Origin: an uncultured Prevotellaceae bacterium
GTDB taxonomy: Bacteria; Bacteroidota; Bacteroidia; Bacteroidales; Bacteroidaceae
Assembly (NCBI GenBank): GCA_900315105.1
Contig: OMXX01000010.1
Location: 1 to 64,000 of the forward strand
Length of the DNA stretch: 64,000 nt
Direction: 5' to 3'
The position numbers were made by a program, and so were the translations under genes. Shown in pieces: positions 1 through 64,000 of the stretch (positions are counted from its first letter, which is position 1; every line of letters starts with the position of its first letter). A model generated the notes under the pieces. It worked only from the letters and a program-made list of their open reading frames with translations, was not told where the DNA came from and ran no database searches.

Positions 1-164
1 GGTTGGATGAAAGACTGGAAGCCCCAAAGGCTTACAAAGGCTTTCAGACAAGCAATACATTATGAAGGCTGAAAGCCTTTTAGAACATAAATGTTTTTTC
101 TGGTTTTTGTTTTTACCGGACAGCAATAATTCATTTACGATATTTGTCGAAGGCATATATAAAC

Positions 165-206
165 GGAAAATACCGCTAATGGAAGAAATTATCCATAAGC
201 GGTATT
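165..206 (-). terminator. Hairpin downstream of ilvC
   Basis: Two 14-base arms at 169-182 and 193-206 (AATACCGC core) pair with one mismatch, and on the minus strand the stem is followed by a short T run. It lies about 55 bases after the ilvC stop and is the likely intrinsic terminator of that transcript. The remaining bases 1-260 hold no convincing gene. Confidence 0.6.
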
Positions 207-260
207 CAGTTTTGTGTAGAATCAAACCTAATCCTTATATATAAGGGTTTAAGTGAATAT

Positions 261-1304
261 TTAGTTGTTCTCTGGACGGAGCTTACGAACTGTCTCAGCA
301 GTACGCCACATCTCTGAGTTGTGGAGAGCTGCAAGTTCCTTCTCGAGGCCTTCACGATAGTCAGGCTTTGAGTTAGCGTCGATAGAGATCTGTGCCTCGT
401 GACCAGACTTAACAGACTCGTAAAGCTTCTGAACTACTGGCTTGCAAGCGTCGTGGAAAGGACCCATCCAGTCGAGAGCACCACGCTGAGCAGTTGTAGA
501 ACAGTTTGCATACATCCAGTCCATACCCTTCTGAGCGAAGAGAGGCATGAGTGACTGTGTGAGCTCCTCAACAGTCTCGTTGAATGCCTCAGATGGAGTG
601 TGACCGTTCTCACGGAGAACCTCGTACTGAGCAAGGAGGAGACCCTGAATAGCACCCATGAGTGAGCCACGCTCACCTGTGAGGTCAGAAGTAGCCTCGC
701 GCTGGAATGTAGTCTCGAACAAGTAACCTGAACCGATACCGATACCGAGAGCAAGTGTACGATCGAGAGCACGACCAGTAGCATCGTTGTAAACTGCGTA
801 TGAAGAGTTCAGACCGCGGCCCTCGAGGAACATAGTACGGAGTGATGTACCTGAACCCTTAGGAGCAACCATGATAACGTCGATATCCTTAGAAGGAACG
901 CAACCTGTGCGGTCAGACCATGTGATAGCGAAACCATGTGAGAAATAGAGAGCCTTACCAGGAGTGAGGTACTTCTGGAGAGTTGGCCATACAGACATTA
1001 CTGCAGCATCAGAAAGAAGACACATAACGATAGTACCCTTATCAGCAGCCTCCTCAATAGAGAAGAGGGTCTCGCCTGGTACCCAACCGTCATTCTTAGC
1101 CTTCTCGAAGGTCTTGCCCTGACGCTGACCAACGATTACATTGAAACCATTGTCGCGAAGGTTACAAGCCTGTCCAGGACCCTGAACGCCATAACCGATA
1201 ACAGCAATAGTCTCATCCTTGAGAATCTCACGGGCCTTCTCAAGTGGGAATTCCTCACGTGTCATTACCTCTTCGATAACGCCACCAAAATTCATTTTTG
1301 CCAT
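261..1304 (-). CDS. ilvC: Ketol-acid reductoisomerase
   Basis: Converts acetolactate or acetohydroxybutyrate to the dihydroxy acid with NAD(P)H and Mg2+, the second common step of valine, leucine and isoleucine synthesis, in the cytosol. The 347 residues are full length for class I enzymes. A Rossmann dinucleotide motif GYGVQG lies at 37-42, followed by a basic loop (VGQRQGK) that would set cofactor preference; the C-terminal knotted domain is intact. A second ATG three codons inside (MNFGG) is an alternative start. It is separated from the upstream thioesterase by 246 bases containing its own promoter (1445-1475) and an inverted repeat (1370-1432), so it is probably transcribed separately from ilvD-ilvB-ilvN although it completes the same pathway. 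Family assignment is certain; cofactor preference is not deduced. Confidence 0.97.
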   Translation of the reverse strand: MAKMNFGGVIEEVMTREEFPLEKAREILKDETIAVIGYGVQGPGQACNLRDNGFNVIVGQRQGKTFEKAKNDGWVPGETLFSIEEAADKGTIVMCLLSDAAVMSVWPTLQKYLTPGKALYFSHGFAITWSDRTGCVPSKDIDVIMVAPKGSGTSLRTMFLEGRGLNSSYAVYNDATGRALDRTLALGIGIGSGYLFETTFQREATSDLTGERGSLMGAIQGLLLAQYEVLRENGHTPSEAFNETVEELTQSLMPLFAQKGMDWMYANCSTTAQRGALDWMGPFHDACKPVVQKLYESVKSGHEAQISIDANSKPDYREGLEKELAALHNSEMWRTAETVRKLRPENN

Positions 1305-1369
1305 TGTTAATACTAATTTTTATAAAAAATGTTGTTATATAATAACTTATTCCTTCTTATGATTATGTC

Positions 1370-1432
1370 GAAGGTCAAAGGACTAAGGACCAAGGCTTCC
1401 GACCTTTGACTTTTGACCTTAGACTTTTGACT
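1370..1432. repeat. Inverted repeat of CTAAGG/CTTTGAC words in ilvC leader
   Basis: Arms made of short words (GGTCAAAGGACTAAGGAC and its approximate complement GACCTTTGACTTTTGACC) form a hairpin between the ilvC promoter and start codon. A longer relative sits at 50970-51062 upstream of the MORN gene. It would be transcribed as part of the ilvC 5' leader. No protein is encoded. Confidence 0.8.
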
Positions 1433-1444
1433 TTATTCCGACTG

Positions 1445-1475
1445 CAAAGATACTAAATATTTCTGAACAATGCAA
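1445..1475 (-). promoter_or_regulatory. Bacteroidota-type promoter of ilvC
   Basis: On the minus strand TTG (1475-1473), 20 bases, then TATCTTTG (1452-1445), matching the TTG-N19-21-TAnnTTTG consensus known for Bacteroidota. It places the start of transcription near 1438 and gives a leader of about 130 bases that contains the 1370-1432 hairpin. Confidence 0.7.
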
Positions 1476-1550
1476 GAAAACACGCATATATTATACGTTT
1501 TGCAATAATTTGTCACGTATGCCGCGTTTTATCTTTCACATTGTAAGTAT

Positions 1551-2306
1551 TTAGCCTTTTCGAAACTCCATCTTTAACCTGCTAAGCTCCACTTCCTCGT
1601 TTTCCTCAGGTCGGGTTATACGGAAGTAATGATTCTGTTCATCTTCCTCGAGATGATAGATTCTGAGAGTTTCGTTCCAATGTCCTTCCGCCACATACGC
1701 AATCTCAACTCTCCTGATATCGTGAGTACGGAGGAAATCGAGAGGGAAGGTATTCATTACATGGTCGAGATAGCGAACGGAATTGAGATGTCCGTTGACA
1801 TCAAGATCCGAATACTCCACCTTGAACTCCGTGTATTCTGTCATCTCGGGAGTCTTCACGCGAGAGACATCCTTTATAGGACATTCCTTCTCTGCATGAA
1901 TGTAATCAACGATAGATCCATCATTGATCAAAAGGATGTTTTGAGGCTCACGGGTGACGGTATCAATCATAGCCCAGATGCTCTTGGCATATCCATACAC
2001 CTTCTTTCCGTCCTCAGAGAGTATCTCCCAGTTACGCTTGGTGAAATACTTCATAGCACTCTCCACCCACGTAGTAATCGTGATGTGGTCATGCTCACGT
2101 GGCATATCCTCAAGTTCGATGGCAAGACGCGAGAGCACCCAGGTCTTGTTCATCGTATTGAGATACGACATACCGAAATGACGGCTTGTGGAATGTATGT
2201 CAGCAGCATTGAGCAAGTCGTTTCCGAGATGCCCAAGGCACAACTGATGCTTGAAGTCACAATGGAAGGCGTCAGTCGCAATGTGAAGCGTTTCTGTCTT
2301 TTCCAT
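1551..2306 (-). CDS. Acyl-ACP thioesterase (FatA/B-type)
   Basis: Hydrolyses acyl-ACP to free fatty acid in the cytosol. The 251-residue protein has two hot-dog halves and the active-site stretch DLDVNGHLN at about 167-175, the Asp-x-Asn-x-His arrangement of plant and bacterial acyl-ACP thioesterases. I chose the ATG at 2306 (MEKTETLH) because it lies 7 bases after the ilvN stop; an earlier in-frame start would overlap ilvN by 56 bases and adds a basic stretch absent from the family. It sits between ilvN and ilvC. Why a thioesterase travels with branched-chain amino acid genes is not clear; branched-chain acyl precursors derive from this pathway, so a link to branched fatty acids is possible but inferred. 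Confidence 0.9.
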   Translation of the reverse strand: MEKTETLHIATDAFHCDFKHQLCLGHLGNDLLNAADIHSTSRHFGMSYLNTMNKTWVLSRLAIELEDMPREHDHITITTWVESAMKYFTKRNWEILSEDGKKVYGYAKSIWAMIDTVTREPQNILLINDGSIVDYIHAEKECPIKDVSRVKTPEMTEYTEFKVEYSDLDVNGHLNSVRYLDHVMNTFPLDFLRTHDIRRVEIAYVAEGHWNETLRIYHLEEDEQNHYFRITRPEENEEVELSRLKMEFRKG

Positions 2307-2313
2307 TTGCTGT

Positions 2314-3183
2314 CTAAACTGCCATTTCCTCTTCCTTTCTCTGGGCGATATACTGATCAAGTCTCTCAATGCAAGACCTTGTGATAGCTATACGACCAGA
2401 GCGAACAAACTGAAGCACACAACCTAAATCATTGAGCTGATTGAAGTTATCAAGTACATCAGTAGATATACCTGTCTTCTCAACGATGGTATAGGTTGGG
2501 TTTACCTCAACGATACGGGCATCATGACGACGAACGATTCGACTGATTTCCTGATTGGCAAGTACCATAGGAGTTGATAGCTTCAGAAGAGAAGTCTCAA
2601 GGATGAATATCTCATCATCAGCAAAGCAGTTTGCCTGAAGAACGTCTATCTTCTTCTCAATCTGCTTTGTCAGCATCTCAGCCATCTCCTGCTTGCAATA
2701 ACAGGTAATGGTATATTTATGTACACCAGGAGTAGAAGAAGAACATACGTTGAGTGATTCTATATTGACTTGTCGGCGAGTGAACACAGCAGTAATCTGA
2801 TTCAGAATACCGGCAAAGTTCTCAGAATAGATGATGAGGGTATAGAGAGGAAGACCGTCATGATTGAGCTGAGCGCCCTCCCACGCAGGAGTAACAGGAC
2901 GCGCAACGGCATTTCTCTTGAAAGTCTCATGCTGAGGAGTACCATTGTTAAAATGCTTCTCAGTAGCCTTACGCTCACGGGCAAGATTCTTCTCGAAAGA
3001 GTTGCGATCTATGGCTGCAGCGGCACGTACAGCGGCATCAAAGATGGCTGTTTCCTCTTCCTGCAACTGCTCGTCGCACTTACCACAGGTATTGCAATCG
3101 CCACACTCGGCAGCTCCATAGCGGTTCTCCTCCGAGGGGGAGAGATTTTGGTTTGCCTTATTATTTATATTATCGTTATTCAT
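2314..3183 (-). CDS. ilvN: Acetolactate synthase small (regulatory) subunit, extended N-terminus
   Basis: Regulatory subunit that binds IlvB and mediates feedback by valine. An ACT domain begins near residue 113 (LYTLIIYSENFAGILNQ) and a second C-terminal domain follows, both as in the family. At 289 residues it is about 100 longer than usual: residues 1-110 form an extension rich in charged and Ala residues with a cysteine cluster CX2CX2CX2C at 27-36 (CGDCNTCGKC). No other ATG lies before the ACT domain, so the extension appears to be translated, unless a rare start is used. Residues 13-20 are encoded by a GC-rich repeat (SPSEEN). It follows ilvB after 70 bases and precedes the thioesterase by 7. 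The family call is firm; the role of the extension is unknown. Confidence 0.93.
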   Translation of the reverse strand: MNNDNINNKANQNLSPSEENRYGAAECGDCNTCGKCDEQLQEEETAIFDAAVRAAAAIDRNSFEKNLARERKATEKHFNNGTPQHETFKRNAVARPVTPAWEGAQLNHDGLPLYTLIIYSENFAGILNQITAVFTRRQVNIESLNVCSSSTPGVHKYTITCYCKQEMAEMLTKQIEKKIDVLQANCFADDEIFILETSLLKLSTPMVLANQEISRIVRRHDARIVEVNPTYTIVEKTGISTDVLDNFNQLNDLGCVLQFVRSGRIAITRSCIERLDQYIAQRKEEEMAV

Positions 3184-3221
3184 TATCGTTTATATCCTTG
3201 ATTGGAAATTTGTATCTAAAA

Positions 3222-3247
3222 CCTCCTTCCATCGGGAAGGTCGGGAT
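3222..3247. repeat. Short GC-rich hairpin between ilvB and ilvN
   Basis: CCTTCC and GGAAGG arms around ATCG form a small stem-loop in the 70-base ilvB-ilvN gap. It resembles the GC-rich repeat units found throughout the window. Confidence 0.6.
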
Positions 3248-3253
3248 AGTGCC

Positions 3254-5017
3254 TTACTCTACCTCAAACAGCATCTCATCTACATTACCTCCCGGAGGTG
3301 TCATAGGAAGCACGTTATCCTCTTCCTTAACAGCACACTGGAGAATGTATGGGCCCTTTGTATCGAGCATCTCGCGGATTGCGGCATCAAGGTCCTTACG
3401 GTCAATAACCGTCTTGCAAGGAATACCGTATGCCTCCGCAATCTTCTCGTAGTCAGGGTTCACCATTGGGGTGAATGAGTAACGCTTGTCGAAGAACATA
3501 TACTGCCATTGGCGAACATTGCCAAGGAAGTTATTGTTGAGCATTATCATCTTCACAGGGCATTGCTGCTCCATGATTGTTCCGAGTTCCTGAATGGTCA
3601 TCTGGAAACCGCCATCACCGGCAAACATACATACGGTTCTGTCAGGAGCACCAAAGGTGGCACCTATAGCCGCAGGAATACCGAAGCCCATAGTACCACA
3701 ACCGCCAGAAGTAATGACTGAACGCTCCTTAGTGAACTTGAAGTAACGGCAACCGAACATCTGGTTCTGACCAACATCAGTTACGAGCACAGCCTCATTG
3801 TTTGCAGCCTCACTAACCTTACGGACAACCTCACCCATCAACAGAGGGCCTTCCTTTGGATTAAGAGCAGCATCAATAACAAGGTTATATTCCTTTTCTG
3901 CGTATGGCTTGAAGCCTTCAATCCAAGTCTGATGCTTTGCAGGCTTTACATATTCAGAAACGCTTGCAAGAGTTTCCTTACAGTCACCAACAAGGGCAAG
4001 GTCAACCTTTACGTTCTTGTTTATCTCAGAAGGATCTATATCGAAATGGATAATCTTTGCCTGCTTAGCGTATGTCTTGAGATTTCCTGTGATACGGTCG
4101 TCAAAACGCATACCAACGGCAATAAGAAGATCACACTGGTTGGTCATGAAGTTTGGAGCATAGTTTCCATGCATTCCGAGCATACCCATGTTCAGAGGAT
4201 GATCGGTAGGAGCAGCAGAAAGACCGAGAAGAGTCTGTCCGAATGGAATCTGTGCCTTCTCACAAAGCTCAAGAAGTTCCTTGTGAGCTCCGCCAAGCTC
4301 TACACCCTGTCCTACGAGCATGAATGGCTTTACAGAATCATTGATCATCTGTGCAGCCTTCTTGATAGCTTCCTGACTTGGATGATGCAGAGGCTTGTAT
4401 GAACGGATGAAATCAACGGTCTGAGGCTCGTACTCGAACTTGGCAGTTTGGGCGTTCTTTGTAAAATCGAGGACAACAGGTCCCGGACGACCAGACTTTG
4501 CAATATAGAATGCACGAGCCACAGCCCAAGGAATGTCCTCCGCACGACGAATCTGATAGTTCCACTTTGTTATTGGCTGGGTAACGCCCACTACGTCAAC
4601 CTCCTGAAAGGCATCTGTTCCGAGCATAGCAGCTCCTACCTGACCGCAGATGACGACAATAGGAGTAGAGTCAATCATAGCATCAGCCACACCGGTAATG
4701 GTATTCATAGCACCAGGACCGGAAGTAACGATACAGCAACCTACCCTACCGCTAACACGGGCATAGCCCTGAGCAGCATGAACAGCAGCCTGCTCATGAC
4801 GAACGAGTATATGATTAAGAGTTTCCTTATGATCATACAGAGCATCGAAAGTTGGCATAATGGCACCACCCGGATATCCGAACAATGTCTCTACGCCCTC
4901 ATGCTCCAATGATCGCATAAGTGCCTCAGCACCTGTAATGAGAGCCCCCTCCCGGCCTCCCCGAGGGGAGGAGGAGCTAGTCACATTTTTACCCTCTTGT
5001 ATATTATTGTTATTCAT
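3254..5017 (-). CDS. ilvB: Acetolactate synthase large (catalytic) subunit
   Basis: ThDP-dependent enzyme joining two pyruvates, or pyruvate and 2-oxobutyrate, as the first common step of branched-chain amino acid synthesis. The 587-residue protein is full length: N-terminal pyrimidine-binding domain with the catalytic Glu in RHEQAAVHAAQGYAR, central FAD-binding domain, and C-terminal ThDP/Mg motif starting GDGGFQMT and ending in NN. The conserved fold starts at about residue 27; residues 13-26 (SSSSPRGGREGA) are encoded by a GC-rich palindromic repeat. The start codon is one base after the stop of the DUF559 gene, so the two are probably translationally coupled. The large and small subunits are adjacent, as expected for a two-subunit enzyme. 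Confidence 0.97.
   Translation of the reverse strand: MNNNNIQEGKNVTSSSSPRGGREGALITGAEALMRSLEHEGVETLFGYPGGAIMPTFDALYDHKETLNHILVRHEQAAVHAAQGYARVSGRVGCCIVTSGPGAMNTITGVADAMIDSTPIVVICGQVGAAMLGTDAFQEVDVVGVTQPITKWNYQIRRAEDIPWAVARAFYIAKSGRPGPVVLDFTKNAQTAKFEYEPQTVDFIRSYKPLHHPSQEAIKKAAQMINDSVKPFMLVGQGVELGGAHKELLELCEKAQIPFGQTLLGLSAAPTDHPLNMGMLGMHGNYAPNFMTNQCDLLIAVGMRFDDRITGNLKTYAKQAKIIHFDIDPSEINKNVKVDLALVGDCKETLASVSEYVKPAKHQTWIEGFKPYAEKEYNLVIDAALNPKEGPLLMGEVVRKVSEAANNEAVLVTDVGQNQMFGCRYFKFTKERSVITSGGCGTMGFGIPAAIGATFGAPDRTVCMFAGDGGFQMTIQELGTIMEQQCPVKMIMLNNNFLGNVRQWQYMFFDKRYSFTPMVNPDYEKIAEAYGIPCKTVIDRKDLDAAIREMLDTKGPYILQCAVKEEDNVLPMTPPGGNVDEMLFEVE
4941..4977. repeat. GC-rich palindromic repeat inside ilvB coding sequence
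   Basis: The run includes CTCCCGGCCTCCCCGAGGGG, a self-complementary GC-rich unit of the same style as the leader repeats. It is read in frame as residues 13-26 of IlvB, just before the conserved domain. Confidence 0.75.
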
Positions 5018-5018
5018 C

Positions 5019-5390
5019 TCAAAAAATATATCTGCAAATGACTTTTATTACATCATCTATCTTTTCTATTATCGTCTCATTATCAAAACGGATAACAGTA
5101 AAACCCATATCATTTAGTCGTTCTGTACGCTTCTCATCAAGAAGTTCTTGAATAGGTTGACAATGATACCCACCATCAACCTCTATAACCAGCTTATCTT
5201 CAAGGCAGACAAAATCTACGATATACTGACCTATAACATGCTGTCTATTAAACTTCTTCCCAAGTCTGTTTCCTCGCAAACGATCCCACAGAAACCTTTC
5301 CGCTTCAGTCTGGTATTTCCTATTCTCCTTTGCCCATTCGTGCAACATGGAGTATAATACCGGATCTGCTGTATTATATACATAATTCAT
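5019..5390 (-). CDS. DUF559 endonuclease-like protein
   Basis: A 123-residue protein of the DUF559 family, which has the Vsr-like/PD-(D/E)XK nuclease fold. Seen directly: N-terminal ETERFLWDRLR-like segment (AERFLWDRLRGNRLGKKF), then RQHVIGQYIVDFVCLEDKLVIEVDGGYH, holding the Asp and Glu-x-Asp residues that usually bind metal in this fold, and a C-terminal VIRFDNETI strand. It lies between ilvD and ilvB on the same strand with one base before the ilvB start. No methyltransferase or repair partner is nearby. The biochemical role of the family is not established; nuclease activity is inferred from fold. Its insertion into a biosynthetic operon may be passive. Confidence 0.85.
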   Translation of the reverse strand: MNYVYNTADPVLYSMLHEWAKENRKYQTEAERFLWDRLRGNRLGKKFNRQHVIGQYIVDFVCLEDKLVIEVDGGYHCQPIQELLDEKRTERLNDMGFTVIRFDNETIIEKIDDVIKVICRYIF

Positions 5391-5419
5391 AAGCGAATAT
5401 GTCTTTTAGCGATTCATTT

Positions 5420-5486
5420 GGCAGATGTCCAGACATCAGACATTACCGACTAAACATCTCCCTCCCTCGGGAGGGCTGGGGAGGGG
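5420..5486. repeat. GC-rich repeat between ilvD and the DUF559 gene
   Basis: Contains the perfect stem CCCTCCCTCGGGAGGG followed by GGGGAGGGG, and a half-palindrome around AGATGTCCAGACATC. It fills most of the 96-base gap between ilvD and the DUF559 gene. Confidence 0.7.
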
Positions 5487-7289
5487 TCAATCTATAATCC
5501 TCACACCACCCTTATCGGCACTTGCCACACTCTTGGCGTATGCACGAAGAGCCTTGCTGACCACACGATTACGCTTCAATGGCTGCTGTGGACGTGCCTC
5601 AAGTTCCTCATCTGAGAGCTTCACATTGATAGAGCGTGAAGGAATATCGATAACGATGATGTCACCATCCTTGATCTTACCGATATTACCACCAGAAGCA
5701 GCCTCTGGAGAGATATGACCGATTGAGAGACCTGATGTACCACCAGAGAAACGACCATCGGTAATAAGGGCACATTCCTTACCCATGTGCATAGACTTGA
5801 TATATGATGTAGGATAGAGCATTTCCTGCATACCAGGACCACCCTTAGGACCTTCGTGAGTGATGACAACGCAATCGCCTTTCTTCACCTTACCGCCAAG
5901 GATTCCCTCACAAGCATCTTCCTGTGAGTCGAATACAACAGCAGGACCTTCGAAGTGCCAAAGCTCAGGCGCAACACCTGCGGTCTTTACCACACAACCA
6001 TCCTTAGCAATGTTACCGAACAATACAGCCATACCGCCATCCTTCGTGTAAGCGTGCTCTATATCACGAATACAACCATTAGCACGGTCGGTATCAAGAC
6101 TCTCCCATTGAGCATCCTGTGAGCCCATCACATTAGAGAACTTACCACCAGGAGCTGAATGATAGATACGAGATGCCTCCGGATCAATATTCTCCTTGAG
6201 GATAGAGTACTTCTCAATATCCTCACCAAGAGTAGCACCATTCACGCGCTTGCAAGAGAGGTCAAGGAGATTGCCCTTAGCCAACTCACCCATGATACCG
6301 AGAATACCACCTGCACGGTTCTCTTCCTGAATAGAATATTTCTGCCAGTTTGGAGCAAGCTTGCAAAGGAATGGTACCTTACGAGAGAGTGCATCGATAT
6401 CAGGCATTGTGAAATCAACCTCTGCCTCCTGAGCAACAGCAAGGAGATGGAGTACGGTATTTGTAGAAGCACCCATAGCGATATCAAGAGTCATTGCGTT
6501 GAGGAATGCCTGACGGGTAGCTATTGAACGTGGGAGAACAGAGTCATCACCATCCTCATAATATGCAAATGCGTTCTTCACAATCTGCTTTGCAGCATCC
6601 TTGAAGAGCTGAATACGGTTCTTATGAGTAGCAAGGATAGAGCCGTTGCCTGGAAGTGAGAGACCAAGAGCCTCTGTGAGTGAGTTCATAGAGTTGGCTG
6701 TGAACATACCTGAGCAAGCGCCACAACCAGGACAAGCCATCTGCTCTACCTCTGCAAGTTCTTCATCGCTTACGGTTGGATCGCCACCCTTAATCATAGC
6801 TGTGATAAGGTCGGCATTCTCACCCTTGTACTTGTGTGACTCCATAGGACCGCCAGAAACGAATACTGTTGGGATGTTAAGGCGCATAGAAGCCATAAGC
6901 ATACCAGGAGTAACCTTGTCGCAGTTAGAGATACAGATCATAGCGTCAGCCTTGTGGGCATTAATCATGTACTCTACAGAGTCAGCGATAACATCACGAG
7001 AAGGCAATGAATAGAGCATGCCGTCGTGGCCCATTGCAATACCGTCATCCACAGCAATAGTATTGAACTCTGCTGCATAGCATCCCATAGCCTCAATTTC
7101 CTTCTTCACAATCTGACCAATCTCGTGGAGGTGTGTGTGACCAGGAACGAACTGTGTGAATGAATTTACGATTGCAATGATTGGCTTTCCAAACTGCTCA
7201 CGCTTCATACCATTGGCAACCCATAGAGCACGGGCGCCAGCCATACGTCTGCCTTCTGTGCAGACGCTACTTCTCAACTGATGTTTCAT
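5487..7289 (-). CDS. ilvD: Dihydroxy-acid dehydratase
   Basis: Fe-S enzyme that dehydrates dihydroxy-isovalerate or dihydroxy-methylvalerate to the 2-oxo acid, third common step of the branched-chain pathway. The 600 residues are full length. The cluster-binding cysteines are visible in CISNCDK and in [17 protein letters not shown], and the C-terminal [18 protein letters not shown] segment is conserved. It is the first gene of the ilvD-DUF559-ilvB-ilvN-thioesterase group, with a good promoter 56 bases upstream of its ATG. Its last codons run into a GC-rich repeat. Confidence 0.97.
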
Positions 7290-7344
7290 ATTGTTGTTTT
7301 TGTATATTTACCATGATTTATCGGGGAAAATCCCAAATTGGCTA

Positions 7345-7375
7345 CAAAATTACTGATTTTTTGACTAAAAACCAA
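7345..7375 (-). promoter_or_regulatory. Promoter of the ilvD operon
   Basis: Minus-strand TTG (7375-7373), 20 bases, TAATTTTG (7352-7345). Start of transcription is expected near 7338, giving a leader of about 50 bases before the ilvD ATG. No leader peptide or T-box-like structure is evident. Confidence 0.7.
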
Positions 7376-7485
7376 CGATTTACTTATATTTTTTGTTAAA
7401 TTCGAGGGATTTTGTTACTTTTTGTCAAGCAAAGCGAAGTAAATGCTTATAATTCTAAACTTTGACAAAAACAGGAAATATCGTA

Positions 7486-8217
7486 TTAACGTCCCCATGC
7501 AGTTCTGACAAATGTCGTACTATTATTGACTGAAGAATCCATCTTGTAGAAATCTATTCCTAATTTCAACAGATATTCTTTGATGATTTCAAAGTTTATC
7601 TTATCTTTTATTCTTTTGTTATTGTAATAGTCTAAATTTTCAAATGGAAGAGGCTCACCTTGCTGAAAAAACGTCCATCTATCTTCCTTTAAAGCCATAA
7701 CCACTCTTTCTTCTCCATCTAAATTAGTATAATAAAAGGACATCTTTGGATATGGGCAGTTTTTTGTTGCAACTACACAATTAATACTTTCACATTTCAA
7801 CCTTTCTCGTAAATTATAGCATCCAGAATATAACCCATCACCTTGATTTGAAGACAGAAAAACAATGTTTGGATATAATTCAGAAGACCACCATGTAAAT
7901 TGCTCAAGAGTAGCACCTATTTCTGGATCAAAATACCTATCAAGACAAACATCATCATGTGGAATTATATATGCTTTGCCATTTTTTACAAGTCCATTCC
8001 AAAAATCATCCTTCAAGACTACATCTGAAAATTCTTCAAAAGTACATCCGAAGAAGACTGAAAAAGTAAAAAAAGAAAAATTGTCTGTCATATTGATTGA
8101 GGTTTTATTACTAAATCTACATTTGGCTAAATCAAGCCACTTATCGAATGCAAAGATAATCAAAATATCAGACAGTTCCAAATATTGTCTCAAAAAAGTC
8201 ATTTTCCAATTATCCAT
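7486..8217 (-). CDS. Hypothetical protein
   Basis: I do not recognise this 243-residue protein. It has no signal peptide, is rich in aromatic residues, and looks like a soluble globular protein; a central part reads DDVCLDRYFDPEIGATLEQF. The ATG at 8217 (MDNWKMTFL) is chosen because the longer reading upstream would run through a tandem repeat and the OmpA terminator. It is flanked by ilvD (196 bases away) and the OmpA-type gene, both on the same strand, and its base composition is more AT-rich than theirs, suggesting a later arrival. No partner gene suggests a role. Confidence 0.6.
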   Translation of the reverse strand: MDNWKMTFLRQYLELSDILIIFAFDKWLDLAKCRFSNKTSINMTDNFSFFTFSVFFGCTFEEFSDVVLKDDFWNGLVKNGKAYIIPHDDVCLDRYFDPEIGATLEQFTWWSSELYPNIVFLSSNQGDGLYSGCYNLRERLKCESINCVVATKNCPYPKMSFYYTNLDGEERVVMALKEDRWTFFQQGEPLPFENLDYYNNKRIKDKINFEIIKEYLLKLGIDFYKMDSSVNNSTTFVRTAWGR

Positions 8218-8254
8218 ACTAATTCCGTCACAAATAACAGGCTTACAACTCCAC

Positions 8255-8355
8255 TCTTTCTCCATCGTTTGTCCATCGTTACTCCATCGTTCCTCCATCG
8301 AAACGATGGACCATCGATGGAGTATCGATGGAGTATCGATGGAGTATCTACGGAG
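8255..8355. repeat. ATCGATGGAGT tandem units in inverted halves
   Basis: The left half carries TCCATCGTT four times at 9-12 base spacing; the right half carries ATCGATGGAGT about three times in tandem. The halves are complementary around CGAAACG at about 8298-8304, giving a long imperfect hairpin upstream of the hypothetical gene. Confidence 0.85.
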
Positions 8356-8427
8356 GAAGAGCGGACATATAGCGGTATTACTTATAAGTGAAATGCCTTG
8401 TATTAGGGAAGGAAAAAGCATAGACGA

Positions 8428-8462
8428 AAAAATCCCGACAAGCGAACCTGTCGGGACAAATA
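8428..8462 (-). terminator. Intrinsic terminator of the OmpA-family gene
   Basis: Minus strand GTCCCGACAGG-TTCG-CTTGTCGGGA followed by six Ts, starting about 20 bases after the stop codon. A textbook GC stem with tetraloop and T tract. Confidence 0.9.
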
Positions 8463-8481
8463 TCATATACTAAGAGAATAA

Positions 8482-9669
8482 TTACTTGTTGAGGTCGTTG
8501 AATGTAGCAACGCGGTTGAACTCCACCTCATCGAAGAGCTTGTCTGTTGCGCCAAGTCCCTCTGTCTCAAGGCGATCAGCAGCAATCTTATACTTCTTAA
8601 CGAGTACATTCTTAACAGCTTCTGCACGAGCCTCAGAAAGTCTTTGGTTGAGTTCTGGATTACCCTCTGGAGATGCATAACCAGAAATCTTAACCTTAGC
8701 CTCAGGATGCTTCTTCATATAGTTGGCAATGAGAGAGATATTAGCCTCCTGGCTCTTCTCAACAGCACTCTTACCCTGACCGAATACAACTGTTGGCTGG
8801 AGGTTAGCTGTCTGCTTAACGACCTGCTCTACAACTGTTGTAGGCTTATTTTGGCATTCCTCAAGTTCCTTCTTCAGACGGTTGATCTCTTCATCCTTCA
8901 CAGCAAGAGCACGATTCGCGTTAGCCTCAGTAGCAGCAATAGTGCCGCGAAGGTCATTGATCCTAGCATTCAAGTCGTCAATCTCTGACTGGTCACGAAG
9001 CTGCTCGATAGAGAAGTTATGCTTGCCGTTAGAGTTCTTGAACTTATAGTTCAAACCAAGTTTGAAAGACAAATGTGCACGATCATTATGATAATCCAAT
9101 ACGTTTAGAACCTCCTCGCTACCAAGGATATCCCATGTGATAGATGGCTCTGCAAATACCTGAATATCCTTATCCTTACCAAGATTTATAGCGAAATCAA
9201 GGCCGATTTTAGATGTGAGAGCCTCAAGTTCAGAGTTACCATATCTGTGTCCCCAACCGAAGCCACCAAGAGCGATAAGCTCGAAACTGCGTGGCTCGCC
9301 CTTATAACCGCCAAACAAATTAGAAAGGTTGGCTGTACCAAGAAGAGAGATATTCGTGTTATCTACAAAGGTCTTTGTGTCAAGCCTGTAATACTCGCCA
9401 TACAAATTATAATCCTTTGGAGAGCTTGCGAAATGCATGTCAGCATCAATAGCCATGCCGAATACCGTGGTGAAATTCTTTCCGAAACGGATACCCAGCT
9501 CAGGAGTGAGATTGCCTAAAACCCTATAGCCCTTGAGTGGAGTTGATACACCAAAGTTTGCACCAATATAAATGTTATCACCGGCTTTATTTGAAACAAT
9601 AGCTGTTCCCTGAGCAAATACTGAAGCTGATACAGCAACAGCTGCCATGGTCATTAAGATTTTTTTCAT
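8482..9669 (-). CDS. OmpA-family outer membrane protein
   Basis: A 395-residue outer membrane protein. Residues 1-19 are a signal peptide ending SASVFA; residues about 20-205 alternate in a way typical of an eight-stranded beta barrel; about 215-270 form a coiled-coil linker with SEIDDLNARINDLRG and regular heptads; about 285-390 are the OmpA C-terminal peptidoglycan-binding domain, with VVFGQGKSAV and GYASPEGNPELNQRLSEARA. It anchors the outer membrane to the cell wall. It has its own promoter (9735-9764) and a strong terminator, so it is a single-gene unit. The coiled-coil linker is typical of Bacteroidales relatives. Confidence 0.92.
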   Translation of the reverse strand: MKKILMTMAAVAVSASVFAQGTAIVSNKAGDNIYIGANFGVSTPLKGYRVLGNLTPELGIRFGKNFTTVFGMAIDADMHFASSPKDYNLYGEYYRLDTKTFVDNTNISLLGTANLSNLFGGYKGEPRSFELIALGGFGWGHRYGNSELEALTSKIGLDFAINLGKDKDIQVFAEPSITWDILGSEEVLNVLDYHNDRAHLSFKLGLNYKFKNSNGKHNFSIEQLRDQSEIDDLNARINDLRGTIAATEANANRALAVKDEEINRLKKELEECQNKPTTVVEQVVKQTANLQPTVVFGQGKSAVEKSQEANISLIANYMKKHPEAKVKISGYASPEGNPELNQRLSEARAEAVKNVLVKKYKIAADRLETEGLGATDKLFDEVEFNRVATFNDLNK

Positions 9670-9734
9670 AAGTTGTACTATAATTAATGTTGTATCTTTT
9701 TACCTCGTTTCTTCTTTGCGAAGATTCATGAATG

Positions 9735-9764
9735 CAAAGTAACTACATTATTTTCAACTGGCAA
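9735..9764 (-). promoter_or_regulatory. Promoter of the OmpA-family gene
   Basis: Minus-strand TTG (9764-9762), 19 bases, TTACTTTG (9742-9735), one mismatch to the TAnnTTTG box. Leader length would be about 58 bases. Confidence 0.6.
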
Positions 9765-9820
9765 AATATTTTAACAAAAATTGATTGTTCCCCCACACAA
9801 TTTCTATCTTTTTCTTTCTT

Positions 9821-10519
9821 TTATTTATCCAAAAGGTCTGGACGCAAGGCTTTTGTACGAGCCAATGCCTGCTCCATTTCCCAATCCTTTATCTTTGCCT
9901 CATGACCAGAGAGAAGGATTTCTGGTATTCCCCATGTCTCTTCAGGATTGTCAACGGGATGATACTCAGCCGGACGGGTATAGCAAGGAGGTTCAAGAAG
10001 GTTATCCTGAAAAGAATCGCTCAAAGCCGACTCCACATCACCAATAACACCCGGGATGATTCTCACCACACTATCAGCAATAACGGCTGCTGCAAGCTCA
10101 CCACCCGTCAGGACATAATCGCCAATGGAAATCTCACGAGTAATGAGATGCTCACGAATACGATAGTCAATTCCCTTATAATGACCACATACGATAATGA
10201 TATTCTCCTTTAGCGAAAGGTCGTTGGCAACCGACTGATTGAAAGTCTCGCCATCAGGAGCGGTAAAGATAACCTCGTCATAATGACGTTCCTTCTTCAA
10301 GGCAGAGATACACGCATCAAGAGGCTGACATTGGATTACCATACCAGCCTTGCCTCCGTATGGATAATCGTCCACACGCTTCCACTTATCTGCGGTATAG
10401 TCACGCAGATTATGAATATGAATCTCGGCAAGTCCCTTCTTCTGAGCACGTCCCATGATAGATTCGTTTACGAATCCCTGCAACATCTCAGGCAATACGG
10501 TAATAATATCTATTCGCAT
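9821..10519 (-). CDS. trmD: tRNA (guanine-N1)-methyltransferase
   Basis: Methylates G37 of tRNAs reading CNN codons with S-adenosylmethionine, preventing frameshifts; essential in most bacteria. The 232-residue SPOUT-fold protein is full length: N-terminal [26 protein letters not shown], the trefoil knot with [10 protein letters not shown], and the [10 protein letters not shown] segment are all present. Its start codon overlaps the remnant of a HEPN gene. It is not in the usual rpsP-rimM-trmD-rplS cluster here. Confidence 0.96.
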
Positions 10520-10721
10520 AATAGTTCCTTAACTCTTAAAACAAAGTCCTCAGCTTGTTCCTTAAACAATCTTATTTCTTCTTCTGAAGCTTTGAAGATG
10601 ACATCATAATCAGCTTTATCTCTCAAAGAAGAAAGCTGGGCAAACAATCTTCCATGCTCAGGTGAGATTTTTCCCAATACAGTCTGACAAGATCTGCTCT
10701 TTGCTGTTCACTAAGACTCAT
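10510..10721 (-). pseudogene. Internally deleted HEPN-domain gene (partner of MNT)
   Basis: From the ATG at 10721 the reading begins MSLSEQQRADLVRLYWEKS and stops after about 32 codons. From near 10674 a different frame, shifted by two, reads GKISPEHGRLFAQLSSLRDK and continues through SEEEIRLFKEQAEDF to a stop at 10510 overlapping the trmD start. These two pieces match the beginning and end of HEPN proteins paired with MNT nucleotidyltransferases; the middle, including the usual catalytic R-x4-6-H helix region, is missing. The simplest reading is one internal deletion of roughly half the gene. The ATG overlaps the MNT stop, as in intact MNT-HEPN pairs. Confidence 0.8.
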
Positions 10722-11031
10722 AAATCATCCGCTTATCATGTTCTACATTATCATAATAAGGGGTAAAACGTCTTTTTTCCCATTCACCCTTAGTATAAAG
10801 CTGTGGATTTACATCCGCCCCATGCTGCCATCCTGCTAGAACCAAAGGATAGCAGATATTCCTAAAGTCGTCAGTCTCTATGGCAGACTTATTCACAAGC
10901 ACAAGCAAATCCCAATCGGAATCAGCATGTGCTTCACCTCTCGCCCTTGAACCATAAAGCCACAAGGTACTTCCGGCAGGTAATGATTTCTTCGCAACTT
11001 CACGAAGTTCATTTATAGTCAATCTGTCCAT
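10711..11031 (-). CDS. MNT-type nucleotidyltransferase (antitoxin-like)
   Basis: A 106-residue minimal nucleotidyltransferase. The motif GSRARGEAHADSDWDLLV at 27-44 is the GSxxRG...SDxD signature of the MNT family, of which some members AMPylate and silence a HEPN toxin. The downstream HEPN partner is broken (10510-10721), so the pair can no longer work as a toxin-antitoxin unit in its known form. The start codon is only about 10 bases from the predicted transcription start, so the message is nearly leaderless. Confidence 0.9.
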   Translation of the reverse strand: MDRLTINELREVAKKSLPAGSTLWLYGSRARGEAHADSDWDLLVLVNKSAIETDDFRNICYPLVLAGWQHGADVNPQLYTKGEWEKRRFTPYYDNVEHDKRMIYES

Positions 11032-11047
11032 AGATGTTATTTTTCTG

Positions 11048-11055
11048 CAAAGATA
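11048..11055 (-). promoter_or_regulatory. -7 box of the MNT gene
   Basis: Minus-strand TATCTTTG, an exact TAnnTTTG match, 17 bases before the MNT ATG. No clear TTG box. It is divergent from the ligA promoter about 85 bases away. Confidence 0.55.
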
Positions 11056-11075
11056 CTATATTTTCATGAGACTGA

Positions 11076-13356
<2,281 letters not shown>

Positions 13357-13367
13357 CGCTTATAATT

Positions 13368-14171
13368 ATGAAAATCGGTATAGACGTAGGCATCAGCACG
13401 ACAAAGATTGTAGGTATCACTTCCGACCTTCAAGTCGTATCACCTACACGCATCAAGGCAACAGATCCTGTGACATCACTCTATGGTGCGTTCGGAAAGT
13501 TCCTCTTCGACAATCAAATCACACTTTCTGACATAGAAAAAGTGATGATAACAGGCGTTGGAGCGGAATACATAGAAGGCGACATTTACGGACTTCCCAC
13601 TATACGCATTCCCGAGTTTGAGGCAGATGCACAAGGGGCAAAGTTCGGTTCTGGACTCTCTCGAATGATTACCGTCTCTATGGGTACAGGTACGACTATT
13701 ATCCGTGTGGACGGCGATGATGTGCAGCATCTTGGAGGACTCGGTATGGGCGGCGGTACGCTCATAGGCCTATCCCGACTACTTCTCGGAACAGACGATA
13801 TACATCACATAGTTGAACTTGCTTCCAAAGGTAATATATCAAACATTAACCTCAACATAGGCGATATATCACCTCGTCCTCTTCCCGGACTTCCTCTTGA
13901 CACCACAGCCTCACTCTTTGGAAAGGCAGGTCATGATACAAAGAAGGAAGACATAGCCCTCGGAATTATCTGTACCGTCATACAGACCATCTGCTCAGGT
14001 ACCGTTCTCGCAAGTAAGGGTTCTGACATCAAGGACTTCGTGATGATAGGCAACCTCACACGGCTTCCCCAGACGCGTGAGATATTCAACGCAGTAGAGA
14101 AACTATATGGAGTACGTTTCATAATCCCCAAGCACTCAGAATATTGTACGGCTATCGGCTGTTGTGTTTAG
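13368..14171 (+). CDS. coaW: Type II pantothenate kinase
   Basis: Phosphorylates pantothenate, first step of coenzyme A synthesis. The 267-residue ASKHA-fold protein has the N-terminal phosphate loop MKIGIDVGISTTKI, the SMGTGTTII segment, and GGLGMGGGTLIGLSRLLLG, all characteristic of the fumble/CoaW family; the C-terminal VMIGNLTRLPQTREI helix is present. It is somewhat like the staphylococcal enzyme in length. It follows ligA after a repeat element and is bounded by a hairpin, so it may be co-transcribed with ligA. Bacteroidota more often use the type III enzyme, so a second kinase elsewhere is possible. Confidence 0.88.
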   Translation: MKIGIDVGISTTKIVGITSDLQVVSPTRIKATDPVTSLYGAFGKFLFDNQITLSDIEKVMITGVGAEYIEGDIYGLPTIRIPEFEADAQGAKFGSGLSRMITVSMGTGTTIIRVDGDDVQHLGGLGMGGGTLIGLSRLLLGTDDIHHIVELASKGNISNINLNIGDISPRPLPGLPLDTTASLFGKAGHDTKKEDIALGIICTVIQTICSGTVLASKGSDIKDFVMIGNLTRLPQTREIFNAVEKLYGVRFIIPKHSEYCTAIGCCV

Positions 14172-14207
14172 AGGTTGAAGATTAGTGGAGAGGTTAGAGT
14201 AAACGAA

Positions 14208-14258
14208 AAAAGACGCAAAGATATGGAATTATCCAGTACCTTTGCGCCTTTTGCTTTT
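14208..14258. terminator. Bidirectional terminator between coaW and the GT2 gene
   Basis: Arms GACGCAAAGATATGG and CCAGTACCTTTGCGCC pair imperfectly and have A runs before and T runs after, serving the convergent coaW and glycosyltransferase genes. Confidence 0.7.
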
Positions 14259-14273
14259 TTCGATTTATCGGGA

Positions 14274-15095
14274 TTATCGGGAAATCTTTCCTAACGCCAG
14301 TTCTCCTATTTTATACACATACCTCAAGGCGAGGAAGAAGATGTTGGAATACACGCCATTCTCCTTTAATGCCCTTTGGTGATCACGATTGATTTGCCTA
14401 TGACTGCTTGCCCCACTATTGCTTGCCCCACCAGAGCGCATAGTAACAAAGTCCTTATTGATATAATGCGCCTTGATTCTCCCTACGAATATTGTCCTGA
14501 CTAGAAACTCAAAGTCGGCTGCAATCTTATACGATGTATTGAAGTAGGCACAGCTTGTATCCCCCTTGAAATCTTCAATACTTGTACCATCAAGTCTGAA
14601 ACGCTCGTATGTTGCTTTCTTGCAATAGAATGAGGGATGGGCAGGCATGAATCCGAAACGCATCCAACTTCTTCTGAACATTCTGCTTGAATAATACCTC
14701 ACAAGCTTTGAAGTATCATCAAATTTCACATAATGAACATCACCATAGAGGGCGTCAATATCAGGAGTCTGTTCAAACTGACATGCAACGGTTCGGAGAA
14801 TATCGTTTGATGTATAGAAATCATCCGAGTTCAATATGCCGACGACCTCCCCCGTAGCAGCTTTAATCCCTTGATTCATGGCATCATACATCCCTTTGTC
14901 GGGAGCAGACAGCAGTTTCATACGTCCCTCAAACCTCGGTTCATATTCACGGCAGATATCCAGAGTATCGTCCGCTGAGCCTCCATCCTTGACTATAAGT
15001 TCATAATCAGTATAGTTCTGTCGAAGAACACTCTCCAAAGTATCCCTCAATGTAGTCCCACTATTATATGTTGCCGTGATAACGGATATCTTCAT
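14274..15095 (-). CDS. Family 2 glycosyltransferase
   Basis: A 273-residue GT-A enzyme expected to add one sugar to an undecaprenyl-linked glycan on the cytoplasmic face of the inner membrane. Seen: the N-terminal VITATYNSGTTLRDTL nucleotide-binding segment, KDGGSADDTLDI, and a LNSDDFY motif that supplies the Asp-x-Asp metal site. The C-terminal helices are amphipathic rather than clearly membrane-spanning. It is the last gene of the polysaccharide locus and its ATG overlaps the stop of the preceding gene by four bases. Donor and acceptor sugars cannot be read from sequence. Confidence 0.9.
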   Translation of the reverse strand: MKISVITATYNSGTTLRDTLESVLRQNYTDYELIVKDGGSADDTLDICREYEPRFEGRMKLLSAPDKGMYDAMNQGIKAATGEVVGILNSDDFYTSNDILRTVACQFEQTPDIDALYGDVHYVKFDDTSKLVRYYSSRMFRRSWMRFGFMPAHPSFYCKKATYERFRLDGTSIEDFKGDTSCAYFNTSYKIAADFEFLVRTIFVGRIKAHYINKDFVTMRSGGASNSGASSHRQINRDHQRALKENGVYSNIFFLALRYVYKIGELALGKISR

Positions 15096-16159
15096 TTAAA
15101 CCCTCGCTTGAGTTTCCAGAACTTATAGTAAAGTCTCCACAACGGACCGCAAATCCAATCCCATCTGTCAAAGCGCCAGTATCTCAGGTTTCTTATGAAG
15201 AGAAGCCAGAAATGCCCGTAAGCCTCCTTTTTCTTCTCTTTTAACTCCTTGTCATTACGTCCGAAGTTACCACTCCTGACAATCTCTTCAAACAGGAATC
15301 TTCCATTCTTCTCGTTTGGTTCGCAGAGAAGTTTTTCATCTTCCAGACGGAAAATACTGCTCATTATCCACATCAAGGCAGCCGTAAATCTCTCCATACC
15401 TAGGTTTCTCACAATCCTCATCATCTCTTCCCTATCCTCCTTGCTTCGGAGAAGTACGAAGTAATAGTCCATGAGTTGCCTGATGCCTATTCCTTCAGTA
15501 AAGAGATGCAGACGTATATGCGCCAATTGATGAATGATATTGAAACGCATCGTAACCCAGTTCACAGGTTCATTCTGTCCAAAACAAGCCTCAGCCTCAC
15601 TTTCGAAGAACTTCTGAAGGCGTGCATTATAGATAAAATTACGGATGATGAAAGGACGATAGTGAACCTCAACCACCACGTCAGGGAAAGCCTCGTATTG
15701 AATCTCAAGTTCGTTGACCTCCTTGGTTGGGCATGTCTTCTGCACGAAGTCGTTAACCTTCTCAAAGCCACCTTCCACCCACAGGTCTATATCACCGCAA
15801 CTTCTTGCATCAGAGAGCTCGCCATAGAGTCGGGCATTGCCCTGTCCCTTCATTATAGCCGTGCGGAAGCCTGCCTTTCGGAAGTATTCTGTCACCTCCG
15901 CGCATTGTCCGTTCATTACCTCGTTATGCTGTTTGATGGCCTCCGACTGTCCGTGAAACAGCATTTTTACCCTCAACGGCGGGAACTGTTCCTGAGGTAA
16001 TCGTTGAATGCCTTCAAAGATTATGCCTTGCATTGAGTGGTCAATGGACATCTGCAGCAATCCATACCACTGTTGTTCTGTCGGCATCTCGCTCAGACAT
16101 TCAACTCTTCCGAGCGCCACCTGCATGAGTTCGATGAAATATTGTGCGACCTTGGTCAT
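15092..16159 (-). CDS. Nucleotidyltransferase-fold protein (NTP_transf_5-like)
   Basis: A 355-residue protein of the uncharacterised nucleotidyltransferase family often found in Bacteroidales glycan loci. Seen: KGQGNARLYG at 104-113 and the metal-binding GDIDLWV at 122-128, followed by the third acidic strand VVVEVHYRPF. Substrate is unknown; members of the fold transfer nucleotides or phosphosugars. It overlaps the following glycosyltransferase by four bases, so both are translated together. It is separated from the upstream glycosyltransferase by nearly 500 bases of repeats, so this pair may have its own promoter or be a later addition to the locus. Confidence 0.75.
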   Translation of the reverse strand: MTKVAQYFIELMQVALGRVECLSEMPTEQQWYGLLQMSIDHSMQGIIFEGIQRLPQEQFPPLRVKMLFHGQSEAIKQHNEVMNGQCAEVTEYFRKAGFRTAIMKGQGNARLYGELSDARSCGDIDLWVEGGFEKVNDFVQKTCPTKEVNELEIQYEAFPDVVVEVHYRPFIIRNFIYNARLQKFFESEAEACFGQNEPVNWVTMRFNIIHQLAHIRLHLFTEGIGIRQLMDYYFVLLRSKEDREEMMRIVRNLGMERFTAALMWIMSSIFRLEDEKLLCEPNEKNGRFLFEEIVRSGNFGRNDKELKEKKKEAYGHFWLLFIRNLRYWRFDRWDWICGPLWRLYYKFWKLKRGFK

Positions 16160-16214
16160 TCTATTCTTGGTTTCTTTTTTCGGCTCCCTCTACCTCCCCA
16201 TTCTTGCTCTATGG

Positions 16215-16400
16215 GAAATGGGACTTGGTTGGGATTTACATAGGAGTTGCATAGGAGTTACTCACCACATCCTTCGTTCATCTGTCTTACTGTCTTATTC
16301 AATCCTCTGCTATTTCTCTGTTCCGGAAGCAGAGCCATAACGGAGGTATAGCGAAGGCATAGTAGAGGATAAAACAAAGAGGCACATATTCCTTTTAATC
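16215..16400. repeat. Repeat units CATAGGAGTT and nested hairpins
   Basis: Left part holds TTTACATAGGAGTTGCATAG units; right part holds ATCCTCTGCTAT paired with ATAGTAGAGGAT, enclosing CTCTG/CAGAG. The style resembles the repeats at 27005-27150 and 34630-34720. This is part of the 492-base gene-free stretch 16160-16651. Confidence 0.6.
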
Positions 16401-16484
16401 TTGATGCAAAGGTACAACATTTTCTCCAAATATGCAAAACTTTTCCCACGGCTTGTGACTACATTTTTATGGGAAATATATAGT

Positions 16485-16641
16485 TACTTCGGTTACCACG
16501 GTTACCTCCCATGTTTATATATGCTTTATATTAATAATAATTATAATATATAATTATTATTAATATAATACTACTACATCCTTACATTTCCTCCCTACAT
16601 AGATATGTGGCGGGTAACCCAGGTAACCCGAGTTACCGAGG
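16485..16641. repeat. GGTTACC-armed element around an AT palindrome
   Basis: The left arm (16485-16510) has two GGTTACC words, the right arm (16611-16641) has GGGTAACC, GGTAACCC and GTTACC in inverse orientation. Between them lies a perfect palindrome with 16-base arms and a 3-base loop (16530-16564; arm ATTAATAATAATTATA). No coding potential. Confidence 0.85.
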
Positions 16642-16651
16642 CCAAACGCCA

Positions 16652-17596
16652 TCAGTTCAAGACGATTCCCCAACTATCTTTGATGTAGTTTTTTAATGCT
16701 TGTTTGCCTTCTGGTGTTTCAGCATTCAAATTGTTAGTTTTCAGCCACTTTCTCACCTCTAGAATCTTTGCATCAACGAGTGTACGATACCACCATCCTT
16801 GAATGAAAGCAAAGACAAATCCCTCCTTTCCGTCAAGGAATCCACCTCGTAGGAAATAGCGATAGATAAAGTATGCAAACGAGCGCCAGAAGAGAGGAAG
16901 AGTGTTATATCTGCTCTTTTTCTTATGCTTCTCTGCAGCCTGCGCACCAAGATGCAAGGCGTTTTCCGAGGTTGCAAATGTGAGATTATATGTCTCATTC
17001 AGTATCTCAGTAGCCTCGCGATGAGCATAATTGATGTGTTTTTTACAGTATTCAGAGATGTTTATGAGCGAATGATCACAGAAATCATTATCAAAAACGA
17101 TAGAATGCCCTTTCTTCAAAGTGATATGTTCATCCATCAATCGAGCATCATAACGTCCATAGCCTGTACGGAACATACGCATCATAACGACCGGATATAT
17201 ACCATGCTTCACCCATTTTCCCATGAAAATATGCCTGCGTTTGAACTCAATACCAGTCACATTCTTAGGCATTTCAGGCAATTTCTGCTTCAATTCATCC
17301 ACCAATTCGGGCAAAAGATACTCATCAGCATCAATTCTAAGCACCCATTCCGTGTCAATTTTGACATTATCAATTGTCCAGTTGAACTGCTCCGCCTGAT
17401 TTCCAGGATACTTATGCTCAACAATCTCCACCAGATGGTCCTGCCGATTGAAACACTCTGCAATCTCTCGTGTCCTATCAGTAGAAGGACTATCAACAAT
17501 AATAACCTTCTTTGAGAATGAACACACATTCTCCAAACATCTGGCTATATGTATTTCCTCATTATAAGTGAGGATTATGGTTGTAATGTCAAGCAT
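16652..17596 (-). CDS. Family 2 glycosyltransferase (LPS core/WaaE-like)
   Basis: A 314-residue GT-A glycosyltransferase resembling WaaE-type enzymes. Seen: N-terminal TIILTYNEEIHIARCL, VDSPSTDRTREI, the metal-binding RIDADEYL, and the conserved H-rich C-terminal part with FFGGFLDG-like LRGGFLDGKEGF, which in this subfamily precedes a short hydrophobic segment. It would work at the inner face of the cytoplasmic membrane. It follows the acetyltransferase after 6 bases and belongs to the same transcript. Sugar specificity is unknown. Confidence 0.9.
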   Translation of the reverse strand: MLDITTIILTYNEEIHIARCLENVCSFSKKVIIVDSPSTDRTREIAECFNRQDHLVEIVEHKYPGNQAEQFNWTIDNVKIDTEWVLRIDADEYLLPELVDELKQKLPEMPKNVTGIEFKRRHIFMGKWVKHGIYPVVMMRMFRTGYGRYDARLMDEHITLKKGHSIVFDNDFCDHSLINISEYCKKHINYAHREATEILNETYNLTFATSENALHLGAQAAEKHKKKSRYNTLPLFWRSFAYFIYRYFLRGGFLDGKEGFVFAFIQGWWYRTLVDAKILEVRKWLKTNNLNAETPEGKQALKNYIKDSWGIVLN

Positions 17597-17602
17597 AAAT
17601 AT

Positions 17603-18160
17603 TTATGACTTAATTTCTCTGTTCTTTATGAACTTTGCAGGATTGCCACCAACAATAGTCCAAGGCTCCACATCCTTATAAACACTTGCTGTAGCACCTA
17701 CAACGGCACCTTGACCAATTGTGACTCCCATACCGACATACGCCCTTACTCCGATCCAGGCCTGATCCTCTATAACAATAGGAGCTGTTATAAGCGGATT
17801 AAGATGGTCGGTTATATCATGACTAGCAGTACAAAGATACGAACCTTGGGACACCGTAGTATTAGCTCCGATAGATATAGGAGCGACATTATAGCATTCT
17901 ACGTCACTTGCAAGACATGAATATTCGCCCATCTTAAGGAAAGGAGGATAATACACTTTTGCAGAACTATACACATGAGCGGTCTTTGCAATTTTAGCGC
18001 CAAACAGTCGCAAAAGGAAGTTCTTCCAACCCTTGCCAACACTTCTTGGCAGCCAACTTGCACACAATGCCCATGTGATACCCCACAAAAGCCGAATCAA
18101 CTGATGCTTACGCCCCAAGTGATTCTCATATTTTGATAAATCGATTTTTGTTCCTGTCAT
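17603..18160 (-). CDS. WcaF-like hexapeptide acetyltransferase
   Basis: A 185-residue left-handed beta-helix acetyltransferase of the WcaF type, expected to O-acetylate a sugar of the surface polysaccharide using acetyl-CoA. Hexapeptide repeats run from about residue 70 (SCLASDVECYNVAPISIGAN) to VVGATASVYKDVEPWTIVGG, and the family C-terminus GNPAKFIKNR is intact. ATG at 18160 (MTGTKIDLS) is preferred to an upstream TTG at 18172. It lies between the acyltransferase 3 gene and a glycosyltransferase with short spacers. Confidence 0.88.
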   Translation of the reverse strand: MTGTKIDLSKYENHLGRKHQLIRLLWGITWALCASWLPRSVGKGWKNFLLRLFGAKIAKTAHVYSSAKVYYPPFLKMGEYSCLASDVECYNVAPISIGANTTVSQGSYLCTASHDITDHLNPLITAPIVIEDQAWIGVRAYVGMGVTIGQGAVVGATASVYKDVEPWTIVGGNPAKFIKNREIKS

Positions 18161-18199
18161 AAACAAACTCAATAATGTATTTAGTCCTATACCATTTGC

Positions 18200-19153
18200 T
18201 TACAGCTTGGAGTATATATTCTTCCCTACAATAATGCGAGACAACGACAATCGATCAAACAATATTGCACATAGCAGACATAGTGATACTATCAAAAACG
18301 AACTGAATACTGTCCAAAGAATTGTAGAATCATCAAAGGCAAAGAGCGGAGCATATATCTTTGTAGCGACTGTAAACAACGGCGAGAAAAGCACAATAGC
18401 AAGAGAATTCCTTCCTATATATGAAACGAAATCGGTTATACGATTCGGTATTCTTTCTTTCAAGTCAAATATAAAACCAAGAAATGTAAGAGTCAATCCT
18501 ATGCCGGTTATAGAACCTCTTGAAATGTCATGGGCAAATACTATTATCAAGATGAAACACAATATTGATATTGGAGACTTTAATTTTTCATTAATTACCA
18601 AATTGGCATTTCTAAAAAGAACTCCTAATATAAAATAGATTATGTCCTCCCATCTAAGCCCTGATATCCCAATAGACAGTACCAATAAGATGACAGAGGA
18701 AATCAGAATACCAGACAATCCCTTCATCACAAAACGGTTAACTATATAATAGACCGTCAAACAGATAGCCATTGTATGCAAATACCAGTAAGTTCCAGAA
18801 GGAGAAAATGCAATATTACTCAATAAAGCAAGCACCCCTCCATCAAAGGTATTTGAGGCTCCTACGAACTTCCCAAGCATACCTATCCCCAGCAAATATA
18901 CGATTTCAAAGACAATATACGGCACAACAATACCATATAATCCCTTCAAAAACTTATGAGGCTCTTTATTAACAGAAAACAGATAACCACTAATCAACAA
19001 GAAGCCAGACATGTGGAATGCATATACTATTTGACAAGCATGAGGATATTTTGTGTTAAACAATCCAAGATGAAAAGCCACCATAAGAAGGATTAATATC
19101 CCTCTAGCCACATCTATCTCCTGAATTCTTTCTGTTTTTTTTATTTCACTCAT
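18200..19153 (-). CDS. Acyltransferase 3 family membrane protein
   Basis: An integral membrane O-acyltransferase of about 317 residues with around ten hydrophobic segments. The family signature is present: EIDVARGILILLMVAFHLG near the N-terminus, with the conserved Arg and His, and HMSGFLLISGYLF. Such proteins acetylate or otherwise acylate glycans. The ATG at 19153 overlaps the stop of the upstream glycosyltransferase by eight bases and fits coupling; a start at 19180 would add nine polar residues. Two acyltransferases side by side suggest the polymer carries more than one acyl decoration. Confidence 0.88.
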   Translation of the reverse strand: MSEIKKTERIQEIDVARGILILLMVAFHLGLFNTKYPHACQIVYAFHMSGFLLISGYLFSVNKEPHKFLKGLYGIVVPYIVFEIVYLLGIGMLGKFVGASNTFDGGVLALLSNIAFSPSGTYWYLHTMAICLTVYYIVNRFVMKGLSGILISSVILLVLSIGISGLRWEDIIYFILGVLFRNANLVINEKLKSPISILCFILIIVFAHDISRGSITGIGLTLTFLGFIFDLKERIPNRITDFVSYIGRNSLAIVLFSPLFTVATKIYAPLFAFDDSTILWTVFSSFLIVSLCLLCAILFDRLSLSRIIVGKNIYSKL

Positions 19154-20276
19154 AGACAAATTCCGGTTTCTCTCCGCCATTCAACAACCATTCATACAAA
19201 CGTAAAGTCTTACGAGTGACACTTCGGTAGTCGAAGTTTTCGTAAATGAGTTTGCTCGCCTTCTGGCCCATTTCGTAAAGATCTGTAGGATTCATGGCCA
19301 TAGCATCACGGAGAGCATGTTCAAGATTATCCACACTAAGGTCAATACACCAACCAGTCTTTGTCTCATTAAGAATCTCCCAAGGACAGTTGGTTGTGGT
19401 AATAACAGGAGTTCCACACGACATGGACTCAGCAATAGCCATACCAAAACTTTCGCTATAAGAGGGCAGACAGAACAATGCAGACTCTTGATATACATTT
19501 ATCTTTGCCTCTCCGAACATTGGAGGAAGAATTTTAATACTATCCTTCACCCCTAAACTTTTCACTTTGTTCTCTAAATAATGAATATATTCAGCCTCCC
19601 CATTGCCAACAATGTGTAACTGCCAATCTGCAAAATCAGGATGTATTCTTTTCCAAGCCTCAATAAGAAGCTCTATCCCCTTCTGCATATGCACACGACT
19701 CAGGTACAACACTTGTTTCTTAACTACATCAATAGATGTTTTACATGGATAGCAATCAGTTTCTATACCATTAGGAATAACAGACTTATATGTAGCGACA
19801 CCAAGAGCGCGCATATGATCAGCCTCCATGTTAGCCGTAGTGAAGACGCATGCAGCTTTCTGCACATCATTACGCTGGTACAGCCACCAAGCCAGTTTCT
19901 TTTTCCATTTCTTATGGGCAATACTCCAAGGATCAAGCATCCCACGAGGAGTAACGATATAGGGAATGCCCAGCTTTCGAGCCTCAACCATAACTTTATG
20001 ATATGGCAATTCCCACATACTCTGAATCTGAATCAAATGGAATTTCTCATCCATAAGATATTGGGCGATTTCCCTTCGAGAGAAAGAAGGCCCAAGCACC
20101 TTAAACTTGGCAGTAGTTCCCTCAAGAGCATGAATATTCATGTTCTCAGAACGAATAGTCATGAGAGTTACATCCACACCAAGTTCAGCAAGTCCCTTGA
20201 CGAGCATAGGAACACTTCGGGAAGGACCTCCACCAGTAAGGTCAAGAGAAGAAATGAAAGACAGAATTTTCATCAT
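19146..20276 (-). CDS. Family 4 glycosyltransferase
   Basis: A 376-residue GT-B retaining glycosyltransferase. Seen: N-terminal LDLTGGGPSRSVPMLVKGL, the hinge TPRGMLDPW, YLSRVHMQKGIELLIEAW at the start of the second Rossmann domain, and the E-x7-E motif in SESFGMAIAESMSCGTPV. It uses a nucleotide-sugar donor at the inner membrane. The stop overlaps the acyltransferase start. WcaI/WbaZ-like relatives are common in colanic-acid-type loci, but specificity is unknown. Confidence 0.92.
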   Translation of the reverse strand: MMKILSFISSLDLTGGGPSRSVPMLVKGLAELGVDVTLMTIRSENMNIHALEGTTAKFKVLGPSFSRREIAQYLMDEKFHLIQIQSMWELPYHKVMVEARKLGIPYIVTPRGMLDPWSIAHKKWKKKLAWWLYQRNDVQKAACVFTTANMEADHMRALGVATYKSVIPNGIETDCYPCKTSIDVVKKQVLYLSRVHMQKGIELLIEAWKRIHPDFADWQLHIVGNGEAEYIHYLENKVKSLGVKDSIKILPPMFGEAKINVYQESALFCLPSYSESFGMAIAESMSCGTPVITTTNCPWEILNETKTGWCIDLSVDNLEHALRDAMAMNPTDLYEMGQKASKLIYENFDYRSVTRKTLRLYEWLLNGGEKPEFVYE

Positions 20277-20296
20277 ACAATATTGGAGTTCATAGG

Positions 20297-21289
20297 TTAC
20301 CCATTAGATTTTAGGGTTTCATACAATGACATATATTGTCCTACAATATGCTTCAAGGAAAAACGATCAGCATTGTTGACACCCTCCTTTATCAATGATT
20401 CTGAGTTTTCCAAGGCATATACAATTCCTTTAGTGATTGAGTCTACAGAATATGGATTAACCAGTACGGCTCCTTTTCCTGCAATACTGCTCATAGGCAA
20501 CAAATCACTTGTTACTACAGGTCTGCCAATAGCCTGTCCTTCTATTATCGGCAAACCGAACCCTTCATATAAAGAAGGGAAACAAACAACATCACATTCT
20601 CTATAAGCCTGTATTATCTCTGCATCAGAAACATTACTATCAATCCTCGCATTAACTCCATAATCATCGATCTTCTTCTGGAGCTCTTCAGAAACCATTC
20701 CAATAATATGCAACGTACAAGGAATTGGAGAAACAGCCTCTATTACTCTTGAAAGATTCTTGTTAGGTTTCGTACCTAGATGAAGAATTATAGGCTTGTC
20801 CTTATTGATATTCTTGGGGCAAAAAACGAAAGAAGGATTAACAGGATTGTATATTATCGACTGTTTACTTTTCGGGAGTTTTATACAATCACACGCCTCC
20901 TTAAAACTCTTATCACTTATATAAGTGACATGTCTCGCATATTTTAGTGGATGTATAAATAACAGATATAATAATTTCTTCTTTAATCCAGCAGCAAGAC
21001 TTGTATAAAAACCGAAATCATGTACTGTTACTATTGTCCTATACTTGCGTAAAGGCCATATCAGATAGTTCACATGACCAGTTATATGTATAATGTCGTA
21101 TTGTTTACCTCTGATATAATTCTTTACAAATTGTATGTTCCTGAATATATCTATAGGAGATGCTGTAGCTATCGGCAAATAGATTGAATCCAATTGGCAT
21201 TCATTCTTCAATGCATTTTCTATAGGTTCAAACACCCTACGTATCGAAGGACCTGAATCTTTACTTCTATATATATAAAGGATTCTCAT
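20297..21289 (-). CDS. Family 4 glycosyltransferase
   Basis: A 330-residue GT-B enzyme. Seen: N-terminal ILYIYRSKDSGPSIRRVF, VTVHDFGFY, the donor-domain start ILHLGTKPNKNLSRVIEAV, and the E-x7-E motif in SLYEGFGLPIIEGQAIGR. Overlaps the polymerase gene by four bases (ATGA) and precedes the other GT4 gene by 20 bases. Base composition is AT-rich like its upstream neighbours. Sugar specificity unknown. Confidence 0.92.
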   Translation of the reverse strand: MRILYIYRSKDSGPSIRRVFEPIENALKNECQLDSIYLPIATASPIDIFRNIQFVKNYIRGKQYDIIHITGHVNYLIWPLRKYRTIVTVHDFGFYTSLAAGLKKKLLYLLFIHPLKYARHVTYISDKSFKEACDCIKLPKSKQSIIYNPVNPSFVFCPKNINKDKPIILHLGTKPNKNLSRVIEAVSPIPCTLHIIGMVSEELQKKIDDYGVNARIDSNVSDAEIIQAYRECDVVCFPSLYEGFGLPIIEGQAIGRPVVTSDLLPMSSIAGKGAVLVNPYSVDSITKGIVYALENSESLIKEGVNNADRFSLKHIVGQYMSLYETLKSNG

Positions 21290-22731
21290 TTTTTATGTAC
21301 GAGAAAGAACGAAGTCACCTTTATTAATATAACAATAGGTATAAATGATAACAAACGACCTATGCCGCCATCGGCAGTTTCTTCAAATGCAGACATTGCA
21401 GCCACAAGAAACAGCATGTAATACATTATGGCAAGTGGATTTTTGGTATTCCGCAACAGGAAGTTATTATAAATGGACATAAAATACCCTGTCAATATAG
21501 CACACAAAAGCAATCCCACAGGTCCTCCCCATAGATAAGATCCACCAACCAAGCCAGCATAAGTATAACATGAGGCTCTACTTTTATCATTCATCACTCC
21601 TGTTCGCACATATTCTGTTGCCATCATTCCAACATTATTATATGGCTTATCTGGATATATAATTTTTGGAATAGAGACTAATATAGTCTTCACAACGAGT
21701 TCAGAATGGTATTTATTCTTACAATTTACATCCTTATAGAAAAAAGCATTTACAGGAACTGCATCTTGTCTATCCAACAATGTATTGGTTTCTTCATTAT
21801 CCATGCCCTTATCGCTTTTCATATAATTAAATACATCTGCTATGGAATAGTCGTTTATACCAGCATCCAACTCAACCGAATAGCCTGCAACAATTCTCTT
21901 TGCACCCATAAATGGGAAAACAAAGCCATTGACGAGAATAAAAGAAGATATACACAAGACATAAAATGACTTAGTAAGTACTTTCTTCTTTTCATTTTTA
22001 TGCCATACTATCCAGAAAATCACATAGAATAGAATAGGCATTATCATATATGACTTATAGAAAGTGAACAAACAAGCATATATGAACTCTGTAATACAAA
22101 AAAGGATTAAAATGAAATGTCTGAATCGTGTATATTTATAAGCACAATTAAATAATAAAAGAATAATAGACAGATTTCCTATATTATTCAACAATGCCAT
22201 AATTGATTGACTGACATCCAATAATACGAGCAGATTATTAATAGCTCTGAACGGAAAAGAAATTACATATATGGCTGCAACAATTAGGAACACGTCATAT
22301 TTTTCAAACAGTTCCCTCAACTGACCACCTAATGATATGTTATCTGATTTTAACTTAAAGATCGTATAGAATATGATATGAAATATGTTCATCCACACTA
22401 TGGTAGGAAATGCATAATCACTGACATCACTATTAAAATATATAATTTTTGAATCATTGAATATCATCCATGATGCAAAAAAAGAAGGGATAACAAACCT
22501 AAAAACACAACCAATGAGATAGACTATCTCCAAACTAAGGTCACGACTTGTTTCCCATTCGTTTTTAAGCAATATATAGTATGAGCTAGCAGATAAACAT
22601 GCATATACAAAAATCACTATAGGTTCCATTGCTAGTTCCAATTCAAAGATTAGCAACAGAAACAGGACGCTCACAGAAATGTGTGAAAGTAATAATGATT
22701 GTATATTTCCTGCTATGTTCTTTATTTTCAT
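21286..22731 (-). CDS. wzy: O-antigen/capsule polymerase (Wzy-like)
   Basis: A 481-residue integral membrane protein with about twelve hydrophobic segments and a large periplasmic loop around residues 280-380 (from GAKRIVAGYSVELDAG to SIPKIIYPDKPYNNVG), the layout of Wzy oligosaccharide repeat-unit polymerases. Sequence similarity within the family is low, so the call rests on topology, the RIIYPDKP-like loop, and position: it starts directly after the flippase stop and overlaps a glycosyltransferase. It would join repeat units on the periplasmic side. Confidence 0.8.
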   Translation of the reverse strand: MKIKNIAGNIQSLLLSHISVSVLFLLLIFELELAMEPIVIFVYACLSASSYYILLKNEWETSRDLSLEIVYLIGCVFRFVIPSFFASWMIFNDSKIIYFNSDVSDYAFPTIVWMNIFHIIFYTIFKLKSDNISLGGQLRELFEKYDVFLIVAAIYVISFPFRAINNLLVLLDVSQSIMALLNNIGNLSIILLLFNCAYKYTRFRHFILILFCITEFIYACLFTFYKSYMIMPILFYVIFWIVWHKNEKKKVLTKSFYVLCISSFILVNGFVFPFMGAKRIVAGYSVELDAGINDYSIADVFNYMKSDKGMDNEETNTLLDRQDAVPVNAFFYKDVNCKNKYHSELVVKTILVSIPKIIYPDKPYNNVGMMATEYVRTGVMNDKSRASCYTYAGLVGGSYLWGGPVGLLLCAILTGYFMSIYNNFLLRNTKNPLAIMYYMLFLVAAMSAFEETADGGIGRLLSFIPIVILIKVTSFFLVHKK

Positions 22732-24156
22732 TTATTCGATTTTCCTAAAGTTCATGATCTCCGTTCTCTTAAAAGAAAGGATCATCACTATATATATAAC
22801 TAGATATGTAATGGCTGCAAATACAATCTTGAAAAAATCATTTGAGATAAAGCTTTCAAAATAGTAGGCCATTACACCTGCCCCCAACGCAAACAGCATA
22901 TACCAAATGATACTTCTCAACTGCCCAAACACACCTATTGACAATACCTTCCTTGCAACTATAGTCGTAACAAAATATGCAACCATAGAAGACAATGCAT
23001 CAGCTATTGCTACTATATAGATGTTAAAAAACAATGCGGGGAGGATAAATAATGCCTTGACTGCCATTTTCCATATCTGTTGTTTCAAAAACAAATCGCT
23101 TCTTCCAACTGCATTCAATGCCTGTTCTGTGACATTAGAAACAGGGAAGAGTAGCCTTCCGATACAGAACACCTGTAGAAAAGGGACTACCTCAATCCAT
23201 TTCTCAGTTAATACTAATCTTATAAAAGGCTCCGCAATAACCACCAGAATGATAAAAACAGGCATTGATAATGCAGACATGATCTTGATAATTGCATTAT
23301 ATATCTGCTTGAATTTGTCTTTATCATCTTTTACCAATGACAACGTAGGAAAAAGGACAGAAATGATTACATTGCCGATACTTGTAGAAGGTAATACCGA
23401 GAATTGGGTGGCTCTTGTATATATACCGAGATTATAAGGCAAGAACACCTTACCTAAAAAGAATGAGATTCCTTCTTCTGTAACCTTGGTCAGGCATGAA
23501 GCCGTTATAAGATTAATACCATAGTGATAAAGCCTTATACACGATTCCTTATAAAATATCAGACGAGGAATCCATTTACTCATTACCACGAGGAAAGACG
23601 CCTGAAGGAAGGATCGTACCATTACCTGCGCAATCAATGCCCATATACCATACCCATGATATGCCATAACAATAGCAAGTATTCCACTTGCTACAGACGA
23701 ACACATATTGGAAATGGCAAGAGATTTGAAATTCAGATTTACCTTTAATATCGCAGTCGGAACTACGAGAAAGGCATTAAAAAGAATCGTTAAGGAAATT
23801 ACCTGAAGATATAATGCAAGATTCTCTAAATTATAAAATTCCTCAATGAGTGAAGATGATAGATATATCAACAGTATTAAACTAATACTGATGAATATAT
23901 TCATACTAAATGTAGTGTATAAGTCCCTTTTCTTTAATTCATTATAATAAATCAACGAATTACCCAGTCCACTATCGACAAACACCGATGAGACATTGAT
24001 AAATACCATCAGAATACCCAATACTCCATATTCCGAAGGTGTTACCAACCTTGCCACTACAATTCCTATAATGAAAATGACAAGTTGAGAAACAATTCTC
24101 TCAGTAGCAGTCCAAGAAAAGCCTTTTAAAATTTTACCAGAAAGTGAATTATTCAT
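22732..24156 (-). CDS. wzx: Polysaccharide flippase (Wzx, WzxC-like)
   Basis: A 474-residue MOP-superfamily exporter with about fourteen hydrophobic segments. The N-terminal GFSWTATERIVSQLVIFIIG and VTPSEYGVLGILMVFINV are typical of WzxC-like proteins. It would flip undecaprenyl-linked repeat units across the inner membrane. The start codon overlaps the stop codon of a decayed upstream gene (24149-24300), and the stop abuts the wzy start. Confidence 0.92.
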   Translation of the reverse strand: MNNSLSGKILKGFSWTATERIVSQLVIFIIGIVVARLVTPSEYGVLGILMVFINVSSVFVDSGLGNSLIYYNELKKRDLYTTFSMNIFISISLILLIYLSSSLIEEFYNLENLALYLQVISLTILFNAFLVVPTAILKVNLNFKSLAISNMCSSVASGILAIVMAYHGYGIWALIAQVMVRSFLQASFLVVMSKWIPRLIFYKESCIRLYHYGINLITASCLTKVTEEGISFFLGKVFLPYNLGIYTRATQFSVLPSTSIGNVIISVLFPTLSLVKDDKDKFKQIYNAIIKIMSALSMPVFIILVVIAEPFIRLVLTEKWIEVVPFLQVFCIGRLLFPVSNVTEQALNAVGRSDLFLKQQIWKMAVKALFILPALFFNIYIVAIADALSSMVAYFVTTIVARKVLSIGVFGQLRSIIWYMLFALGAGVMAYYFESFISNDFFKIVFAAITYLVIYIVMILSFKRTEIMNFRKIE

Positions 24157-24300
24157 GTAAAGACCACCAATTGGGGAGGGTACTCAAAAAAAATGATTCC
24201 ATTCCATCTTCATTATTCCTACATTGTAAATCAACATTCCATTCGCTTTGGGAATCGGTGTTGAAGGTGAGGAATATTGAAATTATATGAGTCCCACATA
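24149..24300 (-). pseudogene. Remnant of an unidentified gene 3' end upstream of wzx
   Basis: The minus strand carries an open frame of about 50 codons ending in ESFFLSTLPNWWSLHE and a stop that overlaps the wzx ATG by eight bases, the spacing of a real upstream gene. Going 5', the frame meets a stop, but a neighbouring frame continues with IFKLCDDFYVGLI, suggesting a frameshift. The rest of 24300-24447 has no open frame. I could not identify the family. The coding-like overlap is seen; the decay is inferred. Confidence 0.45.
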
Positions 24301-24447
24301 GAAGTCATCGCACAGCTTGAAAATCTACAGTTCTATCATCTCGCTATTATATGCAACATCTTCATTGTAAGTAAACTCAATACTCGCTATACGATTTTAT
24401 TATGTGTGTTTAAACAAGATAAAATACAGGATCAAATAACCATCATT

Positions 24448-25719
24448 TTAGAGCCTTCCATCAACAATGTCTCTTGGTAGAATACTTTTTACATCATATA
24501 CTACTCCGTTCTCTTTTAACAAGCTCAATATATCAATATCCAAAAATTGCCTATGAGACACCCCGAGAATTATCGCATCAAATTTATCAACAGGACACTC
24601 ATTTGTGATGGTTATACCATATTCTCGTTTTACTGTCTCAATATTAGCCCATGGATCAAACACTGTAATATTATTAGTATATTCTTCAAGAGTGCTATAG
24701 ATATCGACAATCTTTGAATTTCTTAAATCAGGACAATTTTCTTTAAATGTAATACCTAAAATTAGGATTTTAGCATTCTTTACCATTATCCCTTTTTTGT
24801 TCATGCACTTAATTGTCTGGTTTGCAACATATGCTCCCATACCATCATTTAGACGACGAGCCGCTGATAGTATTCGGGGCAATACACCATATACCTGCGC
24901 CTTTTGAATAAGATAATAAGGATCTACTGATATGCAATGACCGCCAACCAATCCGGGCTTTAGCTTAATAAAATTCCATTTTGTAGAAGCAGCCTCTATT
25001 ACGTCATTAGTATCGATTCCCATAGCATTAAAAATCTTGGCCAATTCGTTCATAAACGCAATATTCACATCACGCTGACTATTTTCTATGATCTTAGATG
25101 CTTCTGCAACCTTTATTGAAGGAGCCATATGTGTACCATTTATAAGGACGGAATTATATACATTATCTATTATTTCTGCAACCTCAGGAGTTGAACCTGA
25201 TGTTACTTTTTTAATTTTTTCTACTGTATGCTCTTTATCTCCCGGATTAATACGCTCTGGAGAATAACCGGCAAAGAAATCTACATTAAATTTTAAATTT
25301 GAAGTACGTTCAACAATTGGAATACATTCCTCCTCTGTAACACCAGGATAAACTGTTGATTCATAAACTACAATATCACCTTTTGAGATTACTTTACCGA
25401 CAGATTCAGAAGCACATAAAAGAGGTTTAAGATCCGGACGATTATTTGAGTCTACAGGAGTAGGAACTGCTACAATATAAAAATTGCAATCTTTAATGTC
25501 TTCTATATTTGAAGTACATATAAAACCGTGATTATTAATAGCATCCTGAAGGACTTCATCAGCAACTTCAAGTGTAACATCATGTCCCTTCATAAGATCA
25601 GCACAACGCTTTGAATTCATATCAAAACCTATTGTTTCATATTTTGTAGAAAACAAACGAGCAAGAGGCAATCCTACATAACCTAATCCAATAACTGCTA
25701 TCTTAATATTTCTTTTCAT
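24448..25719 (-). CDS. Nucleotide-sugar dehydrogenase (TviB/WbpA/WecC-like)
   Basis: A 423-residue enzyme of the UDP-glucose/UDP-ManNAc dehydrogenase family, oxidising C6 of a UDP-sugar to the uronic acid with two NAD+. Seen: N-terminal IAVIGLGYVGLPLA, YESTVYPGVTEE, the catalytic segment KPGLVGGHCISVDPYYL with the nucleophilic Cys, and the C-terminal domain. The GGHCISVDPYYL form matches the TviB/WbpA group acting on UDP-HexNAc rather than UDP-glucose. This is distinct from the ugd gene at 28404. No epimerase lies beside it, so its partner may be elsewhere. Confidence 0.9.
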   Translation of the reverse strand: MKRNIKIAVIGLGYVGLPLARLFSTKYETIGFDMNSKRCADLMKGHDVTLEVADEVLQDAINNHGFICTSNIEDIKDCNFYIVAVPTPVDSNNRPDLKPLLCASESVGKVISKGDIVVYESTVYPGVTEEECIPIVERTSNLKFNVDFFAGYSPERINPGDKEHTVEKIKKVTSGSTPEVAEIIDNVYNSVLINGTHMAPSIKVAEASKIIENSQRDVNIAFMNELAKIFNAMGIDTNDVIEAASTKWNFIKLKPGLVGGHCISVDPYYLIQKAQVYGVLPRILSAARRLNDGMGAYVANQTIKCMNKKGIMVKNAKILILGITFKENCPDLRNSKIVDIYSTLEEYTNNITVFDPWANIETVKREYGITITNECPVDKFDAIILGVSHRQFLDIDILSLLKENGVVYDVKSILPRDIVDGRL

Positions 25720-25769
25720 ATCTTTTTAAGATTACATGTATAACTTATTATTCTTCACATTTTTGCTTA

Positions 25770-25852
25770 TGTCTTTTGCTTCCTCCACCAAGCCAGTTCT
25801 GATAAACTAGCCACCAGCCCTTACGCTCAAAAATGAATATGAAGGGCAAAAA
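25770..25852 (-). pseudogene. Decayed copy of the 3' end of the WecA-like gene
   Basis: The minus-strand sequence from about 25852 resembles the last 70-75 bases of the sugar-phosphate transferase gene ending at 27159: TTTGCCCTTC.T..TCATTTT, GGCTGGTGGCT and TATCAG.ACTGG are shared, but one extra T breaks the frame. Corrected, it would read like HFERKGWWLVYQNWL against HFERRGWWLVYQDWL. It lies directly after the aminotransferase stop. It marks an old recombination or a lost second transferase. Confidence 0.8.
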
Positions 25853-25855
25853 ACA

Positions 25856-26998
25856 TTAATCTGTGAACTTAAAATTATTAATCACTTCAACAATCTGTGC
25901 GACTTCCTCCAATGTAATCGTAGGACCGATAGGAAGTGAGAGTTCCTCATCTGCCAAACGTTCTGTTATCGGCAATGAGAGTCGTGGAATGTTCCATGTC
26001 GCATTTGCATAGCATTCTTGCATGTGTGACGGTATCGGGTAGTGACAAAGCGTTCCTATACCTTTTTTTTCAAGACAGTCACGCAGACGATATCTATTCT
26101 CCTTACCGTTTACGAGTATCGGGAAAATGTGATATACATTCTGTTCGTCAGGAAGAAGTGAAGGAAGCGTTATTATTGGGTTATCGATGTGCTCATAGTA
26201 ATAATGGGCAATCTCTTTACGATGAGCATTGTCTTCATCAAGATACCTAAGCTTTACATCAAGAACGGCCGCCTGAATCTCATCCAGACGACTATTACGT
26301 CCCGCATACTTGAAGACATACTTCTCTTGTGAACCATAGTTGGCAAGAGCACGGATAATGGAGGCAAGCTCAGAATCATTGGTAGTTACAGCTCCCCCAT
26401 CACCAAGTGCCCCAAGGTTCTTTCCTGGATAGAATGAATGGCCTGCAGCATCTCCAATGCTTCCTGTAACACGACCATCAAAAGACTTACAGCCATGACT
26501 TTGCGCACAATCCTCTATGAGTTTCAGATTGTACTTTTTGCATAGTTCTCCAATTTTGCCGGTATATGCAATTCTACCATACAGATGAACGATAGTGATA
26601 GCTCTTGTCCTTGGCGTGATAGCTGCCTCTATCTTTTCATCATCTATCTCCAGAGTAGTCGGTTTTGGCTCTACAAGTACGGGGACAAGTCCGTTTTCTG
26701 TTATTGCCAATATGGTGGCGATATATGTATTTGCAGGCACGATCACCTCATCACCAGCCTTCATAATGCCCATTTCGATATAGGCTCTGAATATCCAGAT
26801 TAACGCATCCAAGCCATTGGCACATCCTACAGTATATCTTGTTCCGACAAATTCTGAGTAGTGTTTCTCAAATCGTTCATTCTCCTCACCTTGAAGATAC
26901 CAACCGGAATCTACAACCCTTCTGACTGCCTCATTGATTTCTTCGGCATGAAGAGCTGTTACATCCTTTAAAGAGAGAAATGGAATTTCCTTCTTCAT
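25856..26998 (-). CDS. DegT/DnrJ/EryC1 family sugar aminotransferase (FdtB-like)
   Basis: A 380-residue PLP enzyme that transaminates a nucleotide-linked keto sugar. Seen: [16 protein letters not shown] near the N-terminus, [28 protein letters not shown], and the PLP-lysine motif [16 protein letters not shown]. It most resembles dTDP-3-amino-3,6-dideoxyhexose transaminases (FdtB/QdtB group) by these motifs. The isomerase and N-acyltransferase that normally accompany FdtB are not in the window. It sits between the transferase gene and a decayed copy of that gene's end, so it was probably introduced with a recombination event. Confidence 0.88.
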
Positions 26999-27004
26999 AA
27001 TACC

Positions 27005-27150
27005 TCTTATGTGATTCTTATATGGTTCTTATGTGAATCCTAACCAAACTCGATGAACCTTCGCTTTTTCCTAGTAAAAATGGGACTTTCGCCGAGTTTG
27101 GTACGGATTTACAACGGAGCTACTACGGAGGAACAACGGAATCAAGAATC
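27005..27150. repeat. Inverted repeat of about 11-base units before the aminotransferase gene
   Basis: The left half has TTCTTATATGG, TTCTTATGTG and AACCAAACTCG; the right half has CGAGTTTGGTACGG, TTACAACGG and TACGGAGG units in inverse order. ACCAAACTCG pairs exactly with CGAGTTTGGT. The whole could form a hairpin of about 145 bases in the leader of the aminotransferase gene. Confidence 0.75.
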
Positions 27151-27158
27151 AAAGAAAC

Positions 27159-28313
27159 TCATTTTTTCTTCTCATCCAACCAGTCCTGATAGACAAGCCA
27201 CCAGCCTCTACGCTCAAAATGAGTACGAAGGGCAAAGAACTTAAAGCCACGGCTCTTCTTTAATCTGACAAGAACGAAGTATGTGCCCCACACAAAGATC
27301 GCACCAGCAATAATGACAAGATACAACTGTATCTCGGCAGAGTAATCGAGCCAATAGGCAACATTACTGGTTAAGAATACTACCAGACTTATAAGTATCT
27401 CGCTAACAGCCGTAAAGACATGGCTGAAACCACAATCTACAAAAGCATGATGAAGATGTGTTCTGTCAGGTGAGAACGGACTTCTGCCCTGAATCATTCT
27501 CATTGTCATTACTCTGAGAGTGTCGAAAACAGGAACACTTAAGATACTTACAGAGTTGGCTATAGGACAGAGACCGCCCGGAAGTCCTCTCTCAACACCA
27601 TAGAATGAGAGATAGCGAATCACAAACCACGTTAACAGAATACCCATCATCATGGTACCTGCATCGCCAATAAACATTCGTGACTTCGAGCCAAAAACAT
27701 TATGCACGAGGAATGGCATCAAGGAAAACGCCATCGTAAAGGCGACAACAGAATTTGGAATATCGCCAAGATGCAAATAGTTCACACCAAAATAAAGGCT
27801 ACAAGCTATGCAGAGACCAGAGGACAATCCGTTAATTCCATCTATCATATTGATAGAATTGATGATACCTACTCCAGCAAATACAGTAAGCGGAACTGCA
27901 ATGGTCCATGGAATCTGGTATATACCCCAAAGACCATTGAAGTTATCAATACACATGCCACTACCATAAATAAGCACAAGAACGGCAAATACCTCCATTA
28001 CAATACGGAATACAGGCGACAGCCCAGTAAGATCATCAAGAGCTCCAATATACAACATTGTTGCCATCATCATCACAATCGGGAAGATAAGGGTAAGGTC
28101 GGTCATTGTACATGCCATTCCAAGACCGCATATCACCCCCATGAAGACAGCTATTCCCCCAAGCATAGGAACAGGACGACGTTGCAGTTTCCTTTCTCCC
28201 GGATTGTCAGTCAGATTACGTGCCTTGGCTATCCTCAGTATCTTAGAATGTACTTGTGATACCGAGAACAAAGCAACGAGTGATGATAATATGATGATCA
28301 GCAAATCCCTCAT
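27159..28313 (-). CDS. Undecaprenyl-phosphate sugar-1-phosphate transferase (WecA/MraY family)
   Basis: Initiates repeat-unit assembly by moving a HexNAc-1-phosphate from UDP-sugar to undecaprenyl phosphate in the inner membrane. About 384 residues with around ten transmembrane helices. Seen: DNPGERKLQRRPVPMLGG near the N-terminus, GALDDLTGL, NSINMIDGINGLSSG, FIGDAGTMMMG, and the RTHLHHAF loop, all signature sites of the family. I start at ATG 28313 (MRDLLIII); a GTG at 28361 lies inside a hairpin. A damaged copy of its 3' end lies at 25770-25852. HexNAc type unknown. Confidence 0.9.
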   Translation of the reverse strand: MRDLLIIILSSLVALFSVSQVHSKILRIAKARNLTDNPGERKLQRRPVPMLGGIAVFMGVICGLGMACTMTDLTLIFPIVMMMATMLYIGALDDLTGLSPVFRIVMEVFAVLVLIYGSGMCIDNFNGLWGIYQIPWTIAVPLTVFAGVGIINSINMIDGINGLSSGLCIACSLYFGVNYLHLGDIPNSVVAFTMAFSLMPFLVHNVFGSKSRMFIGDAGTMMMGILLTWFVIRYLSFYGVERGLPGGLCPIANSVSILSVPVFDTLRVMTMRMIQGRSPFSPDRTHLHHAFVDCGFSHVFTAVSEILISLVVFLTSNVAYWLDYSAEIQLYLVIIAGAIFVWGTYFVLVRLKKSRGFKFFALRTHFERRGWWLVYQDWLDEKKK

Positions 28314-28357
28314 TTTGCCTATGTAAAAAGGTTCTCTCTTAGTCGTTTTTATAATTT

Positions 28358-28396
28358 CCACTCTGTCGCACTATCCAAGAATAGACGACAGAGTGG
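28358..28396 (-). terminator. Perfect hairpin between ugd and the WecA-like gene
   Basis: Arms CCACTCTGTCG and CGACAGAGTGG (11 bases, perfect) around a 17-base loop, lying just after the ugd stop. There is no strong T tract, so it may be a partial terminator or an RNA-stability element that sets ugd apart from the downstream locus. Confidence 0.6.
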
Positions 28397-28403
28397 AATA
28401 TAA

Positions 28404-29750
28404 TTAGTCTCGCTTAAAGATATCGCGAGTATATACCTTGTCAAGCACATCATCAAGGATTGAGTCATAACGGTTTGCTATGATTGCCTTTGACTCAGCC
28501 TTGAACTTAGCCATATCATTCACAACTACAGATCCGAAGAATGTGCTGCCATCCTCAAGTGTTGGCTCATAGATGATAACGTTAGCGCCCTTTGCCTTGA
28601 TACGCTTCATAATACCCTGAATAGCAGATTGACGGAAGTTATCAGAATTTGACTTCATTGTCAGACGATATACGCCAATAGTACATTCCTTCTCCTTGCT
28701 TGCATCCCATTGGCCGTTCTCGCTATAATATCCAGCCTTCTTCAATACTGCATCCGCGATATAGTCCTTACGAGTGCGGTTTGACTCTACGATAGCTGTC
28801 ATCATGTTCTGAGGAACATCCTGATAGTTGGCGAGAAGCTGCTTCGTATCCTTTGGCAGACAGTAGCCGCCATATCCGAATGATGGGTTGTTGTAATGTG
28901 TGCCGATACGAGGGTCAAGTCCGATACCCTGAATAATAGCCTGAGAATCGAGTCCCTTAACCTCTGCGTATGTATCAAGTTCGTTAAAGTATGACACACG
29001 GAGAGCAAGGTATGTATTGGCAAAGAGCTTAACAGCCTCAGCCTCCTTCATTCCCATGAGGATTGTGTCAATATCTTCCTTGATAGCACCTTCCTGAAGA
29101 AGTGATGCAAATGTCATGGCAAACTCCTCTGCCTCTGGGTTGCCTATTGCCTGAATAGCTGCATTCTCCTCATCCCATTTCTTGTCCTGATCTGCAGGCA
29201 ATGGCTTAGGGAAGCCCACGATGATACGTGATGGATAGAGGTTATCATAGAGAGCCTTACTCTCACGAAGGAATTCTGGAGAGAACAACAGGTTGAAATG
29301 CTTGCCCTTGAGAGCTGGATCTGTGAGGAACTTGAGAGCATACTTAACATAGAGTGAACGTGTGTAACCAACAGGAATAGTTGACTTGATAACCATTACA
29401 GCATCTGGATTCACGCTAAGAACGAGGTCTATTACATCCTCAATATGGTGTGTGTCGAAGAAATTCTTAACAGGGTCATAGTTAGTAGGTGCGGCTATGA
29501 CAACATAGTCAGCATCTGCATAAGCACTCTTTCCGTCAAGAGTGGCGGCTAGATTAAGTTCCTTCTCTGCGAAATACTTCTCGATGTACTCGTCTTGAAT
29601 TGGCGAGATACGGTTATTGATTTTCTCTACCTTTTCAGGTATAACATCAACAGCCGTTACTTGATGCTTCTGTGAAAGAAGCGTCGCAATACTAAGTCCT
29701 ACATAGCCTGTTCCGGCTACTGCAATCTTAAGGTCTTTGTAATCTCTCAT
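28404..29750 (-). CDS. ugd: UDP-glucose 6-dehydrogenase
   Basis: Oxidises UDP-glucose to UDP-glucuronate with NAD+, supplying a precursor for the polysaccharide. The 448-residue protein has the Rossmann motif [44 protein letters not shown], and the catalytic [12 protein letters not shown] with its Cys. That last motif is the Ugd form, unlike the GGHCISVDP form of the dehydrogenase at 24448. It is longer than compact Ugd enzymes but close to other Bacteroidales ones. It is the first gene of the locus and is followed by a perfect hairpin. A -7 box lies at 29890-29897. Confidence 0.93.
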
Positions 29751-29889
29751 TGTTTTTGTTTTTTATACTATAAATCTGAATTTTACATAATGAATTACAC
29801 AGCAATATCATAAATATCACTGTGTCTCAACTGGTTATTTGTATCGAATTAAGCTACTTGGGAATTTTTCCGCTGAGCATAATTTCGGA

Positions 29890-29897
29890 CAAAGGTA
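29890..29897 (-). promoter_or_regulatory. -7 box upstream of ugd
   Basis: Minus-strand TACCTTTG, an exact TAnnTTTG match, giving a leader of about 130 bases before the ugd ATG. No clear TTG box. Confidence 0.5.
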
Positions 29898-30012
29898 ATG
29901 CTTTTTTGCGAGAAAAAAGCATAATCGATGAGAAAAAGTGTCTTTCTTTCAAAAATAAAGTTCAATTGAATGTTTTTTCGTGGATAAATTAGGATATATC
30001 ATTTATTTATCG

Positions 30013-30090
30013 TATCTTTGCACAAAGATATTAGGAGTCGGGCATCGTTTTTATAAACGATATGCCCTATTTCTTTGTGCAACTCCAAGT
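30013..30090 (+). promoter_or_regulatory. Promoter and structured leader of the Xaa-Pro aminopeptidase gene
   Basis: TATCTTTG at 30013-30020 is an exact -7 box. The leader then has GGGCATCGTTT pairing with AAACGATATGCCC (two-base bulge), enclosed by GCACAAAG (30020-30027 region) pairing with CTTTGTGC, while GGAGT can instead pair with ACTCC further on. Competing stems suggest a regulatory leader or a small RNA, but no known riboswitch is recognised. Confidence 0.55.
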
Positions 30091-30138
30091 CTGCACATCA
30101 ATTATTCAAAAAGGTAAAGAGAAAAGTCAAAAGAAAAA

Positions 30139-31545
30139 ATGTTTAGCAAAGAGACTTACATAAAACGTCGAGCTGTTCTGCGAGAACTTGTTGGAAATGG
30201 AATCATCGTACTTTTCGGCAACAACGAATCCCCTTGCAACTATCCGGCAAACGGCTATTATCCTTTCCGTCAGGATTCATCTTTCCTCTATTATTTCGGT
30301 CAAAAAGAAATAGGGCTGATTGGCGTCATAGATTGTGACAACGGTCAGGAATGGCTTCTTGGCGATGATGTGGATGTTGAGGATATCGTGTGGTATGGCT
30401 CAGTTCCTACAATCTCCGACCTTGCCTCTGAGGTTGGTGTAAGCAATTCCGCTCCTTGGAAGAAGATTGAGGATATTATTGCTGAAGCAAAGCGTACAAA
30501 TCGCAAGATTCATTTCTTGCCCCCTTATCGTCATGACAACCAGATTCAGATTATGGATCTGCTCGGCATACATCCATACAAGCAGAAAGAGGCATCCTCA
30601 CTTGAGCTTATCAAAGCCGTAGTGAAGATGCGCTCAAAAAAGACTGCCGAGGAGATAGAGGAACTTGAGCGTGCAGCCGTAATAGGCTATGAGATGCACA
30701 CCGAGGCTATGCGTATGATTCGTCCGGGAAGGACAGAGAAATTCATTGCCGGCCAAATAGACGGCGTGGCTCATTCTCTTGGATCACACGTCAGTTTTTC
30801 CACGATATTCTCTCAGCATGGTGAGATAATGCATGGTGGTCCTTCTATGAACCCACTCGAGGACGGCCGTCTGGTACTCTGCGACTGTGGTGGCGAGACG
30901 ATGGATCATTACTGTTCGGACAATACGCGTACTATGCCAGTAAACGGCAAATATACCCAGCGTCAGAAAGAAATATATGATATCGTGGATGAGTGTCACG
31001 ACTTGGCCTTGAGCGTTGCAAAGCCTGGAGTTAAGTATTTTGACGTGCATCTTGCTGTCTGCCGACTGATGACTGAGCGTTTGAAGGAAGTAGGTTTGAT
31101 GAAAGGTGATACTGACGAGGCAGTAGCATCCGGAGCTCACGCTATGTTCCTGCCTCACGGTCTTGGTCACATGATGGGTATGGACGTACACGACATGGAA
31201 GGTCTTGGTCAGATTTACGTAGGCTTCGACGAAGAGACTCGTCCAAATCTCGAACAGTTTGGCACCAACTGCCTTCGTATGGGCAGACGATTGGAAGAAG
31301 GCTTCGTTGTAACGGACGAGCCGGGTATCTACTTCATCCCAGCCCTTATCGACGACTGGCGTTCAAAAGGCCATTGCAAGGACTTCATCAACTTCGAACT
31401 GCTTGAGACATACAAGGACTTTGGCGGCATCCGCATCGAGGATGACATACTCATAACCAAGGACGGTTGCCGTTTCCTCGGAGAAAAGCGTATTCCATAC
31501 CACACAAAGGATGTGGAGGAGTATATGGAAAGGAATCGGGAATAA
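30139..31545 (+). CDS. pepP: Xaa-Pro aminopeptidase (M24)
   Basis: A 468-residue metallopeptidase that removes N-terminal residues preceding proline. N-terminal creatinase-like domain (residues 1-180), then the pita-bread catalytic domain. Metal ligands are visible: the first Asp in LCDCGGETMDHYCSDNTRT with the second Asp there, His in LPHGLGHMMGMDVHD, Glu in VTDEPGIYF and Glu in RIEDDI. It is cytosolic (no signal peptide). It has its own promoter and leader, divergent from ugd. The gene symbol is by family; pepQ-type dipeptidase activity is a possible alternative. Confidence 0.93.
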   Translation: MFSKETYIKRRAVLRELVGNGIIVLFGNNESPCNYPANGYYPFRQDSSFLYYFGQKEIGLIGVIDCDNGQEWLLGDDVDVEDIVWYGSVPTISDLASEVGVSNSAPWKKIEDIIAEAKRTNRKIHFLPPYRHDNQIQIMDLLGIHPYKQKEASSLELIKAVVKMRSKKTAEEIEELERAAVIGYEMHTEAMRMIRPGRTEKFIAGQIDGVAHSLGSHVSFSTIFSQHGEIMHGGPSMNPLEDGRLVLCDCGGETMDHYCSDNTRTMPVNGKYTQRQKEIYDIVDECHDLALSVAKPGVKYFDVHLAVCRLMTERLKEVGLMKGDTDEAVASGAHAMFLPHGLGHMMGMDVHDMEGLGQIYVGFDEETRPNLEQFGTNCLRMGRRLEEGFVVTDEPGIYFIPALIDDWRSKGHCKDFINFELLETYKDFGGIRIEDDILITKDGCRFLGEKRIPYHTKDVEEYMERNRE

Positions 31546-31562
31546 AAACAAGTTTTATTATA

Positions 31563-31602
31563 TTTGGAAAGTAAATTAAAAACAAATTAAATCAGTAAAT
31601 TA
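31563..31602 (+). repeat. Left arm of GTAAATTA inverted repeat flanking the GxxExxY gene
   Basis: Forty bases containing GGAAAGTAAATTA and AAATTAAATCAGTAAATTA. It matches the reverse complement of 32093-32132 at about 35 of 40 positions. Another copy of the same arm lies at 34172-34213. Confidence 0.9.
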
Positions 31603-31632
31603 CAAAACAATAAATTAAAACATTTAATTTCT

Positions 31633-32064
31633 ATGACAAAGGATGAATACATAGAAATGTACAAAGTGGTAGGAGCCGCAATGAAAGTACACGAGGTATT
31701 AGGTCGTGGACTTGAGGAGGCTATCTACCAAGAATCCTTAGAAATAGAAATGAGAAATCGGAATATGATTCCTGAGCGAGAGAAATCTATTGATTGTTTC
31801 TACAGAGGAATAAAGCTCAAAAAGCATTATGTAGCTGATTTCTATTACAATGGTATAATCATCGAACTAAAAGCTATCAATAAAATTCTTCCAGAACATA
31901 CGGCGCAACTGTTCAACTACATGAGACTAACTCATACAAATAGAGGCTTGCTTATAAATTTCTTCGGAAAGCATCTTTATGCTGAGCGCTATTGGTATTT
32001 GGAACATATAGATGATTTCATTCTTCTTACAGAAGATAATTATAAGGATTATATCGAGGAATAA
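31633..32064 (+). CDS. GxxExxY protein (PD-(D/E)XK-like)
   Basis: A 143-residue member of the GxxExxY family. Seen: the name motif in GRGLEEAIYQESL (residues about 23-35), and a PD-(D/E)XK-like core YVADFYYNGIIIELKAI with Asp, then Glu-x-Lys. The family is widespread in Bacteroidota and its function is not established; nuclease fold is inferred from these residues. The gene is bounded by 40-base inverted arms (31563-31602 and 32093-32132) and sits between unrelated peptidase genes, as a cargo gene would. It has no partner gene. Confidence 0.9.
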   Translation: MTKDEYIEMYKVVGAAMKVHEVLGRGLEEAIYQESLEIEMRNRNMIPEREKSIDCFYRGIKLKKHYVADFYYNGIIIELKAINKILPEHTAQLFNYMRLTHTNRGLLINFFGKHLYAERYWYLEHIDDFILLTEDNYKDYIEE

Positions 32065-32092
32065 TTTTCCAAAAATATAATTTACTGTATTT

Positions 32093-32132
32093 TAATTTAC
32101 TGATTTAATTTACTCCTAATTTACTTTCTAAA
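32093..32132 (-). repeat. Right arm of GTAAATTA inverted repeat flanking the GxxExxY gene
   Basis: Contains TAATTTACTGATTTAATTTA and CTAATTTACTTTCTAAA, three complementary GTAAATTA words at 11-13 base pitch. It is followed by the small hairpin GGAACGCAAGTTCC. Confidence 0.9.
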
Positions 32133-32188
32133 AAGAGGAACGCAAGTTCCATTTCGCAAGTAAACATAATTTAATTTCAAAAAAAGAT

Positions 32189-33391
32189 ATGAAGAAAATT
32201 TTATTTCTCGCCGCTATGGCAACTCTTTCTCTTGCTGCCAACGCAGAAGAGGCAAAGAAGGATTCGGTGAATCCTAACAAACCGGTATTTACAACTATCA
32301 TAGAGAATCCTATCACGAGCATCAAGAACCAGGCTCGCTCTGGCACCTGCTGGAACTACTCTACCCTCTCCTACTTCGAGGCAGAGATTCTGAAAAAGAC
32401 AAAGAAGACATACGACCTCTGCGAGATGTTCGTATGCAACAAGAACTATATGGATCGTGCCATTCTCAAGGTGCGTATGCATGGTGATGCTCAGTTCTCT
32501 CAGGGCGGTTCTGCATACGATGTGCTCTACGTCCTCCAGAATTATGGTATCTGTCCGGAAGAGGCTATGCCTGCTCCTGGCTCCCTCTATGGCGATACCC
32601 TCAACAACTTCAATCAGCTCTTTGCCGTTATGGAGCCATACGTCAAGGCTGTTGCCACAAAAGACGTGAAGAAGCTCAATCCTGCATGGAAAAACGGTCT
32701 TCAGGGTATTCTCGACGCTTACCTCGGCAAGTGTCCTGAGAACTTCAAGTACGAGGGCAAGCAATACACCCCAAAGACCTTTGCTGCAAGTCTCGGACTT
32801 GACTGGAACGACTATGTATCAATAACATCATACACACACCATCCTTTCTACACAGCATTCCCTGTTGAGGTTCAGGACAACTGGCGCCAGCCTGCTTCTT
32901 GGAATCTCCCTATGGATGAGATGGCTGAGGTTATCGACAATGCCGTTCGTCAGGGATATACCGTAGCATGGGGCGGTGATGTTTCAGAGGATGGCTTCAC
33001 ACGCGACGGACTTGCACTTCTCATCGACACAAAGTCAACCGATCTTGCAGGTTCTGATATGGCCAAGTGGCTCAAGCTCTCTGCAACTGAGAAGAAGAAC
33101 AAGCTCAAGGAACTTGGTGTGAACGTGAAGGAAGAGACCCCTACACAGGAGAAGCGTCAGGAAGAGTACGACAACTGGACCCTTACCGACGACCACGGAA
33201 TGCTTATCTATGGTATAGCAAAGGACCAGAATGGCCGTGAGTACTATATGGTAAAGAACTCATGGGGTGAGACTGGTGACTACAAGGGCATCTGGTATAT
33301 GTCAAAGAACTTCATCGTCGCAAAGACAATGGACTTCATGGTAAACAAGAATGCCATCCCTGCCAAGATACGTAAGAAGCTCGGAATATAA
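32189..33391 (+). CDS. C1-family cysteine peptidase (bleomycin hydrolase/PepC-like), exported
   Basis: A 400-residue papain-fold aminopeptidase. Residues 1-19 form a signal peptide (MKKILFLAAMATLSLAANA), so it acts in the periplasm or beyond. The catalytic Cys lies in RSGTCWNYSTLSYFE, the His in DDHGMLIYGIAK, and the Asn in VKNSWGETGDYKG, which are the C1B (bleomycin hydrolase) contexts. The C-terminus KIRKKLGI is not the usual autoprocessed tail. The neighbouring thioredoxin-like gene is also exported, and the gap between them holds a repeat element. Confidence 0.92.
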   Translation: MKKILFLAAMATLSLAANAEEAKKDSVNPNKPVFTTIIENPITSIKNQARSGTCWNYSTLSYFEAEILKKTKKTYDLCEMFVCNKNYMDRAILKVRMHGDAQFSQGGSAYDVLYVLQNYGICPEEAMPAPGSLYGDTLNNFNQLFAVMEPYVKAVATKDVKKLNPAWKNGLQGILDAYLGKCPENFKYEGKQYTPKTFAASLGLDWNDYVSITSYTHHPFYTAFPVEVQDNWRQPASWNLPMDEMAEVIDNAVRQGYTVAWGGDVSEDGFTRDGLALLIDTKSTDLAGSDMAKWLKLSATEKKNKLKELGVNVKEETPTQEKRQEEYDNWTLTDDHGMLIYGIAKDQNGREYYMVKNSWGETGDYKGIWYMSKNFIVAKTMDFMVNKNAIPAKIRKKLGI

Positions 33392-33397
33392 AAGAAC

Positions 33398-33564
33398 GGC
33401 CCCTCACCCGTCACTTTGTGACACCCTCTCCCCAAGGGGCGAGGGAATAGTTACCTTTTATCGCTTATATGAGGGCTTATTATTCGCGAGCTCATCAGTT
33501 TCTCAGTTTCTAACTTCCCCCTCGCCCCTTGGGGAGAGGATGCCCGAAGGGCAGGTGAGGGACC
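33398..33564. repeat. MITE-like inverted-repeat element, copy 1
   Basis: Outer arms CCCCTCACCC/GGTGAGGG and inner arms CTCCCCAAGGGGCGAGGG/CCCTCGCCCCTTGGGGAG enclose about 75 AT-rich bases. It is about 167 bases, fills the pepC-tlpA gap and has relatives at 51200-51362 and 61708-61850. Confidence 0.88.
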
Positions 33565-33576
33565 ATAATTATACAT

Positions 33577-34158
33577 ATGAAAAAAATCATAACTTTTTGC
33601 GCTTCATTGATATTCTCTCTCGTTTCTGTCAACGCGCAGGATCTTGATGCGAAATACGGTGTTGACCTCCTCAAGCCGGGAACCGCAGCTCCAGAGATTG
33701 TTATCAACAAGGACGGCGGAAAGATGAATCTCCTTGAAGAGAACAAAGGCAAGTATCTCGTACTTAACTTCTGGGCTTCTTGGTGTGGCGACTGCCGCAA
33801 GGAACTGAAATATCTCAGAAGCATAAACAGAACCTATGCCGCTACCGACAGCATAGAGATCATAGGCTATTCCTTCGACAATGAGAAAAGCGCATGGAAG
33901 AAATGCATCAAGGATAGTGCCCTCGTTTGGCAAAACTATCTCAGCGAGATCCCTATGCGAAATTCTCGCGTGAAAAGAGACTATCACGTTGGGTGGATTC
34001 CTACCACATACATCATCGACAAGGATGGCAAGGTTATTCTCGCCACCGTTGTAATAGACAAGGTAATAGCAAAACTCAAGGAGATTGCTCCTAACGTTCG
34101 TCCTGACTACCTCCCTCTTGAGTCTCTCATAGCTCCAGAGAAGAAAAAGAAGAAATAG
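33577..34158 (+). CDS. TlpA-family thiol-disulfide oxidoreductase
   Basis: A 193-residue exported thioredoxin-fold protein. Signal peptide 1-20 (MKKIITFCASLIFSLVSVNA), then an AhpC/TSA-like core with the active site WASWCGDCRKEL (CxxC as CGDC) and the cis-Pro loop WIPTTYIIDKDG. It ends in a lysine-rich tail. Likely role is reduction or protection of thiols of periplasmic proteins; the cysteine peptidase next door is a possible client, by inference. Its ATG is 12 bases after the MITE-like repeat. Confidence 0.9.
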   Translation: MKKIITFCASLIFSLVSVNAQDLDAKYGVDLLKPGTAAPEIVINKDGGKMNLLEENKGKYLVLNFWASWCGDCRKELKYLRSINRTYAATDSIEIIGYSFDNEKSAWKKCIKDSALVWQNYLSEIPMRNSRVKRDYHVGWIPTTYIIDKDGKVILATVVIDKVIAKLKEIAPNVRPDYLPLESLIAPEKKKKK

Positions 34159-34171
34159 CTTTTCAGAAATC

Positions 34172-34290
34172 TTTTGGAAAGTAAATTCTCAGTAAATTGT
34201 AATCAGTAAATTAGGAAGTGGCATCTGCCACAAGATATTCCCAACAATAATTTATTGGATATAATTTACTTCTAATTTACTTTCTAAAAG
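34172..34290. repeat. Cargo-less copy of the GTAAATTA inverted-repeat element
   Basis: Left arm 34172-34213 (GGAAAGTAAATT ... AATCAGTAAATTA) and right arm 34259-34290 (TAATTTACTTCTAATTTACT) match the arms around the GxxExxY gene, but the centre is only 45 bases, holding the hairpin GTGGCATCTGCCAC. Confidence 0.88.
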
Positions 34291-34325
34291 TTTTCCCCCA
34301 AAAACAGCTTGCTGCTGTATTTAAT

Positions 34326-34578
34326 GGGTGTAATAGTTGGTGTAATACTATTTTTCAAAAAAGTTTTCAAAGCCGAGTATTACACTTTGCAGATTTATGC
34401 GCATTAAACCATTGTATATCAACTCGTTTACTCTGGTGTAATACTCCCAAAGGTATTACACCAGTATTACATCAAATCATAAAAATTGGTGTAATACTTT
34501 CAAGGATATTACACCACATCTAACGCTCTGATAATCATCAAAAATATTGCACACAATATCAAAAGGTGTAATACTCGC
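34326..34578. repeat. Cluster of GTGTAATAC words
   Basis: About nine copies of GTGTAATA or TATTACAC within 250 bases in both orientations, forming nested hairpins such as CTGGTGTAATACT with AGGTATTACACCAG and TGGTGTAATA with TATTACACCA. No coding frame. Part of the gene-free stretch 34159-34803. Confidence 0.88.
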
Positions 34579-34629
34579 TCTAAAAACTTTTTATTTTTTC
34601 ATTCACACCTTTTTCTTGCCTCTACTCTA

Positions 34630-34725
34630 ATACCGTTCCACCTCCGTTTCAAATCCGTTGTAAGTCCGTTCTCTATAACTATAGGATGATGGGACTTACA
34701 TAGGACTTGCAAAGGAGGAAGAAGG
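34630..34725. repeat. Inverted repeat of TCCGTT units
   Basis: CCTCCGTTTCAAATCCGTTG and TAAGTCCG on the left pair imperfectly with GGACTTACATAGGACTTGCA and AAGGAGG on the right. Same style as 27005-27150. Confidence 0.7.
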
Positions 34726-34803
34726 GAGTTGTTTTTATATCATTAATTTGTTTTATAGAATAAGTAGAACACCTTGTTTCTTTCGTTGCTATAGACTTTA
34801 CCA

Positions 34804-36162
34804 TTATAGCTTTATTGTTAGCATTTCTTTTAATTCCTGTATTGTATGTGGCGGTTCTTTTCTATGCAACATAGCATGACAATTAGGACATACAGGAACA
34901 AGATCTTTTACAGGGTCAAGTTTATATTCTTTTCCAATAGAAGATATGGGAACTATATGATGTACATGGATAAAACCACGTCCAATCTCACCATACACTT
35001 TCTCGAAATCCATTCCACAAACAGCACACTTACAACCACAAGCTGCGATACACCTATCTCTTGCCTCATGGCTACGCTCATAACGGTTAACTACAATTTC
35101 CTTTTTTGCACCCTCAAAGACAATTTCAGAATTAGGTATTTCATCGTAATAATTTGTTTGCAGAGTGAAATATGGAAAAATATATTCAAATAATTCAGGA
35201 TTGTTTTTCATGGGGGATTGAAGACTTTTTCCCCCATTAAATCCATGAAGTTTAAGGTTTTCTTCTCTCAAGGCATCATTCATAGACTCTGCAACCAATT
35301 CTAACTTGTAAGTAAGATGCTGGGAGACGCCATTATCAACCCTATATTTACTGTCTTCTCTTTCACAATTATCTTTTACCACTCTTGTCATGAACCTTAC
35401 ACGCCTCTCATCAGACATAAATAAGTAGACAATATCTCCAATAGAGAAGTTTGTTCTATACATCGTCCAATTTATGAATCCAATTTCATGCAAGGCTTCT
35501 GCATGATGCCACATTTTTCTATTACAGAATACTAACCATTTCTTTGGAAGTTTACCATATCTGCTTTCACATTCATCTAACAACATCCATGGAATATGCG
35601 AGAAAGACGAATATTCTCCTTTCTGAACGGATTTAATCAGACTTAAAAGAGTATAACTTGCTTTTTCCCAATTAACAGGATCGTAGTTCGTTATAAATAC
35701 ATCAGTATATATACGTAAATATTCAACAAGTTTATTAATACGTGAAATGTCACATTCTGTACAAAGAAGCTTTGGCTGCAAACCAACCAGCATACGGTTG
35801 GTTGCAACATTCAGGTTTCTATTTGTATATTTCCTGATAATATTCCTTATAGCTTCGTATTCACTCCATAGCGAAACGTCCTGACTATCAGCAATAGCTT
35901 TAAGATGTGGGGCTAATTCCATCCAATGCTCTTTGACAGACATCTTTTCTGCCGTACTCATTTGACCATTTCCTAATTTGGCTATACAATTTAGTCCTTT
36001 CTCAAAATAGTGCTCAAACACATCTTTATCCCATTGTGTCCAATTTCTGCCCTTCTTGGCTTCTTCTATAAACTTTGAAGTATAATATCTATATCTCTGA
36101 TTGTAATTATCAGAGTCTTTCAGACTGTCTATAAGTTCTTTTAATGACTGTTTCATAAGCAC
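34804..36162 (-). CDS. EVE-like/HNH endonuclease
   Basis: A 452-residue protein with a clear C-terminal HNH nuclease (about 380-440): CKCAVCGMDFEK, then HVHHIVPISSIG, then LVPVCPNCHAMLHR, giving the two zinc pairs and catalytic His-His-Asn-His pattern. The middle (about 205-300) has KKWLVFCNRKMWHHAEAL, FINWTMYR and FSIGDIVYLFMS, the pattern of EVE/PUA-like domains that read modified bases in modification-dependent restriction enzymes. The N-terminal 200 residues are helical and unrecognised. It stands alone with repeat-rich DNA on one side and a terminator on the other. A defence role against modified phage DNA is inferred; the HNH call is firm, the EVE call moderate. Confidence 0.82.
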   Translation of the reverse strand: MLMKQSLKELIDSLKDSDNYNQRYRYYTSKFIEEAKKGRNWTQWDKDVFEHYFEKGLNCIAKLGNGQMSTAEKMSVKEHWMELAPHLKAIADSQDVSLWSEYEAIRNIIRKYTNRNLNVATNRMLVGLQPKLLCTECDISRINKLVEYLRIYTDVFITNYDPVNWEKASYTLLSLIKSVQKGEYSSFSHIPWMLLDECESRYGKLPKKWLVFCNRKMWHHAEALHEIGFINWTMYRTNFSIGDIVYLFMSDERRVRFMTRVVKDNCEREDSKYRVDNGVSQHLTYKLELVAESMNDALREENLKLHGFNGGKSLQSPMKNNPELFEYIFPYFTLQTNYYDEIPNSEIVFEGAKKEIVVNRYERSHEARDRCIAACGCKCAVCGMDFEKVYGEIGRGFIHVHHIVPISSIGKEYKLDPVKDLVPVCPNCHAMLHRKEPPHTIQELKEMLTIKL

Positions 36163-36354
36163 TTAAATTCTGTAGCACATTTGTTTTCATTTTTTTTATT
36201 TTGCCAATAGAAACCATTTAGACATTAGACCATGTAAAAGTACAAAAATCCTTTGAAAACAAAGAAGAAAAGCCTTTAAATCTGCAAATCAATACAGCAA
36301 AAGACATTTTTGTGCTAAAAAATGCAATATAAAAGTTACATTTTAAACATAGAA

Positions 36355-36433
36355 ATCAAATACCGCTCAAAGCTTTCTGAGATAGAACCTTTGAGCGGCA
36401 TTACTATATAAAATCTCTCCCCCTTGGGGGGAT
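36355..36433 (-). terminator. Terminator and GC-rich repeat downstream of mutB
   Basis: Perfect 10-base arms CCGCTCAAAG (36363-36372) and CTTTGAGCGG (36389-36398) form the stem; a GC-rich repeat (CCCCCTTGGGGGG) at 36412-36433 lies between it and the mutB stop. The T run on the minus strand is weak. Confidence 0.65.
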
Positions 36434-36439
36434 GGGGGG

Positions 36440-38602
36440 CTATTCATCCAACAGGATCTTCATCATCTCTACAGCAGCCTTGGCTACTGAGGTACCAGGA
36501 CCGAAAATAGCGGCAACACCTGCCTTGTAGAGGAAGTCATAGTCCTGAGCAGGAATAACGCCACCTGCAATAACCATGATATCTTCACGTCCCATCTTCT
36601 TGAGTTCCTCGATAAGAGCAGGAACAAGAGTCTTGTGACCAGCAGCAAGCGAGCTGACACCAACGATATGCACATCGTTCTCTACAGCCTCACGAGCAGC
36701 CTCCTCAGGAGTCTGGAACAGAGGTCCCATATCAACGTCGAAACCGCAATCGGCATAGCCTGTTGCAACAACCTTAGCACCACGGTCATGACCGTCCTGT
36801 CCCATCTTAGCTATGAAGATACGTGGACGACGACCTTCTAACTTCGCAAACTTCTCAGTAAGCTCACAAGCCTTCTCGAAGTCGCTGTCATTCTTTGATT
36901 CTGAACTATACACGCCTGAAATTGTTCTGATTACTGCCTTATAACGACCTACGACTTTCTCGCAGGCGTCAGATATCTCACCCAATGTACAACGAACCTT
37001 TGCTGCCTCTACAGCAAGAGCAAGGAGGTTGTTCTCCGACTTCTTGCCATCAGCAAACTCCTGTACGCAAGCTGTGATGGCTGCAAGTGCCTTCTGACAA
37101 GCTTCCTCATCACGCTCAGCCTTCAGTTTCTTGAGGGCTGCCTCCTGCTGAAGACGAACAGCGGTATTGTCAACCTCAAGGATATCAATAGGATCCTCGT
37201 GCGCAAGACGATACTTGTTAGTTCCAACGATTGTCTGAACGCCAGAGTCGATACGAGCCTGAGTACGAGCAGCAGCCTCCTCAATACGCATCTTAGGCAC
37301 ACCTGTCTCGATAGCCTTAGCCATACCGCCAAGCTTCTCAATCTCCTGAATGTGCTCCCAAGCCTTGTGAACAAGTTCGTTGGTAAGAGTCTCTACATAG
37401 TAAGAACCAGCCCAAGGGTCGATTTCCTTACATACCTTTGTCTCGTTCTGGATGTAGATCTGGGTATTACGGGCAATACGAGCAGAGAAGTCGGTTGGAA
37501 GTGCGATAGCCTCATCAAGAGAGTTGGTATGAAGCGACTGAGTATGTCCGAGGACAGCAGCCATAGCCTCAATACAGGTACGACCGACATTATTGAATGG
37601 ATCCTGCTCTGTGAGCGACCATCCAGATGTCTGAGAGTGAGTACGCAGAGCCATTGACTTCGGATTCTTTGCCCCGAAACTCTTCACTATCTTTGCCCAC
37701 AACAGACGACCGGCACGCATCTTTGCAATCTCCATGAAGTGGTTCACGCCTATTGCCCAGAAGAAAGACAGACGAGGTGCGAATGCGTCGATATCAATAC
37801 CAGCATTGATACCTGCGCGGAGATAGTCCATACCGTCGGCAAGAGTATAGGCAAGCTCGATATCGGCTGTTGCTCCAGCCTCCTGCATGTGATAGCCAGA
37901 GATAGAGATGCTATTGAACTTAGGCATCTTCTGTGATGTGAATTCGAAGATGTCAGCGATAATCTTCATAGAGAATGATGGCGGGTAGATGTATGTGTTA
38001 CGCACCATGAACTCCTTGAGGATATCATTCTGGATAGTTCCGGCCATCTCCTCAAGTTTTGCGCCTTGCTCAAGACCTGCAACGATGTAGAATGCCATGA
38101 TAGGAAGCACACCACCGTTCATAGTCATAGATACAGACATCTTATTCAATGGTATTCCATCGAAGAGCACCTTCATGTTCTCTACAGAACAGATAGACAC
38201 GCCAGCCTTACCCACATCGCCCACAACACGCATATTATCAGGGTCATAGCCACGATGCGTAGGGAGGTCGAATGCCACAGACAGACCTTTCTGTCCGGCA
38301 GCAAGGTTACGACGATAGAATGCGTTACTCTCCTCAGCCGTAGAGAATCCGGCATACTGACGGATTGTCCAAGGACGGAAAGGATACATCATTGAATAAG
38401 GACCACGGAGGAATGGCGGTATGCCGGCTGTGAAGTCAAGATGCTCCATGCCCTCAAGATCCTCCTTGGTATATACAGGTTTAACATCAATCTGCTCTGG
38501 AGTCTTCCAGTTATAGTTGATGCCATTCTCTTTCTGCCAATCAGCACCATTCCTCGGTTTGATGCAAGCAGATATATCGATATTGTTGAAATTCTTTCGC
38601 AT
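36440..38602 (-). CDS. mutB: Methylmalonyl-CoA mutase large subunit
   Basis: B12-dependent catalytic subunit interconverting succinyl-CoA and methylmalonyl-CoA, in the succinate-propionate route. 720 residues from the ATG at 38602 ([11 protein letters not shown]); an earlier start would translate a GC-rich repeat. The TIM barrel carries [14 protein letters not shown] and [13 protein letters not shown]; the C-terminal cobalamin domain carries the DxHxxG ligand in [15 protein letters not shown] and the [13 protein letters not shown] segment. It follows mutA after a 142-base gap holding a repeat. Together with the decarboxylase subunits at 42.7-45.6 kb it fits propionate production. Confidence 0.97.
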
Positions 38603-38614
38603 AATAGTTATATA

Positions 38615-38736
38615 AGCCCCCCTCCGACTCCCCCGAGTGGGAGGGTTCTTTAGATAGTATTTATCCCTCAAAAGATAGCTTTATACGATATGAGGTATAT
38701 AAACTCCCTCCCCCTCGGGGGAGTTGGAAGGGGGCT
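38615..38736. repeat. GC-rich inverted-repeat element between mutA and mutB
   Basis: Arms CCCTCCGACTCCCCCGAGTG at the left and CTCGGGGGAGTTGGAAGGGG at the right are inverted copies around an AT-rich 60-base centre. It ends 12 bases before the mutB ATG, in the leader position. Confidence 0.85.
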
Positions 38737-38743
38737 GTTAGTT

Positions 38744-40600
38744 TTAGTTGATACCGAGTTTCTGATTAAACATTTTCAGGGTTTCAAGCTGATTTACCTT
38801 CACATGAATGAAATACTCAATGCCGGCAGCCTTCAAGTCCTCTGAGCAAGCTGGAGCACCTGCAACTACGAACATTGCCGAATCACCCGTTGCCTGATAT
38901 GCAGGAATAGCATATTCTGCATACTCATCATCAGAAGAACAGAGAACGATGATATCAGCACCTGCCTCCTTGGCTGCAGCAACACCTTCCTCAACGGTTG
39001 CAAAGCCGAGGTTATCGATAACCTTATATCCGGCAGCAGCAAGGAAGTTGCAAGAGAACTGAGCACGAGCCTGACGCCAAACGAGATTACCGATAGTAAG
39101 CATGAATGCCACAGGCTGTTTCTTTGCCTTCTCCGTTGCCAGACGGAGGTTCTCAAAGTCGGCTGCGAGTCGTGTGCTATTGATGCTCTTAATGCTTTCA
39201 GCCTCTGAACTGCAAGAATTCTTACAGTCTCCAATAGGCTGCTTGCCCTCTGATTTCTCGGTAAAGTTAGGGAACTGGTTAGTACCAAGGATGAACTCAC
39301 GACGCTGAGCAGCATGCAAATGGCGCTTCTCGTTGGTTGCGTTGATGTCATCCTGAATAGTTCCGGCAAGAGCAGCAGCAAGGAAACCACCCTCTTCCTC
39401 TACCTTCAGGAATATCTTCCAACCCTCAGCAGCAAGCGAAGTGGTTAGCTCCTCTATATAATAAGAACCAGAAGCAGGATCAACAACCTTATCGAAATGA
39501 CACTCTTCCTTCAAAAGCAACTGCTGATTGCGAGCTATACGCTCGGAGAAGTCATTTGGAGTCTCATAGACAGCATCGAATGGAGTTACCACGATTGAAT
39601 GAACTCCCGCAATAGCAGCCGACATTGTCTCTGTCTGAGAGCGCAGCATATTCACATAGGCATCAAAGACCGTCATATTATAAGATGTGGTAACAGCATT
39701 CACGCACATCTTACAAGCGCAATCGCACTTAGGCTCATACTGCTTGACAATCTGAGCCCAGAGCATACGAGCTGCACGGAACTTTGCAATCTCCATGAAG
39801 TAGTTCTCTGAAATGCCCATGTTGAACTTAATCTTACTTGCCGCAAGAGTAGGATCAACACCTGCATCAACCAGTTGCTGAAGATACTCGTTACCCCAGG
39901 CAAGGGCATAGCCGAGTTCCTGAACGATATAGGCACCTGAATTGTTGAGCGATACTGAGTTTACGGAGACACAACGGAAATTAGGGTAATCCTTGAGAGC
40001 ATCAATAAGAGCAGGACCAAGCTTGAGTACAGCCTGAACATCATGTCCCTTTACCACTATCTTCTCAATAGGATCCCAGTCGATAGAACCAACAACCTTC
40101 TCCTTATTATATCCCTTCTTCTCGAAATATGCAACAAGAATCTGGGCAAGTTCCACGGAATGACGCTTGCAGGTGTTGAAATTCACCTCCACAACATCAC
40201 AGAGAATACCATCAAGCAACTGCTCGATGAAATCAGCACTTACAGAATCACCTGGGATTGTAAAAGAAAGGGAGTCGATACCCTTGTTCAGAATGTCGAG
40301 AGCCTTTGCATTGGCAGCCTTGGCATCAGAAGCGTCAATTTCCTGACGCACATACCACAAATTATTGTCTTTCTTGTTTCCACGAACGAATGGGAATTCG
40401 TCTGGCATGGCATTAGGAGTCTGCAATTTCTCTACGTCCTCACGGCGGTAGAAAGGCTGCACACTAAAGCCTTCATTTGTCTTCCATACCAAGCGTTTCT
40501 GGAAATCCGCCCCCTTGAGGTCAACCTCGATTTTGTCAAGCCACTCTTGGGTGGTAGGCGCAGAAAACTCGGTAAAGAGTTTCTCTTTGTTATTAGCCAT
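38744..40600 (-). CDS. mutA: Methylmalonyl-CoA mutase small subunit
   Basis: 618-residue partner of MutB, with the same barrel-plus-flavodoxin-like layout but without a cobalamin-binding DxHxxG motif (the corresponding region reads NLGFATVEEGVAAAKEAGAD). Seen: KIEVDLKGADFQKRLVWKT near the N-terminus, DWDPIEKIVVKG, and ETMSAAIAGVHSIVVTPFD. It is required for a stable heterodimer and is not itself catalytic, from knowledge of the family. The cysteine-rich CDCACKMC stretch at about 300 is also known in related Bacteroidales proteins. First gene of the mutA-mutB pair. Confidence 0.96.
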   Translation of the reverse strand: MANNKEKLFTEFSAPTTQEWLDKIEVDLKGADFQKRLVWKTNEGFSVQPFYRREDVEKLQTPNAMPDEFPFVRGNKKDNNLWYVRQEIDASDAKAANAKALDILNKGIDSLSFTIPGDSVSADFIEQLLDGILCDVVEVNFNTCKRHSVELAQILVAYFEKKGYNKEKVVGSIDWDPIEKIVVKGHDVQAVLKLGPALIDALKDYPNFRCVSVNSVSLNNSGAYIVQELGYALAWGNEYLQQLVDAGVDPTLAASKIKFNMGISENYFMEIAKFRAARMLWAQIVKQYEPKCDCACKMCVNAVTTSYNMTVFDAYVNMLRSQTETMSAAIAGVHSIVVTPFDAVYETPNDFSERIARNQQLLLKEECHFDKVVDPASGSYYIEELTTSLAAEGWKIFLKVEEEGGFLAAALAGTIQDDINATNEKRHLHAAQRREFILGTNQFPNFTEKSEGKQPIGDCKNSCSSEAESIKSINSTRLAADFENLRLATEKAKKQPVAFMLTIGNLVWRQARAQFSCNFLAAAGYKVIDNLGFATVEEGVAAAKEAGADIIVLCSSDDEYAEYAIPAYQATGDSAMFVVAGAPACSEDLKAAGIEYFIHVKVNQLETLKMFNQKLGIN

Positions 40601-40663
40601 AATTTTTACGTATATTGTTTAAGTATATTTGTTTTAGTCTATTGTATATGCGTATTCAATATG

Positions 40664-40671
40664 CAAATATA
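40664..40671 (-). promoter_or_regulatory. -7 box of mutA-mutB
   Basis: Minus-strand TATATTTG, a TAnnTTTG match, 64 bases before the mutA ATG. The AT-rich upstream region has no clear TTG box. It is divergent from the AspT-type transporter promoter. Confidence 0.45.
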
Positions 40672-40766
40672 ATACATTTTTTTATTATACGATAATAAAT
40701 GGGAGGAAAAAATGTTTTTTGTTGAAAAAAAGTGGGTAAACGTGCATTATAATAAGGTATTTTTAT

Positions 40767-40774
40767 TAACTTTG
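40767..40774 (+). promoter_or_regulatory. -7 box of the AspT-type transporter gene
   Basis: TAACTTTG followed by a 25-base leader before the ATG at 40806. Confidence 0.55.
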
Positions 40775-40805
40775 CAGTTATATTTTCAAATTTCACAAAA
40801 ACACA

Positions 40806-42494
40806 ATGGATTGGATTATAAATCTTTTCACTAATTCAGAGAGCGTAGCTCATATCGCATTGCTCTATGCACTTGTCATTGCAGTTGGCGTATTGCTTGG
40901 CAAGATGAAGATTGCGGGCATCTCACTCGGTGTGACTTTCGTTCTCTTCGCCGGTATAGTAGCCGGCCACATTGGATTTACTGCTCCAACCAACATTCTG
41001 ACATTCGTACAGGATTTCGGTCTTATCCTGTTCGTCTTCATGATTGGTCTTCAGGTAGGTCCAGGCTTCTTCGAATCCTTCCGTGAGGGAGGCGTGAAGC
41101 TCAATCTTCTCGCAGCATCAACCATAGTGCTCAACGTACTGGTGATGTTTGCATGCTATTACATTTTCTTCGACACCTCAAACCCAATCAACCTGCCGAT
41201 GATGGTAGGTACGATGTACGGAGCTGTCACCAACACTCCTGGTCTTGGTGCTGCAAATGAGGCACTTAACGCAATCTTTACCGACGGCAACATTCCCGAC
41301 ATAGCTAACGGATATGCCTGTGCCTACCCACTCGGCGTAGTCGGTATCATTGGTGCGACAATCGCGATCCGCTACATCTGTCGCGTAAAGCTTGAGGTAG
41401 AAGAAGAAGAACTCAACGCTCATGAGTCAAACGCAGCGGCAAAGCCTTATCTCATGCACCTCATCGTGCAGAATGAGTATCTCTCAGGGCGCACAATCCT
41501 TGAGATTCACGATTTCCTGAAGCGTGATTTCGTATGTTCTCGCATACTTCGCGGCACAGAGCTCATCATCCCAAAGAGCAGCACGACAATCGAAATGGGC
41601 GATAAAGTCTATGTTGTTTGTGCCGAGGCTGACGCAGAGGCAATCATCGCCTTCATAGGAACAAAGACCGTAGTTCCTGAATTTGAAGAGCAGGAGAAGA
41701 ACAAGCAGATGGTAAGTAAGCGTATCGTTATCACAAAGTCTTCTATCAATGGCAAGACCCCTGCACAGCTCCATTTCTCAAGCGTTTATGGCGTAAACGT
41801 TACTCGCGTAACTCGTCAGGGTATGGAAATGTTCGCTTCTTCCGACCTACCATTGCTCGTAGGCGACCGCATAATGGTTGTAGGTGAAGAGGTTTCTGTA
41901 AACCGCGTGGCAACCCTCATGGGCAACGCAATCAAGCGTCTTGACCATCCAAATATCGCGACTATCTTCATTGGTATCGTCATAGGTCTTATCTTCGGTA
42001 GCATTCCTTTCGCTCTCCCTGGTATGCCTGTTCCATTGAAGCTCGGTCTTGCTGGCGGTCCTCTGATTATTGCCATTCTCATTGGACGCTATGGATATAA
42101 GGTAAAGCTCGTTACCTATACCACAACATCAGCCAACCTTATCCTTCGAGAGATAGGACTCGTGCTGTTCCTGTCGAGTGTTGGTATCAAGGCGGGTGCC
42201 AACTTCTATAATACTGTCGTTGCCGGTGACGGAATGCTGTATGTACTTACAGGCTTCCTCATCACCATCATCCCAATATTGATAATTGGTCCTCTGGCAC
42301 GACTCCGCTATAAGTTCAACTACTTCACAATCATGGGTATGCTGGCAGGTACCTATACCGACCCACCGGCATTGGCTTACGCCAACGCATCATGCTCAAA
42401 GGACGCTCCTTCAATCGGATACTCTACTGTATATCCGTTGAGTATGTTCCTCCGCATCTTTGCAGCCCAGATAGTGGTGCTGTTCTTCTGCTAA
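40806..42494 (+). CDS. AspT/YidE-type membrane transporter with two TrkA-C domains
   Basis: A 562-residue transporter of the aspartate:alanine exchanger family. Two hydrophobic halves of about five helices (residues 1-190 and 370-562) flank a cytosolic part with two TrkA-C (RCK_C) domains, seen at [13 protein letters not shown] and [13 protein letters not shown]. The repeated glycine-rich motifs [20 protein letters not shown] and [18 protein letters not shown] are signatures. It likely exchanges dicarboxylates or amino acids; in this metabolic setting succinate or aspartate are reasonable guesses only. It lies between the divergent mutA promoter and the decarboxylase genes. Confidence 0.88.
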
Positions 42495-42508
42495 GAGCAT
42501 AAAAGAAA

Positions 42509-42592
42509 TAAACGCGAAGACACAAAGGCGTGAAGTATTCGCATCATGTCTTTTTAATTTTCTGAACGCTTTGCGACTCTGCGTCTTTGCGT
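42509..42592. repeat. AAACGCAAAGACGC-type inverted repeat
   Basis: Left AAACGCGAAGACACAAAGGC pairs with right CTCTGCGTCTTTGCGTTT with a few mismatches. The right half fits a terminator for the transporter gene; similar words occur at 14212-14258. Confidence 0.65.
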
Positions 42593-42715
42593 TTCCCTAT
42601 TGTACATCGTACATTAAAGCCTTTAATCATTCAACCGGAATCACACACCTAAGAAACCTGAATTGACAATAAATACAATACATTTATAAACTACTTAAAC
42701 AATACACAAAGCATC

Positions 42716-43720
42716 ATGAAAAAGTTTGCGTCCATACTCGGTATGTTGCTTATGGGATGCACTTCATTGATGGCACAAGGTGCCAAGAATATCAAAATCA
42801 ATGAGGTCGTTACTCATAACACAGCCAGTATCCAGGATGAGTTCGGAAAACATGATCCGTGGGTAGAGCTCGTAAACACAGCCTATTCTTCGTACAATGT
42901 AAGAGGCATGTACATCACCACGGACAAATCCGTTCTCAATCCCAAGATGAGTGCTCCAGAGCGTATGAAGCGTATGACAATCATCCCTAACGGAGAGAGT
43001 CGTACAGCATTATCTGCCCGCCAGCACGTAGTATTCTATCTCAACAGCAACCCGGCAGAGGGAGGTCTGCATCTTGCCGTCAAGGCAGACAGCACCACTC
43101 AATGGATTGCTCTCTATGACGGTAATGCCATAGACCTTATTGACTCTGTGTCAATCCCTGTTCTCAAGGCAAACTACTCCTATGCCCGTGTGAAGGACGG
43201 TTCAAAGGAATGGACCATAAAGACGCCTGACACGGTGACGCCTGACATCGAGAACTACACTATGGTTACAGAGTCGAAAGTGGATATGCTGAAGCGTGAC
43301 GATCCTCACGGCTTTGGTATCACCGTACTCTCCATGGGCATCGTATTCACCTGCCTTGCAGTTCTCTATGTTTTCTTCTCAATTCTCGGATGGGCACTTC
43401 GCGACAAGAGCAAGCTCAAGAAGGTGGCAACCTCTACCCCACTCAAGCCTGTTGTCAAGCCAGTGGTAAAGACTGGTGAGGTAATCGCTGAGGTTGGTCA
43501 CATGACAAATGTAATCCTTCAGGATGGTCTCAAGTCGAAAGGTATCTCCAAGGAAACATATATCGCGGTTATCGCAATGGCACTCAAGCAATATGCTGAT
43601 GACGTACACGATATAGAGAGTGGTATTATAACCATCAAACCACGACAGACATCTTGGTCTGCTCTTGGAGCAGGAACGCCAGTTCCGGAGAAAAATACCC
43701 GCCCCCAGCCCCTCCCATAA
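42716..43720 (+). CDS. OadG-family decarboxylase gamma subunit with lamin-tail-like N-terminal domain
   Basis: A 334-residue membrane protein. Signal peptide 1-20 (GMLLMGCTSLMAQ), then about residues 25-180 resembling a lamin-tail/LTD beta-sandwich (KINEVVTHNTASIQDEFGKH, DPWVELVNTAYSSY), one transmembrane helix near 200-225 (GITVLSMGIVFTCLAVLYVF, the OadG signature), and a cytosolic tail. Gamma subunits anchor the carboxyltransferase to the Na+ pump. The last residues (NTRPQPLP) are encoded by a GC-rich repeat. It is followed by the biotin carrier and beta subunit, so the assignment is well supported by context. Confidence 0.85.
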   Translation: MKKFASILGMLLMGCTSLMAQGAKNIKINEVVTHNTASIQDEFGKHDPWVELVNTAYSSYNVRGMYITTDKSVLNPKMSAPERMKRMTIIPNGESRTALSARQHVVFYLNSNPAEGGLHLAVKADSTTQWIALYDGNAIDLIDSVSIPVLKANYSYARVKDGSKEWTIKTPDTVTPDIENYTMVTESKVDMLKRDDPHGFGITVLSMGIVFTCLAVLYVFFSILGWALRDKSKLKKVATSTPLKPVVKPVVKTGEVIAEVGHMTNVILQDGLKSKGISKETYIAVIAMALKQYADDVHDIESGIITIKPRQTSWSALGAGTPVPEKNTRPQPLP

Positions 43721-43770
43721 AGGGCAAGGAGTAATTACCGAGATAAACATTCAATAATCATAATTTCTAA

Positions 43771-43849
43771 AACCCGCACACCAAGCGCGGCCTTTGTGAA
43801 GGATTCATTCTATAAAACATCCTTCCCTTTGGGAAAGCTTGGTTAGGCT
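43771..43849 (+). repeat. ACCAAGC...GCTTGGT leader element, copy 1
   Basis: About 79 bases with outer arms ACCAAGC and GCTTGGT and inner hairpin CCTTCCCTTTGGGAA. It ends with GGTTAGGCT three bases before the ATG of the biotin carrier gene and is nearly 90 percent identical to the copy before oadB. Confidence 0.9.
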
Positions 43850-43852
43850 ATT

Positions 43853-44302
43853 ATGGCAAAATATCAATATACAATACAAGGCGTTGACTACGATGTAGAA
43901 ATCAATGAGGTTGAGGGTACTCTCGCCAAGGTCAACGTAAACGGAATAGACTTCGATGTTATACTCAAGCAGCCTATCTCCACAGGTAAGCAAGTAAAGA
44001 AAGTAAAGGTAGAGAAGCCAGCAGCTGCACCTGTAGTAGGCTCTGCTCCTACTCCAGAACCAGCTCCTGCACCAATTCAGGCAGGTAGCGGCACAAAGGT
44101 ATTGGCTCCTCTTCCTGGTACAATAACAGAAATTCCTGTCAAGGTCGGTGATGCCGTAGCTATCGGAGACACGGTTATCGTACTTGAGGCTATGAAGATG
44201 CAGAATAATATCGAGGCAGAGACTTCAGGTACAGTTACTTCCGTACTGGTTAGCAAGGGCGACACCGTAATGGAGGGAGCAGTTCTTGTAACCATAGGAT
44301 AA
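43853..44302 (+). CDS. Biotin carboxyl carrier subunit of the Na+ decarboxylase
   Basis: A 149-residue biotinyl protein. A C-terminal biotinyl domain (about 80-149) carries the biotinylation site EAMKMQNNI, and a Pro-Ala-rich hinge (PTPEPAPAPIQAG) links it to an N-terminal segment of about 60 residues. It shuttles carboxyl groups between the carboxyltransferase and the membrane beta subunit. It lies between OadG-like and OadB-like genes. Its start codon is placed directly after a repeat element that is duplicated before the next gene. Confidence 0.93.
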   Translation: MAKYQYTIQGVDYDVEINEVEGTLAKVNVNGIDFDVILKQPISTGKQVKKVKVEKPAAAPVVGSAPTPEPAPAPIQAGSGTKVLAPLPGTITEIPVKVGDAVAIGDTVIVLEAMKMQNNIEAETSGTVTSVLVSKGDTVMEGAVLVTIG

Positions 44303-44317
44303 AGCGGCCTTACTGCC

Positions 44318-44470
44318 TCTTCCCCCGCCCTCTCCCGTAGAGAGGGAGCTGGAAGACGAAAGAATTATCATCAAAATCATTGTTAATTTCAAAACCGTAC
44401 ACCAAGCGCGGCCACTGTGAAGGACTATTACAATAAAACATCCTTCCCTTTGGGAAGGCTTGGTTAGGCT
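44318..44470 (+). repeat. GC-rich unit plus ACCAAGC...GCTTGGT leader element, copy 2
   Basis: A CCCCCGCCCTCTCCCGTAGA unit at 44325-44355 is followed by the second copy of the leader element (44391-44470). The element again ends GGTTAGGCTTT immediately before the ATG of oadB. Confidence 0.88.
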
Positions 44471-44472
44471 TT

Positions 44473-45627
44473 ATGACATTTTCAGAATTCATAGTATCGA
44501 ACTTCAACGAGTTCCTTACATATACAGGCTTTGCCAATGCATCGTGGGGCAACCTCATCATGATCCTCGTGGGATGCCTCTTGCTCTGGCTTGCCATTAA
44601 GAAGGATTTCGAGCCTCTGCTGCTCGTTCCTATTGGTCTTGGCATCATATTGGGTAACATCCCATTCCGTGCTGCCGGATTAGAGATTGGTTTATACGAG
44701 GATAATTCCGTGCTTAACATCTTCTATCAGGGTGTGCGACAAGGATGGTATCCTCCGCTTGTATTCCTCGGCATAGGTGCTATGACCGACTTCTCCGCAC
44801 TCATAGCCAACCCGAAGCTTATCCTCATCGGAGCAGCAGCACAGTTTGGTATCTTCGGAGCATATATGGCAGCTCTTGCCATGGGCTTTGAGCCTAATCA
44901 GGCTGCTGGTATTGCCATCATAGGTGGTGCAGATGGTCCTACGGCTATCTTCCTGTCATCGAAGGTGAGTCCAAACCTTATGGGTGCTATTGCCGTATGT
45001 GCATATTCATACATGGCACTTGTCCCTGTAATCCAGCCTTTCATCATGCGTATTCTCACCACAAAGAAAGAGCGTCTCATCCGCATGAAGCCTGCCCGCC
45101 AAGTATCAAAGACAGAGAAGATTCTCTTCCCTATCCTCGGCTTGATCGTGACAACATTCATCGTACCGTCAGGTCTCCCATTGCTTGGTATGCTCTTCTT
45201 CGGCAACCTTCTGAAAGAATGTGGCAAGACTAACCGTCTGGTAGATACAGCAACCAATTCACTCAACAATGCCGTTGTCATACTCCTCGGTCTCACCGTT
45301 GGATGCTCAACTCAGGCATCTGAGTTCCTGACACTCAGCACAGTCTTCATCTTTGTTGTAGGCGCTTGTGCATTCATCATAGCAACAGCAAGCGGTGTTT
45401 GCTTTGTAAAGATAATGAACATCTTCTTGCCAAAAGACAGTAAGATTAACCCTCTCATCGGTAATGCTGGTGTTAGTGCTGTACCTATGGCTGCACGTAT
45501 CTCAAACAACCTCGGTCTTGAGTACGACCGTAAGAACTTCCTGCTCATGCACGCTATGGGACCTAACGTAGCTGGTGTTATCGGTTCAGCCGTAGCAGCA
45601 GGTACGCTTCTCGGATTCCTCTCTTAA
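44473..45627 (+). CDS. mmdB: Na+-translocating decarboxylase beta subunit (OadB/MmdB)
   Basis: A 384-residue inner membrane protein with about nine helices that decarboxylates carboxybiotin and pumps Na+ outward. Seen: GILLGNIPF-like IILGNIPFRAAG, the conserved FLGIGAMTDFSALIANPK with the Na+-binding Asp, and IIGGADGPTAIF, all hallmarks of the family; the C-terminal AVPMAARISNNLG and GPNVAGVIGSAVAAG are intact. With mutA-mutB 4-8 kb away the substrate is probably methylmalonyl-CoA. The carboxyltransferase (alpha) subunit and epimerase are not in the window. Confidence 0.95.
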   Translation: MTFSEFIVSNFNEFLTYTGFANASWGNLIMILVGCLLLWLAIKKDFEPLLLVPIGLGIILGNIPFRAAGLEIGLYEDNSVLNIFYQGVRQGWYPPLVFLGIGAMTDFSALIANPKLILIGAAAQFGIFGAYMAALAMGFEPNQAAGIAIIGGADGPTAIFLSSKVSPNLMGAIAVCAYSYMALVPVIQPFIMRILTTKKERLIRMKPARQVSKTEKILFPILGLIVTTFIVPSGLPLLGMLFFGNLLKECGKTNRLVDTATNSLNNAVVILLGLTVGCSTQASEFLTLSTVFIFVVGACAFIIATASGVCFVKIMNIFLPKDSKINPLIGNAGVSAVPMAARISNNLGLEYDRKNFLLMHAMGPNVAGVIGSAVAAGTLLGFLS

Positions 45628-45647
45628 TTGAGTCAGGAGTGAAAAAG

Positions 45648-45700
45648 AAAAGAGTGAGGATTCTTAGCAATAAAGAATCTTCACTCTTTTGTTTTATATC
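45648..45700. terminator. Bidirectional terminator between mmdB and the DUF6057-like gene
   Basis: Arms AAAGAGTGAGGATTCTT and AAGAATCTTCACTCTTTT around a 6-7 base loop, with A and T runs on each side. Confidence 0.88.
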
Positions 45701-45710
45701 TATTGGTATG

Positions 45711-46994
45711 TTACTTATAGTAATACCACCAATAAGTGCCGAAATAGGCATTCTTGAGGGTATTGTCATGCTCAGCCTTGTTCTTACGCTTTGAACGCAT
45801 GAGTTTCTGAAATTCCTTATAGTCGGTCTCTGCAGCACTATTCGCATACATCAACTGCCGTTGTGAGAAAAGATGCGTATATAGCACAAGAGCCTCGCGA
45901 TAGTGTTTTGGAAGCTCGTCAGGCGATTTCATCTTAACACCGGAAGGAGATACAGCCTTTGGCATAGGAATAGAGTCTGCAGCCTCCTGTTCGCCTATAA
46001 GACGGGCGAGTTTCTTGCGTTTCTTCATTATAGCCGTTAATTCCTCATCCTTCTCCTGCTGAGTGCGGAAATCATACACCTTTACTATCTCCCTTGCAAA
46101 ACCTCTCAGGTCCTTGTCAAGGAGACAGGCTGTAAGCATATAGTCATCAACACTTGGACGTGCCATATTCTTTCTCTGAAGCACACGAAGGAATTTTCTT
46201 ACATCCTTTACTTCTGCACGTGGATATCCTCCTAAATTACGCCATATAAGACTGTCAGGCATAAGCATTGCATGAACGTCCTTTGACGGTAGCAAGGAAT
46301 GAGAACCACCAGAAACAGGATACTCAAACAATCGCTCACCAAGCTCATTCTGTCTGCTAAGAGCATATGCACGAAGCATAGTCATAGAGGTATTGCCATC
46401 TGTTGATGCCTCTTCAAGCGCAGACTCATAATGTCCGTCCATAATCTTATGCTCCATCCTAAGTACGGAATGCAGATAACGGTCATTGTTTCCCATACAG
46501 AAGGTAACGAAGAAGAGCGTAGCAAGCAATCCGTAGTTATACCATGCCACAAGCGAAACCACCGATGTTCCTCCATGCAACTTACTCTCGCATGGCGCAT
46601 AGTCACTTAACAGTTTCATAGCCACAGCTACAATTGTAAGTAATATACATGCCACGACGGCAGAGAAGACAAAAGAGACAGAATTATCAGGCCGTAACGT
46701 TGCACTTGACAACACGCCAAGCAATATAAGCGATGGGGCAAAAGACAATGAGAAGGCACGATGCGGTAACTTTACGACTGCAGTCACTCCCACATGAATG
46801 AGATAGAGCACAACCGTGATAAGCACAGCACCAATCAAAGAATTATAATGTGTCTCACCTCCCGACCAGACATGCTGAGCTAATGCCAGCATATCAGACA
46901 GATAGTTGTACACATACAAAAATACAAATATCAGAAACATAATAGCACACACCACGCGTATCGTGGTGGTGCTACTTTGATTACTTTTTGCCAT
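45711..46994 (-). CDS. Bacteroidales membrane protein, DUF6057-like
   Basis: A 427-residue protein with about four to five hydrophobic segments in the first 180 residues (FLIFVFLYVYNYLSDML, GAVLITVVLYLIHVGVTAVV) and a soluble C-terminal half with helical, TPR-like character ending in an aromatic FGTYWWYYYK. The aromatic tail and layout fit the DUF6057 family; no function is known. It is 18 bases after glgB on the same strand, so the two are probably co-transcribed. The start carries the TTAGGCTTCTTATG signature shared with glgB. Confidence 0.7.
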   Translation of the reverse strand: MAKSNQSSTTTIRVVCAIMFLIFVFLYVYNYLSDMLALAQHVWSGGETHYNSLIGAVLITVVLYLIHVGVTAVVKLPHRAFSLSFAPSLILLGVLSSATLRPDNSVSFVFSAVVACILLTIVAVAMKLLSDYAPCESKLHGGTSVVSLVAWYNYGLLATLFFVTFCMGNNDRYLHSVLRMEHKIMDGHYESALEEASTDGNTSMTMLRAYALSRQNELGERLFEYPVSGGSHSLLPSKDVHAMLMPDSLIWRNLGGYPRAEVKDVRKFLRVLQRKNMARPSVDDYMLTACLLDKDLRGFAREIVKVYDFRTQQEKDEELTAIMKKRKKLARLIGEQEAADSIPMPKAVSPSGVKMKSPDELPKHYREALVLYTHLFSQRQLMYANSAAETDYKEFQKLMRSKRKNKAEHDNTLKNAYFGTYWWYYYK

Positions 46995-47012
46995 AAGAAG
47001 CCTAACAAACCT

Positions 47013-49064
47013 TTAATTCTTCCTCAGTACCACAGCTGACCTTGCCGGAATATAGAGCTTTAGCCATTCCTTCTTTTCCTTCACATACAACTCGTCATAG
47101 TTGGTGAGATGTATGACGGAATCATCAGCAAAGCCATTGCCTCCGAACTCCTTCGCATCTGTATTGAGCACCACGCTATAAGAACCTGTAGGAACAAGGA
47201 ATCCATAGTCAGTGAACGAGGTGCAAGGTGAGAAGTTGAATACGAAGACCAAGTCACCACGTGAGAAAGCAAGTACCTGATCTCCGTCATTATGCCAAAT
47301 CTCAATCACAGGAGTCAGGTTGAAATTCTTCTCGCTCTTTATCACCTCCATCATCTTGCGGTCAAAGTCGCCAAGCCAATGATAGCAAAGTTCCTTATTG
47401 TCCACAAGATTCCACTGACGGCGAGCATACTTGTAGCTCCATCCGTTGCCTTCACGTGGGAAGTCTATCCATTCTGGATGCCCCCATTCGTTGCCCATGA
47501 AGTTGAGGTAACCGCCATTGATAGTAGAGGCTGTAACAAGACGTATCATCTTGTGAAGGGCAATTCCGCGTGTGGCAACATCATTCTCGTCACCCTTCTT
47601 GAAGTGCCAGTACATATCAGAATCTATAAGACGGAACACTATTGTCTTATCGCCTACAAGTGCCTGGTCATGCGACTCCGCGTAAGATATCGTCTTTTCA
47701 TCCTGACGTCGGTCGGTGAGTTTCCAGAAGATATCAAATACGCCCCAATCCTCATCCCTTTTCTCTTTGATCATCTTGATCCAGTAGTCAGGGATACCCA
47801 TAGCCAGACGATAGTCGAAGCCCATACCGCCATCAGCAAACTTTGCTGCAAGTCCCGGCATTCCCGACATCTCCTCTGCAATGGTTATAGCATTCTTGTT
47901 TACCTCATGGATGAGCTTGTTTGACAGAGCAAGATAGCACATGGCATTATCATCCTGACCTCCGTTGAAATAGTCGCCATAGCCGCAGAAATCAACGCCA
48001 AGACCGTGGTTATAATAGAGCATGGAAGTCACTCCGTCAAAGCGGAAACCATCAAAATGAAACTCTGTGAGCCAGTATTTGCAGTTGGACAGCAGGAAAT
48101 GGATTACCTCATGCTTGCCATAGTCGAAACAGAGAGAATCCCACTGGTTATGCTCTCTGCGGTCGCCAGGATAAAAGAACTGGTTAGGATCTCCACAAAG
48201 ATTGCCAAGACCTTCATTTTCATTCTTTACAGCGTGAGACTGAACAAGATCCATAATCACTGCAATACCATTCTTGTGAGCCTCGTCAATGAGAGCCTTC
48301 AGTTCCTCTGGTGTTCCGAATCTGCTTGAAGGTGCAAAGAAACTGCTTACGTGATAGCCGAAGGAGCCATAGTATGGATGCTCCTGAATAGCCATCAACT
48401 GAAGACAGTTATATCCAGCCTTGATAACACGGGGAAGTATCTTATCCTTGAACTCTGTATATGTGCCAACCTTCTCCTCGTCCTGTGCCATACCGATATG
48501 TGCCTCGTAAATAAGCAGAGGAGTGGTATTTGGCTTGAAGGATTTCTTCTTCCATACATATTCCTGTTCAGGAGCCCACACCTGTGCGGAGAATATCTTT
48601 GTCTCTGCATCCTGTACCACGCGACGGCACCATGCAGGAATACGCTCTCCCTGACCACCGTCCCAATGCACGGACATCTTATACAACTGTCCATGTGACA
48701 ATGCCTTGGCAGGAAGCTTCAGTTCCCAGTTACCGGTATTCTTCACACGCTTGGCAGCAAACTTCGCATCTTCCTTCCAACCGTTGAAATCACCTATAAG
48801 ATATATGGCGGTAGCATTTGGTGCCCACTCTCTGAATATCCACTTACCCTTGTCATCACGATGCAGACCATAGTATTCATGACCGTTTGCGAAATCCGAC
48901 AGAGACATCTTACCCTGATTAGTAAGCTCTCTCTCCATCCAAACAGCATGATCATGACGTCCACGGATAGCATCCTCGTAAGGCTCAAGCCATGGGTCGT
49001 TGGCCACTATGCCGATATGTTTTGGAACAGTTGCCTTAGCACTTGTTTTCTTTGTTGTTGCCAT
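47013..49064 (-). CDS. glgB: 1,4-alpha-glucan branching enzyme (GH13)
   Basis: Introduces alpha-1,6 branches in glycogen. The 683-residue protein has an N-terminal CBM48 domain (KWIFREWAPNATAIYLIGDF), the GH13 barrel with HVSSFFAPSSRFGTPEEL, nucleophile Asp in FHFDGFRFDGVTSM, acid Glu in ITIAEEMSG and third Asp in AESHDQ, and an alpha-amylase C domain. It is closer to the eukaryotic type (GH13_8) than to E. coli GlgB by these motifs. An odd feature is its leader, with GC-rich repeats up to the start codon. Confidence 0.96.
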   Translation of the reverse strand: MATTKKTSAKATVPKHIGIVANDPWLEPYEDAIRGRHDHAVWMERELTNQGKMSLSDFANGHEYYGLHRDDKGKWIFREWAPNATAIYLIGDFNGWKEDAKFAAKRVKNTGNWELKLPAKALSHGQLYKMSVHWDGGQGERIPAWCRRVVQDAETKIFSAQVWAPEQEYVWKKKSFKPNTTPLLIYEAHIGMAQDEEKVGTYTEFKDKILPRVIKAGYNCLQLMAIQEHPYYGSFGYHVSSFFAPSSRFGTPEELKALIDEAHKNGIAVIMDLVQSHAVKNENEGLGNLCGDPNQFFYPGDRREHNQWDSLCFDYGKHEVIHFLLSNCKYWLTEFHFDGFRFDGVTSMLYYNHGLGVDFCGYGDYFNGGQDDNAMCYLALSNKLIHEVNKNAITIAEEMSGMPGLAAKFADGGMGFDYRLAMGIPDYWIKMIKEKRDEDWGVFDIFWKLTDRRQDEKTISYAESHDQALVGDKTIVFRLIDSDMYWHFKKGDENDVATRGIALHKMIRLVTASTINGGYLNFMGNEWGHPEWIDFPREGNGWSYKYARRQWNLVDNKELCYHWLGDFDRKMMEVIKSEKNFNLTPVIEIWHNDGDQVLAFSRGDLVFVFNFSPCTSFTDYGFLVPTGSYSVVLNTDAKEFGGNGFADDSVIHLTNYDELYVKEKKEWLKLYIPARSAVVLRKN

Positions 49065-49081
49065 AAGAAAAGCCTAAAAAA

Positions 49082-49360
49082 GCAAGGCCTCTCCCCCCAG
49101 CTTTGCACATACTCCGATGTTATTAACATCGGACTTCCCTCCGTAGGGAGGGAGCCGGAAGGCAAAGGCGTATCAAATTATAAGCCTAACCAAGCCTTCC
49201 CAAAGGGAAGGATGTTCGATTGTATAATCGCGAAAGGCATGTTAATTATTAATTGTTAATTGAAATTAGGCTCTCCGACCGACACATACTCCGATGTTAT
49301 CAACATCGGACTTCCCTCCCTACGGGGGAGGGCGGGGGGAGAGGCCTCTGTTAGGTTAGG
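49082..49360. repeat. Mosaic of repeat elements between glgB and the YhcH-like gene
   Basis: In order: GC-rich unit with CACATACTCCGATGTT and the palindrome CGATGTTATTAACATCG (49105-49160), an inverted copy of the AAGCCTAACCAAGC leader element (49182-49216), and a second GC-rich unit with CGATGTTATCAACATCG (49285-49350). The whole 300-base gap has no gene. Confidence 0.85.
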
Positions 49361-49363
49361 CTT

Positions 49364-49810
49364 TTACGCCTTCACCTTGAAGATAGCCTTTCTGAACTCT
49401 GGAACGTATGAGATGCAAGGAGCATGACCGTCCTGTGGGAAGAAGATAACCATCATGCCCGGACGGCATGTGATATAGCTCGAACCCGGCACGTCAGGAT
49501 ACTTTGTAATATCCTTCTCTGCGTTGTATTCTGCCTTTGGAAGGTCATCCAATGGAAGATACCCGTAAGTTTCCTCTTCGTCGAGAGGTATCTGGATATC
49601 AATCATCTTGACGTGAGTCTCCATCACAGCCTCGTCAGGAGTCTTGCCCTTGGCTGTTGTGATGTTGACAAAGAGGTCATTTCCCTTGATCATATACTTG
49701 CCGTCTTCCATAGAAGCCAAGTCATTCTCCTCGATGAACTTAACCACGTCTGCGAACAGAGGGTTGACACCGATGTAGTTCTTCAGATTTTCGATTGTAT
49801 CAATTACCAT
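49364..49810 (-). CDS. YhcH/YjgK/YiaL family protein (DUF386)
   Basis: A 148-residue cupin-like protein. Seen: METHVKMIDIQIPLDEEETY (the ETH and Q metal-binding residues) and PGMMVIFFPQDGHAPCI (the H-x-P), the family hallmarks. Members act on sugars such as N-acetylneuraminate anomers or accompany beta-galactosidases. No sugar-catabolic partner is next to it; it lies between glgB and a MORN protein. Confidence 0.9.
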   Translation of the reverse strand: MVIDTIENLKNYIGVNPLFADVVKFIEENDLASMEDGKYMIKGNDLFVNITTAKGKTPDEAVMETHVKMIDIQIPLDEEETYGYLPLDDLPKAEYNAEKDITKYPDVPGSSYITCRPGMMVIFFPQDGHAPCISYVPEFRKAIFKVKA

Positions 49811-49824
49811 AGTTGTTATGTCGA

Positions 49825-50943
49825 TTAAAGATTCTCTTCATTTCTTATGCCCATCTCGTATGTTCCACGGGCTGTCACCTTTCCGTTACGGTCTTTCTCC
49901 ACAAAGGCGCCGTTGCGCTCGTCATTCACGTAAGAGCCCTCAAAACGCTTGCCATCCTTGCTTTCCTCGATAGCCTTGCCGTTTCGCTTGCCCTGACTGA
50001 ACATGCCACGGAACTTATCTCCATTGGCAAAGTGGATTATTATCTCACCGTCAAGCTGACCGTTCCTGAATGTGCCGTCAAAAACGTCACCCGATTTCTT
50101 TGTCATCTTGCCCTTGCCTTCCTGACGGTCGTTCTTCCACATTCCGACATACGAATCGCCATTGCGCCAGATGAACGCGCCGTAGCCGTCCTTGTCGCCA
50201 TTTGAGAAATGACCGCTGTATTTGTCGCCGTTGGCATATTTGAAGATGCCCTCGCCGGTACGCTCGCCCTGCACGTAGTCACCCTCATACACATCGCCGT
50301 TCTGGAACTTATATATGCCCCTGCCATCCTGCATGTCATTCTTCCACATGCCATTGTATGAGTCTCCTGAGGCGTATGTGAACTCGCCCTTGCCGCAACG
50401 CTGGTTGGCAACCCACTGGCCTACGTATGTAGTGCCGTCGCCCCAGCTGAACACGCCCTTGCCCTGCTTCATGTCAGCATTCCAGTCGCCCTCGTAGAAA
50501 GCGCCGTTGGCGTAGGTATATCGTCCCCTGCCCTGTCGCTTGTCCTCGAACCATGCGCCCTCGTACTTGTCACCGTTGTAATAGTACATAGTGCCCTGTC
50601 CCTGCTGATAGTCACGGAACCAAAGGCCCTCATAACGGTTGTTATTGGCAAAGTAGTAAGTACCCTTGCCATGCTGCTGATCCTGAAACCACTGGCCTTC
50701 GTATTTCTCGCCGTCAGTAAACTGGTATATGCCGAAGCCCTGACGCTTGCCTTTAACGTATTCCCCTTCGTATGTATCGCCATTGGCGAATTTCACGTTA
50801 CCCTTGCCGTGAGGCTTACCAGCCACCATCTCGCCCTGATACAAGCCCTCATCATGGGTATAGCATGAACCGAGCGAAATCTTCTGAGCGCCTACATTAA
50901 GTGAAACGGTCAATAGCAATATAGATATTATATTTGTTTTCAA
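49825..50943 (-). CDS. Exported MORN-repeat protein
   Basis: A 372-residue protein with a signal peptide (1-19, SLNVGA) and fourteen MORN units of 23 residues from about residue 34 onward, each like YEGEYVKGKRQGFGIYQFTDG. Repeat conservation falls off in the last three units. Such proteins form elongated beta structures and often mediate protein or lipid contacts in the envelope; a specific role is not known. The 14-unit array is uniform at DNA level, so copy-number change between strains is likely. Confidence 0.92.
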   Translation of the reverse strand: MKTNIISILLLTVSLNVGAQKISLGSCYTHDEGLYQGEMVAGKPHGKGNVKFANGDTYEGEYVKGKRQGFGIYQFTDGEKYEGQWFQDQQHGKGTYYFANNNRYEGLWFRDYQQGQGTMYYYNGDKYEGAWFEDKRQGRGRYTYANGAFYEGDWNADMKQGKGVFSWGDGTTYVGQWVANQRCGKGEFTYASGDSYNGMWKNDMQDGRGIYKFQNGDVYEGDYVQGERTGEGIFKYANGDKYSGHFSNGDKDGYGAFIWRNGDSYVGMWKNDRQEGKGKMTKKSGDVFDGTFRNGQLDGEIIIHFANGDKFRGMFSQGKRNGKAIEESKDGKRFEGSYVNDERNGAFVEKDRNGKVTARGTYEMGIRNEENL

Positions 50944-50969
50944 AACTATTTCTTTTAATTGATTAATAG

Positions 50970-51062
50970 AGGTCTAAAGACTAAGGTCTAAGGACTAAGG
51001 ACTAAGGTCTAAGGACTTTCAGCCTTTGACTTTTGACTTTTGACCTTCGACTTTTGACTTTT
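50970..51062. repeat. Inverted repeat of CTAAGG/CTTTTGAC words
   Basis: TCTAAGGACTAAGG words on the left and TTTGACTTTTGACC words on the right form an imperfect hairpin; relative of 1370-1432. Lies in the leader of the MORN gene. Confidence 0.8.
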
Positions 51063-51159
51063 AAATGCCTTTCGCCTTCAAAATTACAAAAAAATCCCCG
51101 AAAAGTCATAAACAACGACATATTTTTTCGATTTATTAGAGAAAAACGACATGCATCAA

Positions 51160-51189
51160 TTTGTTTTTGCAATTTATTTACTATCTTTG
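51160..51189 (+). promoter_or_regulatory. Promoter of kdsB
   Basis: TTG at 51161-51163, 18 bases, TATCTTTG at 51182-51189. Transcription would start near 51196, at the left end of the MITE-like element, which therefore forms nearly the entire leader. Confidence 0.7.
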
Positions 51190-51199
51190 CAGAGATAAT

Positions 51200-51362
51200 G
51201 CCCCTCACCCGCCCTTTGGGCACCCCTCTCCCCAAGGGGCGAGGGAAAAGATACCTTTTCTCGCTCAAATGAATTCGTATCATGAGGGATTGTTTTAATT
51301 AGTAATACTAACTTTCCCCTCGCCCCTTGGGGAGAGGATGCCCGCAGGGCAGGTGAGGGGCC
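51200..51362. repeat. MITE-like inverted-repeat element, copy 2 (kdsB leader)
   Basis: Same arms as copy 1 (CCCCTCACCCGCCC ... GGGCAGGTGAGGGG; inner CTCCCCAAGGGGCGAGGG). It lies between the kdsB promoter and start codon, ending seven bases before the ATG. Confidence 0.9.
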
Positions 51363-51369
51363 TTTATTT

Positions 51370-52116
51370 ATGAAATTCATCGGAATAATCCCAGCGCGTT
51401 ACGCATCTACCCGTTTTCCGGGGAAACCTCTCGCCATCCTCGGTGGCAAGACGGTCATTCAGCGTGTTTATGAGAAAGTGACATCATGTCTTGAAACGGC
51501 ATACGTGGCAACCGACGACCAGCGTATCTTCGACCATGTGAAGTCATGGGGCGGCAACGTGGTTATGACGTCCCCCAACCACAAGAGCGGTACTGACCGC
51601 ATCGAGGAGGCAATAGAGAAAATCGGTGGCGACTATGACGTTATCATCAACATACAGGGCGACGAGCCATTCATCGACCGCAGTCAGATCGAGGAGGTCT
51701 GCCGTTGCTTCGACGATGCTGACACTCAGATAGCCACACTCGGCATCCCGTTCAAGAAAGATATCGAAGTAATCCAGAATGCGAACTCCCCGAAAATTGT
51801 CACCGACAACCGCGGCTTCGCCCTCTACTTCTCACGATCTGTCATTCCTTTCATCCGAGGCAAGGAATCGGAAGAGTGGCCAGAGCACTACCCGTTCCTG
51901 AAGCATATCGGACTCTACGCCTACCGTCGCGAGGTGCTCAGGCAAATCACCTCCCTCCCACAGTCAAGTCTTGAGATAGCCGAGAGTCTCGAACAGCTCC
52001 GCTGGCTACAGAACGGATACAGAATCAAAGTCGGCACAACCAATCTCGAAACAATCGGAATTGATACTCCCGAGGATCTCGCGAATGCAGAGAAATACCT
52101 TAGCGAGAGGGGGTAA
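51370..52116 (+). CDS. kdsB: CMP-KDO synthetase
   Basis: Activates KDO with CTP for lipid A-core assembly. The 248-residue protein has the N-terminal nucleotide loop IIPARYASTRFPGKPL, IINIQGDEPFI and the HIGLYAYRREVL region, all as in KdsB. It has its own promoter with a repeat-filled leader and is followed by a hairpin. Essential for a normal outer membrane in most species. Confidence 0.97.
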   Translation: MKFIGIIPARYASTRFPGKPLAILGGKTVIQRVYEKVTSCLETAYVATDDQRIFDHVKSWGGNVVMTSPNHKSGTDRIEEAIEKIGGDYDVIINIQGDEPFIDRSQIEEVCRCFDDADTQIATLGIPFKKDIEVIQNANSPKIVTDNRGFALYFSRSVIPFIRGKESEEWPEHYPFLKHIGLYAYRREVLRQITSLPQSSLEIAESLEQLRWLQNGYRIKVGTTNLETIGIDTPEDLANAEKYLSERG

Positions 52117-52136
52117 TTCCTTACATAAAAAATGAA

Positions 52137-52190
52137 AAAAACTCTTCCAAGTCAGACAGCCATTGCATTTGATTTGGAAGAGTTTTCGTA
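52137..52190 (+). terminator. Hairpin downstream of kdsB
   Basis: Arms AAAACTCTTCCAA and TTGGAAGAGTTTT enclose a 23-base loop; A run before and T run after fit an intrinsic terminator. Confidence 0.7.
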
Positions 52191-52219
52191 TTATCACTTA
52201 TCCGCATTTACCCGATAAG

Positions 52220-52407
52220 CAGCCTGAAGGGCTAACGAGCCAATAGCATAGGGCATCGCCCTATGTACATGGTATCCGATATTTTCGCCCTGTAAGGGCA
52301 AAAGCATTACCTCATTTTAGAGCTTTTGCCCTTACAGGGCGTTAACTATTTCTCTAATTCACCTAGGGCGACGCCCTAGGCTAAGTGCATGTTAGCCCTT
52401 CAGGCTG
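52220..52407. repeat. Cloverleaf-like palindromic element
   Basis: Outer stem of 17 perfect bases (CAGCCTGAAGGGCTAAC at 52220-52236 with 52391-52407) encloses three internal perfect hairpins: CATAGGGC/GCCCTATG (52247-52265), CGCCCTGTAAGGGCAAAAGC with its complement (52286-52305 and 52322-52341), and CCTAGGGC/GCCCTAGG (52362-52380). No coding potential. Confidence 0.92.
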
Positions 52408-52452
52408 TCTATCGATTCTATACAGAAATCATTACAAAGAAACACGAAAATA

Positions 52453-53246
52453 CCCCCTTGACAGTTTGACAGATTGACAGATGACAGATTTTTGGCCCAA
52501 CTATACAAGTACAGAATAACCTGAAAGACAACACATTAACATCTAAATCACCCTAAATGTCAATCAAGCAGAAATCGATTATAAAATTTACTTTAGCTAC
52601 AAATCTGCTCACAACAACCCGAATCTGTCATCTGTCAATCTGTCAAAAAAATGACAGGGGGATTTTTTTTAGAGGGGCGCATAATTTTCCCTATAATAAA
52701 AAAATATATAAATATATTTTTTTATTATATGTATTTTTAGAGCGCGGAATCCCCCACTTGACAGATTGACAGAATGACAGATGACAGATTTTTAACATTT
52801 GTTGTATTGTGCACTAAAATTCAGAAATTTTCGCAGTTAATCAGTTTTGTATCAACGCTTTACAAGTTTGTAAAAATTACAGCACGTCGCTTTTTGCATT
52901 TTTTCCTTGCAGGATTTGAAAGATATTTGTACCTTTGCACCAGGAAATCAAAAAACTCCCAATCGAAGGACAAGATGAGGATGCTGATGATTTCCCATCG
53001 ACAAAAGTCCACCGCCGATGTAAAAAGACAAAAAGTCCTATACTAGTTCGTAGTAAACCCGTAGTGAAGCCCTTATTACAATGGGCGCTCAATGGGAGAA
53101 CCGATTACGATAGGCAAACATTTATTTCTCTTCTACTACACTACTTGCAAAGCAAACTAATCCAAACAGAAAACAAAATCATGTATTTGCCTACCTGCAT
53201 AGAATCCGGCTCCAATCTGTCAATCTGTCAATCTGTCAAGGGGGGG
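52453..53246. repeat. TGACAG-word inverted-repeat array
   Basis: Four arms of three to four TGACAG words: 52453-52493 (+), 52622-52662 (-), 52751-52793 (+), 53214-53246 (-). The middle pair flanks a perfect AT palindrome with 17-base arms (52693-52728). The outer pair encloses a promoter and 300 bases without a recognisable gene. Words repeat at 7-8 base pitch. Confidence 0.9.
52907..52937 (+). promoter_or_regulatory. Strong promoter with no recognised gene
   Basis: TTG (52907-52909), 20 bases, TACCTTTG (52930-52937), a full consensus match. Downstream 52944-53213 has no ATG-initiated frame longer than about 25 codons and no recognised RNA. Confidence 0.65.
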
Positions 53247-53308
53247 TATTTCTTGCATCAAGCATCCCATAACAGGATAGATTCCACTCCCCTCGAAGCA
53301 TCACCGGC

Positions 53309-53340
53309 AAAAAAAATGCCTGCCGGAAACCGACAGGCAT
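53309..53340 (-). terminator. Intrinsic terminator of rpoD
   Basis: Minus strand ATGCCTGTCGG-TTT-CCGGCAGGCAT followed by eight Ts; only 14 bases after the stop codon. Confidence 0.93.
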
Positions 53341-53353
53341 CTGAGATTATGGT

Positions 53354-54226
53354 TTATCCAAGATATTTCATGAGGATCTTTGCATTACCGGAGTCACGGA
53401 GCTTGGTGATTGACTTCTCGCGAATCTGACGGACACGCTCACGGGTAAGACCGAGCTGATCTCCGATTTCCTCAAGTCCCTTCTCGTGACAGCCTATGCC
53501 GAAGCACTCGCGGATGATGGTTATCTCACGGTCCTTGAGCACCTTTGAGAGCACGTTGTTTAGTTCCATAGCCATTGACTCGTGGTCAACGTGGCGGTCG
53601 GTGCGTGAATCCTCGCCTGATGCCATGACGTCGAGCATACAGTTCTCCTCACCATCGGTGAATGGCGCGTCGATACTCACGTGATGTCCGTCGGCACCGA
53701 GGCTCTGACCAATTTTGTCCTCCTCGATATTGGTGGCAGCAGCAAGTTCCTGAACGGAAGGGCGACGCTGGTGCTCCTGCTCGAACTTGTTGATCTCGTG
53801 GTTGATCTTGTTGAGAGAACCTACCTGATTGAGAGGAAGGCGCACAATACGGCTCTGCTCTGCGATGGCCTGGAGGATGCTCTGGCGAATCCACCATACG
53901 GCGTATGATATGAACTTGAAGCCACGTGTCTCATCGAATTTCTGAGCAGCCTTGATAAGGCCGATATTGCCTTCGTCGATAAGGTCAGTAAGAGTAAGTC
54001 CCTGATGCTGATACTGCTTTGCCACAGATACAACGAAACGGAGGTTTGCCGTTACGAGCTTATCCTTCGCACGTTCACCATCCGGACCTCCCTTCTTGAT
54101 CATCTGTGCAAGCTCTATTTCCTCATCAATGCTGATAAGCGGTGCACGACCAATTTCTACGAGATACTTATCCAGAGCTTCGCTGGAACGGTTGGTGATA
54201 CTCTTCTGAATCTTTAACTGTCTCAT
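53354..54226 (-). CDS. rpoD: Primary sigma factor (RpoD/SigA, Bacteroidota type)
   Basis: Directs RNA polymerase to housekeeping promoters. The 290-residue protein has region 1.2 (DKYLVEIGRAPLISIDEEIE), region 2 (TANLRFVVSVAKQYQHQGL and ISYAVWWIRQSILQAI), region 3, and the region 4 helix-turn-helix LEEIGDQLGLTRERVRQIRE. Region 1.1 is absent, as in the known Bacteroidota primary sigma. It recognises the TAnnTTTG/TTG promoters seen throughout this window. Monocistronic with its own promoter and terminator. Confidence 0.96.
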   Translation of the reverse strand: MRQLKIQKSITNRSSEALDKYLVEIGRAPLISIDEEIELAQMIKKGGPDGERAKDKLVTANLRFVVSVAKQYQHQGLTLTDLIDEGNIGLIKAAQKFDETRGFKFISYAVWWIRQSILQAIAEQSRIVRLPLNQVGSLNKINHEINKFEQEHQRRPSVQELAAATNIEEDKIGQSLGADGHHVSIDAPFTDGEENCMLDVMASGEDSRTDRHVDHESMAMELNNVLSKVLKDREITIIRECFGIGCHEKGLEEIGDQLGLTRERVRQIREKSITKLRDSGNAKILMKYLG

Positions 54227-54309
54227 CTCTGATGTTTAATGAAAATTTAATTGTTTGTTATTCAACAAAATATAGGGACATAATAACCCCACATAATAGA
54301 AAAACGGCG

Positions 54310-54340
54310 CAAAAGTACAAATATTTTATCAGACCACCAA
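54310..54340 (-). promoter_or_regulatory. Promoter of rpoD
   Basis: Minus-strand TTG (54340-54338), 20 bases, TACTTTTG (54317-54310), matching the consensus; leader about 78 bases. Confidence 0.7.
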
Positions 54341-54357
54341 TTTTTTTTCACTTTTTT

Positions 54358-55590
54358 TTATTTGACCCCTACAAGACGCCAAAAACGGTCTCCGTTACCC
54401 TTGTAATATGCCATGACGAGATAGCGGTTCTCGGTCTGGAAGAAGTCGCCCTCGGTCTCGCCCGTAGGCGTCAGTTGGTGTGAATATACCGGCAGGATGT
54501 TGAGATACTGGTATGAGTAATATCCGTATTTCAGGGGAATCTCCACATGATACCATTTATTCTCTTCGTCGTATTCCATGAGGTACTTCGCCGAAAGTGC
54601 GTTATATGTCCATTTGCCGTCAACATACACCTCACCGTTAAGACGAGGGGTATCGAGATAGAAATTCACCTTTACATATTCCGAGGTGATATCATTCTCT
54701 ATGTTGTCGAAGTTGCGGATAAGGAAGGCGCCGTCGGCATCCTCGTCATAGACATAGGCACGACGGGGATAGTCGTGGAAAAGATGCGCATGATACCATT
54801 CCCCATCCCATTGCAGGCTCTCAATGCCCATTGTGTTGCGATGCACGTCGAGCATCTCGAACTTATGGAACTCGTTTGCTGCAGGGAAGATAAGGTCCTC
54901 GCAATGTGTCCATTCCATTGTGCCGGGGCGGACGATAGGCGCAGGAGGGCACCACACCTGATTGTCGGAACGGTGGTTCTGCATCACAAGCACACGGAAC
55001 TGCTCACGCGGATTGGTTGCCCTGAGTTTCTGTGGGTAGTCAAGACGCAGATTGAGCTGCTGATGCGACCTACGCACGTCGATGTCGGTATCGGTAAGTA
55101 TGGTGGTTGATATATTGGCAATGTTCTCTGTCACCATGAAACGAGCCGTGGCAACCACTTCCTTCGTATCATCGTCGATGATGTCGAGCTGATAGTTGCC
55201 GCTTATCTTCGGCGCGCACGACGAGTTAGGAAACTTCAGCGTGTAGTGGTTATAAAGCTGATTCGTGTTGATTGATTCCTGATAATTGTCGATTGTTATG
55301 CCATCATGAAAGCCGGATATGTAGTCGCTTGTGAAGAGTCCTTCGGTAGGTGTCCAGTCAGGCTCACAATGGGTAAGGGAATAGACATAGCGATGATACT
55401 GGTGCGTAAGGTCGTCGAAAGAGATGGTGAGACAGTCGGAAGAGCCAAGACGGATTACGGCATCACCCAGCCAGTTCTTTCCAGAAACCACCTGAAGCGA
55501 TGCTATGTTTTCACTTCGTATCTCATGCTGCTGAGCATAAGCCGACATTGTGAGCAACAGAATACCTGTCAGTAGTTTTATCTTCTTCAT
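54358..55590 (-). CDS. DUF5103 / type IX secretion plug-like protein
   Basis: A 410-residue exported protein. Signal peptide 1-19 (KLLTGILLLTMSAYAQ), then beta-rich domains; seen: LIFPAANEFHKFEMLDVHRN and ENDITSEYVKVNFYLD, with the final strand region FFQTENRYLVMAYYK, all typical of DUF5103, one branch of which plugs the SprA translocon of the type IX secretion system. Whether the organism has a full T9SS cannot be judged here. It lies downstream of atpG across a terminator and upstream of rpoD. Confidence 0.85.
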   Translation of the reverse strand: MKKIKLLTGILLLTMSAYAQQHEIRSENIASLQVVSGKNWLGDAVIRLGSSDCLTISFDDLTHQYHRYVYSLTHCEPDWTPTEGLFTSDYISGFHDGITIDNYQESINTNQLYNHYTLKFPNSSCAPKISGNYQLDIIDDDTKEVVATARFMVTENIANISTTILTDTDIDVRRSHQQLNLRLDYPQKLRATNPREQFRVLVMQNHRSDNQVWCPPAPIVRPGTMEWTHCEDLIFPAANEFHKFEMLDVHRNTMGIESLQWDGEWYHAHLFHDYPRRAYVYDEDADGAFLIRNFDNIENDITSEYVKVNFYLDTPRLNGEVYVDGKWTYNALSAKYLMEYDEENKWYHVEIPLKYGYYSYQYLNILPVYSHQLTPTGETEGDFFQTENRYLVMAYYKGNGDRFWRLVGVK

Positions 55591-55609
55591 ATCAATTAAA
55601 TTGACAGCA

Positions 55610-55645
55610 AAAGGTGTGCCATAGCCTTGAGTTATGACACACCCT
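55610..55645 (-). terminator. Terminator downstream of the ATP synthase operon
   Basis: Minus-strand arms GGTGTGTCATA and TATGGCACACC (one bulge) followed by TTTT. Located in the atpG-DUF5103 gap. Confidence 0.65.
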
Positions 55646-55659
55646 GTTTTATTATATAA

Positions 55660-55812
55660 GTGAAAAATGAAGAGTTAAGAATTTGAATTACATCATATTG
55701 CAAAAAGCCTGTTGACAGCTTTCAACTGCAAAGCAAACTTAAATTGGCTTTCCCTTCGGCCGCCGAGCTAAATCTTCTTCACTCTTAACTTTTCACTCTT
55801 AACTCGAAACAC
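55660..55812. repeat. AGAGTTAAGA-word inverted repeat
   Basis: GTGAAAAATGAAGAGTTAAG on the left and CTTCACTCTTAACTTTTCAC plus CTCTTAACTCG on the right are inverse copies of short words; ends with the hairpin AACTCGAAACACGAGTT. Located between the operon terminator and the atpG stop. Confidence 0.75.
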
Positions 55813-55815
55813 GAG

Positions 55816-56790
55816 TTAGTTATTCACCGAACCTCCCACAATATCGAGAAGCTCACTGGTGATAGCCTGCTGACGAGACTTGTTATACTGAAGGTTCAGT
55901 AAGCGGAGCAGTTCGTCGGCATTATCCGTTGCTGTCTGCATAGCAACCATACGTGCAGCATGTTCTGATGCGTTACTGTCAAGGAGTGCTGTGTAGATCA
56001 TTAAATTCACATAGCGAGGAATGAGAAGGTTGAGAACCGTCTGACGGTCAGGCTCCACGATGTAGTTGTCGTGCAAGGTTTTAGCCTTTGCATCCGAACT
56101 TGTTCCGTCAAGAGCCTTGTGTCCGCCCTGTTGCTCAAGATATTCCTGCGCATTGCCAGTCACTACGTTGGTTTTCAAATCACGAGTGTGGTCATAGTCC
56201 ATAGCCTCCTCGATGTCGATAGGAATCAACGTCTTTGTCTGGAGAATCTGCGAACCTGCACTCTTGAAGTGATGGTAGATCATCTCAACCTTGTCTATCT
56301 CTCCTTTTACGAAGAGGTCGGCAAGTTTAAGACCTATCTGTACGCATTCATGGGAATTAGGTTTGTCGGCAAGAGCAGCAAAGTTGCCACCGCTCTTTAT
56401 TCCGAGCTTGTTCACCTTCTCTGCAACCTTACGGCCTACAGGATAGACAACGACCTCTATTCCCTTCTCTTTATAACCGTCTACTGCACGCTGCATCATT
56501 TTGATGACATTGGCATTGAAACCTCCGCAAAGGCTTGAGTTGGAAGCGAAGACGAGCATTGCCACCTTCTTCACCTCTCGCTTCTGCGTAAGTGCGCCCT
56601 GAGCATCCATATCAGCAGCAAGGTAGGTCTTGAGGATAGTCTCCAGCATATTCTCATAAGGGAGCATATTCTCAATCATCACCTGCGCATGATGAAGTTT
56701 GCTCGATGCCACCATCTTCATCGCACTCGTAATCTTACGTGTGCTCTGAACTGATGCTATACGATTTTTAATTTCCTTTAATGACGGCAT
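55816..56790 (-). CDS. atpG: ATP synthase gamma subunit
   Basis: Central rotor stalk of F1. The 324-residue protein begins MPSLKEIKNRIASVQSTRKI and ends with the conserved ARMVAMQTATDNADELLRLL...NKSRQQAITSELLDIVGG helix. It is longer than E. coli AtpG by about 35 residues, with an insertion in the middle (around GGHKALDGTSSDAKAKT), as in other Bacteroidota. Last gene of the atp operon. Confidence 0.96.
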   Translation of the reverse strand: MPSLKEIKNRIASVQSTRKITSAMKMVASSKLHHAQVMIENMLPYENMLETILKTYLAADMDAQGALTQKREVKKVAMLVFASNSSLCGGFNANVIKMMQRAVDGYKEKGIEVVVYPVGRKVAEKVNKLGIKSGGNFAALADKPNSHECVQIGLKLADLFVKGEIDKVEMIYHHFKSAGSQILQTKTLIPIDIEEAMDYDHTRDLKTNVVTGNAQEYLEQQGGHKALDGTSSDAKAKTLHDNYIVEPDRQTVLNLLIPRYVNLMIYTALLDSNASEHAARMVAMQTATDNADELLRLLNLQYNKSRQQAITSELLDIVGGSVNN

Positions 56791-56843
56791 AGTAATTTAC
56801 TATTTAGATATTTACTATTTACTATTTTATCTATTAGTAAATA

Positions 56844-58427
56844 TTATTTAGCGTACTGACCTGATACATCAGCCATTACCTTCTCGATGGTTGAGGTTGC
56901 GCTGTCGTCAATCTTACCACTGCCGAGGAGGTCAATGACATCAGAGTGACTTGTGCGCATTATCTCAAGGAAGGTATCCTGACACTCACGAACCTTATCA
57001 ACTGGCACAGGAGCCATCAAGCCATGAGTACCGCAATACAGGATTGCAATCTGCTCGCCTACAGGCATTGGAGAATACTGAGGCTGGATAAGCAACTGAT
57101 TATTCTTACGTCCACGGTCGAGAGTCATGGCAGTAACGGCATCCATATCACTTGAGAACTTAGAGAAGCTCTCAAGCTCACGATACTGAGCCTGGTCGAT
57201 CTTCAACGTACCTGCCACCTTCTTCATTGACTTGATCTGAGCCGAACCACCTACACGAGATACGGAGATACCTACGTTGATAGCAGGACGGAAGCCTTGG
57301 TTGAAGAGGTCTGACTCCAGATAGATCTGTCCGTCAGTAATAGAGATTACATTTGTTGGGATGTATGCTGATACGTCACCAGCCTGTGTCTCGATGATAG
57401 GAAGAGCCGTGAGAGAACCACCACCCTTCACCTTACCCTTAAGGCACTCTGGAAGGTCGTTCATCTGCTCTGCCACTTCCTGCTGCTCGTTGATCTTAGC
57501 AGCACGCTCGAGAAGACGAGAGTGGAGATAGAATACATCACCAGGGTAAGCCTCACGTCCAGAAGGACGACGGAGGATAAGAGATACCTCACGATATGCA
57601 ACGGCCTGCTTAGAGAGGTCATCGTAGATAACGAGAGCATGCTCACCACGGTCACGGAAGTACTCACCGATAGCAGCACCTGCGAATGGTGCATAATACT
57701 GCATAGCAGCAGGATCACTTGCCGTAGCAGCAACGATGATGGTATATGGAAGAGCACCACGCTCCTTGAGGTTCTGTACGAGCGCAGCTACTGTAGATGC
57801 CTTCTGACCGATAGCAACATATATACAATATACAGGCTCTCCTGCCTCATAGAATGACTTCTGGTTGATGATAGTATCAATGGCGATAGCCGTCTTACCA
57901 GTCTGACGGTCACCGATGATAAGCTCACGCTGACCACGACCGATAGGAATCATAGAATCCACAGCCTTGATACCGGTCTGCAATGGCTGCTTAACCGGCT
58001 GACGGTAGATAACACCCGGAGCCTTACGGTCGAGCGGCATCTCGAATGCGTCGGCAAGGTCAATAGCACCACCACCATCAATAGGCTGGCCGATAGGATT
58101 GATGACACGGCCGAGCATATTGTCGTTGACGCGAATAGAAGCAATACGATTGGTACGCTTCACTGTCTGACCTTCCTTAATACCGCTTGTAGGACCCAGA
58201 AGCACACAACCTACGTTGTCTTCCTCCAAGTTCATCACGATAGCCATGGTGCCGTTATCGAACTCAAGAAGTTCGTTAGCCTGTGCATTGCGCAAGCCGT
58301 AGATACGAGCCACACCATCGCTCACCGTCAGTACGGTACCCACCTCGTCAAAATTCTGACCTTGGTTGATACCCTGCAGCTGCTGAAGAAGCACCTCAGA
58401 CACTTCGCTTGGTTTTATTTTGTCCAT
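56844..58427 (-). CDS. atpA: ATP synthase alpha subunit
   Basis: Regulatory nucleotide-binding subunit of F1. 527 residues with the Walker [15 protein letters not shown], catalytic-interface Arg in [14 protein letters not shown], and [11 protein letters not shown] context typical of alpha. Full length. Fifty-three bases upstream of atpG. Confidence 0.97.
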
Positions 58428-58471
58428 TATTCGAAATTACAAAGTTACAAGTTTACTAATTACAGTCGGGG

Positions 58472-59005
58472 TTAGCCTAACTGCTTGAGAATAGTACGCA
58501 ACTGCGACTGTACGCTGACATCCATGCGATAGGTATCATACTCAAGTATGAAGCCACCGATAATGTCGGGGTTCACCTTTGTCTCGAACTCCACGTTTGC
58601 CTGAGTACGCTTCTCCACCATCCTCTGCATCTTATTACGCACATCCTCCGTTACGGGGACAGCTGTGATGAGACGACCGGAAACCACATTCTTCTCCTGG
58701 CGGTAGAGTGTGACAAAGGAATTGGCCATAAACTGCATAAGGTTCTCCCTACCCTCTTGAAGCACAAGACGTATGAACCTCTTGGTCTGCTCTGAAGGAT
58801 TACCACCGCAGGCAGCAAGGAGGATATCCTCCTTCTTGTCCTTTGGCAGCATGGGATTGTCGATGGCTGTTCTCAGCTGGCGCACGTCGAGGTAGCTCTG
58901 GGCGATGCTTTGCATATCAGCATAAACAGCGTCCTTCACAGCCTGTTGAGCAGCACTCTTCAGAAGAGCGCGAGCATAGCGAACTGAAATTACACCAGTA
59001 TTCAT
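58472..59005 (-). CDS. atpH: ATP synthase delta subunit
   Basis: Peripheral-stalk subunit joining F1 to b. 177 residues with N-terminal VISVRYARALLKSA and C-terminal NPDIIGGFILEYDTYRMDVS, the standard OSCP/delta signatures. Twenty bases downstream of atpF. Confidence 0.95.
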   Translation of the reverse strand: MNTGVISVRYARALLKSAAQQAVKDAVYADMQSIAQSYLDVRQLRTAIDNPMLPKDKKEDILLAACGGNPSEQTKRFIRLVLQEGRENLMQFMANSFVTLYRQEKNVVSGRLITAVPVTEDVRNKMQRMVEKRTQANVEFETKVNPDIIGGFILEYDTYRMDVSVQSQLRTILKQLG

Positions 59006-59025
59006 AATCGATTTTCCCTTATACT

Positions 59026-59538
59026 TTATTTATTCTCCACTTGAACCTCATCCAGCATACGGTCGATGAGCTGCATCTGCTGAGCATCGCTTGAGAGGTT
59101 GGTACGTACCACCTTCTCAGCAATCTGAACAGAGAGCTGGGCAACCTGAGCCCGAATATCGCGAATTGCAGCCTGCTTCTCACGCTCTATCTGGAGGTTT
59201 GCTTCCTCCATGATGCGAGTAGCCTCTGCCTTCGCCTTATTCTGGGCTTCCGCGATAATGGCATCACGCTTGGCACCGGCTTCCTTGATGATGTCCGCCT
59301 GCTGCACACGCGCCTGCTGTACTATAGCTTCACTTTCCTGCTGTATGTTCGTGAGTCTCTCGGCTGCCTCATGGGCACTCTTCAGACTCTCATCAATGAA
59401 CTTCTTACGCTCTTCAACCATGCCTACGATGGCAGGGAAGCCGAACTTAGCAAGCACACCGAACACTACAAGGAATGCGAGAAGCATCCAGAACAGTAGT
59501 CCAAGATCGGGAGTTAATATTGATGGGAGATTCTCCAT
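59026..59538 (-). CDS. atpF: ATP synthase b subunit
   Basis: Peripheral stalk. 170 residues: a short N-terminus, one transmembrane helix (LLFWMLLAFLVVFGVLAKF), then a long Ala/Gln-rich coiled coil to the end. Sits between atpE and atpH. Confidence 0.95.
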   Translation of the reverse strand: MENLPSILTPDLGLLFWMLLAFLVVFGVLAKFGFPAIVGMVEERKKFIDESLKSAHEAAERLTNIQQESEAIVQQARVQQADIIKEAGAKRDAIIAEAQNKAKAEATRIMEEANLQIEREKQAAIRDIRAQVAQLSVQIAEKVVRTNLSSDAQQMQLIDRMLDEVQVENK

Positions 59539-59600
59539 TTTCTAATGGTTTTGAGGTTTATAAGAAGGTGGTATGAACTCAACCTTCAAACCTGTGATGA

Positions 59601-59849
<249 letters not shown>

Positions 59850-59936
59850 TTAAAGTTATTAGTTTTTTTATTTGTTATTTCTATTTTCGACCACGCCAAG
59901 CATCGGCATGGCACATTAATTATTATTCTGTTTGTA

Positions 59937-60995
59937 TTACTCTGCGTGATGATGAGCCGGACGTGAGAGTCCGATGAACACGGCAGAGAGGAGCGTGAAT
60001 ACGTAAGCCTGAACGAATGCCACAAGCACCTCAACGAGATTCATGAACAGAAGCATCAGTCCGCTGAACAGGTTCAAACCTATACCGTATGCCGTACCCA
60101 TTGACCATCCTAGGAAGATGATACATGTGAACGAGAGTATAACGGCATGACCAGCCATCATGTTGGCAAAGAGACGGACCATCAATGCAAACGGCTTAGT
60201 GAAGATTCCTACAAGCTCAATCACAGGGATAAGCGGTGCAGGATATGCCTTCAGGAACAATGGCACCTCCGGCCAGAATATCTCCTTCCAGTACTCCTTG
60301 TTGCCGTTGAAGTTCACGGCTATCATCGTACAGATGGCAAGGAAGAACGTTATGTTGATGTTACCCGTCACATTACCACCACCAGGGAATATAGGAACAA
60401 GTCCTACAAGGTTCGTGGTGAAGATGAAGAAGAACACCGTCATAAGGTATGGAGCATAGCGGCGATAGTAAGCCTCACCTACAAGTGCCTTTGCCACATC
60501 GTCGTGAATCATCATCACAAGCATCTCCATGCATCCTACGAAACCACTCGGAGCCTCCTGTTTGCAGTCATGCTTCTTATACCAGCGAGCGCATGAAAGG
60601 AAGATAGTGATGAGGATAGCCACGACAATCCAAATCTGCGCTACGCTCTTTGTGATTGAGAGATCCAAAGGACGCTCCACAGTACCGTCAGGCATATTCT
60701 CATATATCTTGCCATGCTTTTCCTGATTGAAGAAGAAGTTCTGAGGAAGTGAATGCTCAGTACAGAACGTCCACTCACCAGTTGCGCTGCTCCTTACGAT
60801 AATAGGCAATGGAATACTCAAGTGCTTACCCTCATACGAACAGATATGCCACTCGTAAGCATCAGCAAGATGCTCAAGTACAATCTCAGGGATATTTATG
60901 CCCTCACCACCTTCCTTCTTCTCTTCTGAGGCGAAGGATGACAGCGGAAGCAAAGCAACAACCACCAAGAGGAGTATCGACTTTATGTGTTTCAT
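59937..60995 (-). CDS. atpB: ATP synthase a subunit
   Basis: Stator channel of Fo, 352 residues from the ATG at 60995 (MKHIKSILLL). Residues 1-24 form a cleavable hydrophobic segment, followed by an unusual periplasmic region of about 100 residues before the first core helix, common in Bacteroidota. The core has the essential Arg in FALMVRLFANMMAGH. Lies between the small membrane protein gene and atpE. Confidence 0.94.
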   Translation of the reverse strand: MKHIKSILLLVVVALLPLSSFASEEKKEGGEGINIPEIVLEHLADAYEWHICSYEGKHLSIPLPIIVRSSATGEWTFCTEHSLPQNFFFNQEKHGKIYENMPDGTVERPLDLSITKSVAQIWIVVAILITIFLSCARWYKKHDCKQEAPSGFVGCMEMLVMMIHDDVAKALVGEAYYRRYAPYLMTVFFFIFTTNLVGLVPIFPGGGNVTGNINITFFLAICTMIAVNFNGNKEYWKEIFWPEVPLFLKAYPAPLIPVIELVGIFTKPFALMVRLFANMMAGHAVILSFTCIIFLGWSMGTAYGIGLNLFSGLMLLFMNLVEVLVAFVQAYVFTLLSAVFIGLSRPAHHHAE

Positions 60996-61017
60996 TATTT
61001 TACTTATTAACCTTATA

Positions 61018-61434
61018 TTACTTGAAGAGTTTGTTGACCATCTTGGCAAAGAAGATGGAGTGAAGAACCAACAGCACGAAATAGTTGGCCATAAAGGCTA
61101 TAACCCATGGAATCATAGCATCCCTGCCTACTACGGCATAGACTATTCCAAGAGTAACCAGCACCAGGAACATACGAAAACCGGAACTTGCCGTATGGAA
61201 CGTGGCAAGAAAGTTCAGATGCCTTATGGCTACCCACTTCCAAAGCGTTGTCAGTATCACCAACTCAAACACAGAAAAGATAGCCGCAATGCTACAAGCT
61301 TTGTCATGCAACAGACTCGCATCCAACAACTGGTATTTCGTAATCACCATTGTTATGCCTCGTAGCACACAGATGGCGAGGAGGCATACCAGCATGTGCT
61401 GACTGGCTTGTTTCTTTATTTCGGTCTCTGGCAT
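61018..61434 (-). CDS. Small membrane protein of the atp operon (AtpI-position)
   Basis: A 138-residue protein with four predicted hydrophobic helices (MLVCLLAICVLRGITMVI, FVLLVLHSIFFAKMV). Start taken at MPETEIKK (61434), ten bases after the atpC stop. It lies between atpC and atpB, where Bacteroidota operons have an AtpI-like or uncharacterised protein. AtpI helps c-ring assembly in other bacteria; sequence resemblance is not visible here, so the assignment is by position only. Confidence 0.7.
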   Translation of the reverse strand: MPETEIKKQASQHMLVCLLAICVLRGITMVITKYQLLDASLLHDKACSIAAIFSVFELVILTTLWKWVAIRHLNFLATFHTASSGFRMFLVLVTLGIVYAVVGRDAMIPWVIAFMANYFVLLVLHSIFFAKMVNKLFK

Positions 61435-61444
61435 TTCCTTACTA

Positions 61445-61684
61445 TTACAATTCCACACAGAGGTTTACCTGATTCTGATTCACAGAAACAAAGCCTCCGA
61501 TGATCTCCAGACTTTTCTTTCCTTCAGCCGTTTCGTAGGTAACAACACCCTTTTCTAGTGAAGATATGATTGGCGCATGGTTCTGAAGTATCTCAAAGCT
61601 TCCCAGTGTTCCGGGAACAAGGACACTCACAACCTCGCCGTCAAACTCAATCTTCTCTGGTGAAACTATCTTTAATTTTAACAT
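61445..61684 (-). CDS. atpC: ATP synthase epsilon subunit
   Basis: 79 residues starting MLKLKIVSPEKIEFDGEV, with LVPGTLGSFEILQNHAPI; it is the beta-sandwich domain only, lacking the C-terminal helical hairpin that inhibits ATP hydrolysis in E. coli. A longer start would translate a repeat. Its leader contains a MITE-like repeat. Confidence 0.93.
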   Translation of the reverse strand: MLKLKIVSPEKIEFDGEVVSVLVPGTLGSFEILQNHAPIISSLEKGVVTYETAEGKKSLEIIGGFVSVNQNQVNLCVEL

Positions 61685-61707
61685 AAGAATATAAATTAAC
61701 GAACCAC

Positions 61708-61850
61708 GGCCCCTCACCTGCCCTTCGGGCATCCTCTCCCCAAAGGGCGAGGAAAAAGTTACATTCTTTCGCTGTAAGGTTTTGAGGTTTCATTAGTAAT
61801 ATCCCCCTCGCCCCTTGGGGAGAGGGTGTCCGCAGGACGGGTGAGGGGCT
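61708..61850. repeat. MITE-like inverted-repeat element, copy 3 (atpD-atpC gap)
   Basis: CCCCTCACCTGCCCTTCGGG on the left with inner CTCCCCAAAGGGCGAGG, and CCCTCGCCCCTTGGGGAGAG and GTGAGGGG on the right. Same design as the copies at 33398 and 51200. It fills the 179-base gap within a single operon. Confidence 0.88.
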
Positions 61851-61863
61851 ACTGGGTGTTTTT

Positions 61864-63570
<1,707 letters not shown>

Positions 63571-64000
63571 AATAATAAAAATTTTTCTTGTATTTTTTTT
63601 ACATTTTTTCTCATAAACAAGCATTTTGCTAATTCCATATTCCTTTTTCATTCTCTATTAGTATCATTCTGTAACATCTATTGCCCACCAACATCCCTAC
63701 CACGTAAAAATAAAGAACGCAGAAGCCCTTATATTCACACCTAATTATATTTTAATATGGAAGAAATGCAGAAAAGCAAAAAAAGTAGTTCTTGGATTTT
63801 TTTATATGAGAATATTGTTGTAACTTTGCACAGGAAAAGTAAAGGACGACGGTCTCTCCCGTAAAGAAGGAAGTCTGATGTTGACAACATCGAAGTATGT
63901 GCCAGCCGGAAAGCGAAATACTGGTCCGATTCTCCTTCGCTTCTAATCCGTTTCAAGTCCGAATCCTCCCCCCACCATAAAAGGGTGTATATAGTGTTTT
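63571..64000 (+). promoter_or_regulatory. Promoter with repeat-containing leader at the window edge
   Basis: TAACTTTG at 63821-63828 is an exact -7 box on the plus strand. The leader holds a GC-rich repeat unit with the palindrome GATGTTGACAACATC (63870-63890), matching the units at 49105 and 49285. The gene it serves lies beyond the window. Bases 63571-63820 are AT-rich without a feature. Confidence 0.5.

Follow-up and report, generated by a model that had tools for sequence, protein, structure and literature searches.

Most GxxExxY genes sampled from Bacteroidales lie within inverted arrays of short words and may form part of a mobile-repeat system

The window analyzed here is a stretch of 64,000 nucleotides of DNA from an uncultured Prevotellaceae bacterium (contig OMXX01000010.1). 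Near its middle, a gene for a GxxExxY protein of 143 amino acids (positions 31633–32064, plus strand) lies between two inverted arrays of short, repeated sequence words. The left arm (31563–31617, plus strand) comprises four GTAAATTA-type words, two of them exact, and this array points at the gene. In the right arm (32078–32132, minus strand), all four GTAAATTA words are exact and run in the opposite direction, and a short hairpin, GGAACGCAAGTTCC (32137–32150), is located immediately beyond this arm. This cassette is bordered on the left by an upstream gene for an M24 peptidase resembling aminopeptidase P (30139–31545, plus strand), and on the right by a downstream gene for a C1-type peptidase (32189–33391, plus strand).

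A sequence-only reading of this DNA had described a GxxExxY gene enclosed by inverted arms of three words each and interrupting two peptidase genes. The existence of the inverted arms is confirmed. They are each 55 nt long, 85% complementary, and 460 nt apart, and the flanks of the gene yield a local alignment score of 35.0, compared with a maximum of 14.0 among 200 dinucleotide shuffles. The arms are indeed built of repeated words, but the word is better read as AGTAAATT, and each arm holds four rather than three. In the left arm, exact GTAAATTA words at 31571 and 31595 are joined by the altered words ACAAATTA and ATAAATTA; in the right arm, exact words at 32078, 32093, 32106, and 32117 have a pitch of 15, 13, and 11 nt. 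As had been proposed, the GxxExxY gene is the sole gene between the arms and no transposase accompanies it there, so the cassette lacks this feature of an insertion sequence or transposon. In contrast, the cassette sits between the two peptidase genes, and neither is interrupted.

The encoded protein matches the GxxExxY family TIGR04256 with 115 bits (cut-off 35) and PF13366 (PDDEXK_3) with 110.2 bits (cut-off 22). It has both the fold and the conserved catalytic residues of a RecB/Cas4-like PD-(D/E)XK nuclease, which are E29, D69, E78-x-K80, and Q92-xxx-Y96, corresponding to the E, D, E-x-K, and QxxxY motifs of this branch. A profile search revealed no Y1 (HUH) domain in the protein, a sequence search against solved structures produced no match, and neither PHROGs nor PADLOC, which represents described defence systems only, recognized it. 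Rfam likewise gave no match at gathering score anywhere in the window. The protein is under purifying selection, with dN/dS values of ∼0.17, 0.12, and 0.10 relative to the orthologues from G061, G062, and G063, respectively, the three genomes among G061–G064 for which dS was computable. To our knowledge, no role beyond a fold or family name has been assigned to GxxExxY proteins or to the four-helix-bundle proteins (TIGR02436) described below, and the descriptions of both families name none.

The association between gene and arms is well supported beyond the window copy. Inverted arms of tandem short words flank 73 of 103 GxxExxY genes from Bacteroidales relatives at a score of at least 16, and thus the proposed link between this gene family and inverted repeats proves to be general. 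The sequence-only reading had also held that GxxExxY genes lacking arms would count against it, an objection borne out only in part, as 30 of the 103 show none at this threshold. Matches to TIGR04256 are present in 37 of 60 relative genomes. Our sample included 84 such places among those listed, 19 loci similar to the window protein, and the window itself, with ten fragments or weak matches left out. From these, 106 GxxExxY open reading frames (ORFs) were found, and the 103 having a stop codon and sufficient flank were scored. Two of the remaining three had a short flank and one had no stop; one of the three, from G001, carries arms of another word that score 23 in a longer stretch.

Controls rarely exhibit this arrangement. 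Mismatched pairs of upstream and downstream flanks gave arms in 0 of 103 cases (maximum score 12.5), and genes for ParE, a small and scattered toxin–antitoxin family, gave 0 of 29 (30 loci sampled and one dropped for short flank; a broken frame makes the gene limits uncertain at one scored locus, L300). Arms were present around four of 124 other ORFs, which were picked mechanically as the longest other ORF at each of the same loci and of the C1-peptidase and four-helix loci, plus up to 25 from the window. Two of these four (at L065 and L072) have words resembling those of the GxxExxY cassette at the same locus, so that gene-less elements on both sides are a likely cause. Where present, the arms lie close to the GxxExxY gene, with median distances of 32 nt on the upstream side and 11 nt on the downstream side, and are arrays of a short word that varies between families. 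A shuffle test detected a significant word period (5–16 nt) in 45 of the 73 armed loci. Among plasmid-borne GxxExxY genes from wider taxa, three of eight have arms, one of these having uncertain gene limits.

The same layout is shared by genes for 23S-rRNA-intervening-sequence/four-helix-bundle proteins (PF05635/TIGR02436), 61 of 78 of which have arms that score at least 16. The 60 relatives contain TIGR02436 matches at more than 150 places, and the 78 unique genes derive from 76 of these places (30 + 6 + 40) together with incidental copies. On plasmids, arms reaching the same score surround 10 of 11 four-helix loci inspected from 25 records, and represent Cyanobacteria, Spirochaetota, Bacteroidota, and Bacillota, although gene limits in the last are uncertain. 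The exception is from Chlorohelix (Chloroflexota), with an arm score of 12.5. Several of the plasmid four-helix genes (L258–L261) reside beside genes for DNA methylase, restriction–modification, DISARM, or cas1.

Word pitch depends on the cargo, being mostly 7–8 nt for four-helix genes and 9–13 nt for GxxExxY genes. A best lag of 7 or 14 nt is found in 37 of the 61 four-helix arms but in 2 of the 73 around GxxExxY genes (Fisher p = 2e-14), and a best lag of 9–13 nt characterizes 49 of 73 GxxExxY arms versus 9 of 61 four-helix arms (p = 1e-9). The two classes overlap, since a lag of 8 occurs ten times in each. When flanks were not selected for arms, all 78 four-helix genes still gave a lag-7 identity of 0.381 versus 0.305 for controls, and all 103 GxxExxY genes gave a small lag-9 peak (0.316 versus 0.299). 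We view the PF05635 cassettes as an apparent sister system in which the words mostly follow at 7–8 nt. We know of no catalytic site in the four-helix protein, and so it is not obvious that a single mechanism could serve both cargoes.

The two types of cassette can occupy the same site. In the nearest relative, G001, a four-helix cassette with other arms fills the gap that separates the M24 gene from the C1 gene, and its complementary ends surround an ORF that matches TIGR02436 with 86.8 bits and belongs to PF05635 (23S_rRNA_IVP). The M24 gene was found on the fetched stretch at 25 of 30 C1-peptidase loci, and in 22 of these 25 relatives the gap is only 16–113 bp. The longer gaps are those of G001 (586 bp), G020 (323 bp), which is filled by other repeats, and G034 (256 bp, locus L054), which holds a gene-less element with ACAGATT words and a central hairpin, GCGGCATCAGCCGC. 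This hairpin is much like the central hairpin of the GTAAATTA family, though the words differ.

Genomes G061 through G064, whose two peptidase genes are 83–94% identical to those of the window, all carry a GxxExxY gene with GTAAATTA arms at the M24–C1 site. In a phylogeny built from both peptidase genes, to which G063 contributes only 120 bases of the second, G001 groups with the window and G061 (support 0.999), and G062, G063, and G064 fall outside this clade. Given this tree, the GxxExxY gene is most simply interpreted as ancestral at the site and as having been exchanged for a four-helix cassette in G001. Since G061–G064 retain their copies at the same site, a jumping GxxExxY cassette is unsupported for the window copy.

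These observations affect the earlier proposal that the locus has the layout of a mobile cassette, for which occupied and empty sites should be compared and against which conserved synteny without empty sites would argue. Occupied, empty, and exchanged sites do exist, and the repeat link is general, but the window copy is not seen to jump. Synteny is conserved inside a single clade, where one copy has been replaced, and elsewhere the M24–C1 gaps are mostly short, so this objection is likewise borne out only in part. We did not find an empty site that could be aligned to the base and that showed a target duplication, the neighboring states being too divergent.

Arrays of the same words also exist without a gene. 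Two kilobases downstream of the window cassette sits a gene-less element (34166–34295), which the sequence-only reading of the cassette had not mentioned, with the same arms as the cassette (34166–34213 and 34248–34295; 81% complementary) and a central hairpin, GTGGCATCTGCCAC (34218–34231). With the search pattern AGTAAATT-(1-8)-AGTAAATT, which counts word pairs rather than elements and can score several per element, we found 55 pairs in G001, 87 in G061, 105 in G062, 42 in G063, and 34 in G064 (reversed control 0–2), but no more than two in each of the other 59 of the 60 relatives (reversed control at most three). At the loci read in detail, the dispersed copies lie between genes. We read 37 clusters, including the cassette arms of the window and of G061, and in 22 of these the center is flanked on either side by two or more words. 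The most common layout, present on both sides in 17 elements, is AAAGTAAATT, 3 nt, AGTAAATT, 4–6 nt, AGTAAATT, the center, and then the same series inverted. With a gene enclosed between arrays and gene-less arrays scattered elsewhere, gene and repeats look like the two halves of a mobile-repeat system.

Several other repeats are present in the window, which outside the cassette yielded no further GxxExxY or four-helix gene. Word arrays at 34417–34533 and 34633–34726 (GGTGTAATAC; ACGGA-type, 11 nt) directly follow the gene-less element, and ACGGACTTACA-type words have 26 matches in G001. Adjoining this repeat cluster is a gene (34804–36162, minus strand) for a protein of 452 amino acids whose C-terminal HNH domain is like those of type IV or type II restriction enzymes. 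A dense inverted array of TCCATCG with a pitch of ∼11–12 nt occurs at 8223–8392. Moreover, in two inverted pairs of TTGACAGA-type arms, at 52465–52647 and 52751–53246, the arms are 131 and 432 nt apart, with 26 nt at 100% and 32 nt at 94% complementarity, respectively; these pairs lie near an ORF (53354–54235, minus strand) that appears by eye to be sigma-factor-like.

Comparison of the elements reveals which parts have been preserved. Spacers agree no better between the two arms of one element than between elements (0.39 versus 0.375, and 0.52 versus 0.55, in 17 elements), which indicates that the words are conserved and not the pairing of the arms. A long hairpin maintained by arm pairing is therefore unsupported. 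Short hairpins are a different matter. A hairpin with a perfect 5-bp stem and a 4-nt loop is present in the centers of 9 of the 22 elements, compared with 0.04 expected from shuffles. Among related elements, the central hairpins vary through paired changes in a selected set of 15 stems, although the paired share is built into this set because 12 stems came from a perfect-stem search and three were chosen by eye; the unselected figure is the 9 of 22. A second hairpin type lies outside the arms and has a CGCAAG loop in six of seven distinct stems. Four of its five base pairs have changed on both sides among these seven stems, which were chosen for pairing and loop, and stems with a loop like that of GGAACGCAAGTTCC are found beside arms elsewhere as well.

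These structures invite an explanation at the level of RNA, in which the elements would resemble the intervening sequences (IVSs) of 23S rRNA, having arms that form a stem and an ORF in the loop, and would spread via RNA copies or a reverse transcriptase. The sister cargo does belong to PF05635, the family of 23S IVS proteins, which one study likens to the diversity-generating retroelement (DGR) accessory protein Avd (PMC10053308). The paired changes among hairpins with GCAA-type loops point in the same direction, albeit in a selected set. However, the arm spacers are unpaired within an element, so the long stem required of the arms is not maintained and only the short hairpins are kept. We consider an RNA-level origin improbable, and the least probable of the alternatives weighed here.

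Close relatives differ in which sites carry an element. The one at 34166 is shared by the window and L064, but no similar sequence exists there in L062 or in G001, where a different sequence follows window position 34157. At 38599–38750, it is G001 that has an element and the window that has a different repeat. These two sites weigh against the idea that the system is now immobile and that the protein has a regulatory or chromosome-organizing function with dispersed binding sites, either through autoregulation at its own arms or in the manner of Chi or uptake sequences paired with a RecB-family nuclease. In addition, the words as counted here come in arrays, often as inverted pairs with a central hairpin, and not singly. 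Maintenance of the gene at one site under purifying selection fits this idea, as does an old element common to G001, G063, and G062 that keeps most of its words even as its center diverges, being altered in G062. On balance, we judge an immobile regulatory system to be quite unlikely.

Arm-word similarity rises with protein identity (rho 0.30; Mantel test, 0 of 500 permutations) across 2566 pairs from different genomes with at most 80% protein identity, a comparison in which shared descent of loci was left in, and the covariation may partly reflect the shared descent of whole loci. The distribution of words among genomes is less tidy. G001 has its 55 AGTAAATT pairs, yet arms of this kind surround none of the three GxxExxY genes detected in it. 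AAGAATT-type words number 13 in G033, four in G024, and three in G019, all of which have such cassettes; there is one match in G007, in its own cassette, and single matches in four other genomes. However, 14 matches occur in G035, and we saw no matching arms at its five GxxExxY genes. ACGGACT words number 13 in G033 and seven in G019, both with such cassettes, but 26 in G001, which is without. For the four-helix class, AGGAGTT words number 122 in G010 (reversed control 6) and 22 in G007, both of which have cassettes of that word; another 22 are in G029, where the four cassettes examined, among 15 matches, use other words. Thus, these other word families are enriched in genomes with a matching cassette but also present where none was seen, and their link to the protein is weaker and less clean.

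Since word copies are retained in G001 and G035 despite the lack of a matching gene, their persistence does not depend on it. The mismatch in these two genomes could stem from a recent loss, from assemblies that are incomplete (94% and 93%, respectively), or from the activity of another mover. In the last case, an unrelated transposase, such as a Y1/RAYT or insertion sequence enzyme, would act in trans on an element whose ends are the arms, and the GxxExxY gene would be a passenger. Gene-less copies do outnumber gene-bearing ones, as this would predict. A passenger gene, however, would not be expected to come with a particular word pitch. Furthermore, our transposase search, which addressed Y1 (PF01797) only, found no such gene in two of eight genomes, namely G063 with 42 word matches and G033 with 13 of another word, and just one of 11 Y1 loci has even a single AGTAAATT word. 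With no Y1 gene found in these two genomes and the words not located at Y1 genes, a Y1/RAYT enzyme is unsupported as the mover. Overall, movement by an unrelated transposase seems to us unlikely.

The best reading of the collected evidence, to which we give nearly even chances, is that GxxExxY genes and their words constitute a pair like that of REPINs and RAYTs, in which a nuclease of the RecB/Cas4 fold has taken the place of the transposase. By analogy with that pair, the GxxExxY protein would recognize, cut, and move its own words in trans. The window cassette would be the gene-bearing “master” of a family of word-array elements, each consisting of a pair of inverted arrays in which a single short word recurs about once per helical turn, with a middle that is often a small GC-rich hairpin in dispersed members and is the nuclease gene in the master. 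In each arm, its own words are probably what the nuclease binds, and it may then cut the exposed strand or hairpin. Host repair could subsequently insert or copy gene-less elements into other intergenic sites, and the GxxExxY gene itself would mostly stay where it is.

A broader and more tentative proposal, which we regard as plausible but would not yet favor, is that several bacterial phyla harbor two parallel mobile-repeat systems that lack a transposase, one with GxxExxY and the other with PF05635 genes as masters. Each protein would read its own fast-changing word, at a pitch near one helical turn in the case of the nuclease and of 7–8 nt in that of the four-helix protein, and each would spread miniature elements made of this word. 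Many of the heptamer arrays and other short arrays between genes that lack an explanation might be their products. Linking both protein families to inverted word arrays gives each a candidate substrate. It also makes GxxExxY a candidate enzyme for dispersed intergenic repeats for which no transposase was found.

These genes and repeats of gut bacteria appear not to have been linked before. We found no prior account that connects GxxExxY or four-helix genes to word arrays in the literature available to us, which excludes preprints and most subscription journals. Within the available open PMC text, GxxExxY is mentioned in only two papers, each time in passing, and heptameric repeats and four-helix-bundle proteins were not found together.

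Among known systems, the IVSs of 23S rRNA that carry an S23/IVP ORF are similar in that complementary ends enclose one small ORF, and their family, PF05635, supplies the sister cargo at the same site in G001. They differ in that, at the M24–C1 site, both cassettes have protein genes rather than rRNA as neighbors and carry tandem word arrays; by comparison, the ends of the Coxiella IVS are described as one 28-bp stem (PMC4990558). The window cassette is not within an rRNA gene, and its ORF belongs to PF13366 rather than PF05635.

Two types of gene-less repeats are also comparable. Direct repeats of TAACTGA and other heptamers are scattered in the intergenic regions of Beggiatoaceae, Cyanobacteria, and Bacteroidetes, with no mechanism of transfer evident from the portion of the report available (PMC4679880). 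The arrays described here resemble them as intergenic heptamer arrays, but those are mostly direct, whereas ours include inverted heptamer pairs around four-helix genes, in Cyanobacteria as well. The main text of that report does not mention S23 or four-helix proteins, and our findings suggest a possible origin for the arrays it presented without a mechanism. The MITE BrickBuilt of Porphyromonas gingivalis (PMC4596501) likewise lies between genes, carries no gene of its own, and combines tandem units with inverted ends, although its units are 23 nt long without spacers and its abstract names no gene-bearing partner.

REPIN–RAYT systems involve one site-bound gene flanked by repeats and many gene-less inverted doublets in trans (PMC3116915, PMC8266576). 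The present system does possess dispersed gene-less inverted doublets that match the repeats beside the gene. As in REPIN–RAYT systems, the gene is fixed at its site and flanked by repeats, gene-less inverted pairs of the same sequence are dispersed between genes, and repeats and protein diversify together (PMC3116915, PMC8266576). However, the cassette contains no Y1/HUH gene, Y1 was not found in two of the eight genomes, and Y1 loci are not where the words lie, so the cassette is not a member of that class. A PD-(D/E)XK nuclease of the RecB/Cas4 fold stands where RAYTs have an HUH Y1 transposase, and a tandem word array stands where REPINs have the REP palindrome, the palindrome here being a separate hairpin in the middle of the element. 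If the nuclease does move the words, then this would be a REPIN-like system that relies on an unrelated enzyme.
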